The notes under the pieces are model-generated. The model saw only the letters and a list, made by a program, of their open reading frames with translations, was not told where the DNA came from and made no database searches. The translations under genes and the position numbers were made by a program. Shown in pieces: positions 1-64,000 of a stretch of DNA of 64,000 bases. Origin of the DNA: Natrinema sp. CBA1119. Lineage in GTDB: Archaea > Halobacteriota > Halobacteria > Halobacteriales > Natrialbaceae. Location of the stretch: NCBI RefSeq assembly GCF_002572525.1, contig NZ_PDBS01000001.1, forward strand, positions 1,178,001-1,242,000, written 5' to 3'. Numbering within the stretch: position 1 is the stretch's first letter; each line of letters starts with the position of its first letter.

Positions 1-1428
1 CGGCACTACGAACTCTACTTCGGGCCGGCGTGTTCGGGGCGGTCGATCCACATGTGCAACATGCGGCTGCCCGACCACCACTTCGTCCACACGATCGACG
101 ACGCCGAGGACCGGGTGATCTTCGTCGATCCGGGGCTCATCGAAAAGGTGGAGGCCAACGCCGACGAGTTAGACACCGTCGAGCAGTACGTCGTCCTCGA
201 CGACGAGGTGCCGGAGACGAGCCTCGAGCCGGTCACGGACTACGAATCGCTGCTCGAAGGGCAGCCGGCAGAGTACGAGTGGCCGGACATCGACGAGGAC
301 GCGGAGTACGGGATGTGCCACACCTCGGGGACGACGGGGCTGCCCAAGGGCGTCGCCTACTCCCACCGAGCGATGTACCTCCACAGCATCATGGGCGGTC
401 ACACCGACGCCAACGCGATCGGCGAGCGCGACACCGTGCTCCCGGTCGTCCCCATGTTCCACGCTAACGGCTGGGGAATTCCCTACGGCGCGACGCTCGT
501 CGGGGCCAAACAGGTCTTCCCCTCGGTCCACACCGATCCGGAGTCGATCGCGCGCCTGATCGACGAGGAGGACGTGACGTTCTCCGCCGCGGTGCCGACG
601 ATCTGGCTCGAGATGGCCGAGTTCCTCGACGAGAATCCCACGGTCGACATCTCGAACATCGACCGGCTGACTGTCGGGGGCTCCGCGCCGCCCGAATCGC
701 TCATCCGGAAGTACGACGAGGAGTACGACGCGCCGATCATTCAGGGGTGGGGGATGACCGAGACCTCGCCGCTGGGGTCGCTCAGCACGCTCCGCAAGGA
801 AGTCGCCGAACTACCGAGCGACGAGCAGTACGAGTACCGCGCGAAGGCGGGACTGCCCGTACCGGGTATGCAGATCCGCATACTCGACGACGACGGCGAG
901 GAGGTGCCCGCCGACGGCGAGACGATGGGCGAACTGCAGGTTCGCAGCCCCTGGGTGGCCGACGGCTACCACAACCGACCCGAGGAAAACGAGCAGTCCT
1001 TTACCGAGGACGGCTTCCTGCGGACCGGCGACATCGCCACCCGCGACGAGATGGGATACATCGACATCGTCGATCGGGACAAGGACGTCATCAAGTCCGG
1101 CGGGGAGTGGATCTCATCGGTGCAACTCGAGAACGAACTCATCGCTCACGAGGGCGTCCGCGAGGCGACGGTCATCGCGGTCGACCACGAGCGCTGGCAG
1201 GAGCGGCCGCTGGCCGTCGTCGTGCCGACCGCGGGCGCGGACGTAGACGAGGACGACCTCGAGGCCCACCTCTCGGAGACGTTCCCCTCCTGGTGGCTGC
1301 CCGACGAATACCGGTTCATCGAGGAGATTCCGAAGACCTCGACCGGGAAGTTCGACAAGAAATCGCTACGCGACGAGTTCGACATCGTCCTCGAGGCCGA
1401 AGACGACGAGCAGACACCCCAGCAATAA
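1..1428 (+). CDS. Fatty-acyl-CoA ligase (AMP-forming), 5' end outside window
   Basis: The reading frame is open from base 1, so the gene starts upstream; 475 residues are visible of a family usually near 540. It is an ANL-superfamily adenylating enzyme that activates a carboxylic acid with ATP and CoA. Visible are the P-loop TSGTTGLPKG (around nt 325-350), the A5 motif GWGMTETS (around nt 750), the RTGD hinge-region motif (near nt 1022) and the C-terminal catalytic lysine context TSTGKFDKK (near nt 1340). The segment with GIPYGATLVGAKQVFPSVHTD is typical of the AlkK-like medium/long-chain group (family knowledge). Substrate length cannot be read from sequence. The small gene at 1459 and the amidase follow in the same direction. 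Confidence 0.93.
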   Translation, partial: RHYELYFGPACSGRSIHMCNMRLPDHHFVHTIDDAEDRVIFVDPGLIEKVEANADELDTVEQYVVLDDEVPETSLEPVTDYESLLEGQPAEYEWPDIDEDAEYGMCHTSGTTGLPKGVAYSHRAMYLHSIMGGHTDANAIGERDTVLPVVPMFHANGWGIPYGATLVGAKQVFPSVHTDPESIARLIDEEDVTFSAAVPTIWLEMAEFLDENPTVDISNIDRLTVGGSAPPESLIRKYDEEYDAPIIQGWGMTETSPLGSLSTLRKEVAELPSDEQYEYRAKAGLPVPGMQIRILDDDGEEVPADGETMGELQVRSPWVADGYHNRPEENEQSFTEDGFLRTGDIATRDEMGYIDIVDRDKDVIKSGGEWISSVQLENELIAHEGVREATVIAVDHERWQERPLAVVVPTAGADVDEDDLEAHLSETFPSWWLPDEYRFIEEIPKTSTGKFDKKSLRDEFDIVLEAEDDEQTPQQ

Positions 1429-1458
1429 GCAATCAACGGATATCGTTCACATTTAGAC

Positions 1459-1668
1459 ATGGTGGCTACTACCGCAGGCGGCGTGAGCTTCGACACCGAC
1501 GACGAGACCGAACTGATCCTCGAGAGTCTGGACGACTGCGCAAACGGGCTGGCCGAAGAGAACCCCTGCATGGATCTGGTCCACCAGGCGCGCATCCTGC
1601 GGATCGTCGAGGACACCGACGAGATTCAACTGAACACGATCGCGAAGTCGATGGGGATCACAGACTGA
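1459..1668 (+). CDS. Small conserved-looking acidic protein, unknown function
   Basis: A 69-residue acidic protein lies 30 nt behind the ligase and ends 5 nt before the amidase start, so it is probably in the same transcript. It carries two cysteines (DDCANGL and NPCMDL) about ten residues apart and ends in a short helix-like segment NTIAKSMGITD. No known domain is recognised. Codon use is as acidic as in its neighbours and the reading frame fits tightly between two real genes, which is the main support for a real gene. Confidence 0.6.
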   Translation: MVATTAGGVSFDTDDETELILESLDDCANGLAEENPCMDLVHQARILRIVEDTDEIQLNTIAKSMGITD

Positions 1669-1673
1669 CCGCT

Positions 1674-3110
1674 ATGGTCGCTTCACCCACGCACGCGACG
1701 GCCGCCGGCCTCGCGAGAGCGATCCGGGACGGTGAGTACTCGCCGACCGAGGTCGTCGACGACACCCTCGAGCGGATCCACGACCGAAACGATCGGACGA
1801 ACGCCTTCGTCACCGTCACGGACGATCTGGCCCGCGAGATGGCCGCCGAGGCCGACCGCGCGATCGATGATGGCGAGCCGCTCGGGCCGCTGCACGGCGT
1901 CCCCGTCGCGATCAAGGATCTCGACGATGTCGAGGGAGTCCGGACAACCTCCGGCTCCCTGCTCTTCGAGGACCGCGTCGCCGAGTCGGATTCACCGTTC
2001 GTCGCCCGGCTCAGGGAGGCGGGCGCGATCGTGGTCGGAAAGACAAACACACCCGAGTTCGGGCTCGGGACGACGACCGACAACCGCGTCGCCGGGCCGA
2101 CCAGAACACCGTTCGATCCCGACCGCGTCTCGGGTGGCTCCTCCGGCGGGGCCGGCGCGGCGCTCGGCGACCGGCTCGTCCCGCTCGCACCCGGCTCCGA
2201 CGCCGGTGGCTCGGTCCGGATCCCGGCGAGCTTCTGTGGCGTATACGGATTGAAACCCACGCAAGGCGTGATCCCGAACGTCAGCCGGCCGAATGCGTTC
2301 GCCAGTCACACCCCGTTCTCCACGAAGGGGCCGCTGGCCCGGACGGTCGAAGACGCGGCGCTGTCGCTGGACGTGATGGCCGGAGCCCATCCGCGCGACC
2401 CGTTCTCGATCCCAAAGGGAAGCGAGTACCACGCCGCGGTCGACCGGCCGATCGACGAACTGACCGTCGCGTACAGCCCCGATATGGGCATCTATCCCGT
2501 CGACCCCGCCGTGCGCAACGTGCTCGAGGACGCCGTCTCGGCGCTCGAGCACGCCGGCGCGACCGTCGACGTGGTCGATCCCGATCTCGGACACGACAAC
2601 GAGGAGATCCTCGAGGCCTACTACACGATGGCGACCGTGCGGTGGGGATCGCTGCTCGAGAACCTCGAGGACGAGGGGTTCGATCCGCTCGGCGAGGATC
2701 GCGACCGCCTTCGGCCGTATCTCGTCGACCTCATTATGGACGCCGAGGAGCCGACCACGCGGGAGTACAAGCGCGCTGACGTCGTCCGGACCCACGTCCT
2801 CGACGGGCTGGTTGACCTCTTCGGGGAGTACGATCTTCTCGTGACGGCGACCGCGGGCACAACGCCGTTCCCCCACGGCGAGGAACCGACGGCGATCGAC
2901 GGCGTCGAGATCGAGCCGTATCGGGGCTGGGTGCTCACGCAGCCGTTCAACCTCACCGGCCAACCTGCGGCCTCGGTCCCGGCCGGCGTCGTCGACGGGC
3001 TCCCCGTCGGGATGCAGATCGCGGGCCCACGCCACGCCGACGACGACGTGATCACCGCAAGCGCCGCATTCGAGCGCCAGCGGCCCTGGAACGACGCGTA
3101 TCCCGAGTGA
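1674..3110 (+). CDS. Amidase-signature family hydrolase
   Basis: A 478-residue amidase-signature enzyme, hydrolysing a carboxamide (or serving as a GatA-like subunit). The Ser-cisSer-Lys triad is complete: Lys81 in VAIKD, cis-Ser156 in GGSSGG, nucleophile Ser180 in GSDAGGSVR; the spacings (75 and 24 residues) equal those of GatA. The C-terminal HADDDVI segment is also typical. The frame extends upstream to 747, but that part is antisense-type arginine-rich translation; ATG 1674 directly follows the small upstream gene and gives the standard length. A partner GatB is not nearby, so a stand-alone amidase is more likely than the tRNA amidotransferase subunit. Substrate is unknown. Confidence 0.92.
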   Translation: MVASPTHATAAGLARAIRDGEYSPTEVVDDTLERIHDRNDRTNAFVTVTDDLAREMAAEADRAIDDGEPLGPLHGVPVAIKDLDDVEGVRTTSGSLLFEDRVAESDSPFVARLREAGAIVVGKTNTPEFGLGTTTDNRVAGPTRTPFDPDRVSGGSSGGAGAALGDRLVPLAPGSDAGGSVRIPASFCGVYGLKPTQGVIPNVSRPNAFASHTPFSTKGPLARTVEDAALSLDVMAGAHPRDPFSIPKGSEYHAAVDRPIDELTVAYSPDMGIYPVDPAVRNVLEDAVSALEHAGATVDVVDPDLGHDNEEILEAYYTMATVRWGSLLENLEDEGFDPLGEDRDRLRPYLVDLIMDAEEPTTREYKRADVVRTHVLDGLVDLFGEYDLLVTATAGTTPFPHGEEPTAIDGVEIEPYRGWVLTQPFNLTGQPAASVPAGVVDGLPVGMQIAGPRHADDDVITASAAFERQRPWNDAYPE

Positions 3111-3156
3111 CGGCCGACGTGACGAGAGCGCGGCCGCGGCCGGTCCCCGCTCGCGG

Positions 3157-3627
3157 TCAGAAGCTGAATAGATCGATCCCGCCGGTCACGCCGATCACCT
3201 GTCCGGTCACGTAGCTCGCCTGCTCCGAACAGAGGTAGGTGACCATGTTGGCCACGTCCTCTTCCGTCCCGAGGTGGCGCATCGGCGTCGCCTCGGCGAT
3301 GCGGGCGTAGTACTCGTCGACGTTCTCCCGGAGTTCGTCGGGGCTCATGTCGGCCCAGTCGCCGACGACGATGTTCGGCGCGATGACGTTCGAGGTCACC
3401 CCGGACTGGGCTCCCTCGAGCGCCATCGTCCGGCCGAAGCCGATCATGGCGGCTTTCGTCGCCGAGTAGGATATCTGGCCGAAGCCGCCGTACCAGCCGG
3501 CCATCGAGGACATGTTCACGACCCGGCCCCAGCCGCGGTCGCACATTTCCGGGAAGACCTCGGCGCTGATGTTGTAGGTGCCGGTGAGGTTGATCTCCAC
3601 GTCGCGGTTCCAGACGTCGTCGTCATG
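3157..3627 (-). pseudogene. Short-chain dehydrogenase/reductase, N-terminal part lost at IS end
   Basis: About 155 C-terminal residues of an SDR remain: the helix-4 region INLTGTYN, the catalytic Ser region NMSSMAG, the YSATKAA active-site Tyr-Lys, and the C-terminal VTGQVIGVTGG segment. The Rossmann TGxxxGIG motif and NNAG are missing. At 3625-3634 the reading frame runs straight into the right end of a tnpB element. No N-terminal SDR sequence is found on the far side of that element, so this is a deletion as well as an insertion. The long minus-strand open frame reaching to 5130 is an accident of fusion with antisense tnpB sequence. Confidence 0.88.
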
Positions 3628-3745
3628 ACATCCTCCCCGGCGTGAACGCCGGGGTTTCCTCACGCTGGGGGTCTCGGCTATGCCGAGTTGCTTCGAGAGA
3701 GCAAGCTCTCTCGTCATCACGAGACGACTTCGTCGTCTCGAACGA
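3628..3745 (-). ncRNA. Putative omega (reRNA) scaffold at the tnpB element right end
   Basis: In this family the guide RNA of TnpB is made from the 3' end of tnpB and the element's right end (established knowledge). Here that stretch holds four stacked perfect hairpins: 3720-3728 with 3732-3740, 3694-3713, 3673-3687 and 3635-3654. The first overlaps the last codons of tnpB. The guide would be read from the flank below about 3627, which is SDR coding sequence. No transcript evidence is available. Confidence 0.45.
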
Positions 3746-5018
3746 CCACGGAGGCAACTTGCGGGTTCGTGTGCTCCTCGTTGGGACGGGGAGAGCGTGG
3801 TGACCCCAGCCATTCGTGACTGTCCCACTTGAGGCACACAGGCCGTGCCATCGGCCGTGCTACGTCTGTTTCGTGCCGCCTCAGGAACGTCTCGCTTGCC
3901 GATAGGTCCGCGTGGCCCTCGAAACCGCAGGTACAGGTCACCGTGCCCTGGTGCCGCGTCGTGTCCTCGGTCGAACCGCAATTCGGACACGTCTGCGAGG
4001 TCCATTCTTCCGTTCGAACCTCGACGGTGATACCGTACTCCTCGCCGGTGCAACTGAGTCGCTTGATGAACCGCCGGAACGCCCAGAAGTTGTGCAACTT
4101 GGCGTTCGTCCGAACCGACCAGTGTGTCTCGAGTACGCCGGTGAGATCGCCGACGTACACCGTCGAAACACCCTCGTCGTACAGCCGTTCGATCACGTCG
4201 CGAGCGAGCGCGTCCATCACATGGTCGCGCCGTCGCGTCCGGCGTCGGTACAGTGAGTCGATTCGCTTCGAACTGTACTGGCCTTCCCGAAGCTTCGACT
4301 GAAGTTCGGCAATCCGTTGCGTGGTCTTGCGGAACTGTTCGAACAGGTCGCGGCCTTCGTACAGGTACTGCTCGCCAGTCGAAACCGTACAAGCGACGAT
4401 ATTGTTTGCGCCGATGTCCAGAGCGGCGGTTTCGTCCGCCAGTGGGTGTGCCAGTCGAGAATTGTCGATTGTGACTGGCTGAAAGGCCCTGAATGTCTCG
4501 CTCACATCGTCGTAATACAGTTCCAACCGGCCCTGTTTGTCGTACTCTTTCCAATTGGGTTCGCCGCGAACCTCGAGCCGAAGCCGTTCTTGGTATCCAA
4601 GACCGTACTCCTCTTTCAGGTCTTGACCAACAAGAATTTCGAGCCGGGAGTGTTCGCCCCATTCGACCGAGTACGACGTGTTGCGGATGTATGTCCGCAG
4701 TTCGCGACCCTCGTCTTGGTTGCCCCAGAAGCCGGGCTTGCCGTTGGCTTCGCCCTTCTCTCGGAGTGCGAAGAACGAGTGCCACGCTTCGCGGTTCTTT
4801 CGTTCGATCTGCTGAACGGTCGACGCGCCGAGCATACCGCCGTACCGACCGCGGTACTCGTCGATTTTCCAAACGTCGCCGTCCGGGTCGTCGAAGTTGG
4901 TTCGGCGCTGATAATTGATCTCGTTCCAGAGAGCGGCTGAAGCGTCCAACAGTCGACGAAGCAACTCCCCGTCCTCGTCGGACTGGGGAACTACTTCGAA
5001 CTCGTTGGTACGCTTCAT
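3717..5018 (-). CDS. tnpB: TnpB, RNA-guided RuvC-like nuclease of an IS1341-type element
   Basis: A full-length TnpB of 433 residues. RuvC-I Asp201 lies in ALDIGANN, the four-Cys zinc finger uses Cys344, Cys347, Cys362 and Cys364, and RuvC-III Asp371 lies in GHADLSASE. The position that normally holds the RuvC-II glutamate (consensus IVIEDL) reads VYVGDL, with Gly290; Glu297 seven residues later (GVLETHW) is a candidate substitute. TnpB lineages with a displaced RuvC-II Glu have been described, so the protein may be active. Start ATG 5018 sits in an A+T-rich gap facing the divergent small ORF. It is the only transposon protein here besides that small ORF. Confidence 0.93.
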
Positions 5019-5074
5019 CGCTACTTCTGTGTACGAGCAAAACTAACATAAATCTACGGATTATCGTAGGTACT

Positions 5075-5215
5075 GTGTCGAACCACGTTAACATCGAAGT
5101 CCCTGACGACGAACAGTACGAGCGCATCAAACGTGTGAAAAACGAACACGGCCTGACATGGCGTGGGATGTTGATCCACGCCGCCGACGACTTGGAGACT
5201 CCAGCTGGGGAGTAA
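5075..5215 (+). CDS. Small protein divergent from tnpB, IS-associated
   Basis: A 46-residue protein starting at GTG 5075 and ending at TAA 5213-5215, reading NHVNIEVPDDEQYERIKRVKN in its first half. The beta-strand-like start followed by an amphipathic helix with WRGMLIHAADDLE resembles a ribbon-helix-helix type DNA binder. It shares a 56-nt A+T-rich divergent promoter gap with tnpB and lies inside the element, before the left-end hairpins. I recall similar small proteins beside haloarchaeal tnpB genes. A role in controlling tnpB is inference. Confidence 0.65.
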   Translation: MSNHVNIEVPDDEQYERIKRVKNEHGLTWRGMLIHAADDLETPAGE

Positions 5216-5257
5216 CCGGTGGTTCGCGTAGTCGGGTGGCGCGATTCACGCCCGTCC

Positions 5258-5323
5258 TCAGAACGCGAAGCGTTCTGATGTGCGAACGAGACGCGAAGCG
5301 TCTCGTCAACGCCGTAAACGGCG
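5258..5323. repeat. Three left-end hairpins of the tnpB element
   Basis: Three consecutive inverted repeats: 5258-5278 (9-bp stem, loop GAA), 5286-5306 (9-bp stem, loop GAA) and 5310-5323 (6-bp stem, loop AA). The first two share the core CGCGAAGCG with different outer arms. In IS605 elements such subterminal hairpins are recognised by the Y1 transposase supplied in trans. Confidence 0.7.
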
Positions 5324-5473
5324 GGACTACGCTATCTGAGTTAATCATTGCGGCGTGGTAGCAGTGAACACGAGCTTTAACGAAACGATTCAGCCGAGAA
5401 AGAGTCCAGCACCGTCGATCACGAATTTATGCACAACCTCTATGATCGATCGTGTAATAGCCAATCGCACGTT

Positions 5474-6679
5474 ATGAACTCCGCAGTCATCGTCGACGCC
5501 GTCCGAACCCCGTTCGGGAAACGGGGCGGCTCGTTCAGGGACACGCATCCACAGGATCTGGCCGCCGAGCCGCTCGAGGCGCTGCGCGAGCGCAACGGCT
5601 TCGAACCGGAGACGATCGAGGACGTGATCTACGGCTGTGTGACGCCAGTCGACGAGCAAGGCATGAATATCGGGCGACTCGCGCCGATGGTCGCCGGCTG
5701 GGGCGATATCGTGCCGGGAGTACAGCTCAACCGAATGTGCGGTTCTGGCCAGCAGGCGGCCAACTTCGCCGCGGCGAACGTCATGGCCGGGCAGCACGAC
5801 GTGCTCATCGCGGGCGGCGTCGAGCACATGACCCGCGTCCCGATGGGGTCGGACGGCGACTCACTGACGGACACGTACTTCGAGCACTTCGACGAGTTGA
5901 CCACGCAGGGCGAGGGCGCCGAGCGCATCGCCGAGGAGTACGACCTTACGCGCGAGGGGCTCGACGAGATCGCCGCCGACTCCCAGCGCCGCTGGAAGCG
6001 GGCCTGGGACGAGGGCCGATACGACGATCAGATCGCGCCCGTCGAGACCGAACTCGACGGTGAGGAGAGCGAGTCGCAAAGCGACTCGGATAGTCGAACG
6101 GGGAGTGAAACGACCCGTGAGACGGTCGTGGTCGAGCAGGATGAACATCCGCGTCCGGGAACGGACGAAGAAACCCTCTCCGAACTCCCGCTGTCGTTCC
6201 GCGAGGAAGGCGAGGGCTTCCACCACCCCGGCAATTCGTCGGGTATCGTCGACGGTTCGGCTGCGCTGCTCATCGCGAGCGAGGAAGCCGCCGCGGAACA
6301 CGGCTGGGAGCCGATGGCCCGCATCGTCCAGACCGAAGTCGTCGGCGTCGATCCCGTGACGATGCTGAAGGGACCGATTCCCGCGACCGAGAACGTCCTC
6401 GAGCAGGCCGAGATGACGGTCGGCGACATCGACCTCTTCGAGGTCAACGAGGCGTTCGCGTCGGTCGTCGGCGCGTGGCTCGAGGAGACCGGCGCGTCCT
6501 GGGAGGACGTCAACGTCAACGGCGGGGCGATCGCCCACGGCCACCCGCTGGGCGCGACCGGCGCAATGTTGCTGACGAAACTGGCCCACGAACTCGAGCG
6601 AACGGGGCAGGACACCGCACTGTCGACGATGTGTATCGGCTTCGGCCAGGGCGTCGCGACGATCATCGAGCGGGTCTAA
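5474..6679 (+). CDS. Acetyl-CoA C-acyltransferase (thiolase II-type)
   Basis: A 401-residue thiolase that condenses or cleaves beta-ketoacyl-CoA. Nucleophile Cys89 lies in NRMCGSG, His357 in AHGHPLGATG and the second cysteine Cys387 in TMCIGFGQG. ATG 5474 gives the family start MNSAVIVDAVRTPFGKRGG; the open frame extends to 5429 without homology. Between ELDGE and TVVVEQDEHPRPG it carries about 18-19 extra Ser/Asp/Glu/Arg-rich residues encoded by a hairpin-bearing insertion (see 6065-6121). These lie in the variable loop domain, away from the catalytic residues, so activity may be kept. It precedes the tandem acyl-CoA dehydrogenases and probably serves beta-oxidation. Confidence 0.94.
   Translation: MNSAVIVDAVRTPFGKRGGSFRDTHPQDLAAEPLEALRERNGFEPETIEDVIYGCVTPVDEQGMNIGRLAPMVAGWGDIVPGVQLNRMCGSGQQAANFAAANVMAGQHDVLIAGGVEHMTRVPMGSDGDSLTDTYFEHFDELTTQGEGAERIAEEYDLTREGLDEIAADSQRRWKRAWDEGRYDDQIAPVETELDGEESESQSDSDSRTGSETTRETVVVEQDEHPRPGTDEETLSELPLSFREEGEGFHHPGNSSGIVDGSAALLIASEEAAAEHGWEPMARIVQTEVVGVDPVTMLKGPIPATENVLEQAEMTVGDIDLFEVNEAFASVVGAWLEETGASWEDVNVNGGAIAHGHPLGATGAMLLTKLAHELERTGQDTALSTMCIGFGQGVATIIERV
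6065..6121 (+). repeat. In-frame hairpin insertion inside thiolase gene
   Basis: An 18-19 codon segment (54-57 bp; one flanking Glu codon is ambiguous) interrupts the conserved DGE-TVVVEQDEHPRPG region. It encodes Ser/Asp/Glu/Arg/Thr residues only, plus one Gly and one Gln. Its start holds a perfect 8-bp stem, CGAGTCGC / GCGACTCG at 6070-6077 and 6081-6088, with loop AAA. The paralogous thiolase at 45471 has no such segment. Length and composition resemble the insertions at 35937 and 38795. Confidence 0.75.
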
Positions 6680-6786
6680 GCCACTCGATCGGGGACTGAC
6701 GCGGCGGGCCGAGACGTGGGAAGGGGGGCGACAGGTCTCGAGGAGCGGCCAGTATCGCGTTCATTTGCCAATCCATGCGAACCGCT

Positions 6787-6804
6787 ACCTATAGCTTTAC
6801 AGTG
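6787..6804 (+). promoter_or_regulatory. Promoter core of first acyl-CoA dehydrogenase
   Basis: ACCTATAGCTTTACAGTG lies 36 nt (TATAG to ATG) ahead of the start at 6826. A nearly identical element, ACCTATAGATTTACAATG at 8310-8327, stands at the same distance from the second copy at 8349. Conservation between the duplicated upstream regions supports a TATA-box role. Confidence 0.55.
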
Positions 6805-6825
6805 CTGTATGCGATCATGAATGAT

Positions 6826-8076
6826 ATGGAGTACCACGACTCCGAGAAAGCAAAGGAAGTTGCGGGTCGCGTAGAGGAGTTCATGGACGAGGTCGTCATT
6901 CCGCGCGAGCGCGAGGCGCTGGCCACGGGTGAGCAGATCACGATGGACGAGATCCACGAGATGTGGGACATGGCCAGAGAGCGCGACCTGTTCGCGCCGC
7001 AGGTGCCCGAAGAGTACGGCGGCCAGGGGCTGGATTTCAGCGACATGCTGCCCTCGTTCGAACAGGTCGGCCGCTCGCTGATCGGCGCGCTCGCAATCCG
7101 TGCGAATGCGCCCCAGGAAGGAAACATGCACACCCTCGAGATGGTCGGCACGGAAGAGCAGAAAGAAGAGTGGCTCCGCCCGCTCGTGCAGGGGGAGATT
7201 CAGACGGCCTTTGCGATGACCGAGCCCAAGGTCGGCGCCGGCTCGGATCCGAAGATGCTCCAGAGCACCGCCGTCAAGGACGGCGACGAGTGGGTCATTA
7301 ACGGCCACAAGTGGTGGACTTCCGACGGGCTCGGTGCCGACTACTATCTGGCGATGGTCCGAACCGACCTCGACGCCCATCCATACGAAGGCACATCGAT
7401 TATCATGGTGCCACGCGACGCAGACGGCGTCGAAGTCGTCCGTAACGTTCCCCACCTCGGCGGGCACGGCATCACCGAGCGTGAAGGCGGCCACGCCGAA
7501 ATGAAGTTCGACAACGTCCGCGTCCCCGTCGAGAACACGATCGGCGAGGAAGGGGAGGGCTTCCAGATCGCCCAGATGCGACTCGGCGGCGGTCGGCTCA
7601 CTCACTGCATGCGTTACTCCGGCATGGCCGAGCGCTCACTCGACATCGCGAAGGCCTATCTCCAGGAGCGCGAGGCCTTCGGCTCGAAACTCGAGGACAA
7701 GCAGGCGCTGCGTCACCGCATCGCCGACGCCGAGACGCGACTCCACGCTGCACGGACGATGGTCCGGCACGCCGCACGCGAACTCGACCGCAGCGACGCC
7801 CGGATCGAAGTCGCGATGTCGAAGATGTTCACGGCGAACGTCACCAACGAGACCATCGACCTCGCCCTGCAGTGTTGTGGCGGCAACGGGATCGGCAAGG
7901 ACCTGCCGATCGCACACTTCTACGAGAACGTCCGCGCGTTCCGCATCGTTGACGGGGCCGACGAGGTCCACCGCCGCTCGATCGCCCGCTGGGCCTTCGA
8001 CGATGTCGACGAAGCCGAGATCGAAAATACCCTGCAGTTCGACGAAGACCTCCGCATCGACGCACTCGACGACTAA
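6826..8076 (+). CDS. Acyl-CoA dehydrogenase, copy 1 of tandem pair
   Basis: A 416-residue FAD-dependent acyl-CoA dehydrogenase. The three family parts are visible: N-terminal helical domain, middle beta domain with FAMTEPKVGAGSDP and WVINGHKWWTSDG, and C-terminal helical domain with CCGGNGIGKDLPIAHFYENVRAFRI split by known contacts. Where the canonical catalytic Glu stands (YEGTSEI type) this protein has VDGADEVHRR, as in ACAD10/11-like enzymes (family knowledge), so the substrate may differ from simple fatty acyl-CoA. ATG 6826 is chosen because it matches the start and exact length of the copy at 8349; ATG 6817 is an alternative. Confidence 0.94.
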   Translation: MEYHDSEKAKEVAGRVEEFMDEVVIPREREALATGEQITMDEIHEMWDMARERDLFAPQVPEEYGGQGLDFSDMLPSFEQVGRSLIGALAIRANAPQEGNMHTLEMVGTEEQKEEWLRPLVQGEIQTAFAMTEPKVGAGSDPKMLQSTAVKDGDEWVINGHKWWTSDGLGADYYLAMVRTDLDAHPYEGTSIIMVPRDADGVEVVRNVPHLGGHGITEREGGHAEMKFDNVRVPVENTIGEEGEGFQIAQMRLGGGRLTHCMRYSGMAERSLDIAKAYLQEREAFGSKLEDKQALRHRIADAETRLHAARTMVRHAARELDRSDARIEVAMSKMFTANVTNETIDLALQCCGGNGIGKDLPIAHFYENVRAFRIVDGADEVHRRSIARWAFDDVDEAEIENTLQFDEDLRIDALDD

Positions 8077-8142
8077 CCCGTTCGACCGCGAGACTCACGT
8101 TTCTCTCTTTTGACGGCCGTCTCGAACGTGATGCCCGTCCGA

Positions 8143-8204
8143 CGGTCCCCGGAAAGACCGGCACATCGTCCTCGAGCGAGTCCGAGTCGCTCGAACGGGG
8201 ACCG
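8143..8204. repeat. 62-bp intergenic nested inverted repeat
   Basis: Outer arms CGGTCCCCG (8143-8151) and CGGGGACCG (8196-8204) enclose a second inverted repeat, TCGAGCGA (8172-8179) and TCGCTCGA (8187-8194), with a 7-nt loop. The structure sits between the two acyl-CoA dehydrogenases, after a T-rich stretch near 8100. It could act in termination or RNA processing; no function is shown by the sequence. Confidence 0.6.
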
Positions 8205-8309
8205 ACACAGCGGGCCACGACAGGGCGGACACGACGAGATGAAGAAGGGCAGTGACGGGTCTCGAGGTGTCGATAGTACCGCGATCGTTTCCAACCGATG
8301 GGAATAATC

Positions 8310-8327
8310 ACCTATAGATTTACAATG
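8310..8327 (+). promoter_or_regulatory. Promoter core of second acyl-CoA dehydrogenase
   Basis: ACCTATAGATTTACAATG matches the element ahead of copy 1 in sequence and in distance to the start codon (36 nt). Upstream similarity between the two copies continues for roughly 100 bp (GGTCTCGAGG...GTATCGCG / GTACCGCG), suggesting that an operator was duplicated together with the gene. Confidence 0.55.
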
Positions 8328-8348
8328 GTGTGATACAGCATACACACT

Positions 8349-9599
8349 ATGGAATACCACGATTCCGAGAAAGCAAAAGAGGTTGCGGGTCGCGTAGAGG
8401 AATTCATGGACGAAGTCGTCATTCCGCGCGAGCGCGAGGCGCTGGCCACGGGCGAGGAGATCACGATGGACGAGATCCACGAGATGTGGGAGATGGCCAA
8501 AGAACGGGATCTATTCGCGCCGCAGGTGCCAGCGGAGTACGGCGGTCAGGGACTCGACTTCAGCGACATGCTGCCCTCGTTCGAACAGGTCGGCCGCTCG
8601 CTGATCGGCGCGCTCGCGATCCGGGCGAACGCCCCGCAGGAAGGCAACATGCACACCCTCGAGATGGTCGGCACCGAAGAACAGAAAGAAGCGTACCTCC
8701 GCCCGCTCGTGCAAGGCGAGCTCTCCTCGGCGTTCGCGATGACCGAGCCCAAAGTCGGTGCCGGCTCGGACCCGAAGATGCTCCAGAGCACTGCCGTCAA
8801 AGACGGCGACGAGTGGGTCATCAACGGCCACAAGTGGTGGACCTCCGACGGGCTCGACGCTGATTTCTACCTGACGATGGTTCGGACCGATCTGGACGCC
8901 CACCCCTACGAGGGCACCTCGATCATCCTCGTCCCGCGTGACGCTGACGGCGTCGATGTCGTCCGCAACGTACCCCACCTCGGCGGACACGGCATCACCG
9001 AACGCGAAGGGAGCCACGCCGAAGTGAAGTTCGACAACGTCCGCGTTCCCGTCGAGAACACGATCGGCGAGGAAGGCGAGGGCTTCCAGATCGCCCAGAT
9101 GCGACTCGGCGGCGGCCGACTCACCCACTGCATGCGCTACTCCGGGATGGCCGAACGGTCGCTAGACATCGCGAAGGCCTATCTCCAGGAGCGCGAGGCC
9201 TTCGGCTCGAAACTCGAGGACAAGCAGGCACTGCGTCACCGCATCGCCGACGCCGAGACGCAACTCCACGCCGCACGGACGATGGTTCGCCACGCCGCAC
9301 GCGAACTCGACCGCAACGACGCCCGCATCGAGGTCGCGATGTCGAAGATGTTCGCCGCAAACGTCACCAACGAGACGATCGACCTCGCCGTGCAGTGTTG
9401 TGGCGGTAACGGGATCGGCAAGGACCTGCCGATCGCACACTTCTACGAATCCGTCCGGGAGTTCCGCATCGTCGACGGGGCCGACGAGGTCCACCGCCGC
9501 TCGATCGCCCGCTGGGCCTTCGAGGACGTCGACGAGGCCGAGATCGAGAACACCCTGCAGTTCGACGACGACCTGCGCATCGACGCGCTCGACGAATAA
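8349..9599 (+). CDS. Acyl-CoA dehydrogenase, copy 2 of tandem pair
   Basis: A 416-residue protein differing from the gene at 6826 at roughly 25 positions, about 94% identical by eye. Differences cluster in the substrate-side region: GEIQT versus GELSS, GLGADYYLA versus GLDADFYLT, and YENVRAF versus YESVREF. The Asp at the usual catalytic-Glu site (VDGADEVHRR) is kept, as are the FAD-binding and NGHKWW motifs. It has its own copied promoter, so the two may be expressed separately. Recent duplication, or gene conversion between older copies, explains the identity. Confidence 0.94.
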   Translation: MEYHDSEKAKEVAGRVEEFMDEVVIPREREALATGEEITMDEIHEMWEMAKERDLFAPQVPAEYGGQGLDFSDMLPSFEQVGRSLIGALAIRANAPQEGNMHTLEMVGTEEQKEAYLRPLVQGELSSAFAMTEPKVGAGSDPKMLQSTAVKDGDEWVINGHKWWTSDGLDADFYLTMVRTDLDAHPYEGTSIILVPRDADGVDVVRNVPHLGGHGITEREGSHAEVKFDNVRVPVENTIGEEGEGFQIAQMRLGGGRLTHCMRYSGMAERSLDIAKAYLQEREAFGSKLEDKQALRHRIADAETQLHAARTMVRHAARELDRNDARIEVAMSKMFAANVTNETIDLAVQCCGGNGIGKDLPIAHFYESVREFRIVDGADEVHRRSIARWAFEDVDEAEIENTLQFDDDLRIDALDE

Positions 9600-9719
9600 T
9601 CGCGCAGTGAATCGCCTCGCCCGCCGAAGGGCTGCGACGCCGGCCGAGCGAGCGTCACGAGATTCCCGTGTCACTGTCACCCACATCTATTTAATCCTCG
9701 GAGGAAATTGCAGCTATAT

Positions 9720-10001
9720 ATGAGTGGAGAGTCCACATCGCGGAAAACGGAGAGTGCAGGTCTGGAGAACATCCGCGAAGCGTCGGATGCAGTCGAGAAA
9801 TCCACCGCCGGAATCGCCCTCGAGAAACTGTGGGAACGGCGGCGAACCGGCGGTGCCATCATCGTGCTGGCGGTCACCAGCGTCCTGCTGTACCAGGTGG
9901 ACGGCTACCTGTCGATCGATTCGCAGGTCTTCGGCGGGATTACGCTCTTCCTGTTGGGTTACTTCCTCGTGACGTTGCGGACGGACATCCGCATGGAGTG
10001 A
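9720..10001 (+). CDS. Small membrane protein, unknown function
   Basis: A 93-residue protein with a hydrophilic first half (ESTSRKTESAGLENIREAS...) and two predicted membrane segments, about residues 44-62 (GAIIVLAVTSVLLYQV) and 69-86 (VFGGITLFLLGYFLVTL). ATG 9720 is chosen; TTG 9708 is in frame and lies closer to the GGAGG at 9700-9704, so the start is uncertain. No family is recognised. A TATA-like TATTTAA lies near 9688. Confidence 0.65.
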   Translation: MSGESTSRKTESAGLENIREASDAVEKSTAGIALEKLWERRRTGGAIIVLAVTSVLLYQVDGYLSIDSQVFGGITLFLLGYFLVTLRTDIRME

Positions 10002-10076
10002 CTGCGGGCGAACGACGGCAGGTATTTTGTACCCGCTGGCGAATGATTCCGCCATGAACGGCGAGGCGGTGGGCCC

Positions 10077-10652
10077 GTGATCGACTGGAAGCTAGACGGA
10101 TTCTTGCCGACCCAGCGACAACCGGCACCGAAAGTCGAGACCGCGAGCGACCGGGACGTGGTGCTCGCCCGCGGCGTCGCGGCGGCAATCGATCTGATCG
10201 TCTGTTACGTACTGATCGAGTTCCCGCTGATCTACGTCGCGAGCGTGATCTTCAGCGGGCCCTACGAGGCGCTGGGCGGGGCCGTCGTCCCACTCTCGCT
10301 GCTCGTTCTCCTGCCGCTCTACGCGACGTACTCGTTTACTCTCGAGTGGCGCTACGGACGGACGCCGGGGAAGGTCAACCGCGGCCTGCTGGTAGTCATG
10401 GAAGATGGAAGCCAGTGTACGCTCCGGGCCAGCGCCGTGCGAAACCTGCTTCGATACGTCGATCTACTCGGCGTCCCGCCGCTGGTGGTCGGCCTCGCGT
10501 CGGCGCTCGTGACCGGCGGTCGTCGTATCGGCGACCACGCGGCCGACACGATCGTCGTCCGCTCAACGGCACCGGCGAATCAAGAGACAGCGGTCGCTGC
10601 CGACGCGGATACGAGCGCAGCCGCCCGAGCGAGCGGCGACGAAAAGAACTGA
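10077..10652 (+). CDS. RDD family membrane protein
   Basis: A 191-residue protein starting at GTG 10077. The RDD hallmark appears as ...SDRDVVLARGVAAAIDLIV, followed by membrane segments near residues 35-62, 68-86 and 125-142. The TPGK(V)NRGLLVV motif follows the second segment and GDHAADTIVV stands near the C-terminus, all typical of the family. RDD proteins are membrane proteins of mostly unknown function, some linked to ion exchange. The hydrophilic tail after residue 165 is Ala/Asp rich. It converges with the ABC operon, whose ATPase gene ends 6 bp downstream. Confidence 0.88.
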   Translation: MIDWKLDGFLPTQRQPAPKVETASDRDVVLARGVAAAIDLIVCYVLIEFPLIYVASVIFSGPYEALGGAVVPLSLLVLLPLYATYSFTLEWRYGRTPGKVNRGLLVVMEDGSQCTLRASAVRNLLRYVDLLGVPPLVVGLASALVTGGRRIGDHAADTIVVRSTAPANQETAVAADADTSAAARASGDEKN

Positions 10653-10658
10653 GCCGAG

Positions 10659-11744
10659 TCAGGCGATCCGGACGCCGGAGTCGTCGTCGTACAGTTGGAT
10701 GTACTCGTCGTCGAAGACGAGGCTATACTCCTTCCCATTGCCCACGAAGTCCGGATCGGTGACGACGACGATCTCGCCGAACTCCGTGTCGAAGAAGCTG
10801 TGGGTCGCGTCGCCCAGCGGCTCATCGAGCAGGTGCGTCGCCGGGATGCCAGCCTCGGGGTCGTCGCTGACCTTGATGTACTGCGGCCGGAGGCCGACGC
10901 GGACGTCCTCGCCGGCCCACCCCTCGAGGCCGTCGCGGGCGAGGTGGTACTCGTAACCGCTGACGTCGAGTTCGGCGGTGCCGTTGACCGAGGTGACGTT
11001 ACCCTCGAAGAACTGCGTCGACGGCTGGCCGATGAACTGACTGACGAACTGCGAATTGGGCTCGTCGTAGACCTCTTTCGGCGGGGCGACCTGGGCCAGT
11101 TTGCCGTCGTTGATGACCGCAACGCGGTCGGACATGGTCATCGCCTCCTCCTGGTCGTGAGTCACGTACAGCGTCGGACAGCCGATCTCGTCGGTCACCT
11201 TCTCGATGACCGGCCGCAGTTCGGCCTTGAGCTTGGCGTCCAGGTCCGACATCGGCTCGTCGAACAGGAATATCTCCGGGTCGCGCACGAGCGATCGGCC
11301 GAGCGCGACGCGCTGTTGCTGGCCGCCCGAGAGATCAGCCGGCATCTTCTCGAGTTGGTCGGTGATCTGGAGCAACTCGGCGGCCTCTTCGACGCGGGCG
11401 ATGCGTTCCTCCCGCGAGAAGCCGGTGATCTTGAGGCCGTAGGCCATGTTCTCCTGGACGCTCATGTGGGGGTAGAGCGCGATGTCCTGGAAGAGCAACG
11501 CGATATTACGCTCCTGGACCGGCTTGTCCGTCACGTCGCGGTCGCCGAACGTGATCGTCCCGCTGGTCGGCTTGTTCAGCCCCGCGACGCAGCGTAGCGT
11601 CGTGGTCTTCCCGCAGCCCGAGGGGCCGACGAGCGTCACGAATTCGCCGTCCTCGATGGTGAGGTCGACGTCGTCGACGGCGATGATTTCGTTGCCCGAT
11701 TCCTCGTACACTTTCGTCAGATTCCGTATCTCGATGTCTGGCAT
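10659..11744 (-). CDS. ABC transporter ATP-binding protein, CUT1 (MalK/UgpC) type
   Basis: A 361-residue ATPase that powers the sugar importer encoded upstream. Walker A GPSGCGKTT is at residues 40-48, with Q-loop LFQDIALYPHMSV, signature LSGGQQQRVALGRSLV near 135, Walker B EIFLFDEPMSDLD near 155 and the H-loop VTHDQEEA. The C-terminal third is the TOBE domain found in MalK-like subunits, which usually contacts regulators or substrate-derived signals. It is the last gene of the four-gene minus-strand operon. Confidence 0.95.
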   Translation of the reverse strand: MPDIEIRNLTKVYEESGNEIIAVDDVDLTIEDGEFVTLVGPSGCGKTTTLRCVAGLNKPTSGTITFGDRDVTDKPVQERNIALLFQDIALYPHMSVQENMAYGLKITGFSREERIARVEEAAELLQITDQLEKMPADLSGGQQQRVALGRSLVRDPEIFLFDEPMSDLDAKLKAELRPVIEKVTDEIGCPTLYVTHDQEEAMTMSDRVAVINDGKLAQVAPPKEVYDEPNSQFVSQFIGQPSTQFFEGNVTSVNGTAELDVSGYEYHLARDGLEGWAGEDVRVGLRPQYIKVSDDPEAGIPATHLLDEPLGDATHSFFDTEFGEIVVVTDPDFVGNGKEYSLVFDDEYIQLYDDDSGVRIA

Positions 11745-11788
11745 ATGTTGTGTTATCTCGTGGTGTTAGTTGTAAAGGTGGTGCACTC

Positions 11789-12661
11789 TCAGAGGGCTCT
11801 GACCTGGAACCCTTTCAGCAGATAGCTCTGCATGAAGTAGGCGAACAGGAGCGGCGGCAGGGTCATGGCCAACGAGATCGCCATCAGGTAGCCCTCCGGC
11901 AGGAACTGTGCTTGCCCCATCGCACGGAGGATACCGGGCGCGAACGTCGTGGTGTCGGTCTGGGGCAAGAGGATCTGCGCGAACGTGAAGTCGTTCCAGG
12001 CGAGCGCGAAGGCGAACAGGGCCGCGGCGATGATCGCCGGTCGGCACTGGGGCACGACGACGTCGCGGAAGCCTCGCCACCGTGACGCGCCGTCGACCCA
12101 GGCCGCCTCCTCGTGGGCCTCCGGGATCGTCATGATGTACTTCCACATCAGCCAGACCGCGAAGGGCATCGAGATCGCCGAGAGGGCGATGATGAGCCCG
12201 AACCGGGTCCCGAGCAGTCCGATGCTCTGCCAGATCTGGTAGAGCGGGATCCCGATGACGATCGGACTGAAGAGGTACCCGATCAGGAGGATCCGCGCGA
12301 AGTTCTCCTTCTGGGGGAACTCCAGCCTCGCGAGGCCGTAGCCGGCGATCAGCGAGACGAGGACGACCGTCACGATGGTCCCGATAGCCACCACGACAGT
12401 GTTGAACATGTAGGTGTACATCTCCGGATCAGTCAGCACGTTGAAATTGTCGAACGTGAAGATGTCCGGCGTCGGGAAGACGGTGACTGAGTCCTCTACC
12501 GTCTCGTACTGGGTGAAGGCCAGCTGGGTCATCCAGTAGATCGGCCAGGCACCGACGAGCACGATGATCGCGGTACTGACGAGTTTCAGTGCCTCAGAGA
12601 CTCTCGTCTCGCCGTCGTATGAGAGGCCGAAAACGCCTCCCGGTGGTTCGCTCTGACTCAT
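11789..12661 (-). CDS. ABC sugar transporter permease, MalG-like
   Basis: A 290-residue inner permease with about six membrane segments. The EAA loop, which docks the ATPase, reads EAHEEAAWVDGASRWRGFRDVVVPQCRP, here in its usual place before the last two segments. Its start overlaps the preceding permease stop by 4 bp (12658-12661), indicating translational coupling. The C-terminal FQVRAL ending is typical of MalG-type subunits. Confidence 0.94.
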   Translation of the reverse strand: MSQSEPPGGVFGLSYDGETRVSEALKLVSTAIIVLVGAWPIYWMTQLAFTQYETVEDSVTVFPTPDIFTFDNFNVLTDPEMYTYMFNTVVVAIGTIVTVVLVSLIAGYGLARLEFPQKENFARILLIGYLFSPIVIGIPLYQIWQSIGLLGTRFGLIIALSAISMPFAVWLMWKYIMTIPEAHEEAAWVDGASRWRGFRDVVVPQCRPAIIAAALFAFALAWNDFTFAQILLPQTDTTTFAPGILRAMGQAQFLPEGYLMAISLAMTLPPLLFAYFMQSYLLKGFQVRAL

Positions 12662-13611
12662 GTTGTCGTCTCCACCTCCTCGCTGGGGTTGAACAGTTTG
12701 AAGTAGATGATCGCCGACGCCAGCAGGAACAGGAACATGACGACGGAGATCGCGTTGGCGAGCCCGTAGGCCTGGTCCGTGTAGACGGTCTTGTAGGCCA
12801 GCACGGGCAGCGTCGTCGTGGCATCGCCGGGTCCGCCTTCCGTGAGCTGCCAGATGATATCGAACTTGTTGAACATGAAGACCGATCGAAGCAGGACGAC
12901 GACCAAAACGATCCCCATGAGCCGCGGCAGCGTGATGTCACGGAACATCTGCCACCGGTTGGCGCCACAGATCTTCGCCGCCTCGTAGAACCGATCCGGG
13001 ATCGCGCGCAACTGCGCGAGCGTGAAGATGGTGACGAAGACGGCGAACTTCCAGGTCCCGATGAGAATCAGCAGCTGCATGGCCCACTCTCGCGAGCCGA
13101 GCGGGGCCTCCTGGCCGCCCCACAGCCCGAGCCACTCGGCGCCGATCATCTGGAAGACGCCGCCGGCGGGGTCGAACACCCGCATCGCGACCAGCGAAAC
13201 GATGATCGTCGGGATCAGGTAGGCCGTAAAGACCACTGCAGTGAGCAGTTTCTGGCCGCGGGTGATACGGTTGAGCACCAGCGCCATCCAGAGCCCGACG
13301 GCGAGCTGGAGGAGCGTGCTGCCGACCATGTAGACGATCCCCCGCCACAGCGAGTCCCAGAACGTGGAGATGTTCAGGACTTCCCGATAGTTCGACAGTC
13401 CGGCCCACTGCCACTCGGGATTGAGCGTGTGGATCTCGTGTAACGATGCCCAGAACGCGAACACGATCGGAAGCACCGCGATGAGTAAGTACAGGACGAC
13501 GACGGGGAGAACGGTCCCGATACCGGCGATCGTCTCCCGCTGTACCGGCAGGTCGTCCCACGGAATGTACGTCCTGCCGGGCCGTATCGATTCTCCGGTT
13601 TCACTGGCCAT
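12658..13611 (-). CDS. ABC sugar transporter permease, MalF-like
   Basis: A 317-residue permease with six predicted membrane segments and the EAA loop RFYEAAKICGANRWQMFRDITLPRL. Start ATG 13611 (MASETGESIRPG) is preferred to the further in-frame codon at 13659 because the extra 16 residues have no family character. It lies about 100 bp behind the binding-protein gene and overlaps the MalG-like permease. Together with it, it forms the membrane channel of a carbohydrate importer. Confidence 0.94.
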   Translation of the reverse strand: MASETGESIRPGRTYIPWDDLPVQRETIAGIGTVLPVVVLYLLIAVLPIVFAFWASLHEIHTLNPEWQWAGLSNYREVLNISTFWDSLWRGIVYMVGSTLLQLAVGLWMALVLNRITRGQKLLTAVVFTAYLIPTIIVSLVAMRVFDPAGGVFQMIGAEWLGLWGGQEAPLGSREWAMQLLILIGTWKFAVFVTIFTLAQLRAIPDRFYEAAKICGANRWQMFRDITLPRLMGIVLVVVLLRSVFMFNKFDIIWQLTEGGPGDATTTLPVLAYKTVYTDQAYGLANAISVVMFLFLLASAIIYFKLFNPSEEVETTT

Positions 13612-13713
13612 ATCTAGGTCTCCTCTGCATGCATGTATGTTAATCTCACGGTTACCCATAAACGATTCGCTCCGCCCTGACGCGGTCGAAAGGAGCCGGC
13701 TGCGCCGTATCGA

Positions 13714-15132
13714 CTATCCGAACGTGTCCTGTGCCTCTGCGAACGCCTCTTCGAGTTGCTCGTAACCCCAATCGTAGGCCTCCTGTGGGCTCATCGAGTC
13801 GGTGACGACCCGGTTGATCATCTCGCCGTAGAACCACTGACGCTGCATGTACAGCGACACCGGCGAGGAGGTGTTGGCCTCTTCGACGCTGCCGTAGTGG
13901 TTGCCCCAGATCTCGTCCTGGCAGTACTGGAGCTTCTCGACCAGGTGCGGATGCGCCTGGTAGATACCCTGGTTCTGGAACGCGTCGGACTCGAGGACGT
14001 CGGAGTAGGTCGGCAGGAACCGACCGGGATCCGTCCCGTAGAAGCTCGCGGTGCGCTCCATGCTGTCCGCGTAGAGCCACTCGAACCACTCCTTGGCGTC
14101 GCCCGGCCGCTCGGAGTTCGCGAAGATGTGGTAGCCGTCGGGAGCCGGCGCGGACAGCCAGTTCTCGTCCGGATCGACGCCGTCCAGCATCGGGTAGGCG
14201 ATGACCTTCGTGTCCTCGGCGACCCCACGCAGCGCATCGCTGTCTTCTGCCTCGGCGGTCAGTGCGGTGACGCCGGCCGGCCAGGCGTTGAGGTGATAAC
14301 ACTGGCCGTAGCTCCCCTGCACCCAACTGCTGAGCGAGCTGGACCACCCGATGCTGGTCGGATCCGGCGAGTACTGCGAGAGTTCGTCCACGTACTCCAG
14401 TACCTCGATCACCGTGTCCTCGGGCCAGTTGATCTCGAGTTCCTCGCGGGCGTCCGGATCCTTCCAGGCGAGGCCGATACCGGAGATTCCCGAACTCGCG
14501 AGCAGGACGAGCATTTCGTCCTGGCTCTTGCCAGTCGGTGCGCCGGCCAGTCCGTATCCGCGCATGTCCTCGAGGTCGCCGCCGGCCTCGTCGATGATTC
14601 GAGCGTTCTCGAGGATATCGCTGAAGGTCTCGGGTACGTCCAGGTCAAGCGCCTCGTAAACGTCCGCGCGATACTGGAAGTTCGAGACGTACACACCGTG
14701 TGGGATCTGATAGATGTCGTCCCCCTCACCGAGGAACGCGCCGCCGGCGTTCAGTTCCCCGTTTACTTCCTCGATTGACGAGACGACGTCGGTGACGGTC
14801 TCGAGCTGATCCGTCTCCCAGATATCGGCCACCTGGTCGAACGTGGAGGTGTTCGCTTCCGGCGGATTGCCCGCCTGAATCAGCTGCGAGAGCCGCGACT
14901 CCTGACTCCCCGACATCCCGGCTTCCTCGATGGACATTTGGATGTCGGTCTCGTCTTCGAAATCGGGCTCAAGCTCATCCCAGAGCGCTTGCCACGCGTC
15001 GTTATAGTAGTCCGTAAGAAACTGAACGTCATCGTCGCCACCACCACCACCGAGACAGCCAGCCATTGCTCCAGCGATTCCGACACCCGCTCCCGTAAGC
15101 ACCCGTCGTCTGTTGATATTGTCCCGTGTCAT
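13714..15132 (-). CDS. Sugar ABC transporter substrate-binding lipoprotein (Tat-exported)
   Basis: A 472-residue extracellular solute-binding protein, family 1. The N-terminus has the Tat motif NRRRVLTG (Arg8-Arg10), a short hydrophobic stretch and the lipobox AMAGC with Cys26, followed by a Gly/Asp linker, the standard haloarchaeal arrangement. The mature part has the LSQLIQAGNPPEANTS segment usual in sugar-binding proteins. It is first in its operon, so it sets the expression of the importer. The ligand cannot be named from sequence. Confidence 0.95.
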   Translation of the reverse strand: MTRDNINRRRVLTGAGVGIAGAMAGCLGGGGGDDDVQFLTDYYNDAWQALWDELEPDFEDETDIQMSIEEAGMSGSQESRLSQLIQAGNPPEANTSTFDQVADIWETDQLETVTDVVSSIEEVNGELNAGGAFLGEGDDIYQIPHGVYVSNFQYRADVYEALDLDVPETFSDILENARIIDEAGGDLEDMRGYGLAGAPTGKSQDEMLVLLASSGISGIGLAWKDPDAREELEINWPEDTVIEVLEYVDELSQYSPDPTSIGWSSSLSSWVQGSYGQCYHLNAWPAGVTALTAEAEDSDALRGVAEDTKVIAYPMLDGVDPDENWLSAPAPDGYHIFANSERPGDAKEWFEWLYADSMERTASFYGTDPGRFLPTYSDVLESDAFQNQGIYQAHPHLVEKLQYCQDEIWGNHYGSVEEANTSSPVSLYMQRQWFYGEMINRVVTDSMSPQEAYDWGYEQLEEAFAEAQDTFG

Positions 15133-15173
15133 TCAGTCTCAAGCCATATTGGCTATTGATAGCATACCGCTAC

Positions 15174-15187
15174 AACCATATAAACCT
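15174..15187 (-). promoter_or_regulatory. TATA-box region of the sugar ABC operon
   Basis: Read on the minus strand, GGTTTATATGG lies about 45 nt ahead of the binding-protein start. It is the only strong A+T-rich TATA-like element in the gap. The inverted AATATTGGCTATTG-like stretch just downstream could hold an operator, but this is inference. Confidence 0.5.
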
Positions 15188-15433
15188 CATGTTTTTTCGC
15201 ACAGTTCATACATTGGTTTCGGAGTAAAGACCCCTGTTTCGTTCGATTAGGTCGTGATCAATGGGAGATAGTCGCAACTGAAACGATTCGCACAGCAGTC
15301 GTGTGATCGGGTGTGCAGTGACTGACAGTGGCTACTACAGCCGATCAGCGCTCGCGTACGAAAACGAACACCTGACCGGGGGATACCGAAGATTTCGGTC
15401 CGGAACGACGATAGTCCAAAACGAATCCGGTGC
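15188..15433. other. Intergenic stretch without a recognised gene
   Basis: Together with 15133-15187 this is a 300-bp gap between the sugar ABC operon and the molybdoenzyme gene. Open frames here lack homology and acidic composition. No hairpin of note and no RNA gene was recognised. Confidence 0.5.
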
Positions 15434-16975
15434 TCACTGCGGTCCGACAGTTTCGGAAACCCAGCCGGTGGCACCGTCGGGTCGCGGGCCGTCCTCCTCG
15501 GGTATCTGGAGGTTCCCGTCTCCGTCGCGGGCCCGAACGATCACTTTGTGCCACCCGCCCGCTCCATACTCGTGACGCCACTGCCGCCAGACGTCGTCGC
15601 CGGGGAGGGGCTCGGAGAGTTCGGCCTCAACCCAGGTGTCGCCCTCGTCGGTCGAAACCTCGACGGCCTCGATACCTCGGGTTCCGGCGTAGGCGTGGCC
15701 AGCTACCTCGTAGCGGCCGCTTCCCAGGGAACGGGTCTGCCAGAGCTTGGCCACGGTGTTGACCGGGCCGGTGCCGTGCCAGCCCCGGTGCTCCCAGTAG
15801 CCCATCGTGTCCTCGTCGCGAACCTCGATCTCGGTCAGCCACTTCACGTTGATCTCGCCCCAATGACCTGGGACGAGCGCGCGCACCGGCGCGCCGTGTG
15901 CCCGCGGCAGCGGCCGGCCGTTCATTCGATAGGCCAACAGTCCCGGCCACAATGCGTCGATCGGGAACTCGTTGTAGTAGCCGTCGGCTCCGTGCAAGAT
16001 GACCCGATCGCCCGCCGGCTCCGCCGCCTCGAGGAGCTGTCGGACCGGCACGCCGCTCCAGAGCGCGGTGTCCATCTGCCGGCCGTTAAGCTGGTCGCCG
16101 ACGCACCGCAGCGTCGCGAAGCGATCCTCGAGGGTCATGCCCTCGAGGTCAGCGAAATCGTATTCGCGTTCCTCCGCGACCGCGCCCGTGATCGAGAGGG
16201 ACCACTCCTCGGGGTCGACGTCGGGATCGACGTTACCGATGTCGACCTCGTAGAAGTCCGTGCTGACCAGCGGCTCGAGCCCCTCGACGCCGAACGACTG
16301 GTCTTTCGCTCGCGTGAGCAGCTCCCGGACCTCGGGACGGGCGTCCTCGGGGATCTCGAGGGGCGACGGGAACGGCTCCTCGCCGGTGCCCTGAACGAAG
16401 AGTGCGAGCCCGCTCACGCCGATCGCCGACCCGACGGCACCGAGGACGCGTCGCCGGGCGGGAGAGCCGAGGGAACGGCGTTCACCGGCGAGCAGCGCGG
16501 ACGCTCCGGCCGTCGCGAGCAGAACGAATCCCGCGCCGGCGGCGACGCCGAGCGTCGACGGCTGCGAGCGCGTCAGTCCGTACGCGACGATGGCCGGAGG
16601 GACTGTCCCGAGGATCACGCCGAGGAGAGCGCTGCCGCCTCGAGACAACGCGCCGGGAGCAGGGCCGCGACCCAGCAGGAACGCCGCGCCGGGCAGGGCA
16701 GCCAGCCCGAAGACCGTACAGGTCACTGCAATGGCCGTCAGGAAGGCCAGTTGGTGACCGAGCGTCCCGAGTTGGGTGATCGCAACGGCCACGAGCGCGT
16801 CGGGACTGAGCAGCAACACGAGTCGGTCGAACGGCTCCACGACGAATGCCGGCCGTCGGCCGACGGACAGGTACGAGCCCCCGACGGCGCCCAGCCCCGC
16901 GGCGAGCGCCACGGCGACTGCGGGAAGCCACGGGCGCGCCCGGGCGGCCACCTCTCCCGTGCGAGACTTTGCCAT
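15434..16975 (-). CDS. Membrane-anchored sulfite-oxidase-family molybdopterin enzyme
   Basis: A 513-residue protein. Residues 1 to about 195 hold five hydrophobic segments. The rest is an oxidoreductase molybdopterin domain with Mo-ligand Cys291 in TLRCVGD, AHGAPVRALVPGHWG and KWLTEIEV, then the Mo-co dimerisation domain (GTRGIEAVEVSTDEGDTW). It probably oxidises or reduces a small oxyanion or sulfoxide on the outer face, passing electrons to the membrane chain. The last membrane segment is preceded by Arg174-Arg176 (ARRRVLGAVGSAIGVSG), which looks like an internal Tat signal. ATG 16975 is preferred to TTG 16990. The closest type is the haloarchaeal sulfite oxidase group; the true substrate is not determined. 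Confidence 0.92.
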   Translation of the reverse strand: MAKSRTGEVAARARPWLPAVAVALAAGLGAVGGSYLSVGRRPAFVVEPFDRLVLLLSPDALVAVAITQLGTLGHQLAFLTAIAVTCTVFGLAALPGAAFLLGRGPAPGALSRGGSALLGVILGTVPPAIVAYGLTRSQPSTLGVAAGAGFVLLATAGASALLAGERRSLGSPARRRVLGAVGSAIGVSGLALFVQGTGEEPFPSPLEIPEDARPEVRELLTRAKDQSFGVEGLEPLVSTDFYEVDIGNVDPDVDPEEWSLSITGAVAEEREYDFADLEGMTLEDRFATLRCVGDQLNGRQMDTALWSGVPVRQLLEAAEPAGDRVILHGADGYYNEFPIDALWPGLLAYRMNGRPLPRAHGAPVRALVPGHWGEINVKWLTEIEVRDEDTMGYWEHRGWHGTGPVNTVAKLWQTRSLGSGRYEVAGHAYAGTRGIEAVEVSTDEGDTWVEAELSEPLPGDDVWRQWRHEYGAGGWHKVIVRARDGDGNLQIPEEDGPRPDGATGWVSETVGPQ

Positions 16976-17086
16976 GATAGTACGTAACAATAGCCGCGGC
17001 CAAACATGAAAGCTTCGTACACGGAAGGAGAGATCCCGACTCCGAACCGCGCCGGACGGCCGTCGATCGACGCAGTGACTACCGCC

Positions 17087-18379
17087 CTAGTCCGCTTTTA
17101 CTCCTGCTCGCGAGACCTCGGGGTTGCGCAACAGCGGGAGCGAAACGATCGTCAGGCAACTCAACACGAGCGCGGCACAGAGCACGTAGGTCGTCTGGTA
17201 GCCGAACCAGCTATCGACGGCCGGAATCGCGATCAACGGACCCAGGCTGAGTCCGATATCGCCCATCACCTGATAGGCACCGCCCATCCGGCCGAGTTCG
17301 TCGCCGGGCGTGAGATCGCCCATGATCGCGAGCATGGCGGGCGCGGCCGCGCCCATGCCGCCGCCGACGAGCACGATCGCGCCGAGCAGCGCCTCGATCG
17401 TCGGGACGTAGGCGATGATCAAGAAACCCGCGCCCATCGACAGGAATGCGGGCACCGTCAGCAGCGTCCGGTCGCTGACCAGATCCGACACCCAGCCGGT
17501 GACGACCGTCAGCGATCCCGACGTCACGACGCCCAACCCCATCACCACCCCGCTGATCCCGGCGGCACCGAGGGCGGACAGCTCGAGGCCGTAGTCGCTC
17601 GCGTAGCGGGCGAGCGTCGAGAGGATGATGCCGCCCCAGAGGAAGCGGACGGTGAAGTTGCCGTAGCCGATCAGGAGGACGGTCGGATTACTGACGAGCA
17701 ACGCCGGGACTTCGCGGAGTTTCGCCGCTCGGCCCTCCGCACCGGCGTGAACGTCCGGCAACACGACCGTCGCGATGATCCCGGCCAGCAGGGCGAGCAC
17801 GCCAGCGGTGAGAAACGCCGTCTGCATGCTCGCGAGATCGGTCAGGAGGCCGCCGAGGACGAGCCCGGTCGGGAACCCTAGTGACTGGCCGCCACGCATG
17901 TAACCGACCCAGCGACCGCGGTTGTCGGCCGTCGTGACGTACGTGATCGTGGCGAACGCGCCGATAAAGACGAACGCGCTGCCGACCCCCCAGAACAGCC
18001 GCGAGAGGACGAAGACGACGCCCGGCAGCGACACGTCGCCGAGTATTGGCAGCGTTCCGAGATCGGTCGGGGGCGTGTGCAGACCGATGACGTAGCCGAA
18101 GGGAGCCAGCGCTTGCGTGAACAGCCCGAAGATCATCGGTTTCCGCGCGCCGACCCGGTCGATGATCGTCCCGGCCGGCGTGTTCATGAACAGCCGGGCG
18201 ATCCGATTGGCCGAGAGGATCAGGCTCAGCATGATCGCGGAGATGACGAGCTTCTCGTCGAGCAACGGGAGCGTGGGGAAGGCGACGCCGGTCGCGACAC
18301 CACCGAAGAAGACGCCGGCGATGACCGCGAGCGCGATCGTCCTGATCTCCGCCGTCGAGTAGGTGTGATCCTCAGACAT
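17087..18379 (-). CDS. MFS transporter
   Basis: A 430-residue major facilitator with about twelve membrane segments. The conserved loop between segments 2 and 3 reads NTPAGTIIDRVGARKPMIFG, close to the MFS A-motif, and a related motif GWVSDLVSDRTLL sits at the start of the second half. It is about 40 bp downstream of the AMP-ligase gene on the same strand. Substrate is unknown; drug/H+ antiport and carboxylate transport are both possible. Confidence 0.92.
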   Translation of the reverse strand: MSEDHTYSTAEIRTIALAVIAGVFFGGVATGVAFPTLPLLDEKLVISAIMLSLILSANRIARLFMNTPAGTIIDRVGARKPMIFGLFTQALAPFGYVIGLHTPPTDLGTLPILGDVSLPGVVFVLSRLFWGVGSAFVFIGAFATITYVTTADNRGRWVGYMRGGQSLGFPTGLVLGGLLTDLASMQTAFLTAGVLALLAGIIATVVLPDVHAGAEGRAAKLREVPALLVSNPTVLLIGYGNFTVRFLWGGIILSTLARYASDYGLELSALGAAGISGVVMGLGVVTSGSLTVVTGWVSDLVSDRTLLTVPAFLSMGAGFLIIAYVPTIEALLGAIVLVGGGMGAAAPAMLAIMGDLTPGDELGRMGGAYQVMGDIGLSLGPLIAIPAVDSWFGYQTTYVLCAALVLSCLTIVSLPLLRNPEVSRAGVKAD

Positions 18380-18421
18380 CGTCGTGATATGTACGGACTC
18401 GAGCGCCCGGGTACAGATAGC

Positions 18422-20011
18422 TCACGATTCGAGCCCACGGTCCGCGACGAACTCCTCGCGCAGGGTCGTCTTCCGGATCTTCCCGCTTCCCGTCTTTGGG
18501 AGGTCGCGGCGAACCTCGACGATTCGCGGATGTTTGTAGGGTGCGAGTTCGCCGAGAACGTACTCCTCGACGTCGTCTGCGGTCAGCGCCGCGTCCGGCG
18601 CCGGCGTGATCGCGGCGGCGACGGTCTCGCCGCGTCGCTCGTCCGGGACGCCGAACACCGCTGCCTCGTGGATGTCCGGATGCTCGTAGAGCAGGTTCTC
18701 GACCTCGCGCGGGTAGACGTTGTAGCCCGCGGTCAGGATCATCTCCTTCTCGCGGCCCTTGATGTAGTAGTAGTTGTCCTCGTCGCGCGTGCCGATGTCG
18801 CCGGTGCGGAAGAAGCCGTCCTCGGTGAAGACCTCCTCGTTGGCCTCGGGGTTCTTGTAGTAGCCCTTCATCACCTGCGAGCCGGCGATGAGGATCTCGC
18901 CCTCCTCGCCGGGGTCGACCTCCTCGCCGTCCTCGTCGACGACCTTCGAGCGCGTGTGGCCGACCGGCTGGCCGACGCTGCCGGACCGGTTGCCCAGCGA
19001 CGACCACCGGATCGTGTGGCTCGTCGCCGTCGTCTCGGTCAGGCCGTACCCCTCCGTGAGCGGCACGTCAAACGCCTCCTCGAACTGCTCCTGGGTCGGC
19101 TTCGGGAGCTTGTCCCCGCCCTGACCCGCCTTGATCAGCGTCGACAGGTCGTACTCGTCGGGATCGTGGGCCTCGAGCAGGTCGACGAACATCGCGGCGA
19201 CGCCGACGAAGGACGGAATGTCGTGTTCGTCGAGTTTTCGGAGCACCAGTTCGGGGTCCCACTGGTCGGGCCGAAGCAAGTGCAGCGTCCGGCCGGCACA
19301 CAGCGAGGCCATCATTCCGAGCAGCCCGGTGATGTGATACATCGGGAGGACGATGATCCCGTCGCCCTCGATCGGGCCGGCGCTGTAACTCGAGACGCTC
19401 TGTGCGATCTGGACCCGGAAGTTGCGGTGGGTCAGCAAGACGCCCTTGGGTTGGCCCGTCGTTCCCGACGTGTAGGGCTGCAGGAGGACGTCGTCGTCCT
19501 CGCGGTCGACGACGGCGGCGTCCCCGGCAGCGTCGGCGTCGTCGCCGAGGGCAGGCAGCGAGGGATGACCGTCCGCGGCCGTCGCGCTGACGATTTCCGT
19601 CTCGAGATCCGCGACGGCCTCGCGGACGTACTCGTCCGCGTCGCCCTCGATCAGAACGGCGTCGGCGTCGGCGTGCTCGAGCTGGTACTCGATCTCGCGA
19701 CGGCGATACTCGGGGTTCAGCGGACTCGCGACGACGCCGGCGCGACAGCAGGCCCAGACGACCGTACAGAAGGGGATTCCGTTGGGCATGTAGAGGCCGA
19801 CCCGATCGCCCGCCTCGAGGCCGAGTTCTCGGAGTCCGTCGGCGAAGCGCGCGACCCGGTCACCGAATTCGCGGTAGGTGACCGTCTCGCCAGCGTGTTC
19901 GACGGCGATCGTGTCGGGCTGTTCCACCACCGCTCGCTCGAGCAAGTTCGCGACGTTCCCATCGTAGGGCGACTCCAAAAGCGTCTCCGCGGAGACGATA
20001 TCGAGCTCCAT
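18422..20011 (-). CDS. Acyl-CoA synthetase (AMP-forming)
   Basis: A 529-residue ANL ligase with a complete motif set: YTSGTTGQPKGVLLTH, EGYGLTET, RTGD, KGREKEMILTAGYNVYP and the catalytic Lys context PKTGSGKIRK. The substrate-pocket segment LPMYHITGLLGMMASL resembles medium-chain or aromatic acid ligases. It shares general design with the ligase at 24333 (VSPLNPEYRRREIEYQLE versus VSPVNPQYRKRELTYQLE), so the two are paralogs. Next upstream on the same strand is an SDR gene about 125 bp away. Confidence 0.94.
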   Translation of the reverse strand: MELDIVSAETLLESPYDGNVANLLERAVVEQPDTIAVEHAGETVTYREFGDRVARFADGLRELGLEAGDRVGLYMPNGIPFCTVVWACCRAGVVASPLNPEYRRREIEYQLEHADADAVLIEGDADEYVREAVADLETEIVSATAADGHPSLPALGDDADAAGDAAVVDREDDDVLLQPYTSGTTGQPKGVLLTHRNFRVQIAQSVSSYSAGPIEGDGIIVLPMYHITGLLGMMASLCAGRTLHLLRPDQWDPELVLRKLDEHDIPSFVGVAAMFVDLLEAHDPDEYDLSTLIKAGQGGDKLPKPTQEQFEEAFDVPLTEGYGLTETTATSHTIRWSSLGNRSGSVGQPVGHTRSKVVDEDGEEVDPGEEGEILIAGSQVMKGYYKNPEANEEVFTEDGFFRTGDIGTRDEDNYYYIKGREKEMILTAGYNVYPREVENLLYEHPDIHEAAVFGVPDERRGETVAAAITPAPDAALTADDVEEYVLGELAPYKHPRIVEVRRDLPKTGSGKIRKTTLREEFVADRGLES

Positions 20012-20136
20012 GTTGCCCGTGGTTTGTCGTTCGACCGGAAAAGCATATGGGTACTGGTAACAGGGTTCGTCTTTCGGTCCCCGTCCCGCGCAAACGGCCG
20101 TCGGAGACGATCAGTCCGCTCGAGGGACCCGCCGCG

Positions 20137-20910
20137 TTACTCGCCGAGGCGTGGAATCCCCTTGATTTCAATCGTCTCGCCGACCATATAGGAGGCGGCG
20201 GGGCTGGCGAGGAACTGCGCGAGGTCGGCGACTTCCTCGGGTTTGCCGATCGTCCGATCCGGAGTGGTGCGGGCGATCTCCGCAGCGTCGTCCTCGACGC
20301 CCATCTGAGTGCGGACGCCCTCGGTGGCGACCAGCCCGGGCGCGATGCAGTTGACCCAGATCCCGTCTTCGGCCCAGTCGGCCGCCGCGGAGGTGGTGAA
20401 GTTGACGACCCCGGCCTTGGCCGCGCCGTAGTGACTCATCGTCTTCGAGCCCCGAGTACCCGCGACGCTGGCGAAGTTGACGATTCGGCCGCCGCCGTTG
20501 TCGCGCATGTACTCGACGGCGAGTTGCGAGCAGTGGAAGGTCCCGTGGAGATTGATGTCGACGATGGTCTTCCAGCCGTTCTCGCTGATCTCCGAGAGCG
20601 GAGCCTGGAAGCTCGCCCCCGCGTTGTTGATCAGGATGTCGAGCCCGCCGAACTCGTCGACCGTCTCGTCGATCAGCTCCTGAACCGCGTCGCGCTCCGT
20701 CACGTCGCACTCGATCGCGATCGCCTCACCCGGCCGCTCGCTCTCGTTGATCGCGTCCGCGACCGGTTCGACGTTCTCCATCTCCCGCGAGGTGACGACC
20801 ACGTTCGCGCCGTCGTCGGCGAAGCGCTCGACGATCGTCTTCCCGATGCCGCTCGAGGAGCCCGTGACGATCGCGGTCTGGCCCGCGACGCTGAACTGGT
20901 CGACCGTCAT
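20137..20910 (-). CDS. SDR family oxidoreductase
   Basis: A 257-residue classical SDR: cofactor motif TGSSSGIG at residues 16-23, NNAG near residue 94, and catalytic Tyr-x-x-x-Lys in SHYGAAKAG. The C-terminal GETIEIKGIPRL differs from the usual DGG ending. An Arg in the second strand region (TSREMENVEP) suggests NADP(H) preference. It lies in an acyl-CoA gene neighbourhood, so 3-hydroxyacyl-CoA dehydrogenase or ketoreductase function is plausible but unproved. Confidence 0.93.
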   Translation of the reverse strand: MTVDQFSVAGQTAIVTGSSSGIGKTIVERFADDGANVVVTSREMENVEPVADAINESERPGEAIAIECDVTERDAVQELIDETVDEFGGLDILINNAGASFQAPLSEISENGWKTIVDINLHGTFHCSQLAVEYMRDNGGGRIVNFASVAGTRGSKTMSHYGAAKAGVVNFTTSAAADWAEDGIWVNCIAPGLVATEGVRTQMGVEDDAAEIARTTPDRTIGKPEEVADLAQFLASPAASYMVGETIEIKGIPRLGE

Positions 20911-21034
20911 CGGTCCGCCTCCGTAACCGGAGTCCGTTCGACTGACCGTTCTCCATACCCGAGCGTGACAGTAACTGTCATGAGCGTGTCCGAGTTCATC
21001 GACCGCCGGTATAAGCCATTCGACCGGCCGGCAC

Positions 21035-21231
21035 GCGGTGGCGCGCGCTGGCGGCCGACCGAGCGCTAGCGAGGGCGGGCAACAACGTCGTGCGAGGGAT
21101 GAGTGAGCGAGTCTTGCGAGCGAGCGTTAGCGCGGGACCGTCGGTCCCGCGAACCAGACGAACGGGCCTTCGGCCCGTGAGTAGAAATCGGCCGGGGAGG
21201 GTGTGGCTATTCCCCGTTGCCACGATAGCAG
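21035..21231. repeat. Dispersed haloarchaeal intergenic repeat, copy A (197 bp)
   Basis: Shares with 46801-46928 an identical start GCGGTGGCGCGCGCTGG, a middle block GCGAGGGATGAG(T/C)GAG, and an end block GGGGAGGGTGTGGC followed by CCGTTGCCACGATAGCAG. Copy A has an extra insert with two perfect hairpins: CGCGGGACCG/CGGTCCCGCG near 21131-21151 and ACGGGCC/GGCCCGT with loop TTC near 21160-21177. The repeat lies in a 535-bp gap between divergent genes at 20910 and 21446, which holds no recognised gene. Confidence 0.75.
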
Positions 21232-21445
21232 GAGACTCATCACCGTTGGGAGGGTCATACTCCAGCCGGCGAATTCGGATCAACCGAGCAGTCCCAAACG
21301 ACTAGCATCCGAGAAGGGTACTGTTATGTCACTCGTGGGCAAACCATGGCGGCAATGAAACGCGGCCACCGCGGACCCGAGGTGCGATCCGATGCGATGG
21401 ACCGACGACCGAAACCAACGACGGCTCGAGGAACGGAGGGTCACG

Positions 21446-22474
21446 ATGCCGAATAGGCCCCTCGAGGAACTCGAGGCGATGGTCGGCGACACCACGGTCA
21501 CCGTCGAGGAGTTCCGAATCGAACCCGGTAAGGTCGAGGAGTTCGCGCGGGCGATCACCGCCGCGGACCACGTCTTCCGCGACGAAACGGTAGCAGCGGA
21601 GCGCGGCCACGACCGCGTCCCCGCGCCGCTGACCTACAGCCAGGTCGGCCGTTTCCCGCGGTACACGCCCGCCGACGTCGACGGCAAGGGGTTCGACCTC
21701 GCCTTCCAGCCGGAGTACGTCATCCACGGCGAGCAGGCCCACGAGTACGAACGACCCATCTACGTCGGCGACGTCCTCGAGGGGACGACCACCCTCGCGA
21801 ACGTCTTCCAGCGCGAGGGCGGCCGCGCAGGGACGATGACCTTCGCCGTCCTCGAGACCGAGTACCGGACGCCGGAGGGGGAACTCGTCCTGACCGACCG
21901 CTCGACGGCGATCGAAACGGAGGGGGCGATCGACGACGGCGACGAGAGCGCGGCCGAGGGCGACGCCGACGGGTCCGCGAGCGACGGTGAGCCGACCGAG
22001 GCCGACGGCGGCACCGCCGGAACGGACCCCGTGACCCCCGCGCCGACCGTCGATGAGTTCGAGCGCGTCCGTACCGTCGCCGACCTCAAGTCCGGCGAGA
22101 CCGGCCCGACGGTCGTCGTCGAAGACCTCGAGCGCCAGCACTTCGTGAAGTACGCCGGGGCCAGCGGCGACTTCAATCCGATTCACTACGACGAGCCATT
22201 CGCCACGAGTGCGGGCAACGAGAGCGTCTTCGGGCAGGGGATGTTCACCGCCGGGATCACCTCCCGCGTCGTCGCAAACTGGTTCGACCTGCGGGACGTC
22301 ACGTCTTTCGGCGTTCGGTTCCAGTCACGGGTCTTCCCCGGCGACACCGTCGTCGCGACCGGCGAGGTCGGCGAGATCGATCGCAACGCGGGAACGGTCG
22401 AGACCGAACTCGAGGCGCGGACGACCGACGGCGAGACGCTGCTGACCGGGACGGCGACGGCCGACCTCGAGTAG
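21446..22474 (+). CDS. FAS1-like dehydratase / MaoC hydratase two-hotdog fusion
   Basis: A 342-residue protein. Residues 1 to about 155 form an N-terminal FAS1-dehydratase-like hotdog (FARAITAADHVF, PLTYSQVGRFP). A 45-residue acidic Ala/Gly/Asp/Glu linker follows, then a MaoC hotdog with the hydratase-2 signature YAGASGDFNPIHYDEPFA carrying the catalytic Asp and His. It most likely hydrates enoyl-CoA to (R)-3-hydroxyacyl-CoA. ATG 21446 follows a GGAGGG ribosome-binding site at about 21435; the upstream extension to 21392 is rejected. Convergent with the OB-fold/thiolase pair 22 bp away. Confidence 0.92.
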   Translation: MPNRPLEELEAMVGDTTVTVEEFRIEPGKVEEFARAITAADHVFRDETVAAERGHDRVPAPLTYSQVGRFPRYTPADVDGKGFDLAFQPEYVIHGEQAHEYERPIYVGDVLEGTTTLANVFQREGGRAGTMTFAVLETEYRTPEGELVLTDRSTAIETEGAIDDGDESAAEGDADGSASDGEPTEADGGTAGTDPVTPAPTVDEFERVRTVADLKSGETGPTVVVEDLERQHFVKYAGASGDFNPIHYDEPFATSAGNESVFGQGMFTAGITSRVVANWFDLRDVTSFGVRFQSRVFPGDTVVATGEVGEIDRNAGTVETELEARTTDGETLLTGTATADLE

Positions 22475-22496
22475 AAACGGAAAATTTTCGAGTCGA

Positions 22497-22922
22497 CTAC
22501 TCCGGCGCGAACACCGGAATCGCGGCCTCCTCAGAGACCCTCCAGAACGTGACCCCGACGGCCGCGCCGATCTCGAGGTCGGCGGGCTCGGCGTCGAGCA
22601 GTGCGAGCAGGCGCGGCCCCTCGGCGAGGTCGATCGCGCCGACGACGTAGGGCGTCCGATCACCGAAGCCGGGTTCGCCGGGGACGTGGCAGACGGTGTA
22701 GGTGTAGATCGTTCCGACGCCCTCGCTGTCTTCGAAGGGGGGATCCTCGGCCCCGCAGGCGGTGCAAACCGCCCGCGGGTACAGCTGGCAATGGCCACAG
22801 TCGCACTCCTGATAGCGCAGGTCGCCCTCGAGCGCGCCCGCCCAGAAGGGAACCGTCGCGCCGGTCGGAACGGGAACCGGGCCGTCCCACTCCTCGCGAC
22901 GGTCCTCGACTGGGGCACTCAT
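22497..22922 (-). CDS. Zn-ribbon/OB-fold acyl-CoA binding partner of thiolase (DUF35 type)
   Basis: A 141-residue protein with a four-Cys zinc ribbon (CDCGHCQ... CTACG) at residues 43-60 followed by an OB fold (GTIYTYTVCHVPGEPGFG ... VVGAIDLAEGPRLLALL). DUF35 proteins form complexes with SCP2-type thiolases and are thought to help bind acyl-CoA or pass intermediates (family knowledge). Its start overlaps the thiolase stop by 4 bp, so the two are translationally coupled. The Zn ribbon is complete. Confidence 0.93.
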   Translation of the reverse strand: MSAPVEDRREEWDGPVPVPTGATVPFWAGALEGDLRYQECDCGHCQLYPRAVCTACGAEDPPFEDSEGVGTIYTYTVCHVPGEPGFGDRTPYVVGAIDLAEGPRLLALLDAEPADLEIGAAVGVTFWRVSEEAAIPVFAPE

Positions 22923-24067
22923 GCTTCCCTCCGGAGGACGACGGTGCTACTCGAGGAGAGTACCCCCCCGGTGCCGTGGGCGATCGCCACCTCGGCGTCG
23001 TCGACCTGTCGGTCGCCCTCGTAGTCACCCCGGAGCTGTCGCGCGGCCTCGATGAGGACGAAGACCCCGAAGTGACCGGGGTGACAGTACGAGAGCCCGC
23101 CGCCCTGCGTGTTCATCGGCAACTCGCCGCCGGGGGCAGTGGTACCGCCCGAGACGAACTCGCCGCCGTCGCCCTTCTCGCAGAAGCCGAGATCCTCGAG
23201 GGTGACCAGGGCGGTGTAGGTAAACGAGTCGTAAATCTCGGCGACGTCGACGTCGTCGTGGGTAATCCCGGCTTGGTCGAAGGCCTTCGGCCCCGTCACC
23301 GCCGCACCGGTGGTCGTCATGTCCGGCATTTCGCTGATGTCCTGCCGGTGGGTGCTGGTCGAGGCGACGCCCGCGACGGCGATCTCCGGAACGTCGAGCT
23401 CGCGGGCCTTCTCCTCGCTCACGAGGACGACCGCGCCGCCGCCGTCCGAGACGAGACAGCAGTCGAGCAAGTTGAACGGCTCGGCGATTTGTCGAGACTC
23501 GAGGACGTCCTCGACCGTGATCGGCTCCCGCTGGGCGGCCTTGGGGTTCATCGACGCCCACTCGCGGGTCGCGACGGCGATTTCGGCGAGCTGTTCCTCG
23601 GTCGTACCGTACTCGTGCATGTGCCGGCGCGCGGCCATCGCGTAGGCCCCGGGCGGCCTGAAAAGGCCCGTCGGCCGGACGAAGCCGTCGATCGGGTGGG
23701 TCTCCTCGAGCGACTGGTCCCTGCCGGGGCCGGTCTTGCCCGTCGAGCCGTAGGCGACGACCACCACGTCCGCCTCGCCGCGGGTCATCGCGTCGCGGAC
23801 GTGCCCGCAGAAGTGCTCGAACGACGAGCCGCCGATCTCGGTCCCCTCAAGGAACGAGGGCTCGTCGAGGTCGAGATACTCCGACAGCACCAGCGCGGGC
23901 ATGTAGTCGTTACCGCCCGCGACCGCGACGCCGTCGACGTCCCCGAGGGAACAGCCGGCGTCCTCGAGCGCGCGAACGGTCGCGATCGCCGCGTTGTCGA
24001 GCCAGTTCCGGTCGGGCGTCTCGCCGAGTTCACTCTCCGCGACGCCCGCGAGGATCGGTTCAGCCAC
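22919..24067 (-). CDS. SCP2-type thiolase
   Basis: A 382-residue thiolase-superfamily protein of the SCPx/archaeal type, recognised by SSFEHFCGHVRDAMTRGEADVVVVAYGS, ADVVVVAYGSTGKTG, the NLLDCCLVSDGGGAVVLVS core and the C-terminal MNTQGGGLSYCHPGHFG containing the conserved His and Cys. It lacks the CGSG nucleophile elbow of classical thiolases and works with the DUF35 partner encoded next. This pair is found in steroid or branched-chain side-chain degradation and in archaeal mevalonate-type or ketoacyl-CoA metabolism, so the pathway is open. Confidence 0.92.
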   Translation of the reverse strand: MAEPILAGVAESELGETPDRNWLDNAAIATVRALEDAGCSLGDVDGVAVAGGNDYMPALVLSEYLDLDEPSFLEGTEIGGSSFEHFCGHVRDAMTRGEADVVVVAYGSTGKTGPGRDQSLEETHPIDGFVRPTGLFRPPGAYAMAARRHMHEYGTTEEQLAEIAVATREWASMNPKAAQREPITVEDVLESRQIAEPFNLLDCCLVSDGGGAVVLVSEEKARELDVPEIAVAGVASTSTHRQDISEMPDMTTTGAAVTGPKAFDQAGITHDDVDVAEIYDSFTYTALVTLEDLGFCEKGDGGEFVSGGTTAPGGELPMNTQGGGLSYCHPGHFGVFVLIEAARQLRGDYEGDRQVDDAEVAIAHGTGGVLSSSSTVVLRREA

Positions 24068-24301
24068 AGGTGTCCCTCCGTCCGGTGGGTCGTATCATCG
24101 ATATCCGATATCTCGACCGAACGCAAATAGTTTGTGGTGGACGGTACCACAGCGCGCGTGTCTCGAGTCGCGTGATCGGTCGGAGGCTCGGCACGTGACG
24201 ACGCCGCGACGGTGCCGGACGCGTACCGTTGGTAAGCGGTGAGTCGCTGGGAGATAACGGCGTTCCGGAGCGGGGCCCGATCTCTTGCCAGACATAGATA
24301 C

Positions 24302-24311
24302 TATTTTATAG
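24302..24311 (+). promoter_or_regulatory. TATA box of the ligase/dehydrogenase pair
   Basis: TATTTTATAG lies about 27 nt ahead of ATG 24333, the distance expected for a near-leaderless haloarchaeal transcript. It is the only A+T-rich stretch in the 265-bp gap. Confidence 0.55.
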
Positions 24312-24332
24312 CATTCCGTGGTGGCATTCACC

Positions 24333-25940
24333 ATGGAATTGGCAAGTGTTAGCAAGGATGCCAGAGAGGGGAACGTCGCGCGGCTCCACGACGAGACCGC
24401 CCGGCTCCACGGTGACGCGCGGGCGATCGAGTATCACGGGCAGACGCTCACTCACGACGACCTCAAGACCGAGAGTTCGCGCTTCGCCGGTGGACTGGCC
24501 GACCTCGGAATCGAACCCGGCGACGTCCTCCTGCAGTACCTGCCGAACTGCCCGCCGTACCTGATCGGCGCACTCGGCGCGTTCAAGGCCGGCGTAATCG
24601 TCTCGCCGGTCAATCCCCAGTACCGCAAGCGGGAGCTGACCTACCAGCTCGAGGACACCAACGCGGCGGCCGTACTCACCCACGAAGCGTTAGAGCCCTT
24701 CCTCGAGGAAGCGCTCGCCGAAATCGACTGGGACCCGGTCGTCATCTCGGTCGGGACCGATACCGACGAGTTCCGCGCCTTCGACGATGTCTGCGGCGAG
24801 GAGACGTTCGTCGAGCGCGCCGACGACGACGTGGCGCTGTTGCCCTACACCTCGGGGACGACGGGGAAGCCGAAGGGGGTCCAGCTCACCCACCGCAACT
24901 TCCGCGCCCAGACGTTCTCGGTACTCTCACAGGAGAGCGCGCTCGACGACGAGGACGTCCGCAGCCTCGTCTGGCTACCGCTGTACCACATCACTGGGTT
25001 CACCCACACCGCGTGGCAACCCCTCGTCCGCGGCGGGAGCGTCTACCTCCGGAGCGCGGCCAACTGGGACGGCGACACCGCGATGGCGCTGATCGAGGAG
25101 GAGGGAATCACCCACTACGTCGGCGTCACCGCCATGTACGTCGACATGATCAACAGTGAGGACTTCGGCGAGTACGACCTCACTAGCCTCGAGTCGGCCG
25201 GCGAGGGCGGCGCGAAGATGTCCGTCGCGGTCCAGGAGGAGTTCGAGGAGACCGCGGGCGTCGAGATGAGCGAGGGGTACGGGCTCACGGAAACGAACGG
25301 CGCGACCCACTCCCAGAGCGGGTCGACGTTCGGCTTGCGCCACGGCACGATCGGGCAGCCGACGCGGATGACCGAGGCGATCATCGTCGACGGCAGCGGC
25401 GAGACCGTCGGCATCGGCGAGGAAGGGGAGCTCCTCGTTCGCGGCCCGCAGGTGATGAAGGGGTATCACGACATGCCCGAGGCGACCGAGCGGGCGTTCA
25501 CCGAGGACGGCTTCTTCCGCACCGGCGACATCGCCCGCCGGGACGCGGACAACTACTACGAGATCGTCGACCGCAAAAAGCACATGATCAACTCCGCCGG
25601 CTACAACATCTATCCCAGCGAACTCGAGGAACTCCTCGCCGAACACGAGGCCGTCGCCGAGGGCGCGGTGGTCGGGATCCCCGACGAGCGCCGGAACGAG
25701 GTCCCGAAGGCCTACGTCGTCACCGTCCCGAACGTCGAGCCCGGCGTCGACGTCACCGAAGAAGAGATCAAGGAGTACTTCCTCGACAACGTCGCCTCCT
25801 ACAAACACCCCCGCGAGGTCGAGTTCATCGACGAACTCCCGCGGACGACGAGCGGGAAGATTCAGAAGTACAGGCTCGAGGACCGCGACGAAAGCGGGGC
25901 GAGCGACGAGAACGGATCGTCCGACGACAGCGAGGCGTAA
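24333..25940 (+). CDS. Acyl-CoA synthetase (AMP-forming)
   Basis: A 535-residue ANL ligase with YTSGTTGKPKGVQLTH, EGYGLTETNG, RTGD and DRKKHMINSAGYNIYPSE, and the lysine site RTTSGKIQK. ATG 24333 is chosen over GTG 24318. The acidic tail after residue 520 (DESGASDENGSSDDSEA) is a halophilic feature. It is paralogous to the ligase at 18422. The hydroxyacid dehydrogenase follows after 3 bp, so they are co-transcribed. Confidence 0.94.
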   Translation: MELASVSKDAREGNVARLHDETARLHGDARAIEYHGQTLTHDDLKTESSRFAGGLADLGIEPGDVLLQYLPNCPPYLIGALGAFKAGVIVSPVNPQYRKRELTYQLEDTNAAAVLTHEALEPFLEEALAEIDWDPVVISVGTDTDEFRAFDDVCGEETFVERADDDVALLPYTSGTTGKPKGVQLTHRNFRAQTFSVLSQESALDDEDVRSLVWLPLYHITGFTHTAWQPLVRGGSVYLRSAANWDGDTAMALIEEEGITHYVGVTAMYVDMINSEDFGEYDLTSLESAGEGGAKMSVAVQEEFEETAGVEMSEGYGLTETNGATHSQSGSTFGLRHGTIGQPTRMTEAIIVDGSGETVGIGEEGELLVRGPQVMKGYHDMPEATERAFTEDGFFRTGDIARRDADNYYEIVDRKKHMINSAGYNIYPSELEELLAEHEAVAEGAVVGIPDERRNEVPKAYVVTVPNVEPGVDVTEEEIKEYFLDNVASYKHPREVEFIDELPRTTSGKIQKYRLEDRDESGASDENGSSDDSEA

Positions 25941-25943
25941 CCC

Positions 25944-26882
25944 GTGCGGGTCATCGTCACGCCGCACGTCATCGGGGGCGGCGGGCCGATCCTGACCGAC
26001 GAAATCCGCGAGCGCCGGCCCGACATCGACCTCGAGCACGTCGAGGACGAGGACGAACTGCTCGCGGCCGTCGATGACGCCGACGTGCTCGTTACCCACC
26101 GGCTGCCGGACGACGTGCTCGAGGCGGCCGCCGACCTCGAATGGGTGCAGGCGCTCAGCGCCGGCACCGATTTCTTCGATCACGACGCGCTGGCCGACCG
26201 CGGCGTGGCGCTGACGAGCGTCTCGGGGATCCACGCGAAACCGATCGGGCAGCAGGTGCTTGGCTATCTGCTCCACTTCGAGCGGCGCTTCGATCGCGCG
26301 GTCGCACAACAGCAGCGCCGAGAGTGGAACCGGTACACGGGCGGCGAACTCGGCGATCGGACGGTCGGCATCGTCGGCGTCGGCGCGATCGGCTCGAAAG
26401 TCGCCGACTACTGCCGGCCGTTCGACGCCCGCGTGATCGGGACCAAACGGGATCCGACCGACGTGCCCGACAGCGTCGACGAGATCTACGGAACTGACGG
26501 GCTCGAGTCGGTCCTGACTCAGAGCGATTACCTCGTGCTCGCCTGTCCGCTCACCGACGAAACGCAGGGACTGATCGACGCCGACGCGCTGGCGGCCCTC
26601 TCGGAGGACGCCGTACTCGTCAACATCGCCCGCGGCGGCGTCGTCGATCAACCCGCACTCGTCGACGCGCTCGAGGACGGCGAACTCGGCGGCGCGGCGC
26701 TGGATGTCTTCGAGGAGGAACCGCTCCCCGAGGAGTCGCCGCTGTGGGATCGTGACGACGTGCTCGTGACGCCGCACATGGCCGGTAGCACCCCTCACTA
26801 CTGGGAGCGCTGTGCAGATGTCTTCCTGCGAAACTACGACCGGTTCCGCGAGGGCGAGGACCTCGAGAACCGCGTCGTCTGA
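25944..26882 (+). CDS. D-2-hydroxyacid dehydrogenase
   Basis: A 312-residue NAD(P)-dependent dehydrogenase starting at GTG 25944, 3 bp after the ligase stop. The nucleotide-binding motif is GIVGVGAIG (about residues 139-147), catalytic Arg lies in VNIARGGVVDQ, Glu in LDVFEEEPLP and His in VTPHMAGSTPHYWER. The family reduces 2-oxoacids or oxidises D-2-hydroxyacids. Its coupling to an acyl-CoA ligase suggests a role with a hydroxy acid substrate, as inference. Confidence 0.93.
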   Translation: MRVIVTPHVIGGGGPILTDEIRERRPDIDLEHVEDEDELLAAVDDADVLVTHRLPDDVLEAAADLEWVQALSAGTDFFDHDALADRGVALTSVSGIHAKPIGQQVLGYLLHFERRFDRAVAQQQRREWNRYTGGELGDRTVGIVGVGAIGSKVADYCRPFDARVIGTKRDPTDVPDSVDEIYGTDGLESVLTQSDYLVLACPLTDETQGLIDADALAALSEDAVLVNIARGGVVDQPALVDALEDGELGGAALDVFEEEPLPEESPLWDRDDVLVTPHMAGSTPHYWERCADVFLRNYDRFREGEDLENRVV

Positions 26883-26884
26883 GA

Positions 26885-27115
26885 CCGTCTGCTGTACATC
26901 TGTACTGGCGCTCCGTCGGCGAGGAGCTACGCGACCTCTCGAAGGACCAGCGCTGGGGGGAGATGACCGACCTCGTCACCGACGAAATGGTGGCGACGTT
27001 TGCGATCGAAGCGCCGCCCGAAGCGTTACTCGCCCAGGCCGAAGACATCTACGGCGGCATCGCCGATCGGGTCGTCCTCCCGCACGATCACGGCGAGGCC
27101 TTTCTGACCGAGTAG
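26885..27115 (+). pseudogene. C-terminal fragment of an F420-type LLM oxidoreductase
   Basis: Seventy-six codons read LYWRSVGEELRDLSKDQRW, then EMTDLVTDEMVATFAI and DIYGGIADRVVLPHD, ending at TAG 27113-27115. This matches my memory of the C-terminal end of luciferase-like F420-dependent oxidoreductases (a family near 330 residues). No in-frame start codon with the barrel part lies upstream; the previous gene stops at 26882. It is taken as a remnant. Its last 28 bp overlap the end of the convergent MBL gene. Confidence 0.6.
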
Positions 27116-28086
27116 TAGCGGACGCCGTCACGATCCTCGTACTCGATCCTGTCACGCGCCTCGAGCGTGCCGAGCGCGCCGAGCGTGTCGAGTAGCTGTG
27201 CGGGATGACGGACCTCACCGGTGCGGTTCCGGGTGATTTCGATGGGCGTCGCGGGCCCGACGGCCGCGACCGCTTCGAACGTCTCCCCCGTCAGCTCCTC
27301 GAGCGAGGATCGAGTGGTGTCGATCGCACGCTCGTACTCGGTGAAGACGGGGCCGTGCCCGGGGAGGACGCGATCGACGACTCGCCCCTCGAGTCGGTCC
27401 ATCGCGGCGTGGAAGGCGTCGACGGCCTCGTAGGCCCCGAAATCGAGTCCGACGTGGATCGCGCCGGGCCGGAACGGCTCGATGAGCGCGTCGCCGCTGA
27501 ACAGGGCGCGCTCGCCGTTCAGGTCGGTCACCAGGCTCGCGTGATGGATCTGGTGACCGGGCGTGTGGACGGCCTCGAACTCGCGGCCCGCGACGACGAA
27601 CGGCTCGCCGAACTCGAACGGGACGGTCTCCTCGGGCGCGAGCAACCGGCGGTTGCGCTCGAGGGAGGACGTGGCGCGCTCGACCTCTCGATCGATCGCT
27701 TCGCCGTGGTAGCCCGCGGACCGGCCGATCTGTCGAACGCCCGCCGCGAGATCGGCAGGTTCGCGCTCGAGTTGCTCGAGGACCGGCCGGGGGGCGTACA
27801 CCGTCGCACCGGCCTCGCGCAGCAACGGGACCTGGCCGATGTGGTCGCTGTGGGGATGCGTGACGATGACCGCCTCGACGTCGGTGGGATCGTACCCCTT
27901 TGCGGCCAACTCCTCTCGGATCGTCGCTTCTGCAGGCGCCTCCGGATCGCCGGTGTCGATCAGGGTAAGCGCCGGCTCCTCGAGCAGGTACGCCGCGGCG
28001 TGTTTCGGCGGCCACTCGATGTCGAAGTCAAGCCGCGTGACACGAGTCGGTGCGGCCTCGGGCCCCCGCTCCGTCGGGTCTTCCAT
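27088..28086 (-). CDS. MBL-fold metallo-hydrolase
   Basis: A 332-residue metallo-beta-lactamase-fold protein. The metal motif HPHSDH is at residues 77-82, followed by the third His site HTPGHQIHH, the Asp in LFSGDALI and the C-terminal LPGHGPVF. A helical C-terminal domain (residues 245-332) with EVRHPAQLLDTLGALGTLEARDRIEYEDRDGVRYYSV looks like a winged helix, as in several haloarchaeal MBL thioesterase-like proteins. Only 6 bp separate it from the acyl-CoA dehydrogenase upstream on the same strand, consistent with a thioesterase or lactonase role in the same pathway. Confidence 0.9.
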   Translation of the reverse strand: MEDPTERGPEAAPTRVTRLDFDIEWPPKHAAAYLLEEPALTLIDTGDPEAPAEATIREELAAKGYDPTDVEAVIVTHPHSDHIGQVPLLREAGATVYAPRPVLEQLEREPADLAAGVRQIGRSAGYHGEAIDREVERATSSLERNRRLLAPEETVPFEFGEPFVVAGREFEAVHTPGHQIHHASLVTDLNGERALFSGDALIEPFRPGAIHVGLDFGAYEAVDAFHAAMDRLEGRVVDRVLPGHGPVFTEYERAIDTTRSSLEELTGETFEAVAAVGPATPIEITRNRTGEVRHPAQLLDTLGALGTLEARDRIEYEDRDGVRYYSVRKASP

Positions 28087-28092
28087 CGGGAT

Positions 28093-29301
28093 TTAGATGA
28101 GTTCCCGGGCGATCGTTCGCTTCTGGATCTCGTCGGTCCCCTCGAAGATGCGGAAAACCCGCGCCGAGCGATAGTTGCGCTCGATGGGGAGCTCCTTCAT
28201 GAAGCCGGCACCGCCGTGGACCTGCATGGCGATGTCGGCCGCGTCGTTCGCGAGTTTCGCGCCGCGGAGTTTGGCCATCGACTCCTCCTTGCGAGCGCGC
28301 TCGCCGTTGTCCATCTTCCAGGCGGCGTAGCGGTAGAGCTGGCGGACCTGCTCGATGTCCGTCGCCAGTTCGGCCAGCTGGAACGAGACTCCCTGCCGAT
28401 GACCGATCGGTTTGTCGAACGTCTTCCGCTCGCGGGCGTACTCCACGGACATGTCCAGCAGGAACTGGGCCGTGCCGACGGAGCCGGCGGCGATGTTGAT
28501 CCGGCCGCCGCCGATCCAGTCCATCGCGGACTGGAACCCCTTGTCGACCTCGCCGAGGACCTGCTCCTCGCCGACGCGGCAGTCGTTGAAGTACAGTTCG
28601 GAGTGCGTCCCAGGGGTCATCCCCATCGCACGGTGGATCGTGCCGACCTCGAAGTCGGGGTTGTCGTCGTCGACGAGGAAACAGGTGATCCCGCCGAGGT
28701 CTCCGTCCTCGCCGCTCGTCCGGGCGAACACCATCGCGAAGTCGGCGTACGGGCCGTTCGTGATGTAACACTTCTGTCCGCTGATCACCCACTCGTCGCC
28801 GTCTTTCTCCGCCCGGGTGTCCATGTAGTGGGCGTCGCTGCCGTGACCCGGCTCGGTCAGCGCGAAACAGGTCGTGATCTCGCCGTCCATCAGGGGATCG
28901 AGATACTCCTCGCGCTGGCGTTCGTCACAGGCCAGCAGGATGGGAGTCGGCCCGCCCGCGCCGCCGAAGATCGAGCTGTGGAAGCCCGGCGGCCGGTTCG
29001 ACATGTGTTCGCCGACGATCGCTCGCGTGAGGATGTCGATGTCGCCGCCGCCGACCTCCTCGGGCATCGTCATCCCGTAGAAGCCCGCCTCGACGGACTT
29101 CTTGCGGATCTTCTCGACGATGTTGCGATACTCGGGGACCTGCCGATGCTCGTCGTCGACGATCTCCTTCTCGTAGTCAGCGCCGAGGAACTCGTCGTAC
29201 TCGTTCTCGAGGGGAGCGACTTCCTGATCGATGAAATCGTCGAGCGCCTTCTTGATCTGCACGGCTTCGGACGGTTCGCTAAAGTCCATACCATATTTCA
29301 T
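28093..29301 (-). CDS. Acyl-CoA dehydrogenase, canonical type
   Basis: A 402-residue acyl-CoA dehydrogenase with the full motif set: FALTEPGHGSDA, WVISGQKCYITNG, AMQVHGGAGFMKELPIERNYRSA and FEGTDEIQKRTIAREL with the canonical catalytic Glu. It is therefore distinct from the VDGADE-type pair at 6826/8349. The first in-frame start is 29301 (MKYGM); MDFSEPSEA at 29289 is an alternative. It is first in a two-gene unit with the MBL hydrolase and divergent from the IclR regulator 174 bp away, a usual regulatory arrangement. Confidence 0.94.
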   Translation of the reverse strand: MKYGMDFSEPSEAVQIKKALDDFIDQEVAPLENEYDEFLGADYEKEIVDDEHRQVPEYRNIVEKIRKKSVEAGFYGMTMPEEVGGGDIDILTRAIVGEHMSNRPPGFHSSIFGGAGGPTPILLACDERQREEYLDPLMDGEITTCFALTEPGHGSDAHYMDTRAEKDGDEWVISGQKCYITNGPYADFAMVFARTSGEDGDLGGITCFLVDDDNPDFEVGTIHRAMGMTPGTHSELYFNDCRVGEEQVLGEVDKGFQSAMDWIGGGRINIAAGSVGTAQFLLDMSVEYARERKTFDKPIGHRQGVSFQLAELATDIEQVRQLYRYAAWKMDNGERARKEESMAKLRGAKLANDAADIAMQVHGGAGFMKELPIERNYRSARVFRIFEGTDEIQKRTIARELI

Positions 29302-29475
29302 ATAACTCGATACTTAAGCGTTACCGTGTTACAGTCTTTCAATGGCAGTGGAGAAAGAAATTCGCACGCATTCGGTCGATTGAGCCGGTAACAACCGGAA
29401 AATAGAATTTAACACGATTTTTTCACAGGGAAGTGGCGTTCAGTAGAGCGGAACAGTTTTAGTTCACTTCGTCGA

Positions 29476-30258
29476 ATGTGGGGTATGGCAACGGCAGACA
29501 CTGACGGGGGGGCGCGGATCGAAGCGGTGGTCAAAACACTCGACGTGCTCGAGGCGCTGTGGCAGGCTGAGGGGGCCGGTGTGACGGATCTCACCGAGCG
29601 AACGGGGCTGGCGAAGAGTACGGTCCACGCCCATCTGACGACGCTGCGCTCGAAGGGATACGTGGTCCAGGAGGGCGACGAGTATCGGCTGAGTCTGCGA
29701 TTTCTCTCCTTCGGCGAACACGCCAAACACGCCGAACCGCTGTACGCGGCGTCCGACGCGCCTATCACTGAGTTCGCGGACGAAACCGGGGAACGAGTGC
29801 TCTGTTCGACACACCAGAACGGGCTCGGAACGATCATCAACATCGGCGAGGGAACTCGTTCGTTCACGAGCGACATCGATATCGGGACGCACACCTACCT
29901 CCACAATTCGGCCGGCGGCAAGGCCATGCTCGCACACTTCTCCGAGGAACGCGTCGACGAAATCGTCGACGAGTGGGGACTCCCCGCGTTCTCCGAGAAG
30001 ACGATCACCGACCGAGAGACGCTCTCCGAGGAACTCGAGACGGTTCGAGACGAGGGCGTCGCGTTCACTCGCGGGGAGTATCTACCCGGAATCAATGCGA
30101 TCGGCGCGCCGATACTGGACACCGACGGGACCGTCTATGGGGCCGTCAGCGTCGCCGGACCACAGCATCAACTCGAGAATAAATGGGAGAAGACCGACTT
30201 CCAGGATCAGTTACTGTCGACAGTGAACACGATCGAAGTGAACATGATGTTCTCGTAG
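29476..30258 (+). CDS. IclR family transcriptional regulator
   Basis: A 260-residue regulator: a winged-helix DNA-binding domain at residues 15-75 (TLDVLEALWQAEGAGVTDLTERTGLAKSTVH) and a C-terminal IclR effector domain with LHNSAGGKAMLA and EYLPGINAIGAPILD. Starts at 29476 or, nine bases later, at 29485 (MATADTDGG) are both possible. It stands divergent from the acyl-CoA dehydrogenase/MBL unit and is the likely local regulator of acid degradation; the ligand is unknown. Confidence 0.94.
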   Translation: MWGMATADTDGGARIEAVVKTLDVLEALWQAEGAGVTDLTERTGLAKSTVHAHLTTLRSKGYVVQEGDEYRLSLRFLSFGEHAKHAEPLYAASDAPITEFADETGERVLCSTHQNGLGTIINIGEGTRSFTSDIDIGTHTYLHNSAGGKAMLAHFSEERVDEIVDEWGLPAFSEKTITDRETLSEELETVRDEGVAFTRGEYLPGINAIGAPILDTDGTVYGAVSVAGPQHQLENKWEKTDFQDQLLSTVNTIEVNMMFS

Positions 30259-30852
30259 CTGTTCAATCACAGTGAATCCGGATCTGTGGCGTCACTCGAG
30301 ACGACAGCACCGGACTCACAGTGAACGACTACTGAGCGAATCGGGTTCGTCACACCCGCGAGCGGAGCCCGCGACGCGTTTCCATCCGTCGTCGCGCCGG
30401 TAGATTACAGACATATGGGCGTAATTCCCTACTCCTCGTCTGCCGCGTCGCTGCGACGGCGACGCGGACCGACCGACAACTCGAACACTCAACTGCAACC
30501 GGACGAGACCGGCAGCTCCCATAAATGATGGTACAATAGTATAGTAGAAAATATAGTAGATCTGGGTCACGAAGAGCAGGGTGAGAGCCACTACCTCAGA
30601 TATCGTTCGATCCCATCTCAATTATAGCCTCATAGACGGCGATACAGCTATATTTCCGAATAGAGATGGAGGAACTGAGTCTGCTCGAGTAAATCGATGT
30701 GAGAGAACGACACAGATTACACATCAATGAACGTATAGAATGCGAAATATGGCAGGCGTACTATATTACCTGTGAGTCGCCAAGCGGTGACGAGCAGAGC
30801 GGGGGTTCGGCGTTCGTTCGATCGCGACCACTTCGGACGCGAATCCGTGTGG
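30259..30852. other. 594-bp intergenic region, convergent genes
   Basis: Lies between the convergent ends of the IclR gene and the MATE gene. It contains a 9-bp perfect hairpin CCGCGTCGC/GCGACGCGG at 30443-30467 with a 7-nt loop. A clearly A+T-rich stretch runs from about 30520 to 30780, unlike the rest of the window. Frames there give no recognisable protein. Transferred or decayed DNA is possible. Confidence 0.45.
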
Positions 30853-32226
30853 TTACTTGGCATCCGTCGCTCGCTCGGCCATCATCGCTGCCGCGCCGGC
30901 CGCCCAATCACCCCACAGGAACCCCAGCCCGACGACGAGGGCCCACCACGCGTAGCTGAGCACGATGCCGGCGTACACGCCGAGGAGCCCGTAGCCGAGC
31001 GTGACTCCGGCGAGGTACGAGAAGCCGAGCAGAAACAGGGTGGTTCCGGTCAACCGGGCGTAAAACGGCGTCCGCGTATCGCCCGCGCCGCGGAGACTGC
31101 CCGACAGCGGGAAGAACAGTCCAAAGAACGGCATCGAGATGCCAAAGGCGCGAGTGAAGGCCGTCGCGTGCTCGAGCGTGGCGGGATCGCCCGTGAACAG
31201 CCCTGCGATCGGTCTCGCGCCGGCGACGAGAACGACGCCGGCGACTCCGAGCGTGAGCACGCTGAGCGCCGTAATCGCCAGCCCCGCGAATCGCGCCTCG
31301 TCGGGATCGTCCTCCCCGAGTAGCTGACCGACGACGATGCTCGCGGCGACGCTGTACGAGCGGTATAACGGCCCGCTGAACTGTTGATACGCCCGCCGGC
31401 TGATGTGATAGGCGGCCGTTACGTCGGTCCCGAAGGTCAACAGGAGCGCATTGAACGGGAAGTTCGCGAGCGACGTGCTCAGCCCCTCCGCGATGTTCGG
31501 TAGGCTGACCGCGACGAGCTGGCGCGTGACGGTGAGGCTTCGCGGGCGCGCGAACGAGGGAGTCGTCCGTGGGCTGGCCACCGCGACCGTGATCGCGATG
31601 GCCTCGACCGTCCGGCTGACCGCCGTGGCCAGCCCGACGCCGACGATACCCAGATTCGGGAACGGACCGAGTCCGAGCCCCAGGCCGACCGTTGCCGCGA
31701 TGTTGATGACGTTCGCGCCGCCGTTGACTACCATCGGCGTCCGCGTGTCGCCGGTCCCCTGTAACGACCGCGCGCCGACCAAACCAACGATGCGCATCGG
31801 CGCAGCCGCGAAGACGAGCGCGAGGTACTGACCGCCCATCTCGACCACCGCGGGTTCGGCCCCGAGCAGGGCGATCAGCGGACCCGACAGCGTCAGTCCG
31901 ACGAGCAGGAGCGGCAGGCCCACCAGAAATCCGATGACGAACGCCTGGGTGATCGACCGGTCGCGGGTCGATACCGCCCCCCGTCCCGTATCCTGACTCG
32001 AGAGGGCGATTGCACCGGTCCCGAGCCCGAGACCGAGCCGCAGCGGGAGCTGGGCGTAGAGATCGGCCAGCCCGACCGCGGCGACGGCGGCGGGCGAAAA
32101 CAGACCGGTGACGATAATGTCGACCGTCCGCATCAGCGTGTTGAACGTCTGCTGGACGGCGAGCGGCCACGAGAGCGAGAGCGTCCGCCGCCAGACGGTC
32201 CGGACGCGACCGCTGAGTTCGGCCAT
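30853..32226 (-). CDS. MATE family efflux transporter
   Basis: A 457-residue protein with twelve predicted membrane segments in two related halves. Recognisable MATE features are SWPLAVQQTFNTLMRTVDIIVTG at the N-terminus and the paired GTGDTRTP / GAGDTRTPFYARL motifs at matching places in each half. It would export organic cations or drugs, driven by Na+ or H+. It stands alone with large gaps on both sides. Confidence 0.94.
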   Translation of the reverse strand: MAELSGRVRTVWRRTLSLSWPLAVQQTFNTLMRTVDIIVTGLFSPAAVAAVGLADLYAQLPLRLGLGLGTGAIALSSQDTGRGAVSTRDRSITQAFVIGFLVGLPLLLVGLTLSGPLIALLGAEPAVVEMGGQYLALVFAAAPMRIVGLVGARSLQGTGDTRTPMVVNGGANVINIAATVGLGLGLGPFPNLGIVGVGLATAVSRTVEAIAITVAVASPRTTPSFARPRSLTVTRQLVAVSLPNIAEGLSTSLANFPFNALLLTFGTDVTAAYHISRRAYQQFSGPLYRSYSVAASIVVGQLLGEDDPDEARFAGLAITALSVLTLGVAGVVLVAGARPIAGLFTGDPATLEHATAFTRAFGISMPFFGLFFPLSGSLRGAGDTRTPFYARLTGTTLFLLGFSYLAGVTLGYGLLGVYAGIVLSYAWWALVVGLGFLWGDWAAGAAAMMAERATDAK

Positions 32227-32762
32227 ACACCGTCGGCGACGGCCATCGGCCGAATCAAGGTGTCGGTCCGGGCAAACGCCGAAAGGATTCGTCGATGCTG
32301 TCCTACCATATGTACATATAGATTATAAAAGTGATGTTTACAGCAGTAGAAGCGCAGAGGTGTGTCGACTCGAGTAAGCGGTGGTCAAAATCGATATCGG
32401 TCGACAAGGCCGAAATAACACACTTGTAACGACTCTAACCGTGAATATACCGGTCGTAGGAGTACGCACTCTTCGGGTTCGCGAGAGGAGCCGTTTCAGC
32501 AGCTTCGAGTCGTCTACCGAGGATTCACGTCAAACCTCGCCGCTCGAGTCGGGAGAAGACTGTCGGAACAAACAGTATAGTATGAGTTTCTATACGTTGG
32601 ACCTAGTATCAATATAGTTATTAGAAAAAGAGCTCCGTGATTCCCGGATGGTGCGTTTACCGGTCACGAGGCGGACAGTCACGGGTAGGCCGCGGAGACG
32701 GAACCGACCACGGTAAAGAAGTTTCCACTGTTCGGTACGTGCCAATCATTTGTGAACAGAAT
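32227..32762. other. Intergenic A+T-rich stretch without a recognised gene
   Basis: Runs between the MATE start and the SDR promoter. It is less GC-rich than its surroundings (for example 32560-32640). Short open frames at 32381-32617 have no acidic bias or family motif. No RNA gene was recognised. Confidence 0.45.
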
Positions 32763-32800
32763 AATTCTCGAACGCGATAATTATGAACGATTTTATGTAG
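32763..32800 (+). promoter_or_regulatory. SDR promoter with duplicated AATT..GAACG box
   Basis: AATTCTCGAACG (32763-32774) and AATTATGAACG (32779-32789) form a direct repeat at a 16-bp step just ahead of TTTTATG (32791-32797), a TATA-like element 25-30 nt before ATG 32822. The repeat could be an operator or BRE-associated site; this is inference. Confidence 0.4.
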
Positions 32801-32821
32801 CAGCCGTTCGATGCGAGACGT

Positions 32822-33580
32822 ATGCGACTCGAAGACAAGACCGTAGTTATCACGGGTGCGGCGTCGGGGATCGGTCGGTCGACAGCCGAGCGCTGCGCCG
32901 AAGAAGGGGCGCGCGTCATCGTCACCGACGTCGACACCGAGGGGGGACGGGCGGTCGCCGAAGCCATCGAGGACTCCGGCGGCGACGCCGAGTTCCACGA
33001 ACTCGACGTAACTGACAGCGATCAGTTCCACGCGGTCGTCGACGCGGTCGCCGAGGACGACGGACTGGACGTGATGGTCAACAACGCCGGGACGGGTCAT
33101 CCGGCCGGCAGCCTCGAGACCCTCGAGGACGACCTCCGGGACTTCGTCATCGACATCAACGTCAAGGGCGTCTGGAACGGCTGTCACGCCGCGCTCCCCC
33201 ACCTCAAGGAACAGGGTCACGGTGCCATCGTCAACGTCGGCTCGCTGGCGAGCATTCTCGGGCTCCCGAAGCAGTCCGCCTACTCGATGAGCAAGGGCGC
33301 GGTCCTGAACATGACGCGGGCGGTCGCCTCGGAGGCCGGTCCGTACGGCGTCCGCGCGAACACGGTCTGTCCCGGCTTCACCGAGACCTCCCTGCTCGAT
33401 CAGTATCTCGAGGATCAGGACGATCCCGAGAAAGCTCGCGAGCGAATGATTCAGCAGTATCCGCTCAAACGCCTCGCCGAACCCGAGGAAATCGCGGACG
33501 CGATCCTCTTTCTGGCCAGCGAGGAATCCTCGTTCGTCAACGGCCACGGACTCGTCGTCGACGGCGGCTTCTCGGCCTGA
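32822..33580 (+). CDS. SDR family oxidoreductase
   Basis: A 252-residue classical SDR: TGAASGIG at residues 11-18, Asp in VIVTDVDTEG suggesting NAD(H) preference, NNAG near residue 87, catalytic Ser in NVGSLAS and Tyr-x-x-x-Lys in SAYSMSKGA, and the family ending VDGGFSA. It probably acts as a 3-oxoacyl or alcohol dehydrogenase. It has its own promoter and faces the hydrolase gene convergently. Confidence 0.95.
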   Translation: MRLEDKTVVITGAASGIGRSTAERCAEEGARVIVTDVDTEGGRAVAEAIEDSGGDAEFHELDVTDSDQFHAVVDAVAEDDGLDVMVNNAGTGHPAGSLETLEDDLRDFVIDINVKGVWNGCHAALPHLKEQGHGAIVNVGSLASILGLPKQSAYSMSKGAVLNMTRAVASEAGPYGVRANTVCPGFTETSLLDQYLEDQDDPEKARERMIQQYPLKRLAEPEEIADAILFLASEESSFVNGHGLVVDGGFSA

Positions 33581-33615
33581 GACGGCCCGTTTGCTCGCCC
33601 CAAGACCTGCGTCGG

Positions 33616-34587
33616 TCACTCCTCATGGACTAGCGCCACGCTCGCGAGCTGGTCCCCCGCGGTCACGGTCGCCTCGCGGGTGAGCGCGTAGAGCACCCCG
33701 TCGCGGTCAGCGCGGGCGTCGTGGAGCGGCTCGTACGTCGCCGGATGATAGACCGTCCCGATAGCCGTTCCCTCGGAGATAGACTCACCGACCTCGAGCG
33801 ACGGGTTCGGCCGGAAGAGCCCGGAGTCGTCGGCGGTGACCTGCCCGAGGTGGTTCCGGGCGACGATCGGGTCGCGCTCGGGGACGTCACCGGGGAGGAG
33901 ACGGAGATACCGGCAGACGTCGAGCAGGCCGTCGACGCCCTCGTCGACGACGTCCTCGAGGATCTGCTTGTTGTGTGCGAGCTCGGGCGTGATCGCCGGG
34001 ATCCCCTCCTCAGCGGCGGCTACCCGGAGCTTTCCCGCGAAACCGCGGTGGTGCCACTCGTCGGGAGCATCTTCGTCGGCCTGTTCGGACAGGAGGAGGT
34101 CAGTTCCGAAGGCGTCGGCGAGGCTGCGAGAGCGCTCGTCGCCCTCGCGGTAGACGACGTGGGGGAGCATGTTGGGGCTCCCCGTGTGGAGATCGACGAG
34201 GGCGTCGGCCGCCGTGGCGAACTCCCAGAGCTGGGCGGCCATACGCTGGTGGAGGCTCCCGTCGCTGTCACCCGGCCAGATCCGGTTCATGTTCGGGTTG
34301 ACGCTGTCGAGCTGTTCCGGCGTCGTGTAGGAGACGCGATCGAAGGTGAGCGGATTCGCGACGGGGACGGCGATCACGGTCCCCGACAGCGACTCGAGCG
34401 GGAGTCGATCGTGGAACCGCCGCAGCACCTCGGTCCCGTTGATTTCGCGGCCGTGCTGGGCCGCCTGCACGTACAGCGTCGGGCCCGACTCGTCGCCGCG
34501 ATAGGTGTGGACCGTCGTCGTCAGTTCGATTCCCGACGGCAACCGTGCGAGCGTCACCTGCTCAGCCGTGTGCGCACCCTCGCTCAT
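33616..34587 (-). CDS. Succinylglutamate desuccinylase/aspartoacylase-like Zn hydrolase
   Basis: A 323-residue M14-related hydrolase. Zn ligands fit AAQHGREING (His and Glu) and LVDLHTGSPN (His), the AstE/AspA arrangement. The C-terminal beta domain (residues 235-323) has the GLFRPNPSLEVGESISEGTAIGTVYHP pattern seen in the deacylase group. It would remove an acyl group from an amino-acid-like compound. It is monocistronic, divergent from the cyclophilins. Confidence 0.9.
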   Translation of the reverse strand: MSEGAHTAEQVTLARLPSGIELTTTVHTYRGDESGPTLYVQAAQHGREINGTEVLRRFHDRLPLESLSGTVIAVPVANPLTFDRVSYTTPEQLDSVNPNMNRIWPGDSDGSLHQRMAAQLWEFATAADALVDLHTGSPNMLPHVVYREGDERSRSLADAFGTDLLLSEQADEDAPDEWHHRGFAGKLRVAAAEEGIPAITPELAHNKQILEDVVDEGVDGLLDVCRYLRLLPGDVPERDPIVARNHLGQVTADDSGLFRPNPSLEVGESISEGTAIGTVYHPATYEPLHDARADRDGVLYALTREATVTAGDQLASVALVHEE

Positions 34588-34744
34588 GCCCGGACATTCT
34601 ACGTCCCGCGGTATGTACCTGCGGCCGGCCGTCGGTGGCCGCTACCGTCACGGTCAGTGACCAATCGGCGAGTCTCGAGCAGTCCCCGACGGCTCGCGGC
34701 TCGAGACCACTACCGTTTTCACTCGTCCTGCCCTCTCTGAGTAT

Positions 34745-35263
34745 ATGGGAGACGTTACTGCTACCCTGCACACGAACGAGGGCGATATCGAGGTCGAACT
34801 CTACGACGAGCGCGCGCCGCGGACCGTCGACAACTTCGTCGGTCTCGCGACCGGCGGCAAGACCTGGGAGGACCCCGAAACGGGCGAAGAGGTCGACGGT
34901 GAGCCGCTGTACGACGACGTGGCCTTCCACCGCGTCATCGAGGACTTCATGATTCAGGGCGGCGACCCGACCGAGACCGGTCGCGGCGGCCCCGGCTACC
35001 AGTTCGACGACGAGTTCCACGACGACCTTCGCCACGACGACGAGGGCGTCCTGAGCATGGCCAACTCCGGTCCCGACACCAACGGCTCGCAGTTCTTCAT
35101 CACCCTCGGTCCCCAGCCCCACCTCGACGACCGACACTCCGTCTTCGGCAAGGTCACCGACGGCATGGACGTCGTTCGCGAGATCGGCGACGTCGACACG
35201 AACGCCAACGACCAGCCGAAAGAAGACGTCGTCCTCGAGTCCGTCTCCGTCGACTACGAGTAA
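34745..35263 (+). CDS. Cytosolic cyclophilin-type peptidyl-prolyl isomerase
   Basis: A 172-residue cyclophilin. Active-site residues are visible in [16 protein letters not shown] (Arg and Phe of the FHR motif), [16 protein letters not shown] and [11 protein letters not shown]. It has no signal peptide, so it acts in the cytosol. A single bacterial-type insertion ([16 protein letters not shown]) is shared with the next gene, showing that the two are duplicates. Confidence 0.96.
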
Positions 35264-35279
35264 CGCGTCGATCGACCGA

Positions 35280-36095
35280 TTGCGGACGATTTTCCGGCTG
35301 TTCGGACGCTCGACTCGAGCGCGATACGCCATCCATCACCGGGAGGGAATCCGATACGGTTACTTCGATGCCACGCCCACGAGCGGTATCACTTACCATC
35401 GACGAACGCTACTAGCAGGAACCGCCTCGAGCCTCGCCCTGGCGCTCGCCGGCTGCGCGGGGGACAAGACGGAAGATACGGAACCCGACGCGAGCGGGTC
35501 GTCCGAAGCTGGGGCTCCGAGTGGAGGGACGACGGCAACGATACGCACCAGCGAGGGCGATATCGACGTCGAGCTCTACGACGAGCGCGCACCGCGGACC
35601 GTGGAGAACTTCGTCGGCCTCGCGACGGGTGAGCGCGCGTGGATCGACCCCGAGACGGGTGACACCATCGAGGGCGAACCGCTGTACGACGACGTGATCT
35701 TTCACCGTGTCATCGAGGGCTTCATGATTCAAACCGGTGACCCAACCGGCACCGGTCGGGGCGGTCCCGGCTACCAGTTCGACGACGAGTTCCACCCCGA
35801 ACTCCGCCACGACGACGCGGGTATTTTAAGCATGGCCAACTCCGGTCCCGACACCAACGGCTCACAGTTCTTCATCACGCTCGGTCCTCAGCCCCACCTC
35901 GACGACCGACACTCCGTCTTCGGCAAGGTCACCGACGTCTCCGCGAGCGATGCGAGTGGAGGCTTGGAAGACGAGCGAAGCGAGTCTTCCAGTGGCATGG
36001 ACGTCGTTCGCGAGATCGGCGATGTCGACACGAACGCCACCGACCAGCCGAAAGAAGACATCGTCCTCGAGTCCGTCTCCGTCGACGACGAGTAA
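35280..36095 (+). CDS. Tat lipoprotein cyclophilin (exported peptidyl-prolyl isomerase)
   Basis: A 271-residue paralog of the gene directly before it. It has a Tat-type HRRTLLAG motif, a hydrophobic stretch, the lipobox LAGC (Cys59) and an acidic linker, then the same cyclophilin core ([28 protein letters not shown]). It would fold exported proteins at the cell surface. Two oddities: no ATG or GTG is in frame near the signal peptide, so only TTG 35280 with a 40-residue leader is available, or the 5' end is shifted. Also, 19 extra codons stand between KVTD and GMDVV (35937-35993). Confidence 0.88.
35937..35993 (+). repeat. 57-bp in-frame hairpin insertion inside cyclophilin gene
   Basis: The adjacent paralog reads [19 protein letters not shown] without a gap; here 19 residues, [19 protein letters not shown], come between. 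The DNA holds an 8-bp stem TGGAAGAC/GTCTTCCA at 35965-35972 and 35984-35991 around the loop GAGCGAAGCGA. The tandem paralog makes the insertion boundaries exact. Confidence 0.88.
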
Positions 36096-36217
36096 CTCGA
36101 GCGGTATTCGAGGTGTAAACTGCCGTTTTGTAGCATGTTTCCTGTGCGACGTGACGGACCGTATCGACGCCGTGAGCGACCGAGATGTTTTATCTCCTGC
36201 GCGACTAGTGCTGTCGA

Positions 36218-38932
36218 ATGGGAGCGCCTTCGCCGACCGATGTGGATCTCCACGAGCGTCTTCGCCGACAGGAAGTCATCGCCGAACTGAGTCAGCAGGC
36301 GCTTTCGAGGACCGATCTCGACGGGCTCTATCGCGATGCGACGGCCGCAGTCGCCGAAACGTTGGACACCGACTACTGCGTCGTCCTCGAGCGAGTACCG
36401 GACGGGAATGAGGGCGTCTGCAGAGCGGGCGTCGGCTGCACGGCAGGGGCCGTCGGGAACGCGACCGACGTGTTGAACCGGGACTCGCGGTCAGCGGAGT
36501 CCCACTCCGCAGAGGGGCCGGTCGTCGTCGACGATCTATGCGCCGACGAGCGGACGAGCGTCCCGACGTCGCTCACCGATCTCGACCTCGTGAGCGGTAT
36601 CAGCGTCCCGATCGGCTCGGGCGACGAGCCGTGGGGCATCCTCGAGACGTACACGACGGACCAGCGAGTATTCACCGAGTTCGACACCGATTTCGTGGGA
36701 CGTGTCGCGGGCGTCCTCGCCTCTGCCGTCGAGAACGAGCGGGCACACGCCGAACGCGAGGAGGTGTTCGGCCGGATCTCGGACGCCTTCTTCGCGCTCG
36801 ACGAGGAGTGGCGGTTCACCTACTTCAACGATCGCGCACACGAACTGATCAACCCCGAGGGGCGTGAGCTGATCGGCACGGAAATCTGGGCGGCGTTCCC
36901 CGAAGCCAGCGAACGGGCGTTCAAATCGGAGTACGAACGGGCGATGGCCGAACAGGAGACCGTCACGTTCGAGGAGTACTACCCCGACCCGCTCGACGCG
37001 TGGTTCGAGGTTCGCGCCTATCCGTCGGCGACCGGCCTCTCCGTCTACTTCCGCGACGTTACCGAACGGCGTGCGCACGAACGAACGCTCGAGGAGTCCG
37101 AGCGACGCTACCGGGCGCTGGCCCAGCACTTCCCGAACGGTGCCGTCGGCGTCTACGACCGCGATCTCGAGTATACGCTGACCGAAGGTACCATGCTCGG
37201 CGAGGTGCTCCCGTCCGCAGACCGACTCGAGGGGAGCCGAATGCCCGACGTGTTCCCCGACGAAACGGTCACGGACCTCGAGCCGCTGTTCCGAGCGGCC
37301 GTCGAGGACGGCGAAACCGGCAGCACGGAAACGGCGTTCGGTGGCCGAAACTGGCGCGTCTGGGCGACGCCGCTCCGCGACGGGAACGGAGACATCTTCG
37401 CCGGGCTAAGTTTCACACAGGACGTGACCGAACAGGTCGATCGCGAGAACCACCTCGAGCGCTACGAAACGATCGTCGAGGTCGTCAACGACGGCGTCTA
37501 CGTCGTCGACGAGGACGGACGGTTTACCATGGTCAACGAGACGTACGCCAAGATGCTCGGCTACGCCCCCGACGAACTCGTCGGCACCGATGCGTCCGCG
37601 GTCGTCGACGACACGGTGGCCAGGAAGATCCGGGAACTGGAAATCGCCACCGCGGATACGGACGTCGAGTGGCCCTCCGTCGAAGCCGAACTTCGGACGG
37701 CGGACGGCGGGACGCTTCCCGTCGAGGGGACCTTCGCGATGCTGCCCGAAGACGACAGTCGATGGCACCGGGTGGGCATCGTTCGAGACATCAGCGAGCG
37801 GAAGGCCCGGGAGCGCCGGCTCGAAGAGTCCGAGCGGCGCTACCGGACGCTCGTGGAGAACTTCCCCGAGGGCGCGGTCGGCCTGTTCGACGAGGATCTC
37901 GCGTACACGGCCGTCGGCGGGCAACTCCTCGATGAGGTCGGCGTCGCCGCGGAGGACCGCGTCGGGAGCAGCATCGACGAGATCCATCCGGACGGCCTGG
38001 TCGAGGAGATCGAGCCGTACTTCCATGCGGCACTCGACGGGGAGGCGAACTCCTTCGAAGTCGAACGGTACGGCCGTCACCTGTACGCCCACACGCTCCC
38101 CGTCAGGAACGGCGACGACGAGATCTTCGCGGGCATGGTCGTGGTGCAGGACGTCACCGAGCGCCGGGAGTATCAGCGAAAGCTCGAGGAATCGAACGAG
38201 CGCTTAGAGCAGTTCGCGTACGCGGCCTCTCACGACCTGCAGGAACCGCTGCGGATGGTTACGAGCTACCTGACGTTACTCGAGAACCGCTACGGTGACG
38301 CCTTCGACGAGGACGGTCGGGAGTTCCTCGCTTACGCCGTCGACGGGGCCGACCGCATGCGCGACATGATCGACGGCCTGCTCGAGTACTCCCGGGTCGA
38401 AACGCAGGGCGATCCGTTCGAGCCGACGGATCTGAACGCGGTGTTCGAGAACGTCCGCGAGGACCTCCAGATACAGCTCGAGGAGAGCGGTGCCGAGATC
38501 ACCGTCGAGGACCTTCCCCGCGTCGAGGGCGACGCCAGCCAATTGCGACAGGTCTTGCAGAACCTGCTGAGTAACGCGATCACGTACAGCGGCGACGAGC
38601 CGCCGCGAGTCCACGTCGGTGCCGACCGGCGGGGCGACGAGTGGGTGATCTCGGTCCGCGACGAGGGGATCGGCATTGACCCGGCTAATCAGGATCGGGT
38701 GTTCACCATCTTCGATCGCCTCCACAGCCGCGAGGAGTACGAGGGGACGGGTATCGGGCTCGCGCTCAGCGAACGCATCGTCGAACGCCACGGCGTCCGG
38801 CCGAACAGCGTGAGGGCGAACTCGACAGACGAGCGACGGGAATCTGTCGGTGGCGAGATCTGGGTCGACTCCGAGCCCGGGGAGGGGGCGACGTTCTCGT
38901 TTACGCTACCCGCCTCGCAAGAGCGGGAGTAG
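36218..38932 (+). CDS. Multi-PAS/GAF sensor histidine kinase
   Basis: A 904-residue soluble kinase with no clear membrane segment. In order: GAF-like domain (about 20-165), PAS (175-290), two more PAS-type repeats starting ESERRYRALAQHFPNG (about 297) and ERYETIVEVVNDGVY (about 408), a fourth starting ESERRYRTLVENFPEG (about 535), HisKA with phospho-His672 in AASHDLQEP, and HATPase with DEGIGID, GTGIGLAL. The second and fourth PAS units are recent duplicates. Residues 860-878 are an extra 19-residue segment splitting the conserved ERHG-GEIWVDSEPGEG motif. No response regulator is nearby. Confidence 0.94.
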   Translation: MGAPSPTDVDLHERLRRQEVIAELSQQALSRTDLDGLYRDATAAVAETLDTDYCVVLERVPDGNEGVCRAGVGCTAGAVGNATDVLNRDSRSAESHSAEGPVVVDDLCADERTSVPTSLTDLDLVSGISVPIGSGDEPWGILETYTTDQRVFTEFDTDFVGRVAGVLASAVENERAHAEREEVFGRISDAFFALDEEWRFTYFNDRAHELINPEGRELIGTEIWAAFPEASERAFKSEYERAMAEQETVTFEEYYPDPLDAWFEVRAYPSATGLSVYFRDVTERRAHERTLEESERRYRALAQHFPNGAVGVYDRDLEYTLTEGTMLGEVLPSADRLEGSRMPDVFPDETVTDLEPLFRAAVEDGETGSTETAFGGRNWRVWATPLRDGNGDIFAGLSFTQDVTEQVDRENHLERYETIVEVVNDGVYVVDEDGRFTMVNETYAKMLGYAPDELVGTDASAVVDDTVARKIRELEIATADTDVEWPSVEAELRTADGGTLPVEGTFAMLPEDDSRWHRVGIVRDISERKARERRLEESERRYRTLVENFPEGAVGLFDEDLAYTAVGGQLLDEVGVAAEDRVGSSIDEIHPDGLVEEIEPYFHAALDGEANSFEVERYGRHLYAHTLPVRNGDDEIFAGMVVVQDVTERREYQRKLEESNERLEQFAYAASHDLQEPLRMVTSYLTLLENRYGDAFDEDGREFLAYAVDGADRMRDMIDGLLEYSRVETQGDPFEPTDLNAVFENVREDLQIQLEESGAEITVEDLPRVEGDASQLRQVLQNLLSNAITYSGDEPPRVHVGADRRGDEWVISVRDEGIGIDPANQDRVFTIFDRLHSREEYEGTGIGLALSERIVERHGVRPNSVRANSTDERRESVGGEIWVDSEPGEGATFSFTLPASQERE
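38795..38851 (+). repeat. 57-bp in-frame hairpin insertion inside histidine kinase gene
   Basis: Nineteen codons (VRPNSVRANSTDERRESVG) separate ERHG from GEIWVDSEPGEG, two parts that are contiguous in HATPase domains of haloarchaeal PAS kinases (family knowledge). The DNA holds a stem CGACAGA/TCTGTCG at 38823-38829 and 38843-38849 around CGAGCGACGGGAA. Its length equals the cyclophilin insertion. Confidence 0.78.
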
Positions 38933-39017
38933 GACCGCCGCGTTCCGTCTCCCGCTCGAGCGCCTTCCGGATCACCCACAGCGCACGCATTTAGGGCATG
39001 GGCGGTATAGAACGCCT

Positions 39018-39971
39018 ATGAGCTGGACAGCCGACGATATTCCCGAACAGGACGGCCGAACGATCGTCATCACGGGCGCGAACAGCGGCATCGGCCTCGA
39101 GACCACCCGCGAACTCGCGCGCAATGGTGCGACGGTGATCATGGCCTGCCGGAGCACCGAGCGCGGCGAGGACGCGGTCGACGACGTTCGCGAGGACGTT
39201 CCCGACGCCGACCTGCGTGTCGAGGAGTGCAACCTGGGAGACCTCGAGTCCGTTCGCTCCTTCGCCGAGGGACTCGAGGACGAGGCGATCGACGTGCTGA
39301 TCAACAACGCGGGAGTCATGGCGATCCCGCGCTCGGAGACCGCGGACGGCTTCGAGACCCAGTTCGGCGTCAACCACCTCGGTCACTTCGCGCTCACCGG
39401 CCTCCTGCTCGAGAGTCTGGCGACCGACGAGGACGATCCCGCGCGGGTCGTCACCGTCTCGAGCGGGGTCCACGAGAGCGGCGAGATCGACTTCGACGAC
39501 CTCCAAGGCGAGGAGTCCTACGACAAGTGGAGCGCCTACGCCCAGTCGAAGCTGGCGAACGTGCTCTTCGCGTACGAACTCGAGCGTAGATTCCTCACCG
39601 CGGATACGAACGCACAGAGCATGGCAGTGCATCCGGGCTACGCGAACACCCAGCTACAGATGCGCGGGCCCGAACAGAGCGGGAGTCGGCTCCGAATAGC
39701 GGCGATGAAACTGATGAACACGGTGGTCGCACAGTCGGCCGAGATGGGTGCGCTCCCGACGCTCTACGCTGCGACCGCGCCCGACGTCGAGGGCGGCGCG
39801 TACTACGGCCCCGGCGGCTTCCAGAACATGCGTGGCACGCCCGAGCGACAGGCCTCCTCGGATCGATCGTACGACGAGGAGACAGCCCGTCGGTTGTGGG
39901 CCGTCTCGGAAGACCTGACCGACGTCACGTACGACCTGCCGAAGCCGAAGGAGGAGGCGGTCTCGGCGTAG
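39018..39971 (+). CDS. SDR oxidoreductase, retinol-dehydrogenase/protochlorophyllide-reductase-like
   Basis: A 317-residue SDR with TGANSGIG (residues 20-27), the NADP-type ACRSTERGEDA segment, NNAG near residue 98, NHLGHFALTGLLL, the Ser in VTVSSGVHE and Tyr-x-x-x-Lys in SAYAQSKLAN. The long C-terminal part with EGGAYYGPGGF is typical of this group of short-chain reductases. ATG 39018 gives the family start; the frame is open back to 38850 inside the kinase gene's shadow. The native substrate is unknown. Confidence 0.93.
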   Translation: MSWTADDIPEQDGRTIVITGANSGIGLETTRELARNGATVIMACRSTERGEDAVDDVREDVPDADLRVEECNLGDLESVRSFAEGLEDEAIDVLINNAGVMAIPRSETADGFETQFGVNHLGHFALTGLLLESLATDEDDPARVVTVSSGVHESGEIDFDDLQGEESYDKWSAYAQSKLANVLFAYELERRFLTADTNAQSMAVHPGYANTQLQMRGPEQSGSRLRIAAMKLMNTVVAQSAEMGALPTLYAATAPDVEGGAYYGPGGFQNMRGTPERQASSDRSYDEETARRLWAVSEDLTDVTYDLPKPKEEAVSA

Positions 39972-40043
39972 CGCGGAGATCAGCGGCCGCCCGTCGCTTG
40001 TGCCAACCGTAACGCGAAAGACGGCTCGCTCGAACGGGTACAC

Positions 40044-40385
40044 ATGAGCGACGACGACGGCATTCAGCGCGCCAGCGATGTCGGTTCCAGCGACGCGCCG
40101 CCGGTCGACGAGAAACCGTACAAGATCATCTTCGAGGCCAACAAGTGCTTCGGCGCGGGCAAGTGCGCCGAGGTCAGCGCCAACTGGGAGATGTCCATCG
40201 CCTCGGGCATGGCCCAGCCCACCGAGTACTTCTTCGGCGAAGACGACCTCGAGCACAACGTCCGCGCCGCCGAGATCTGTCCGGCGAAGAAAGACGACGG
40301 CTGCATCCACGTCGTCGACCGCCGGACCGACGAGGAGATTGCCCCCGATCCCCACGGTGACGGCACGCTGAGCGTCGACTGGTAG
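40044..40385 (+). CDS. Small ferredoxin-like iron-sulfur protein
   Basis: A 113-residue protein. Cysteines occur in NKCFGAGKCAEV and in ICPAKKDDGCIHVVD. They give one C-x4-C pair and a C-x6-C pair, consistent with a single cluster of the P450-partner ferredoxin type (consensus C-x2-G-x-C ... CPxxA). Cluster type, 3Fe-4S or 4Fe-4S, cannot be fixed. The N-terminal 25 residues are acidic and disordered-looking. It likely carries electrons to a local oxidoreductase. It stands alone upstream of the tRNA. Confidence 0.8.
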   Translation: MSDDDGIQRASDVGSSDAPPVDEKPYKIIFEANKCFGAGKCAEVSANWEMSIASGMAQPTEYFFGEDDLEHNVRAAEICPAKKDDGCIHVVDRRTDEEIAPDPHGDGTLSVDW

Positions 40386-40463
40386 GGAGCGGGATATCTA
40401 ATCGACACGAACACACCGAAACGCACATCCCCGGCCCGGAACAACGCTCGAGTGCACTTCTGT

Positions 40464-40547
40464 GCGAGGGTAGCCAAGCAGGCCAACGGCGGTGGGCTTA
40501 AGACCCGCTCCCGTAGGGGTCCTTGGGTTCGAATCCCAACCCTCGCA
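40464..40547 (+). tRNA. tRNA-Leu (anticodon UAA)
   Basis: An 84-nt class II tRNA. The acceptor arms GCGAGGG and CCCTCGC pair perfectly; the anticodon stem GTGGG/CCCGC encloses CTTAAGA with anticodon TAA at 40499-40501. A long variable arm (TCCCGTAGGGGTCC region) and the T-arm TTGGG-TTCGAAT-CCCAA are present. The discriminator is A40547; CCA is not encoded. No intron is seen. Confidence 0.96.
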
Positions 40548-40551
40548 TATC

Positions 40552-41932
40552 AACACAAACCGAGAGACGTCTCTCCGTGACTCAATACTGATGATATCAC
40601 AGTGTCCAAACGGAATGACAGAGAACTACTAAGTATCTCACTGACATATTGGAATATGTGGCTGACGACTACCTGAGACGGACTGCGATCACCCGTCCGA
40701 AACTCACCCCAGAGCAGCAACAGCTGCTTGACGCTACCATTCAGGAGTGGCAGACAGCCTGCAACATCAGTAGTCAAATTGGATGGGGAATAGGTGAAAC
40801 ACGAAAAACATCCCTCCAAGACCTCGCCTACGACGAGGTTCGTGAGAAGACACGCCTCAGGAGTCAACACGCAATTCTCGCAACCCACCAAGCCGCAGCC
40901 GCCCTCTCCGGCGTCGAAGAAATCGATGACCTCGATGAGGACTACAAAACCTCCCGTCCCGAGTTCACCGCAGACACGGTAAAGTACGACGCTCGGACGA
41001 TGACATTGTTCGATGATGGCACTGTATCACTCACGACAGTCGATGACCGCATTCGGTGCGATCTCGATCTGCCGGGGGACGAAGACGGTTACCAGCATCA
41101 GTATCTTGATGATGAGGACTGGGAGCTCACCGAACCCACGCTGTCGTGGCGTGATGATGACTACTACCTCCATCTCGGCTTCCGAAAACGGAAGCCAGAG
41201 AAGAAAATCAAACAACAGAATGACGCCGAGGACAGGACAGTTCTCGGCGTTGATCTCGGTATCGTCAACATCGCCACCACTTCCACAGCCTATTTCGCGT
41301 CCGGACGAGAACTGCGGCATCGACACCGGCAATTCGAAAAATTCGTGGTTCCCTACAGCAGACCGGGACGCAGTCCGCCCACCGCACGGTCCAACAGATG
41401 AGCGGGCGTGAATCACGTTACGTCCGTGACTCCCTCCACCAGGTCGCCAACCGCATCATCGAGGAAGCACTCACTCACGACTGCGAATACATTGCATTCG
41501 AGAACCTGAGGCACATCCGTAAGCGTACGCCGCCAGTGAAGGACCTGCACCAGTGGGCGCATCGCCAACTCGTCGATCTCGTGGAATACAAAGCAGAGAA
41601 GGAGAGAATCTCTGTGGAGTTCGTATCGCCGGAGGACACGAGTCGACGGTGCCCAGAGTGTGGACACACGAGTGAAGGGAATCGCGTTACTCAGTCCAAA
41701 TTCGAGTGTGAGTCGTGTGGTTCGACAGCGAACGCGGACTACGTTGGTGCGAAGAACGTTGGGTGGCGGTTTGTCCGTCGGGGCCTACAGTCGTCTCGGC
41801 GGACGGGCGACAGTCAACTTGCCCTGAAGTCAGGAACTGTGACGTCGACTCGGGGGTTCGTCCCGTCCGACTAATCATCGGCAGAGACCGAGTTTACTGA
41901 CAAGCCCCGCAATTGCGGCGCGAGGCAGTTGA
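40552..41932 (+). mobile_element. IS1341-like tnpB element inserted against the tRNA-Leu 3' end
   Basis: The element carries a single tnpB (frameshifted) on the plus strand. A 14-bp perfect palindrome GAGAGACGTCTCTC at 40562-40575 marks the left end, and a right-end hairpin CCGC-AATT-GCGG lies at 41907-41918, followed by GAGGCAGTTGAT. Exact borders are inferred. The sequence right after the right end (41934-41946) repeats the tRNA 3' part. Confidence 0.75.
40658..41874 (+). pseudogene. tnpB: tnpB with a one-base frameshift
   Basis: The reading frame from GTG 40658 (ADDYLRRTAITRPK) runs through RuvC-I (VLGVDLGIVNIA) and then turns into nonsense after RHRQFEK. The second half resumes in another frame, with QQMSGRESRYV, RuvC-II Glu in YIAFENL, zinc-finger cysteines CPECGH and CESCGS, and RuvC-III Asp in NADYVGAKN. 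Reading one extra A in the A5 run at 41337-41341 restores FEKIRGSLQQTGTQSAHRT, which joins both halves. Either a real inactivating deletion, a sequencing error or slippage is possible. Apart from that, all catalytic residues are intact. Confidence 0.88.
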
Positions 41933-41933
41933 T

Positions 41934-41946
41934 ATCCCAACCCTCG
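41934..41946 (+). repeat. 13-bp direct repeat of tRNA-Leu 3' end
   Basis: ATCCCAACCCTCG is identical to 40533-40545, the T-arm/acceptor strand of the tRNA. The two copies flank the tnpB element. It could be an old att site or a target similarity; the insertion mechanism of IS605 elements does not produce such a repeat. Confidence 0.65.
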
Positions 41947-42075
41947 TACATCGCGAATACCTCAAGAGCAGCAGCTGCACTGCTCGAAGCAAAATTCGCA
42001 GCCGCAATACTCGAGCCGTCACTCAGATAGCGTGCGAGGCCATCGCCGCCAGCTCGCTGCTGATCGCAGCGATGG

Positions 42076-42222
42076 GTGTTCCTGGCTCGGCGCGGGCTGC
42101 TCGAGGCCGTCGTCGCCCGCGGAGTCGCCGTGGACGCGTTGCCGCTGTATCTCCTGTTCGTCCTCCTCGCAGGTTGGCTCGTAATCTGGAGCTGGGGGCG
42201 GCTTCTGGCGCTCTTCGAATGA
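42076..42222 (+). CDS. Tiny single-span membrane protein
   Basis: A 48-residue frame from GTG 42076 to TGA 42220-42222 reads a charged N-terminus (FLARRGLLEAVVARG) followed by one strongly hydrophobic span (LPLYLLFVLLAGWLVIWSWG) and LLALFE. The upstream in-frame stop at 42061 leaves no other start. Small proteins of this style occur beside haloarchaeal dehydrogenase genes, but no family is recognised. It converges with the aldehyde dehydrogenase. Confidence 0.45.
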   Translation: MFLARRGLLEAVVARGVAVDALPLYLLFVLLAGWLVIWSWGRLLALFE

Positions 42223-42240
42223 GTTCCCCCCCCTCGAGGG

Positions 42241-43713
42241 TTAGAACGGGTACTCGCGGGGCTCGTGTTGAACCGAGATCCACTTCGTCGTCGTCACTTC
42301 CTCGAGGATCTGCTCGCCGTTGTACCGGCCCATGCCGGACTGCTTCATCCCGCCGAAGGGAACGTGGGGCTCATCGTTGATCGGCTGATCGTTGATGTGA
42401 ATCATGCCCGTGTCGATCCCGTCCGCGATTTGCCGGGCCTGCTCGAGATCTTCGCTGTGGACCGAGCCCGACAGGCCGTGGATCGTGTCGTTCGCGAGTT
42501 CGATCGCCTCCTCGTCGCTCGAGTAGGGGATCACGGGCGCGACGGGCCCGAAGTGTTCGTTGCAGGCCGCGGCCATGTCGTTGTCGACATCGGAGAGCAC
42601 GGTGGGTTCGACGACGAGGCCGTCGTGATCGCCGCCGGTCTCGAGGGTCGCACCCTCGTCGACCGACTCCTCGATGTAGTCCACGATCTGATCGCGCTGG
42701 CTCTCGTCGATGATCGGACCGATGATCGTGTCCTCGTCGGTTGGATCGCCGGTCGGCAACGACGCGGCTCGATCGGCCAGCGCGTCGACGTAGTCGTCGT
42801 ACAGCGACTCGTGGACGAGATGACGGTTGGTCGAGATGCAAACCTGCCCCTGATGGAGGAAGGAACCGAAGACACCGCCGTCGACGGCTCGCTCGAGGTC
42901 AGCTTGGTCGGTGACGACGTGGACATTGTTCCCGCCGAGCTCAAGCGCGGGCAGCGCGCAGTTACTGGCCGCTTTCTCGGCGACGCGCTGGCCGATCTCG
43001 GTCGAGCCGGTAAAGGCGATGACGCGCGGAGTTTCGTGGTCGGCGATCGCGTCGCCGATCTCCGAGCCGCGGCCGGGGACCACGCTCAGAACGCCCTCCG
43101 GCACGCCGGCCGCCTCGAAGATTCGCGCGAGCAACAGCCCGCCGGTGATGGGGGTGTTCGAGGCGGGCTTGAGCACGACCGAATTGCCGGCCGCGATGGC
43201 CGGCGCGACCGCCCGCATCGAGAGGTGGAGCGGGAAGTTCCACGGGGAGATGACGCCGACGACGCCGACGGGGACCCGCTCGGCAGTGTTCTCCTTCCCC
43301 GGCGTGATCGAGTCCATGTGTTGGCCGCTCATTCGGAAGGGGTAGCTCGCCGCCTCCTGCATCATCCCGCGGGCGGTCTGGATCTCCGCCTCGCACTTGA
43401 CCGGCGCGCTACCGGACTCGACGGACAACAGTTCGGCGATCTCCTCGCGGTGATCCCCCACGAACTCGATCGCCGCGTTGATCGCGCCCGCTCGAGCCTG
43501 GGGCGGCTGCTGGGCCCACGACTCCTGTGCCTCGGCCGCAGCCTCGTAGGCCGCGTCGACGTCGTCCTCGGTGCCCGCGGGAACGCTCGCGATCTCCTCG
43601 CGCGTGTACGGATTCTCGTCGGAGATCGCGTCCCGATCGCCAGCGTCGGTCCAGCTACCCGCGAGGTACAGCGACTCCCAGCCGCGCTCGGGTGTCAGCG
43701 GAAGGTCAGTCAT
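42241..43713 (-). CDS. NAD(P)-dependent aldehyde dehydrogenase
   Basis: A 490-residue ALDH-superfamily enzyme. Catalytic Cys292 lies in HQGQVCIS, general-base Glu258 in ALELGGNN, and cofactor motif FTGSTEIGQ near residue 235; SPWNFPLHLSMR and NDQPINDEPHVPFGGMKQSG are also present. It oxidises an aldehyde to the acid. The similarity in motifs is to the benzaldehyde/vanillin dehydrogenase type (family-level inference). It is monocistronic. Confidence 0.95.
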   Translation of the reverse strand: MTDLPLTPERGWESLYLAGSWTDAGDRDAISDENPYTREEIASVPAGTEDDVDAAYEAAAEAQESWAQQPPQARAGAINAAIEFVGDHREEIAELLSVESGSAPVKCEAEIQTARGMMQEAASYPFRMSGQHMDSITPGKENTAERVPVGVVGVISPWNFPLHLSMRAVAPAIAAGNSVVLKPASNTPITGGLLLARIFEAAGVPEGVLSVVPGRGSEIGDAIADHETPRVIAFTGSTEIGQRVAEKAASNCALPALELGGNNVHVVTDQADLERAVDGGVFGSFLHQGQVCISTNRHLVHESLYDDYVDALADRAASLPTGDPTDEDTIIGPIIDESQRDQIVDYIEESVDEGATLETGGDHDGLVVEPTVLSDVDNDMAAACNEHFGPVAPVIPYSSDEEAIELANDTIHGLSGSVHSEDLEQARQIADGIDTGMIHINDQPINDEPHVPFGGMKQSGMGRYNGEQILEEVTTTKWISVQHEPREYPF

Positions 43714-43820
43714 ACGGGAGGCCTACTTCTCGAGTAGGCAAAAGGAACACACTCGCAGGTGCAACGAGTCGTGGCCGGCGGACGGATCGACGGCGATCGG
43801 CTCGTCCCGACCGACACACC

Positions 43821-44252
43821 TCAGGCGAGGTGTCGCGGGAGCAACACCGCGAGCGGCACGTAGATCGCCAACGCGATGACGGCCGTTCCAATGACGCCGA
43901 GCAGGAGGGAGTCGTTGATCAGCCGCCACGCGAACAGCATGATCCCCGCGGGCGGGAGCGCGAGTCCGGCCGCCGTCCGGTGGAAGCTCCGGACTCTGGT
44001 CCCGACAGTCACCGGCTCGAGGTCGTCGGTATCCCGTTCGCGATCCCTCGCCATAACCCCGGGAAGGAACAGGTACGTTCCGATCCCGAGTACGAGCCCG
44101 ACGAACGCACCGAAGACCGGATCATCGACCAGTTCGAGGCCGAGGTACGCGAACACAGCCACGTCGACGACGCCGACGCCAATCCCAAGCAAGGCGGGCG
44201 ACAGCCCTCCCTCGTCGACCGACTCCGCCCCGGCGTCACGTGAACCATTCAT
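43821..44252 (-). CDS. Four-span membrane protein, unknown function
   Basis: A 143-residue protein with hydrophobic segments at about 17-36, 45-64, 88-107 and 115-137, and a charged loop MARDRERDTDDLEPVTVGTRVRS between the second and third. No family motif is recognised. It lies between the aldehyde dehydrogenase and the acidic protein at 44316, both on the same strand but with gaps of about 60-110 bp. Confidence 0.75.
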   Translation of the reverse strand: MNGSRDAGAESVDEGGLSPALLGIGVGVVDVAVFAYLGLELVDDPVFGAFVGLVLGIGTYLFLPGVMARDRERDTDDLEPVTVGTRVRSFHRTAAGLALPPAGIMLFAWRLINDSLLLGVIGTAVIALAIYVPLAVLLPRHLA

Positions 44253-44315
44253 TCGTGTGCCGATCGATTCGCTACAGCCATATTATAGTTCTCTGTCGTT
44301 CCCGCGAGCCGTGAG

Positions 44316-45296
44316 CTACTCGTCGTCCCGTTCGCGGAGTTCCTCGCTGGCCTCGCGCACCTCGCGCATTACGCTCGAGATGCGTTCCTCGGCCTCGAGT
44401 TCGTCCTCGACCGACAGGTCGACGCCCTCCACCTCGAGCAGGAACTTGGCGACCTCCGTCGATTCGTACATGACGTCGTCGAGTTCCTCGGCGGTGAAGA
44501 AGTCGCACATCGCGCCGTAGAGGAAGGTCGCGCCGGCGGTCCGAACCTTGTCCTCGAAGGAAGAGCGGGCCTGGTTGACCGCCTGAGGGGTGTAGGTGTC
44601 GGTCATGAAGGGGATCAGCTCCGGCAGGTTCTCGCCGATCTTGGTCATCTCGACGCCGGTCTCGGTCCGGAAGTCCGAACAGAGGCGGGCGATGGCCCAC
44701 TCGCGGGCGGTGATGTAGGTCCGATCCCGCAGGAACTCGTTGACCCGCTCGTACTGTGCGCCGTCCATCTTTGTGAAGCGGGCGTACTTCCGGACGTCCT
44801 CCGGAACGTCGTGTTCCTGGGGCTCGGGGTCCGGAACGCCCGGCATCGATCCGCCGCCGGTCTCTTCGGGCTCGCTCCCGTGACCGCTCGCATCGTCATC
44901 CCCGGCAGCCGCGTCACCGTCAGGAGCGTCGCCAGCGGGGTCGCCAGTGGCGTCACCGTCTGCAACGTCGCCGTCTGCAGCGTCGCCATCACTCGCCGGA
45001 TCGGTGTCGGTCGGTTCCGCGGGAGTCGTCGAATCGGGGGCAGTATCCGAATCGGAAGCGGCCGCTGACTCGGATGCATCCGAGTTGAGAGCGGCGTCCG
45101 CATCGGAAACAGTGGAGGCTTCGGCGGCATCGGAAGCGGCATCCGCGTCGTCGACATCGTCGTCGCCCTCCGCGTCGGCCGCCGATTCCGCATCGGAAGC
45201 GGCATCCGCGTCGTCGACATCGTCGTCGCCCTCCGCGTCGGCCGCCGATTCCGCATCGGCCTCGAGTCGAGTTGCGTTCGGTCCGTCCTCGTCCAT
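44316..45296 (-). CDS. Conserved haloarchaeal protein with long acidic repeat region
   Basis: A 326-residue protein. The first 165 residues are almost only Ala, Asp, Ser, Glu, Gly and Thr, and include an exact 21-residue tandem duplication (63 bp, see 45127-45252). The C-terminal 160 residues are a folded domain: VRKYARFTKMDGAQYERVNEFL, AREWAIARLCSDFRTETGVEM, PELIPFMTDTYTPQAV, ending in a coiled-coil. I believe this is the DUF5806 family, from memory. The function is unknown; predicted cytosolic. Confidence 0.8.
   Translation of the reverse strand: MDEDGPNATRLEADAESAADAEGDDDVDDADAASDAESAADAEGDDDVDDADAASDAAEASTVSDADAALNSDASESAAASDSDTAPDSTTPAEPTDTDPASDGDAADGDVADGDATGDPAGDAPDGDAAAGDDDASGHGSEPEETGGGSMPGVPDPEPQEHDVPEDVRKYARFTKMDGAQYERVNEFLRDRTYITAREWAIARLCSDFRTETGVEMTKIGENLPELIPFMTDTYTPQAVNQARSSFEDKVRTAGATFLYGAMCDFFTAEELDDVMYESTEVAKFLLEVEGVDLSVEDELEAEERISSVMREVREASEELRERDDE
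45127..45252. repeat. Exact 63-bp tandem repeat in coding sequence
   Basis: Two identical copies, 45127-45189 and 45190-45252, encode the repeated acidic unit (ESAADAEGDDDVDDADAASD). A further partial unit follows. The perfect identity indicates recent slippage, so copy number may vary between strains. Confidence 0.9.
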
Positions 45297-45470
45297 GCCC
45301 GCGTATTACCAGCAATCCGAGATAAGGGTTGTTCTCGAGCGAGTTCGACCGTCGGATGGCGGCAGTACCGCGACATCACTCGAGGCTCGCGGTCGCTACC
45401 GACCGTAAACGGTTCGCGTATGAATGGGAGTTCGACCGGATTTAAGTTCGTGAGGGGTATTCGGTAGTAT

Positions 45471-46607
45471 ATGTCACAGACGCCAGTCGTCGTGAAGGCA
45501 GTACGGACGCCACAGGGGAAAGAAGACGGCGTATACGCCGACGTTCGGAGCGAGGCGCTCTCGGTGCCGCTGATCGACGAGATCCTCGCGGAAACCGGCC
45601 TCTCCGGCGAGGAGATCGACGACCTGATGTGGGGCTGTGCCCAGCAGCGAGGCGAGCAGGACAACAACCTGGCCCGCGTCATCGCCCTGCTTTCCGAACT
45701 CGGCGAGAGCGTCCCGGCGACGACGATCAACCGCTGGTGTGCCTCCTCGATGCAGTCGGTGATCTCTGCCTCCGACGCCGTCGCGGCCGGCAACCGCGAC
45801 GCGATCATCGCCGGCGGCGTCGAGAACATGAGCCGCGTCCCGATGGGCGGCGGCTTCGACGGCATCAACCCCAAGCTAGCCGAACTGTACGATCTCGGCG
45901 ATCTCCAGATGGGGATGACCGCCGAGAAGGTCGCCGAGGAGTACGGCATTAGCCGCGAAGAACAGGACGAGTACGCCGCCCGCAGCCAGCAGCGCGCGGT
46001 CGAAGCCACCGAAGAAGGTCGCTTCGACGACGAGATCGTTCCGATCGAGACCGAAGAGGGCACCGTCGAGGAAGACGAGGGGCTCCGCCCCGGCACCACC
46101 GCCGAAAAGCTCGCCGAGCTGCCGACCGTCTTCAAGGAGGACGGCTCCGTCACGCCCGGCAACGCCTCTCAGATCTCCGACGGCGCGTCCGCCCTGCTCG
46201 TCACGAGCGAGGCCTTCGCCGAGGAACACGACCTCGAGATCATGGCCGAGGTCGGCCAGAACAACGTCGCCGGCGTCGACCCCACCGTCATGGGGATCGG
46301 TCCGGTCCCGGCGACCAAGGGCCTGCTCGAGCGCAACGGCCGAGACATCGACGAGTACGATCTGGTCGAACTCAACGAGGCGTTCGCGAGCCAGTCGCTG
46401 TACTCGCGCGACGAGCTCGGCATCGACCCCGACATCTTCAACGTCAACGGCGGGGCGATCGCGATCGGGCACCCGCTGGGCGCATCGGGTGCCCGCCTGC
46501 CGGTCACGCTGATTAACGAACTCCAGAAGCGCGGCGGCGGTCTCGGGCTGGCGACGCTCTGCGTCGGCTTCGGTCAAGGTGCGGCGATCGAGTTCGACGT
46601 CAACTAA
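45471..46607 (+). CDS. Acetyl-CoA C-acyltransferase (thiolase)
   Basis: A 378-residue thiolase paralogous to the gene at 5474 but without the acidic insertion. Nucleophile Cys lies in INRWCASSMQ, the His in AIGHPLGASG and the second Cys in LCVGFGQG. The latter part reads TVEEDEGLRPGTTAEKLAELP, exactly where 5474 has its insertion. A TATA-like element precedes ATG 45471. The 28-bp end of the gene is duplicated 122 bp downstream. Confidence 0.95.
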   Translation: MSQTPVVVKAVRTPQGKEDGVYADVRSEALSVPLIDEILAETGLSGEEIDDLMWGCAQQRGEQDNNLARVIALLSELGESVPATTINRWCASSMQSVISASDAVAAGNRDAIIAGGVENMSRVPMGGGFDGINPKLAELYDLGDLQMGMTAEKVAEEYGISREEQDEYAARSQQRAVEATEEGRFDDEIVPIETEEGTVEEDEGLRPGTTAEKLAELPTVFKEDGSVTPGNASQISDGASALLVTSEAFAEEHDLEIMAEVGQNNVAGVDPTVMGIGPVPATKGLLERNGRDIDEYDLVELNEAFASQSLYSRDELGIDPDIFNVNGGAIAIGHPLGASGARLPVTLINELQKRGGGLGLATLCVGFGQGAAIEFDVN

Positions 46608-46727
46608 GGCGGTTGGTCTAGGCTTTTTGGCCCAGATTTTGCGAGGAGGGGTGTGAGCGAAGCGAACACCCTCTCCGAGACAAAAGGTGGTCGCGCCAGG
46701 GTGCGGCGATCGAGTTCGACGTCAACT
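46578..46727 (+). repeat. 28-bp direct repeats of the thiolase 3' end around a 94-bp hairpin segment
   Basis: GGTGCGGCGATCGAG... is found at 46578-46605 (last codons of the thiolase) and identically at 46700-46727, followed by TAA in the first and TGA in the second. Between them, 46606-46699 includes a hairpin GGGTGT-GAGCGAAGCGA-ACACCC (46649-46671). The loop is identical to that of the cyclophilin insertion at 35937-35993. Confidence 0.85.
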
Positions 46728-46800
46728 GAGCCTCGCGATCGATCCAATTTTGCGATTCTTTCAAACGGGGGTAGCGACAGCCAGAGGGAACCGTCTATAT

Positions 46801-46928
46801 GCGGTGGCGCGCGCTGGGCCGCGGTGAATGGGAATGAACCGCGGCCTGACGTTGCGCGAGGGATGAGCGAGTGCAACGAGCGAATCGGTTGGGGAGGGTG
46901 TGGCCTCTCCGTGTTGCCACGATAGCAG
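46801..46928. repeat. Dispersed haloarchaeal intergenic repeat, copy B (128 bp)
   Basis: Matches the repeat at 21035-21231 at its start (GCGGTGGCGCGCGCTGG), in the middle (GCGAGGGATGAGCGAGT) and at its end (GGGGAGGGTGTGGC ... GTTGCCACGATAGCAG). In place of copy A's middle insert it has a 9-bp hairpin GGCCGCGGT/ACCGCGGCC at 46817-46846. The 451-bp gap around it (46608-47058) holds no recognised gene. Confidence 0.75.
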
Positions 46929-47058
46929 AACGCTCACTATCGGTGCATCCATTTTGATTCTACTGCAGCGACAACCGCATCTCGAGCCGCCGAGAACGAA
47001 CCGATCACCTCGAGCAAGCAACTAGCGATTTAGGTACCTCGAGCGCGTCCGTAGACGT

Positions 47059-47376
47059 ATGGACCCGCTGCTGGCGGTACTCGTGGGGATCCCGCTCCTG
47101 TGGCACCTCGGGCTCACCGCCGTCGCCTACTACGACGCCGGGCGAGTCGGCCTCGAGCCGCCGAAGAAGTGGGCGGCGATCACGTTCTGTCTCCCGCTCA
47201 TCGGCTTCTTCATCTACCTGTTCGAGCGCAGCGAACTCTCCTACGATCCGGAGAGCGACCCCTATCGGGACCACAACTTCAACGTCCATCCCTCGCGGGC
47301 CGACGACACGCCGCTGCCCTCGCGCGGTGACGATCGACTCTCGCCGGAGAACGGCGAGGAAAAACGCGACGAGTAA
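47059..47376 (+). CDS. Small two-span membrane protein
   Basis: A 105-residue protein: two hydrophobic segments at about 3-23 and 39-55 around YYDAGRVGLEPPKKW, then a charged tail with DPYRDHNFNVHPS. The PPKKWAAITFCLPLIGFFIYLFERS segment is reminiscent of PLD-nuclease N-terminal-like membrane anchors (weak). It is followed 91 bp later by the TraB-like gene. Confidence 0.75.
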   Translation: MDPLLAVLVGIPLLWHLGLTAVAYYDAGRVGLEPPKKWAAITFCLPLIGFFIYLFERSELSYDPESDPYRDHNFNVHPSRADDTPLPSRGDDRLSPENGEEKRDE

Positions 47377-47467
47377 CCGTCGACGGGCGTCCGAGACCGA
47401 CGGGTTCGACGGAATCGGTCCTCGAGCGGTCGTGGATTCAAGCCGCTGGCGGACGAACGAATACGGG

Positions 47468-48226
47468 ATGTCGGACCACGGAACCATCATCCTCGTCCCC
47501 AGCGTTCACTTCTCACTGACGCACCGGCGGCGCGTCCGAGCGGCGATCCGCGAGATGGCCCCCGATCTCGTCGCCGTCGAACTCGACGAGTCCCGTTTCG
47601 AACGTCTCGAGGGCGACACCGGCCCGGATATCGCCGAACTGACCCGCGAGCTGCCGCCGCCGACCGCGGCCGCCTATAGCGCGCTGCGGGCGCTCCAGCG
47701 GTCGGTCGTGCGGTTGTACGGCCTCGATCCCGAGTACACCGACATGGAGGCGGCGATCGAGACGGCCGCCGAGCTCGAGACCGATATCGCGCTCATCGAC
47801 GAACCGATCGACGAAATCATGCGGGCACTCTCCCGACGGCTCGGGCCGCTGACGATCCCGAAAGCGATGCTCCGGATGCAGTCGATGGGGCCCGAGGAGT
47901 ACGCCGATCAACTGGAGGTGCTCTCGCTGCCGTTCGAGGAGATCACGAGCGGCGACGACGTCCAGCCGGCGATCGACCACCTGCGGCGGCTCCTCCCCGA
48001 GGTCGCGACCGTGCTGATCGACCGGCGCGACCGCGCTATGGCGGAGCGACTCCACGCGCTCCGCCGGGAGGGAGACGACGTCATCGCGGTTGTCGGTGCG
48101 GGCCACCACAACGGTATCGAACGACGGCTCGAGGAACTCGAGTCGGCGAGCGCGGACGGCGCGTCGACCGCGACGGTTCCGATCAAAACGCCGGCTCGGT
48201 CGGTGACGCGAATTCCGATTCAGTGA
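47468..48226 (+). CDS. TraB/PrgY-like domain protein
   Basis: A 252-residue protein with the TraB signature: TIILVPSVHFS at the start, VAVELDESRFERL, the helical middle section with ALIDEPIDEIMRAL, and VVGAGHHNGIERRL near the C-terminus, including the conserved His and Glu that suggest a metal-dependent (Tiki-like) hydrolase. Unlike longer members it has no C-terminal membrane segments. ATG 47468 is chosen because the family start MSDHGTIILVPSVH begins there. The role in archaea is not known. Confidence 0.88.
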   Translation: MSDHGTIILVPSVHFSLTHRRRVRAAIREMAPDLVAVELDESRFERLEGDTGPDIAELTRELPPPTAAAYSALRALQRSVVRLYGLDPEYTDMEAAIETAAELETDIALIDEPIDEIMRALSRRLGPLTIPKAMLRMQSMGPEEYADQLEVLSLPFEEITSGDDVQPAIDHLRRLLPEVATVLIDRRDRAMAERLHALRREGDDVIAVVGAGHHNGIERRLEELESASADGASTATVPIKTPARSVTRIPIQ

Positions 48227-48247
48227 GAACGCGGCCGGACGGTCCGG

Positions 48248-49933
48248 TCAGTCGTCGGCCGGCGCGCCGTGGCCGCCCTCGAACGCCGCGTCGGGGACCG
48301 TCCCGTCGTCGTTCCAGCCCCGTTCGTCGTAGTATTCAGCCAGCCCCTGCTCGAAATCCGGAATCTCGTAGGGCAGGGTATCGTCGCCCCGGTCGAAGCC
48401 GCGCTGGTTGTTGAAGTGGCGCTCGAGCGTGACGACCTCGCCGCCGAGCGCGAGCAGTTCCTCGTAGTCGGCGTCGAGCAGCGTCTCGAGGCGCTCGTCG
48501 GTCATGAAGTCCCGGGAGAACTTGCAGAGGACGGCGCTGTCCTTGATCGCGTTGACGTTCTCGAGTTCGACGAGTTTCGGCGGTTTCCCCTCGAGACCCT
48601 CCTTGTCGAAGGCGTCGTCCGCGTCGACGAGCGGGTACTCGTAGGGGTAGAACTCGGCGTACATGTGGTCGGCGCCGCGGTTCGACGTAGCGAAGGCCAG
48701 TCCCTGGCCGTTGAGGGTGCGGCCGTCGTGGGCGGCGAACTCCATGCCCTTGACCGACCAGTTGTCGACGCCCAGTTCGTCGTGAATGCGGTCGACACCC
48801 TCCGCGAGCGTGTCGCCGACGCCCTCGCGGTGGGCGATCTTCTCGACGAGGTCGTGGATGAGGTCGGCGTTGCCGAACTCGTCCTCGCTGGCGAGGTAGG
48901 CCGCGACGGTGTCGCCCGCCGAGATGGTGTCCAGTCCGTAGACGTCGCACAGCTTGTTCGACTTCATGAGGTCGACCACGTCGTCGATTCCAGAGTTCGA
49001 GCCGAAGGCCATCAGCGTCTCGTACTCCGGGCCCTCTGTCTCGAGGCCGGACTCCTCGTCTCGCGTCGGTAGTTTGCACGCGAACGCACACGATGAGCAG
49101 GTGCCCTTCTTGTACTTCTTCTCCTCGACGCGGTCGCCGCTGATCCCGTCGATCCCTTCGAAGGAGAGTTCGGAGAAGTAGTAACTCGGCAGGGCCTCGA
49201 CCATGTTCGCGTACTCCGCGACCGAGGTGGTCCCCTGCGCTTTCATCGGATGCTCGGCCTGGGCGGCCTCACCGTGGATCTCCATCTGGAGCGGCGGGAT
49301 CTCGACCTCGCGGGTCGAGTCGCCGTCGAAGGTGATCGCCTTGACGTTCTTCGCGCCGAGGACGGCACCGAGGCCGCCGCGGCCGAAGGCCCGCTCCTCG
49401 GAGGTCATGATCGAGGCGAAGCGGACCCGATTCTCGCCCGCAGGGCCGATGACCGTCGTGTGCTCCGAGCCGAGGCCGTGTTCGTCCTCGATGTACTCGC
49501 AGGTCTCGGGGACGGTCGCCTCCTCGAGTTCCGGGACTTCCTCGAACTCGACGCCGTCGTCGGTGACGTGGAGAATCACGAGTTCGTCGCTCGCGCCGGT
49601 GATCTCGACGGCGCTGTGGCCCGTTCCGGTGAAGTTCCGCGAGAGGAAGCCACCGGCGTTCGAGGACAACAGGCCGTCGGTCAGCGGCGAAAGGCCGGTT
49701 GCCGACATCCGTCCGGTGAAACTCATCGTCGAGTGTTGCATCGGGCCCGTCGCGAAGTAGAGCCGGTTGTCCGCGCCCAGCGGATCGGCGTCGAACGGGA
49801 TCCGATCGTGTGCGAGTTTCGTTCCGAGCGCACGCCCCCCGATATACGACTCGAGGACGTCATCGATCTCCTCGGTCTCGGCCGTTCGCTCGCCGACGTC
49901 GATCGAACACAGCGGTCCCCGTACGTGTTTCAT
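48248..49933 (-). CDS. Aldehyde:ferredoxin oxidoreductase (tungsten-pterin)
   Basis: A 561-residue AOR-family enzyme. The N-terminal domain contains YIGGRALGTKLAHD and the 4Fe-4S ligands Cys279, Cys282, Cys286 (CSSCAFAC) and Cys470. Pterin-binding DTISAGDT is present, and EERAFGRGGLGAVLGAKNVKAI. It oxidises aldehydes to acids with ferredoxin as electron acceptor, or runs in reverse. It is shorter than the usual 600-620 residues, with a shorter middle part. No small-subunit or MoaD-like partner is adjacent. Confidence 0.94.
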   Translation of the reverse strand: MKHVRGPLCSIDVGERTAETEEIDDVLESYIGGRALGTKLAHDRIPFDADPLGADNRLYFATGPMQHSTMSFTGRMSATGLSPLTDGLLSSNAGGFLSRNFTGTGHSAVEITGASDELVILHVTDDGVEFEEVPELEEATVPETCEYIEDEHGLGSEHTTVIGPAGENRVRFASIMTSEERAFGRGGLGAVLGAKNVKAITFDGDSTREVEIPPLQMEIHGEAAQAEHPMKAQGTTSVAEYANMVEALPSYYFSELSFEGIDGISGDRVEEKKYKKGTCSSCAFACKLPTRDEESGLETEGPEYETLMAFGSNSGIDDVVDLMKSNKLCDVYGLDTISAGDTVAAYLASEDEFGNADLIHDLVEKIAHREGVGDTLAEGVDRIHDELGVDNWSVKGMEFAAHDGRTLNGQGLAFATSNRGADHMYAEFYPYEYPLVDADDAFDKEGLEGKPPKLVELENVNAIKDSAVLCKFSRDFMTDERLETLLDADYEELLALGGEVVTLERHFNNQRGFDRGDDTLPYEIPDFEQGLAEYYDERGWNDDGTVPDAAFEGGHGAPADD

Positions 49934-50257
49934 AGTACCATACTGGTAGGCACGGCCGCAAAACGGTATCGGTTTTTCGGGTCAAAATCAGTTCCTTTCA
50001 GCCGCCGACAGCGGTCAATTCGTCGAATCGGTACAGCGACCGCCGCGGGGTTGCTGACGCTGTGGGGACGTGTGTCGTGGGCCGAGTCCTGGGTGAACCG
50101 CTGTCAGGTGTCGGTCGTCTTCACCGCGATGGCGATCGGCGGCTCACTGGGTGATATCCTGCCCGGCGAGCCCTGACCATTCGGAGCCCACCGCTCTTGG
50201 CGTCCGGACAGGAATCAGCCTCGGGCGTTCCGTGCATCGATCCGTGAGCAATGCGAA
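49934..50257. other. 324-bp intergenic stretch, no gene recognised
   Basis: Between the AOR start and the LysK-like fragment. Short frames there are not acidic and have no motif. It probably contains the AOR promoter near 49950-49980 and degraded DNA. No RNA gene was recognised. Confidence 0.4.
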
Positions 50258-50467
50258 GAGCCACGTCAGTTGCGGAAGACGGGGACATCTGATATGAACG
50301 TCTTCGCGTCAGCCTGGGAGTGTCCGATGGTCACGTACGGGCCCGGCGAATCGACGTTGGATCATGCACCGAACGAACACCTCGAATTGTGCGGATACGA
50401 CCGATCGATAGCGGTACTATGCGACGTGTGTGAGCGACTACTCACAAAGCGTGAGGAGAGTCCGTGA
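50258..50467 (+). pseudogene. C-terminal fragment of an M20 [LysW]-lysine/acetylornithine deacetylase-like protein
   Basis: About 69 residues, with KTGTSDMNVFASAWECPMV, TYGPGESTLDHAPNEH and YDRSIAVLCDVCERLL, match the C-terminal end of LysK/ArgE-type hydrolases, where TYGPGDSxLDHxPxE is conserved (family knowledge). The catalytic N-terminal two-thirds are missing, and no plausible start codon exists upstream. It is taken as a decayed copy. Confidence 0.65.
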
Positions 50468-50519
50468 ACGGACGGCTCTTCCCGACGTAGTGGCTTTTCA
50501 TGGACGGGAGTGAACCCCC

Positions 50520-51416
50520 TCAATCGGAGGTTTGGAGCGTCGGGGATGAGCCGAGTTCGCTCCGGATCCGATCGCGTTTCAGCAACACGAATCCGCCGAG
50601 AATAACGACGTATCCGACTATCGTCGCAATCGTAATACCCTCGGAAAGCAAGACCCAGCCAAAGGGCGCGCTGAACGCGGCGGCCGCATACGCGATGAAG
50701 TTCATTTCGAAGGGACCCAGCTGTTCGAGCAAATAGAAATAGATGAAGTACGCGACCGCGCTCGAGAAGACGGACAAATAGAGCACCATCGCGAGCGCGG
50801 TATCGGTCCAGCGAGCGGAATCGATGGCAACGTCAGGTTGGGCGAACACCGCGACATGGAGGAAGATCGCGCCGAGAAGCATCGACCACGTCTCCATCGT
50901 TATCGCTGGCTGGGTTGCTTCGTACCGCTCTGTGAGAACGCTGCCAAGTGCCATGCTGGCGGCAGCAACGAGAACGAACAGTTGACCGACGACTTCAGTA
51001 GTAAGCAGGTTCGAGGGATCGGGGCGGGAGATGATTAGGACACCGAAAAAGCCGAGAGCGACACCGACCAGCCCTGCGAGGTCAAACTCCTCGCTGGGAA
51101 GGAAAAGCCGTGAAAAGAGAGTGGTGAAAATCGGCATCAACCCGACTAAAATACCCGCAACAGCGCTTGGGACGATAGTTTCGCCGAGAAATAAGAACGC
51201 GTTGTACGCACCGATTATGAGGACACCGCCGATCGTGGCGTTGATCCAGTCCGCACGGGACCGGGGATACCAGTAGTCGACTGCGACAACGATGTATCCA
51301 AGCATGATCAGACTCGCGATGTCGTATCGTACCGCAGCGTACAACACCGGGGGGACCGCGTCCAGTCCAACCTTGATCGCCGGATATGCACCGCCCCACA
51401 GTGCACCGAGGATCAC
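50520..51416 (-). CDS. EamA/DMT family transporter
   Basis: A 298-residue drug/metabolite carrier with ten hydrophobic segments in two EamA repeats (GALWGGAYPAIKVGLD and MALGSVLTERYE). The annotated GTG 51416 cuts off part of the first span. In frame just upstream, ISNHRNAVLFV fits the normal family N-terminus, with the isoleucine codon ATT at 51444-51446 standing where homologs have ATG. The start is thus either GTG 51416 or a lost/changed ATG. Substrate is unknown. Confidence 0.88.
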   Translation of the reverse strand: MILGALWGGAYPAIKVGLDAVPPVLYAAVRYDIASLIMLGYIVVAVDYWYPRSRADWINATIGGVLIIGAYNAFLFLGETIVPSAVAGILVGLMPIFTTLFSRLFLPSEEFDLAGLVGVALGFFGVLIISRPDPSNLLTTEVVGQLFVLVAAASMALGSVLTERYEATQPAITMETWSMLLGAIFLHVAVFAQPDVAIDSARWTDTALAMVLYLSVFSSAVAYFIYFYLLEQLGPFEMNFIAYAAAAFSAPFGWVLLSEGITIATIVGYVVILGGFVLLKRDRIRSELGSSPTLQTSD

Positions 51417-51593
51417 GAAGAGAACGGCGTTTCGGTGATTGCTAATACCAAATGAAGGCCGACTAGAGTGATTATTTCTTCTGTTCTTTCACTATAGAAT
51501 ATTATTTCAAATAGTATCTGGTTAGAACCACTCCAGCGAGGGCTGACGACCATCGAGCAGAACGCTTTTCCGACCAACGGAGCAGCCGCCTGC

Positions 51594-52007
51594 ATGGTCA
51601 GTGCGGAGATTGCGTTCGCGGTCGGAGCGTTGCTGTTGTACGGCGGTTGGGCAGTTGCAGGTGGGATCGCGACGCGATCGCTCTCGCCCGTGAACGCGGT
51701 GTTTCTCTCCTACATCGCGAGTCTCGTGATCGTCGGCGGCTACGTGCTCACGCTCCGCCGCCCGATCGCCGGGACGCGCGTCGACGTCGCGTTCGCCCTC
51801 GTCTCCGGTGCGTTCCTCGCGGCCGCCTCCATCAGCTTCTACGCCGGCCTCGCACGCGGGAACATGGCGATCGTCTCCGCGATCGCCGCGCTCTACTTCG
51901 TGGTCCCGGCGGTCGTCGGCGTCTTCTACTTCGACGCACAACTCAGCGCGACGAACGTGGCCGGGCTGGCGCTCGCAGTCGTTGCCGTCGGGCTCGTCGC
52001 GGCCTGA
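51594..52007 (+). CDS. Small EamA-domain membrane protein
   Basis: A 137-residue protein with a single EamA-type repeat of about five spans: LLYGGWAVAGGIATRSLSPVNAVFLSYI, ASISFYAGLARGNMAIVSAIAALY and NVAGLALAVVAVGLVAA. Single-repeat members are thought to work as dimers. It may be partner to, or an independent relative of, the divergent EamA gene at 50520. Confidence 0.85.
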   Translation: MVSAEIAFAVGALLLYGGWAVAGGIATRSLSPVNAVFLSYIASLVIVGGYVLTLRRPIAGTRVDVAFALVSGAFLAAASISFYAGLARGNMAIVSAIAALYFVVPAVVGVFYFDAQLSATNVAGLALAVVAVGLVAA

Positions 52008-52141
52008 TCTCTCCACTCCCCGCTCGAGTTATCGGAGACCGGCTCGAGCGTGAGCGAGTGGACGAAAACGACCGGCTCGCCGAGCCCCGCAAGCCGAACG
52101 TCGCGCTGGTATCGACTGCGTAACGGAGAATTCGACGGCGA

Positions 52142-54022
52142 CTACACCGGCGTTCCGCACTGCTCGATGGCCTCGCGAACCGCCTCGGTCCGGCCGATGA
52201 GCGTGATGTGGTCGCCCTCTTGTAGTACGACATCAGCGGACGGGACCTCGTTGGTCCCGTTCCGACTCACGAGTGCGATGAGGACGCCACCCGGGAGTTC
52301 GTTGCCGACATCGACGACCGTTTTTCCGATGAGGGACTCGTCGGTGATCTCAACCTCTTGGACGTCGCCGGAGCGCCCGAGTTCCGACATCCAGTTCGAG
52401 AGCGCGGGGCGTTCGATCACGTTGTCGATCGCCCACGCGGTCGACTCGGCCGCCGAGATCGTCTCGACGCCGAGATCCTCGAACGCCGACGCGTTCGACG
52501 GGTTGTTCGCGCGGGCGATCACCGTCTGCACGTCGAAGTTCGACTGCGCGAGCTGTGCCACGAGGAGGTTCACGTCGTCGTCGCCGGTCGCCGCGACGAC
52601 GATCCGGGCGTTCTCCGCGCCGGCCTCGCGCAACACCTCGACATCGGTCCCGTCGCCCTGACGGGCGGTGAACCCGTCGTTGCGAAGGTCCTCGAGGACC
52701 GAAAGATCCTCCTCGATCAGGACCACGTTTTCACCGCGCGCTTCCAGCCGTTCTGCCAGCGATCGGCCGACGCGGCCGCCGCCGATGATGAGTACACGCA
52801 TGGGTATCACGTCGAGTTTCTCCGCGATCTGCCGGGCCAGGCCGCCCTCGAGGACGACCGTCACGAGGATAACGAGGAAGACGGTTCCGACGAGCAGGTC
52901 CGCACCGGCCGGGTTCGTCGGGGCCGCCTCGGTCTGCAGCCGGATGGCGAACAGGGTCGCGACCGACGCCGGAATGATCCCCCGCGGGCCGACGGCGCTC
53001 ATGAAGAGCGTCTCGCTGAACGTGAATCGGTCGCCGCGTGCCGAGAGGAAGACCAGGAGCGGCCGCAGGACGAGCATGACGATCGCGACGACGGCCACGC
53101 CGCCGAGGCCGAGTGCGAGCAGCTGATCGAACTCGAGCAAAGCCGCGAGCGTGATGAAGACGAACGAGAGGACGAGCAGCGTAATGTCGCCCTTGAACGC
53201 CTCGATCTCGTCCTCGTAGGGGAGGTTGGCGTTGCCGAGGATCAGCCCGGCCGTCGCCGCGGCCGCGACGCCCGCCTCGGCGAAGACGTAATCTGCCGCG
53301 CCGAAGGCGATTATCGCCCCCGCGAGGGTGAGCAATCGCGCGTTCTGCGGCGCGTTATCGGGCGAGAGATCGACGTACTGGAGGAGCGCCCAGACGGCAG
53401 CCGCGACGACGACGCCGACGAGCAGCCCCGTCCCGAGTCGCTCGGCGAACAGTTGCAGATAGATGTCCGCGTGAATCTCCTGGATCGTCATCGACTTGAA
53501 CAGCACGACCGCGAGAATCGCCGCCGTCACGTCGTTGACGATCCCCTCCGTCTCGAGGGTCGCCGCGACCCGATCTCGGACGGGGACGACCTTCAGGATC
53601 GGCGTGACGACCGTCGGACCGGTCGCGATCAGCAGCGCGCCGATCAACAGCGCGATGTCCCAGTCGGCCTCGAGAAAGAAACGGACAGCACCGGCGGTCC
53701 CCAGAAACGCGATCGCTGCGCCGATTGTCGTCAACCGAAACACGGCCGTTGGCGCTTCCTTGATCTTGCTGATCTTGAGGTGGAACGCCCCCTCGAAGAC
53801 GATGATGGCGACCGAGAGTCCGACGATCGTCGAGAGGCCGCTCTCGCCGAAGGAGTCGATGGTCAACACGCCGAGCCCTTCCGGCCCGATCGCGACCCCG
53901 GAGGCGATGAGAAAGAGGACGCTCGGAACGCGGAATCGGGCCGACAGCAGCTGCGAGATGACGCCGAGCCCGACGATCGCAGCGACCAGTATGAGTAGAT
54001 CGCCGCTGCCACCCGCCGTCAT
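52142..54022 (-). CDS. CPA-type cation/proton antiporter with TrkA-N and TrkA-C domains
   Basis: A 626-residue protein. Residues 1-390 are a sodium/proton exchanger with about 12-13 spans, including the acidic motif TEGIVNDVTAAI and SAVGPRGIIPAS. Residues 398-515 are a TrkA-N (RCK) domain with NAD-binding GGGRVGRSLAERL, and the rest is a TrkA-C domain. This fits K+ or Na+ efflux controlled by NAD(H), adenine nucleotides or ligands binding to the RCK part. It is monocistronic. Confidence 0.95.
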   Translation of the reverse strand: MTAGGSGDLLILVAAIVGLGVISQLLSARFRVPSVLFLIASGVAIGPEGLGVLTIDSFGESGLSTIVGLSVAIIVFEGAFHLKISKIKEAPTAVFRLTTIGAAIAFLGTAGAVRFFLEADWDIALLIGALLIATGPTVVTPILKVVPVRDRVAATLETEGIVNDVTAAILAVVLFKSMTIQEIHADIYLQLFAERLGTGLLVGVVVAAAVWALLQYVDLSPDNAPQNARLLTLAGAIIAFGAADYVFAEAGVAAAATAGLILGNANLPYEDEIEAFKGDITLLVLSFVFITLAALLEFDQLLALGLGGVAVVAIVMLVLRPLLVFLSARGDRFTFSETLFMSAVGPRGIIPASVATLFAIRLQTEAAPTNPAGADLLVGTVFLVILVTVVLEGGLARQIAEKLDVIPMRVLIIGGGRVGRSLAERLEARGENVVLIEEDLSVLEDLRNDGFTARQGDGTDVEVLREAGAENARIVVAATGDDDVNLLVAQLAQSNFDVQTVIARANNPSNASAFEDLGVETISAAESTAWAIDNVIERPALSNWMSELGRSGDVQEVEITDESLIGKTVVDVGNELPGGVLIALVSRNGTNEVPSADVVLQEGDHITLIGRTEAVREAIEQCGTPV

Positions 54023-54215
54023 AGTCGTCTCTGGTAGCCCAGGGGCGGTCGGTACGATGACGCTGCTGCCATATCCATTCGTCTCGACGAAATCACTCCA
54101 GTGGGTTAACTCCTCTGAGAAACGGCCGTAACGTGGCCGATACGAGTCCCCCAGCCGTCGATCCCGATCGGGTCCGCGAGGGAGCCACGGCCGGCCGTCA
54201 TCGCGCCGGAGCCGA

Positions 54216-56162
54216 TCAGTCGTCCTCGTAGATCCGATTCGCGCGATCCTCGAACCGCTCGAGGATGACCCGGCGCTTTTTCTTCATCGTCGGGGTGAGC
54301 ATGTCGTTTTCCTCGGTGAACTCCTGGGGCACGAGTTCGAACCGCTTGATCGTCTCGTGTTTCTCGAAGTTCTGGTTGACCCGGTCGACCTCCTGCTGGA
54401 TGTGGTCGCGGACCCGCTCGTCGTCACACATCGCCTGCGGGTCGTCGGGCAGATCGATCCCCTCTTTCTCGGCCCACTCGCGGATGTGATTCGTGTTGGG
54501 GACCAGCAACGCGCCGATGAACTTCTCGCCGTCGCCGACGACCATCGCCTGTTCGACGACCTCGCTCGCGGCGAAGGCGTCCTCGAGCGGGCCGGGCGCG
54601 ACGTTCTTTCCCGTCGAGAGAACGATGATCTGTTTGATTCGGTCGCGGAACTCGAGGTAGCCGTCGGGCCGCAGGTGGATGATGTCGCCGGTGCGGAACC
54701 ACCCCTCCTCCGTGAACGCGCCCTGCGTCGCGCCGGGCTTGTCCCAGTAGCCCTGCGTGACGCTCGGTCCCTTCACGAGGAGTTCCCCGACCTCGCCGGG
54801 GTCGTCAGCGAAGGCCTCCTGATCGGCGACGGTCTCGTCGACAGTCACGTCGACGTTGACCAGCGGCGCGCCGATCGTGCCGATCTTCACGGCATCCGTC
54901 GGATTCGTCGAGACGACCGGCGAGGTCTCGGTCAGGCCGTATCCCTCATAGATGGGGAGTCCCATCGCGTGGTAGAGCCGGCAAAGCTCCGGCGAGAGGC
55001 TCCCACCACCGCTGATGAGCAGGTCAATCTCGCCGCCCAGCGCTTCGCGAACCGTCGAGAAGACGAGTTTGTCCGCCAGCGCCTGTTTGGCTGTCAGGAT
55101 CGGCCCCGGGGAGTCTGCCCGCTGGTACTCGACGCCGACGTCCGTGGCCCACTCGAAGATCCGCTCTTTCGCGCCCGATTCGCTGGCCTGCTCGCGGATG
55201 CCGTCGTAAATCTTCTCGTAGACGCGGGGCACGCTCGTCGCCGTCGTCGGGCTGACGATGCTGAAGTCCTCCTGGAGCGTGTCCGGGCTCTCCGCGTAAG
55301 CGACGCAGGCACCGCTCGCGAACAGGACGAAGTGACCGGCCGTCCGCTCGAAGACGTGCGCCAGCGGCAGATACGACATCGCCAGGGACTCCTCGTCCAG
55401 CGTCGGGACGTCGTCTCCCTTGTCCGGGCGTGGCGCGAAGCGCTTTCGGATACCGTTGACGTTCGACCGGAAATTCCCGTGAGTTAACTGGACACCCTTG
55501 GGCTGGCCCGTCGTCCCGCTGGTGTAGATCAGGCTCGCGAGGTCGTCCAGCTCCGTCTCCTCGAGTCGCGCTTCGTAGGCCTCGAGGTCGAAGTGCTCCT
55601 CGCCGCGGGCGTAGACGTCGCCGAGCGTGAGGATGTCGTCGCGGTCGTCGTAACCGTCGATCTCGTCGATCGAGACGATGAACTCGAGGTCGAGTTCGTC
55701 CTCGACTTCGAGCACGTTCTCGAGCAGTTCCTCGTTCTCGACGACGACGCCGTCGGCGTCGGGGTCGTCGAGCAGGTACTCGACCTGATCGGGCGAGGAG
55801 CTCGTGTAGACGGTGGTGATAACTGCGCCGGCACCCAGCAGAGCGAAATCGCACTGGGCCCACTCCATTCGGGTATTGGAAAAGAGACCGACTCGATCCC
55901 CCGTTTCGACCCCCAGATCGCGGAAGCCAGCCGAAAGCGTCCGGACGATATCGCGCATCTCCGCGTAGGAAATGGTCCGGAACTCGCCGGGCGTGGCGGC
56001 GGGCAGAACCGAGTCCGTCAGCGACCGCTCGTAGATCCCTCCCTTGTACTGCTGGGCCGGTCGGTTCGAATTCCGCTCGGCCGATTCCTCGAACATCCGG
56101 GCGAGCGTCGTCTCCCCGATAACCTCATCCTCGTACTCTCGTTCGGCGTCCCGCCAGTTCAT
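54216..56162 (-). CDS. Long-chain fatty acid-CoA ligase (FadD15/LACS type)
   Basis: A 648-residue ANL ligase of the large LACS subfamily. Motifs: YTSGTTGQPKGVQLTHGN, LPLAHVFERT, EGYGLTETSPV, RTGD and RDRIKQIIVLSTGKNVAP, with the late insert and C-terminal ENDMLTPTMKKKRRVI. The N-terminal part contains TGDRVGLFSNTRMEW. It activates long-chain fatty acids for beta-oxidation or lipid use. It is one of four ligases in the window and the only one of this subfamily. Confidence 0.95.
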   Translation of the reverse strand: MNWRDAEREYEDEVIGETTLARMFEESAERNSNRPAQQYKGGIYERSLTDSVLPAATPGEFRTISYAEMRDIVRTLSAGFRDLGVETGDRVGLFSNTRMEWAQCDFALLGAGAVITTVYTSSSPDQVEYLLDDPDADGVVVENEELLENVLEVEDELDLEFIVSIDEIDGYDDRDDILTLGDVYARGEEHFDLEAYEARLEETELDDLASLIYTSGTTGQPKGVQLTHGNFRSNVNGIRKRFAPRPDKGDDVPTLDEESLAMSYLPLAHVFERTAGHFVLFASGACVAYAESPDTLQEDFSIVSPTTATSVPRVYEKIYDGIREQASESGAKERIFEWATDVGVEYQRADSPGPILTAKQALADKLVFSTVREALGGEIDLLISGGGSLSPELCRLYHAMGLPIYEGYGLTETSPVVSTNPTDAVKIGTIGAPLVNVDVTVDETVADQEAFADDPGEVGELLVKGPSVTQGYWDKPGATQGAFTEEGWFRTGDIIHLRPDGYLEFRDRIKQIIVLSTGKNVAPGPLEDAFAASEVVEQAMVVGDGEKFIGALLVPNTNHIREWAEKEGIDLPDDPQAMCDDERVRDHIQQEVDRVNQNFEKHETIKRFELVPQEFTEENDMLTPTMKKKRRVILERFEDRANRIYEDD

Positions 56163-56363
56163 ATACGCGTGAGAGTAGCTCCCGTGCGATAAAACGTGAT
56201 GAAACGGGTTTCATCTGTCGGCAGGTTTATCGCTTCCGTTCGATCCGCCGAAACCACCGCGATGACGCCAGAGAACTGTATCTCAACGGAAAAGAACCGA
56301 ACGTTGATTGTCGTCGGGGCGACTGCTCCGGATCCTCGTGAGGGCGCGTCGGTCGACCCGGAC

Positions 56364-57284
56364 TCACTCTCGGTGCTCGAGGTAGCCCAGCACGCCGCGC
56401 GCGTTCAGTTTCGCCTCCTCGCTCGATTTCTCCGCTCCCCAGACGTCGGTCATCTCGGTCGCAGCGGCGAAGTGCTCGATGACGGCCTCGTCGTCCGCGA
56501 GTTCCCGACGTTTGTCCGCGACCGCGTCGACCCATTCCTCGAGGACGGTCGCGTACTCCTCGAGGGCCCGATCAACGTTGTCGCCGACGTATCGCGGCCC
56601 GAAGTGGGGGTAACAGAAGACGTCCGGATCGAGCGCTTTCAGCGTCTCGATGTCGTCGAGACACTGCTCGAGGTCGAAGTTCGAGGGCGGCGAAGTCTCC
56701 CTGATTTCCTCGATCTTCGGGACCCAGATGCCGGCGGCGTCGGCGACGAACACCGCATCGTTCGCGGGGTCCTCGAAGACGACCTGATGTGGCGCGTGGC
56801 CGGGTGCCGCGTGAACGCGCAGTTCGTGCGTTCCGAGATCGATGACGTCGCCGCCCTCGATCTCGACGAGCCGGTCGCCGGGGATCGGCTCCGGTTCGAC
56901 GTAGTGGGCCCACTGCTCGCCGACGGCGTTTTTCGTTCCGGCGACCAGGCGGGAGGGATCGATCAGGTGATCGGTCCCGATCGGATGGACGTAAACGTCG
57001 GCGTTCGGGTAGTCCGCCGCGAGAAAGCCCGCGCCGCCGGCGTGATCGAGGTGGATGTGGGTCAGCGCGATGACCGCGAGTTCGTCCCGAGCGATACCGA
57101 CGTGCTCGAGGGCCTCGCGGAGCAGGTCGTAGTTGGTGCCGATACCGGTGTCGACGACGGCGGGGCGGTCGTCGTCGATAATGTAGACGGACCCGTACTC
57201 GTCCGTGCCGTACATCCCCGTGTCGAGATAGTAGAGATCCGAACAGTCTCCGGTCCTGACTTCGCGGACGTCTCCGGCTTCCAT
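56364..57284 (-). CDS. MBL-fold metallo-hydrolase
   Basis: A 306-residue protein with the metal motif HIHLDH at residues 76-81, the further His in HAAPGHAPHQ, the Asp in VFVADAAGI and PHFGPR instead of a plain glyoxalase ending. Typical of a glyoxalase II-like or lactonase group in haloarchaea. Its C-terminal helical part (from about residue 220) differs from that of the MBL protein at 27088, so the two are not recent duplicates. The substrate is unknown. Confidence 0.9.
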   Translation of the reverse strand: MEAGDVREVRTGDCSDLYYLDTGMYGTDEYGSVYIIDDDRPAVVDTGIGTNYDLLREALEHVGIARDELAVIALTHIHLDHAGGAGFLAADYPNADVYVHPIGTDHLIDPSRLVAGTKNAVGEQWAHYVEPEPIPGDRLVEIEGGDVIDLGTHELRVHAAPGHAPHQVVFEDPANDAVFVADAAGIWVPKIEEIRETSPPSNFDLEQCLDDIETLKALDPDVFCYPHFGPRYVGDNVDRALEEYATVLEEWVDAVADKRRELADDEAVIEHFAAATEMTDVWGAEKSSEEAKLNARGVLGYLEHRE

Positions 57285-57437
57285 ATCGATAGCTCGTCAT
57301 CGCGCAGGATAAAAGCTCGCGTCGCGGCCAGCCGATGCGACCGCGACCGTGGTGGGCCGTTACTCCCTTTACACCCCACCCTCATTCGTACGATAGATGA
57401 TTCGAACCGTTCCCGAACGACCCCCGCTCGATCGAAG

Positions 57438-58607
57438 GTGAGCCACGATCTGTCGGATCAGATCAGCCTCGAACCCCCCCAGTCGTGGCTCCGGGGAGCA
57501 CACACGCCCGGGATCGTAATCGGGAGCGGCGTCCTCTCGTTCGCGTTCCTCGTCGGCTGGTGGATCGCGTTCGCTGATTTGCTCGACGGAATCGAGGTCC
57601 TGCTGAGTTTCCTCTTCGTCGGCGGCCCGGCCCTCGGGCTGGCGTGGGGCGGATACCGCCTCGAGCGGAGCGACATCGACGCGAATCGGTACGGTCGGAT
57701 ACTCAAGTGGTATCTCGGCAGTGGAGCGATCTTTCTGGCGATCAACCTCGTGACGATACTGTTCTCCCCCTGGCATAACCTCGCGGGAAACATCTCCTGG
57801 GCTCACTTCTCCCTCAATGCGGGCGCAGTGGGCGGATTCGTCGTCGGCTACGTCGAAGCGAGTGCCATCCAGCGCGAGGTCGAGGTGACGGCCGACACCG
57901 TCCGTGCCGAACAACTCGAGGACGAGCGGGCGCTCCTCATGTACCTGAACGACCTCCTCCGACACGAGGTGCTAAACTCCTCGCAGATCATCGGCGGTCA
58001 CGCATCGCTGTTACGCGAGCAATACGAGGACGAACGGCTCCGCGACCGTCTCGAGACGATCGAAGGCGAAAGCGACGACCTCGTTGGCGTCATCAAGGAC
58101 GTGCGGGCGATGCTCGACGCGAACCGGGGAGCCGAAACCGGCTCCGTCGACCTCACCGCAGTACTCGAGGCGCAACTGGCCGAGTGTCGCGCCCAGTTCG
58201 ACGACGTCGTACTCGAGGCGACGCTACCCGACGCGGTCGCAGTCAGGGGAAATCAGGGACTGCAGTGGGTCTTTTCGAACCTCCTCGAGAACGCGATCGA
58301 ACACAACGACGGCGACGCGCCGCGCGTTCGCGTGACCGTCGACACGGCGCCCGAGACCGTGAGGGTCACGATCGCCGATAACGGTCCGGGGATTTCCGAG
58401 GCGACTCGAGAGTCGCTGTTCGAGCGGAAGTCGACCAACCACGGGCTGGGCCTCTATCTCTCCCGGATCCTCGCGAACAGGTACGACGGCACCGTCAGGC
58501 TCACCAACACCGGCCCGGACGGGAGCGTCTTCGTCGTCACGTTGCCGCGGGCGTCGTCTCCCGCGGACGCCCCCGAGAGTAACTACGGCGACCCGGACTC
58601 GTCGTAA
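57438..58607 (+). CDS. Membrane sensor histidine kinase
   Basis: A 389-residue kinase starting at GTG 57438. Four or so membrane spans fill residues 20-145. The dimerisation/phosphoacceptor helix follows with His176 (LLRHEVLNSSQIIGGH), then an HATPase domain: FSNLLENAIEHND, ADNGPGIS, HGLGLYLSRILANRYDG. No PAS domain is present. ATG 57394 in another frame stops early. The last 25 bp overlap the end of the convergent CDF gene. A paired response regulator is not in this window. Confidence 0.92.
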   Translation: MSHDLSDQISLEPPQSWLRGAHTPGIVIGSGVLSFAFLVGWWIAFADLLDGIEVLLSFLFVGGPALGLAWGGYRLERSDIDANRYGRILKWYLGSGAIFLAINLVTILFSPWHNLAGNISWAHFSLNAGAVGGFVVGYVEASAIQREVEVTADTVRAEQLEDERALLMYLNDLLRHEVLNSSQIIGGHASLLREQYEDERLRDRLETIEGESDDLVGVIKDVRAMLDANRGAETGSVDLTAVLEAQLAECRAQFDDVVLEATLPDAVAVRGNQGLQWVFSNLLENAIEHNDGDAPRVRVTVDTAPETVRVTIADNGPGISEATRESLFERKSTNHGLGLYLSRILANRYDGTVRLTNTGPDGSVFVVTLPRASSPADAPESNYGDPDSS

Positions 58608-59527
58608 GGTGATCCGAACTCGTCGACCGACTCCTTCCACTCGCCGATTCCGGACGGATCGAGATGGACGTGTGCGTCGCCGACATCCTCGAGGCCTCGC
58701 AACTGATCGACCAGTTCCGACTCGATGTCGTGGGCGTCGCGAAACGGCATGTCGCCGTCGACCTCGACGTGGACTTCGACCTCGAGGACGGTGCCGTCGT
58801 AGAAGACGGTCAGGTCGTGAACGCCCTCGACGGCCGAATGGCTCCGCAGGCGGTCGGTGATCTCCCCGCGCTTCTCGGGACCGGGCGCGGCACCGATGAG
58901 GTAATCGACGTTTTCCCTACCGATCTCGACGCCCTGGTAGACGACCAGCAGGCTGACGAGGCCGCCGGCGACGGGGTCGAGTATCGGATAGCCGACCAGG
59001 ACGCCGAGGACGCCGACGATGGCGGCGACCGAGGTGTAGATATCGTTCAGACAGTCCTTCGCAAGCGCCGCGAGCGCGGTCGACTGCAGGCGTTCGTTGA
59101 TCCGAACGGTGTAGCGGTAGACGAGGTACATGTCGACGATTGCGAACCCGAGGGCCACGAGGAGCAAGACGCTGAACTCGATATCAGTGCCGGTGAGGAG
59201 TCCCTCGACGGACCGGTAGAGCAGGTTCAGTCCGAGGAGCGCGATGACGGCACCGACGAACAGCGCCGTCAGGGGTTCGATCCGATCGTGGCCGTGCGGA
59301 TGGGTCGTGTCGGGTTCGTCGAACGCGCTTCGACCCCAGACGAGAACGACCACGCTGGCCACGAGATCCGCGAGCGAGTGGGCCGCGTCCGCGAGCAGGG
59401 CGACGCTCCCGAACGCGAGCCCCGCCGCCCCCTCGGCGACGATCTTCACGACGTTACCGAGGACGTTCGCCCACGACGCCCGCGCGAACCCGCTCCGGCC
59501 GCCGTCCCCGCCAGCGTCTCCGGTCAT
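58583..59527 (-). CDS. Cation diffusion facilitator (CDF) metal transporter
   Basis: A 314-residue metal/proton antiporter. The two metal-site motifs are HSLAD (DAAHSLADLVAS) in the second span and CLNDIYTSVAAI in the fifth; a short His/Asp loop THPHGHDRIEPL is also present. The C-terminal domain (from about 210) has the ferredoxin-like fold DLTVFYDGTVLEVEVHVEVD and DAHVHLDPSG. It exports Zn, Mn, Fe or similar. ATG 59527 is preferred; the 37 upstream residues in frame are shadow sequence. It is divergent from crcB. Confidence 0.93.
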   Translation of the reverse strand: MTGDAGGDGGRSGFARASWANVLGNVVKIVAEGAAGLAFGSVALLADAAHSLADLVASVVVLVWGRSAFDEPDTTHPHGHDRIEPLTALFVGAVIALLGLNLLYRSVEGLLTGTDIEFSVLLLVALGFAIVDMYLVYRYTVRINERLQSTALAALAKDCLNDIYTSVAAIVGVLGVLVGYPILDPVAGGLVSLLVVYQGVEIGRENVDYLIGAAPGPEKRGEITDRLRSHSAVEGVHDLTVFYDGTVLEVEVHVEVDGDMPFRDAHDIESELVDQLRGLEDVGDAHVHLDPSGIGEWKESVDEFGSPYDESGSP

Positions 59528-59680
59528 GGCTCGGTTTAGAGGCAGTCTAACCTTGGCTCTTTTCCTTCCGCGACTCGAGTCGCTCGAGCACGATTCGGAG
59601 CCGCGAGATCGCTTTCGGGAGGACTCGCAAGAGGGCATCCGGAACCCTCATTGTGTGCCCGCGAGAGGGAGCACACGATC

Positions 59681-59833
59681 GGGCGATGGGGCCCGCCTGA
59701 CCCAACCGCCGGGCGAGACGTGCCGGTCCGTGGCTGGCGTCGATCCCAGTGCCACGCCGGCGAGCGTCGGTCGGCTGATACGGCCTGCTGTCACTGGGTC
59801 CCGGCGCACCCGCACGACGGGTGGCGGGTGCGC
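59681..59833 (+). promoter_or_regulatory. Fluoride (crcB-motif) riboswitch with expression-platform hairpin
   Basis: GGGCGATGGGGCCCGCC at 59681-59697 and GGCTGATACGGCC at 59773-59785 match the two conserved halves of the fluoride aptamer (known bacterial forms read GGCGATGAGGCCCGCC and GGCTGATGGCCTC). The terminal pseudoknot-type and P1 pairing GGGCC/GGCCT is possible. Between the halves the variable arm is long, with nested stems GACG/CGTC, GCCGG/CCGGC and GTGGC/GCCAC. After the aptamer comes a perfect 10-bp hairpin GCGCACCCGC/GCGGGTGCGC at 59804-59833, some 50 nt before the start codon. It precedes two crcB genes, as expected. Confidence 0.85.
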
Positions 59834-59885
59834 TGGAGCTGACTGACAGGAGTCCGTATGACGGTCCCTGCGTGACCACCCAGCC

Positions 59886-60293
59886 ATGGCAGACGCACAC
59901 CCGCTCGTTCGACTCGAGACGCTCGCTCTGATCGCCGTCGGCGGTTTCGCCGGCTCGAACCTCCGGTTTTTCGCGATGGAAGCGCTCCCGGACGTTCCCT
60001 CGATCGTCCTCGTCAACGCCGTCGGGAGCGCCCTCCTCGGCTTTCTGGTCTACGAGGCCGAGTACGCGGGGCACATCGGTTCGCGGGCCCGCCTCGTCTT
60101 CACGACGGGATTCCTCTCCTCGCTGACGACCTACAGCACGTTCGCGCTCCAGACCGCGCTCGCGTCGAATCCGCTCGCGCTGGTCAGCATCGTCGCCGCG
60201 AACTACGGACTCGGGCTGCTCGGCGTGCTCGTAGGGCGGGCGCTCGCACGTCGGGTCGGGACGCCACACCACGCCAGCGGTGAGACAGCGTGA
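59886..60293 (+). CDS. crcB: Fluoride channel CrcB/Fluc, first subunit
   Basis: A 135-residue protein with four spans. Conserved Fluc motifs: GGFAGSNLRFF, LVNAVGSALLGFL and TTGFLSSLTTYSTF with the phenylalanine and Thr/Ser track that lines the fluoride path. It exports fluoride from the cytosol. It works with the second gene as a heterodimer or paired homodimers. It is preceded by a fluoride riboswitch and overlaps the second crcB by 4 bp. Confidence 0.96.
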   Translation: MADAHPLVRLETLALIAVGGFAGSNLRFFAMEALPDVPSIVLVNAVGSALLGFLVYEAEYAGHIGSRARLVFTTGFLSSLTTYSTFALQTALASNPLALVSIVAANYGLGLLGVLVGRALARRVGTPHHASGETA

Positions 60294-60757
60294 GTGCGAT
60301 GGTTCTCGAGGGGGTCGTCGCTATCCAGTTGTTCACCCACGCGGCCGTCGTTCTCGCACGCACGGCTATCCAAGCAGTCGTCACCGTCGAACCGGCACCG
60401 GCCCACCTCGTCGGCACCGGCGGCGCGATCGGTGCAGTCCTCCGGTACTGGGTCGGCCAGCGGGTCTCCCGGGGTTCGAGCGGCCGATTCCCGCTGGCGA
60501 CGTTCGCGGTCAACGTCGTCGGCAGTTTCGTCTTCGGACTCGCGGTCTTCGCGGGCGCGAGCGAGTCGACGCTACAGCTCGTCGGCACCGGAATCTGTGG
60601 CTCGTTCACGACCTTCTCGACGTTTTCGGTCGAAACGGTCCGGCTGTACGAGCGCGGGGAGCGAGCCCTCGCGGTCGGCAACGCCGCGGCGACCCTCGCC
60701 TGTTCGCTCGCGGCGATCGGCCTCGCGTGGGTCCTCATCGTGGCGAGTTCTCTCTAA
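60290..60757 (+). CDS. crcB: Fluoride channel CrcB/Fluc, second subunit
   Basis: A 155-residue protein starting at GTG 60290, overlapping the first crcB stop. Motifs: GTGGAIGAVLRYWVGQ, TFAVNVVGSFVFGLAV and TGICGSFTTFSTFSVE. The first 30 residues are an extra hydrophobic stretch (MVLEGVVAIQLFTHAAVVLA) absent from ordinary CrcB; an internal start is possible, though no in-frame ATG stands just before the core. Two different CrcB proteins in one operon imply an obligate or preferred heterodimer. Confidence 0.95.
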   Translation: MSAMVLEGVVAIQLFTHAAVVLARTAIQAVVTVEPAPAHLVGTGGAIGAVLRYWVGQRVSRGSSGRFPLATFAVNVVGSFVFGLAVFAGASESTLQLVGTGICGSFTTFSTFSVETVRLYERGERALAVGNAAATLACSLAAIGLAWVLIVASSL

Positions 60758-60870
60758 GCGACGTCCAAAAAACGGCCTCCGCCAGCGAGCCCAGTGAAAC
60801 ACGTTAGCGATCGGCCAGGTGTGGTAGCAATCCACACGCTGTCGGACGTTGTGCTCGCGTTCGACCCGCG

Positions 60871-60880
60871 GTAGGTTTAT
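60871..60880 (+). promoter_or_regulatory. TATA box of the MgtE-like pair
   Basis: GTAGGTTTAT lies about 25-30 nt ahead of ATG 60905, which fits a leaderless transcript. It lies between two converted gene blocks with a 6-bp hairpin GTGTGG/CCACAC at 60819-60837. Confidence 0.5.
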
Positions 60881-60904
60881 GTCCGGACTACGTCATTCGC
60901 CGCT

Positions 60905-61480
60905 ATGGAGGCTCGCCAAACCGCGTGGCGCATCTACCGCGAGTCGCTGCCGATTCTCGTGGTCAGCCTCGCCGGCGGGATCTTCGCGGGGTCGGTCCTC
61001 GGCTCCGAGGGGATGACGGCCGGCTTCGAGCGGTTCCCCGGCATGCTGTTGTTGCTCCCCGCCTTCCTCGCGACCCGGGGGAACGTCTACGGCGCGCTGG
61101 GGGCGCGCATCTCGAGCGGGCTCCACCAGGGGCTGATCGATCCGACGTTCTCGTGGAATCGGCGGCTGGTCAACGCGATCGTCGCCTCCTTCATCAACGG
61201 GATCGGTATCTCGATGGTCATCGCGTTCCTCTCGTGGGGCATTCTCCAGGCGCTGGGACGCGAGTCCGCGCGACTCGTCGAACTCATCGGGATCATGCTC
61301 GTCTCCGGCGTCCTGACCTCGTTTACACTGATCTTCGGCCTGCTGGCGCTGGTGTTCGCGAGCTACAAGTACGGTCTCGATCCCGACAACCTGATCGGCC
61401 CGATCGTCACCACGCTCGGCGACGTCTTCGGCGTCGTCTTCCTCTTCGTCGCGCTCACCGTCATCGGGGTGGTGTTCTGA
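60905..61480 (+). CDS. MgtE-like divalent cation transporter, first half-protein
   Basis: A 191-residue membrane protein corresponding to a half-size MgtE channel domain, with about five spans: SLPILVVSLAGGIFAGSVLG, LLLLPAFLATRGNVYGALGARISS (typical MgtE GN-x-GALGAR motif) and IGPIVTTLGDVFGVVFLFVAL. The cytosolic N-domain and CBS domains are absent. Its stop overlaps the second half-protein's start (TGATG). Probably a Mg/Co importer built of two gene products. Confidence 0.93.
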   Translation: MEARQTAWRIYRESLPILVVSLAGGIFAGSVLGSEGMTAGFERFPGMLLLLPAFLATRGNVYGALGARISSGLHQGLIDPTFSWNRRLVNAIVASFINGIGISMVIAFLSWGILQALGRESARLVELIGIMLVSGVLTSFTLIFGLLALVFASYKYGLDPDNLIGPIVTTLGDVFGVVFLFVALTVIGVVF

Positions 61481-62061
61481 TGGCGGCCGCGGACCCCGAC
61501 GACCCGCTCGACACCTGGACGATCCGGCACATCGTCAGGACGATGTTTCCCATCCTGCTCGTCCTCTCGATGCTCGAGATGGGGTCGGGCTACGTCCTCG
61601 AGGCACTCGAGGAGACCTACCTCGCGAACCCGACGCTGCTCGTGCTCGTCCCCGTGATGATCGGCATGGGCGGCAACCTCGGCGCGATACTCTCCTCGCG
61701 GCTCTCGACGCGATTGCATCTCGGGGTGCTCGAGTTCGACCCCCGGGACGAGGTGCTGTGGACAAACATCTTTGCGATTCTGGGACTCGCGGTAACGATC
61801 TTCTCGGCGCTGGGTATCGCCGCCTGGGTCGTCGGCCAGGTGATCGCCGAACCGATGGCGCTCGTCGACCTCATGCTCATCTCGGTGGTCAGCGGCATGC
61901 TGCTGGCCGTCATCGCGGTCGCGCTCAGTCTCGGTGCGACCTACGTCTCCTACACGCAGGGGCTGGATCCCGACGATACGACGATCCCGGTCGTCACGAA
62001 CCTCTGTGACATTCTCGGCGTTATCGTCCTTTCGGGGGTCGCGATCGTCGTTCTGAACTGA
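61480..62061 (+). CDS. MgtE-like divalent cation transporter, second half-protein
   Basis: A 193-residue protein with the same architecture as its neighbour: MFPILLVLSMLEMGSGYVLE, LVPVMIGMGGNLGAILSSRLST (GN-x-GA-x-x-SR) and TIPVVTNLCDILGVIVLSGVAIV. In MgtE the same pore motifs occur on each protomer, so these two could form a heterodimeric pore. Translationally coupled to the first half. Regulation would come from elsewhere, since no CBS module is fused. Confidence 0.93.
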   Translation: MAAADPDDPLDTWTIRHIVRTMFPILLVLSMLEMGSGYVLEALEETYLANPTLLVLVPVMIGMGGNLGAILSSRLSTRLHLGVLEFDPRDEVLWTNIFAILGLAVTIFSALGIAAWVVGQVIAEPMALVDLMLISVVSGMLLAVIAVALSLGATYVSYTQGLDPDDTTIPVVTNLCDILGVIVLSGVAIVVLN

Positions 62062-62233
62062 GATCGTACCCGTGCGGGATGAGACGAACTCGGACGTTCC
62101 GGAGACTCGCGTCTCGGTGGTCAGTGGGTTCGCTCGAGAAGGACCGTTCTTCCGTCGTATCTTTACCTTGTGACCAGAGGCACTTAAAGAACGGACGGGA
62201 GCAGCGGTCCGTCGCGACGAAAATGAATCGAGA

Positions 62234-63442
62234 CTACGCGGACGCGAGTTCTCGGAAGTCCGCCGCGGCCGTCCGCGTCCCTTTCGAGATGAGCACGTCG
62301 CCGCCGCGTAACTCGGCGTCGGCGTCCGCGACCAGCAGCCACCCCTCGCTGGGTCTGCGGATGGCGATCACCGACATCGTCGACTCGGCGTCGGGAACAC
62401 CGGCGGTGACCGCAGTGCCGTCGAGTTCGCTCCCCGTCTCGACCACGACGCGAGTGATGATCTCGTCGCTCTCCTGAACGGCCATCTGCACGACCGGGTG
62501 GACGTCGATATCCCGCAAGACGCCCTCGCTGATCTCGATCGCGGTGTCGCTGATCCGCTCCGTGCTGCTTCCCAGCTGGATCAGCCCCCGCAGGGCGACG
62601 GGATCCGGCGCGTCGGCGGCCGCCCGTAGCGTCCACGCCTCGAATCGCGATTGCATCGCGTCGACTTCGACCTCGAGGTTGCGGACCTCCTCCGCGAGCT
62701 CCTCGCTGTCGAACAGCACGCTGCTGTAGGCCAGATCGACCGCGAGTTCGGAGAAGTCCTTCATATGGATGATCGTGTCCACGGCCCGCTCGAGGTCGTC
62801 GATGTCGGCCGTCTCGACGGAGGGTGCCTCGTAGACCTCGCCGGTCAGCGTCTCGTAAACGTCACCGATCGACGAGTCTGGGCCCCGCAGAAACGCCACG
62901 TCGTCGGCCTCGACGCGCGTGTTCGGGCCGGGGTTGAGCAGCCACTCGTTCCCCCGCCGGAGCGCGATCACGCGCACACCAGTTTCCGACTCGAGGTCGA
63001 TGTCTTTCAGCGTTCGCCCGGCGTAGGGGGAGTCGGGGGCGACAACGCCCCGAACGAGAGTGCCCGCCGCGTCCGGCAACGCGGCCCGCATCGCTTCGGG
63101 CAGCCCCACGTCCTCGAGGACGATCTTCGCGATGTCGCCGGCGGCGTCGCTGATCCCGTCGGCCGCGCCCACGATTCCGAGGACGGGCGCGAGCTGTTCC
63201 GCGTCCGCGGGCTTCCGTGCAGCCATCAGGAGGCTCATCCGCGCGCGCAACTCGAGGACGTCCATCCGCTCTTCCAGTCGGAGCACCTCCGTGGCAAGCG
63301 GCTCGCTCTGGTGGAGCACCGCCGAGTACGAGAGGTCGATCAACAGCTCCGCCGTGTCCTTCATCTCCACGAGCACGTCCTTGACGCTGACGGGCTCGTA
63401 CTCGATCGACGCCGACGATAGCTCGCCCTCGAGCGGGTCCAT
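62234..63442 (-). CDS. PhoU-TrkA_C-PhoU-TrkA_C cation-transport regulator
   Basis: A 402-residue cytosolic protein with a duplicated layout. PhoU-like helical domain (about 15-105: EMKDTAELLIDLSYSAVL) is followed by TrkA_C (about 115-195, RTLKDIDLESETGVRVIALRRG), then the same again (HMKDFSELAVDLAYSSVL and TRVVVETGSELDGTAVTAG). Such proteins regulate ion transporters (family knowledge). Its end faces the MgtE-like pair, suggesting that it is their regulator. ATG 63442 is chosen; the frame to 63565 is shadow of the serS promoter region. Confidence 0.92.
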   Translation of the reverse strand: MDPLEGELSSASIEYEPVSVKDVLVEMKDTAELLIDLSYSAVLHQSEPLATEVLRLEERMDVLELRARMSLLMAARKPADAEQLAPVLGIVGAADGISDAAGDIAKIVLEDVGLPEAMRAALPDAAGTLVRGVVAPDSPYAGRTLKDIDLESETGVRVIALRRGNEWLLNPGPNTRVEADDVAFLRGPDSSIGDVYETLTGEVYEAPSVETADIDDLERAVDTIIHMKDFSELAVDLAYSSVLFDSEELAEEVRNLEVEVDAMQSRFEAWTLRAAADAPDPVALRGLIQLGSSTERISDTAIEISEGVLRDIDVHPVVQMAVQESDEIITRVVVETGSELDGTAVTAGVPDAESTMSVIAIRRPSEGWLLVADADAELRGGDVLISKGTRTAAADFRELASA

Positions 63443-63564
63443 ACCGTGAGAGTCGGCCCGCCGACGAAAAAAGCGTTTCCCGCCGACGGCTCGAGCGAAC
63501 GATCGGGAGACGCGGCCTTCCGACACGGTTTTGCCCGGGCGCAAAGAACGCACGGGCAAGACCA

Positions 63565-64000
63565 ATGCTCGACCGGACCTATCTGCGCGAGAACCCCGAC
63601 GAGGTACGCGACGCCCTCGAGAACCGCGGGGCCGACGTCGACCTCGACGAGCTACTCGAACTCGACGAGCGGTGGCGGGAACTGAAAGCTCGCGGCGACG
63701 ACCTGCGCCACGATCGCAACCAGATCACCAAGAAGATCGGCACGCTCGTCGCCGAAGGGAAAGACGAGGAACGCGAGGAAGCCATCGAGCGTTCCCGGGA
63801 GCTCAAAGCCAAGATCGAGGAGGTCGAGGAAGAGGGGGTCGAACTCGAAGAGGAACTCAGAGAACGGATGCTCGAGATCCCGCAGGTCCCCCACGAGAGC
63901 GTGCCGCTGGGAATCGACGAGCGACACAACGTCGAGGATCGGCGCTGGGGGTTCGACGACTCGCACGAGCTGCCCGACGAGGTCACCCCCCACTACGACC
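63565..64000 (+). CDS. serS: Seryl-tRNA synthetase, N-terminal part (runs past window end)
   Basis: Starts MLDRTYLRENPDEVRDALEN, the canonical SerRS start, and continues with the long antiparallel coiled-coil arm that binds the tRNA variable arm (residues about 30-105, rich in Glu/Lys/Arg), then IPQVPHESVPLGIDERHN and VTPHYD, also typical. The catalytic domain lies beyond 64000. It charges tRNA-Ser. Confidence 0.97.
   Translation, partial: MLDRTYLRENPDEVRDALENRGADVDLDELLELDERWRELKARGDDLRHDRNQITKKIGTLVAEGKDEEREEAIERSRELKAKIEEVEEEGVELEEELRERMLEIPQVPHESVPLGIDERHNVEDRRWGFDDSHELPDEVTPHYD

Follow-up and report, generated by a model that had tools for sequence, protein, structure and literature searches.

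The 57-bp in-frame segment in a sensor histidine kinase gene of Natrinema sp. CBA1119 very probably belongs to a dispersed family of palindromic mobile elements of haloarchaea that are non-autonomous, moved in trans and filtered by reading frame. The segment is an insertion and shares a hairpin structure, with covariation, with copies in many unrelated host genes. These copies lie almost exclusively on one strand and in one frame, their presence at fixed sites is patchy, and the inserts are more alike than their flanks. The features of the window, which is the whole 64,000-nucleotide stretch of DNA that was analysed, are given in Table 1.

Table 1. Positions in the window of the kinase and cyclophilin genes, their inserts and the component hairpins (H1, H2).
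Feature	Position	Strand	Basis or remark
Sensor histidine kinase, multi-PAS/GAF, HisKA and HATPase_c	36218-38932	+	Pfam; HATPase_c at about 38528-38917
57-bp double-hairpin element in the kinase gene; encodes VRPNSVRANSTDERRESVG, with ERHG on the left and GEIW on the right	38795-38851	+	Ortholog absence, covariance match
H1 of the kinase copy: GTCCGGCC-GA-AC-AGC-GT-GA-GGGCGAAC	38795-38821	+	8-bp stem with two mismatches (decayed)
H2 of the kinase copy: TCGACAGAC-GA-GCGACGG-GA-ATCTGTCGG	38822-38850	+	Contains the arms CGACAGA/TCTGTCG (38823-38829/38843-38849)
Second family copy, in the cyclophilin gene; 19-residue peptide	35937-35993	+	H1 35937-35963, H2 35964-35992
Tandem cyclophilin paralog, empty site GTCACCGAC/GGCATG at 35161/35162	34745-35263	+	

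The inserts of the kinase and cyclophilin genes

Kinase insert: Over the part that aligns, the nearest orthologs of the kinase, L033 and L034, are 96% and 94% identical to it; both lack exactly 19 codons and show CGCCACGGCGGCGAGATC at this place. The sequence-only reading was thus right that the ERHG/GEIW motif is normally contiguous and that an in-frame insertion divides it. The peptide is rich in Arg, Ser and Glu, as had been described, and the arms of the reported hairpin are present in H2. The second, upstream hairpin and the common architecture had been missed. H1 is intact in the kinase copy L144 of genome G023 (GTCCGGCC/GGCCGGGC), and the sister-species kinases L144 and L145 carry better-preserved versions of the insert. 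The kinase copy has no folding advantage over shuffles (z -0.6 as DNA, 0.2 as RNA). It scores 64.8 bits with the covariance model R2, of which it is itself a training sequence.

The segment does follow the G2 box (GTGIGLAL), to which it had been described as adjacent, but it starts about 7 codons downstream and lies outside the box. The suggested change in ATP-lid behaviour or kinase activity is unsupported. Pfam still scores the HATPase domain across the segment (7e-28), and the same loop is filled in at least 11 other kinases. In the AlphaFold2 model (whole-model pLDDT 64) the segment is a low-confidence loop in the turn from helix 187-201 to strand 224-229, and the strand is intact. Apparently the segment is translated, giving a short acidic loop that the kinase probably tolerates.

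Cyclophilin insert: The cyclophilin insert is exactly 57 bp, the same length as the kinase insert, as had been noted. It is missing from the tandem paralog and from the cyclophilins of all other members of the genus. It folds at -30.6 kcal/mol (z -5.4, RNA MFE). The two inserts are 60% identical without gaps, and their stems differ in sequence yet pair. Both belong to one covariance family, which bears out the proposal that they are related hairpin insertions. Exactly two copies in the window are significant, at 81 and 64.8 bits (both of them training sequences of the scoring covariance model), and the next match reaches 19 bits. A lone hairpin of the same apex type lies at window positions 46648-46672 (GGGGTGT-GA-GC-GAA-GC-GA-ACACCCT). 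An IS605-type OrfB/TnpB-like gene at 40649-41874, 1.7 kb downstream of the kinase, is read in two overlapping frames (40649-41401 and 41398-41874) and is apparently frameshifted.

Structure and distribution of the family

Architecture: The element comprises H1 (27 nt), H2 (29 nt) and one further nucleotide, with the hairpins adjacent and no pairing from end to end. In each hairpin an outer stem of 8 or 9 bp carries the apex GA-NN-NNN-N'N'-GA, and the ends of the element read GTC...GACGGY. The GA..GA apex resembles a very stable GNA-triloop hairpin. In 26 full-length gap-free copies, 96.2% of the cells are paired, against 33-39% in slid controls, which keep the relatedness of the copies. Changes on both sides occur at 15 of the 21 pairs in the 26 full-length copies, with 94 compensated cells against 28 in shuffles, a shuffle statistic that is inflated by relatedness. 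The H2 loops of in-gene copies are often 6 or 9 nt shorter, which gives deletion variants of 51 and 48 bp.

Such pairing could also point to a functional RNA or DNA signal that selection maintains, such as a hairpin for protein binding or mRNA stability, rather than to a selfish repeat. The kinase copies alone show compensatory changes (92% paired, 7 pairs with changes on both sides), and hairpins of this type are common between genes, some of them next to T runs. Quasipalindrome correction, however, can restore stem pairing without selection. A functional signal is unlikely: presence in the same gene is patchy between sister species, the H2 loops of in-gene copies are often shortened, the window copy has lost pairing, and no Rfam family matches the element at the gathering score. 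Among the intergenic GA..GA hairpins, L014 and L017 adjoin runs of T or A, so the hairpin type may also be a transcript end signal.

Distribution: Genomes were scanned by covariance model, by pattern and by sequence stretches. The first covariance model, built from four copies that all come from kinase and cyclophilin genes, finds members in all 29 genomes of the genus and also matches unrelated genes, with E-values down to 1e-12. The second covariance model, R2, finds copies in 101 of 125 Natrialbaceae genomes and in 27 of 29 genera. The sequence-only reading had named the lack of such a hairpin family elsewhere in the genome as evidence against it; the family is clearly present there and in relatives. 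A length of 57 bp is small and in frame, as would suit a one-off indel, local duplication or slippage unrelated to the cyclophilin insert. This origin is ruled out, to near certainty, by a covariance family with constant architecture in 101 genomes.

An exact VSASDASGG-type pattern gives 29 matches in 84,980 prokaryote species, and none of them is in Rickettsia. The matches comprise 28 entries titled Halobacteria and one metagenome-assembled genome titled 'Euryarchaeota archaeon', and most sit in long frame-0 ORFs. In Natrinema salsiterrestre (L329) the Kae1 insert and its flanks are the same as in genome G020. Four haloarchaeal plasmid records have matches, at least two of them inside AMP-binding/CoA-ligase genes. 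In viral contigs a loose pattern gives 120 stretches, of which the best among 80 scored loci reaches 37 bits (E 1e-4) in a stretch of GC 0.55, and a stricter pattern matches one viral contig. Viral spread was considered and rejected, as there is no phage match.

Noncoding copies: A noncoding copy with the same 8+9-bp architecture occupies a conserved place, flanked by CAACCAGCACCGCGC and ACCCGCCC, in many species and sometimes several times per genome (L152-L157, L211, L213, L216, L223-L226 and L231). At L025 in the window's own genome, G000 (G000:C1:3056265-3056395), three direct copies of the GGCGAGCGAAGCGAGCC hairpin unit are spaced by exactly 57 bp within a longer array, and similar arrays occur elsewhere in the genome.

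Host genes, reading frame and patchy presence

Hosts: In-gene copies occupy about 20 unrelated gene families, often essential ones. The hosts confirmed by Pfam are TsaD/Kae1, MetRS, a Val-type tRNA synthetase, a GatB-domain protein, aconitase, an MBL-fold protein, ETF, HMG-CoA reductase and an AMP-binding enzyme. GatE is a further host. UvrA, MetE, acyl-CoA ligase, a glutathione-S-transferase-like protein, an Elp3-like protein and others are assigned by sequence context only. One gene of genome G055 carries two in-frame copies, one full and one a 48-bp deletion variant (L184/L228).

Strand and frame: Codon-position GC and stops in the flanks served to assign the coding frame of each copy. Where both flanks are coding, 31 copies are in sense frame 0 and one is doubtfully antisense; about 50 copies are noncoding. 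Many in-gene copies are orthologous, which brings the 31 down to about 19 independent gene families. The model spans 62, 56 or 53 nt in genes, corresponding to inserts of 57, 51 and 48 bp, and all 31 keep the frame as multiples of three. Noncoding copies also span 54, 55, 58, 59, 61, 63, 64, 70 and 71 nt. The consensus has no stop codon in any of its six frames, which rules out stops as the cause of the bias and leaves selection, target choice, or both. Target choice is insufficient as the sole cause, since GACGGC stands in frame 0 in only 42% of its occurrences in window genes and in antisense frame 0 in 32%. The placement of GACGGC thus explains the frame-0 bias only in part.

The sense-frame consensus peptide has 21 residues, is rich in Ser, Asp and Glu, and carries a net charge of -4. 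An acidic frame that is used almost always, that suits a salt-in cytoplasm and that enters the same loops repeatedly would be expected of a domesticated, beneficial acidic linker selected in host proteins. The unrelated hosts, the patchy presence and the frequent decay and internal deletion make such a linker very unlikely, and the peptide is no more conserved than the DNA hairpin.

Kae1: The single-copy Kae1 gene contains the insert in 14 of 63 sampled genomes, a non-random sample that includes every insert carrier from an earlier Kae1 survey. On the flanking-DNA tree, presence requires 12 changes (shuffled mean 12.8), and at least 10 of them are forced by well-supported branches. It differs between the sister species G023/G000, G020/G019, G037/G038, G033/G030 and G097/G098. 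Two junction types occur, YD/GVSA...DGG/V and YDDG/VSA...SDG/V. GACGGY repeats flank some Kae1 copies only, and no constant target-site duplication is apparent among copies. Between species the Kae1 inserts are 84-96% identical, compared with 82-91% for the flanks and 60-79% for third positions. MetRS and Kae1 inserts are 82-91% alike.

Scattered presence combined with inserts that are more alike than their flanks is, judged by comparison of sequences, the pattern that marks a palindrome which is mobile and codes for protein. The insert could also be scattered by precise losses together with recombination of whole gene segments. Vertical descent with repeated precise loss is formally possible, but it would have to account for an apparently useless peptide that evolves at a lower rate than its surrounding gene. 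The slow change of the insert could be due in part to structural constraint or to conversion between copies.

Kinases: The site ERH/GGEIW is filled at the identical position in the at least 11 other kinases, which belong to several genera, and their stems differ but mostly still pair. In the histidine kinase tree the window kinase is nested among insert-free kinases, which points to a recent arrival of the copy in this gene. Finding the segment at this position in orthologs had been named as evidence against an insertion of this kind. The segment does occur there in paralogous kinases, sometimes of other genera, while the true orthologs are empty, and this strengthens the element reading.

The window copy may have come by gene conversion from a paralogous kinase with a same-site insert, without a new transposition here. 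This route has a considerable chance of being correct, though somewhat below even, and it is compatible with the mobile family as the ultimate source. The other kinases with the insert include two sister-species orthologs whose inserts are 89-90% identical, and the codons on either side of the site show strong conservation across more than 30 kinases per genome. Another kinase of G000, L121/L131 (G000:C1:781970-782005), has the left half of the insert only, ERHGVRPNSVRPGSTFTIELP. It seems to have once held the insert, the right half being lost together with GGEIWVDSEPGE by recombination at GGCTCGAC repeats. In contrast, a donor with the full insert was not found in G000. The converted tract would be almost the insert alone, since the flanks match the insert-free ortholog, and conversion leaves the same pattern in single-copy Kae1 unexplained. 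Under the mobile-element reading, the window copy would have arrived after the split from the 96%-identical ortholog, either inserted anew or acquired from another kinase by conversion, and the decay of its H1 would have followed. In kinase-like sequence at L218 (G051:C1:248854-248916), a 63-nt copy breaks the frame, and the locus looks like a pseudogene.

Proposed mobility and relation to known repeats

Mobility: The element would insert beside GGC or GACGGC codons, moved in trans by some enzyme through a hairpin, single-strand or cruciform intermediate. Copies would spread within and between haloarchaeal genomes, and those in genes would survive only when in frame on the sense strand. The sense frame is predicted to encode a flexible acidic loop, and this would let proteins tolerate the copies. 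No transposase was found. Mobilisation by Y1/RAYT was rejected for want of association: IS200-type Y1 genes are absent from G020, G023 and G028, three genomes with in-gene copies, and at 30 Y1 loci no significant copy lies next to the gene. A further proposal, with even chances of holding, is that the family is actively spreading and adapted to coding DNA. Its ends would match GAC GGC, a common codon pair for Asp-Gly, which is characteristic of surface turns, and its loop would be acidic and disordered, so that the same nucleotide of essential genes would be recolonised in different lineages.

Rickettsia palindromic elements: These are in-frame palindromic repeats of about 150 bp (Ogata et al. 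2000, 2002, as cited in PMC10969869). The 2002 paper appears there under a title that calls protein-coding palindromes of Rickettsia 'a unique but recurrent feature'. The haloarchaeal family resembles them as a hairpin-forming palindromic repeat, with 96.2% pairing and covariation here. It also resembles them in its in-frame position in many unrelated protein genes (about 20 families here), in the encoded peptide, which is probably tolerated here, and in that the mobilising enzyme has been identified in neither. In contrast, its host is archaeal and its length is 57 bp (48 and 51 bp in variants) rather than the about 150 bp given in PMC10969869. It has two separate hairpins with GA..GA apices, and no sequence homology is apparent.

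REPs and MITEs: GTAG and CGTC REPs are described in extracts of PMC3733652 as small dispersed hairpins, often dimers, that are mostly intergenic, with some in ORFs including uvrA. The same extracts give CGTC-tagged REPs loops of 4-5 nt, a fixed CGTC end and a CCA-like tail, count RPE-4 and RPE-6 as CGTC type, and contain no haloarchaeal REP family. The haloarchaeal copies are likewise small dispersed hairpins in pairs, with uvrA among the targets of both (PMC3733652). Unlike CGTC REPs, they have an 11-nt loop region with two inner pairs and GA..GA and show no CCA tail, and the letters CGTC vary, standing at columns 3-6 of 17 copies out of 26. Unlike the GTAG REP/RAYT system, they are without an associated Y1 transposase gene. 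Prokaryotic MITEs (PMC10969869) are also short, non-autonomous and dispersed, with some in-frame fusions, whereas the present element shows no apparent terminal inverted repeats joining its ends and no evident constant target-site duplication, and no parent transposon was found. The size differs from that of the Rickettsia elements, and the loop, tag and tail differ from those of REPs, so the family is a member of neither group.

Mitochondrial double-hairpin elements: The double-hairpin elements of fungal and yeast mitochondria are not known as a family held to one coding frame. The likeness to them (e.g. PMC4478555) is by build alone, with two adjacent hairpins as one small unit, and those elements are mitochondrial.

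Significance: No prior description of a haloarchaeal element family of this kind was found in the open-licence literature, and as far as that literature goes the family is previously unrecognised. If the mobile-element reading is true, selfish DNA adapted to life in genes would have arisen independently in another domain. The family provides many natural pairs of essential enzymes with and without the insert (Kae1, MetRS, GatE and UvrA), and they occur in relatives of hosts that can be cultured and manipulated genetically. Such pairs could show how this DNA moves and what a 19-residue loop costs a protein. UvrA contains the element in five genomes (L219, L220, L247, L252 and L266), and that uvrA is a target both here and of intragenic bacterial REPs is a possible case of convergence.
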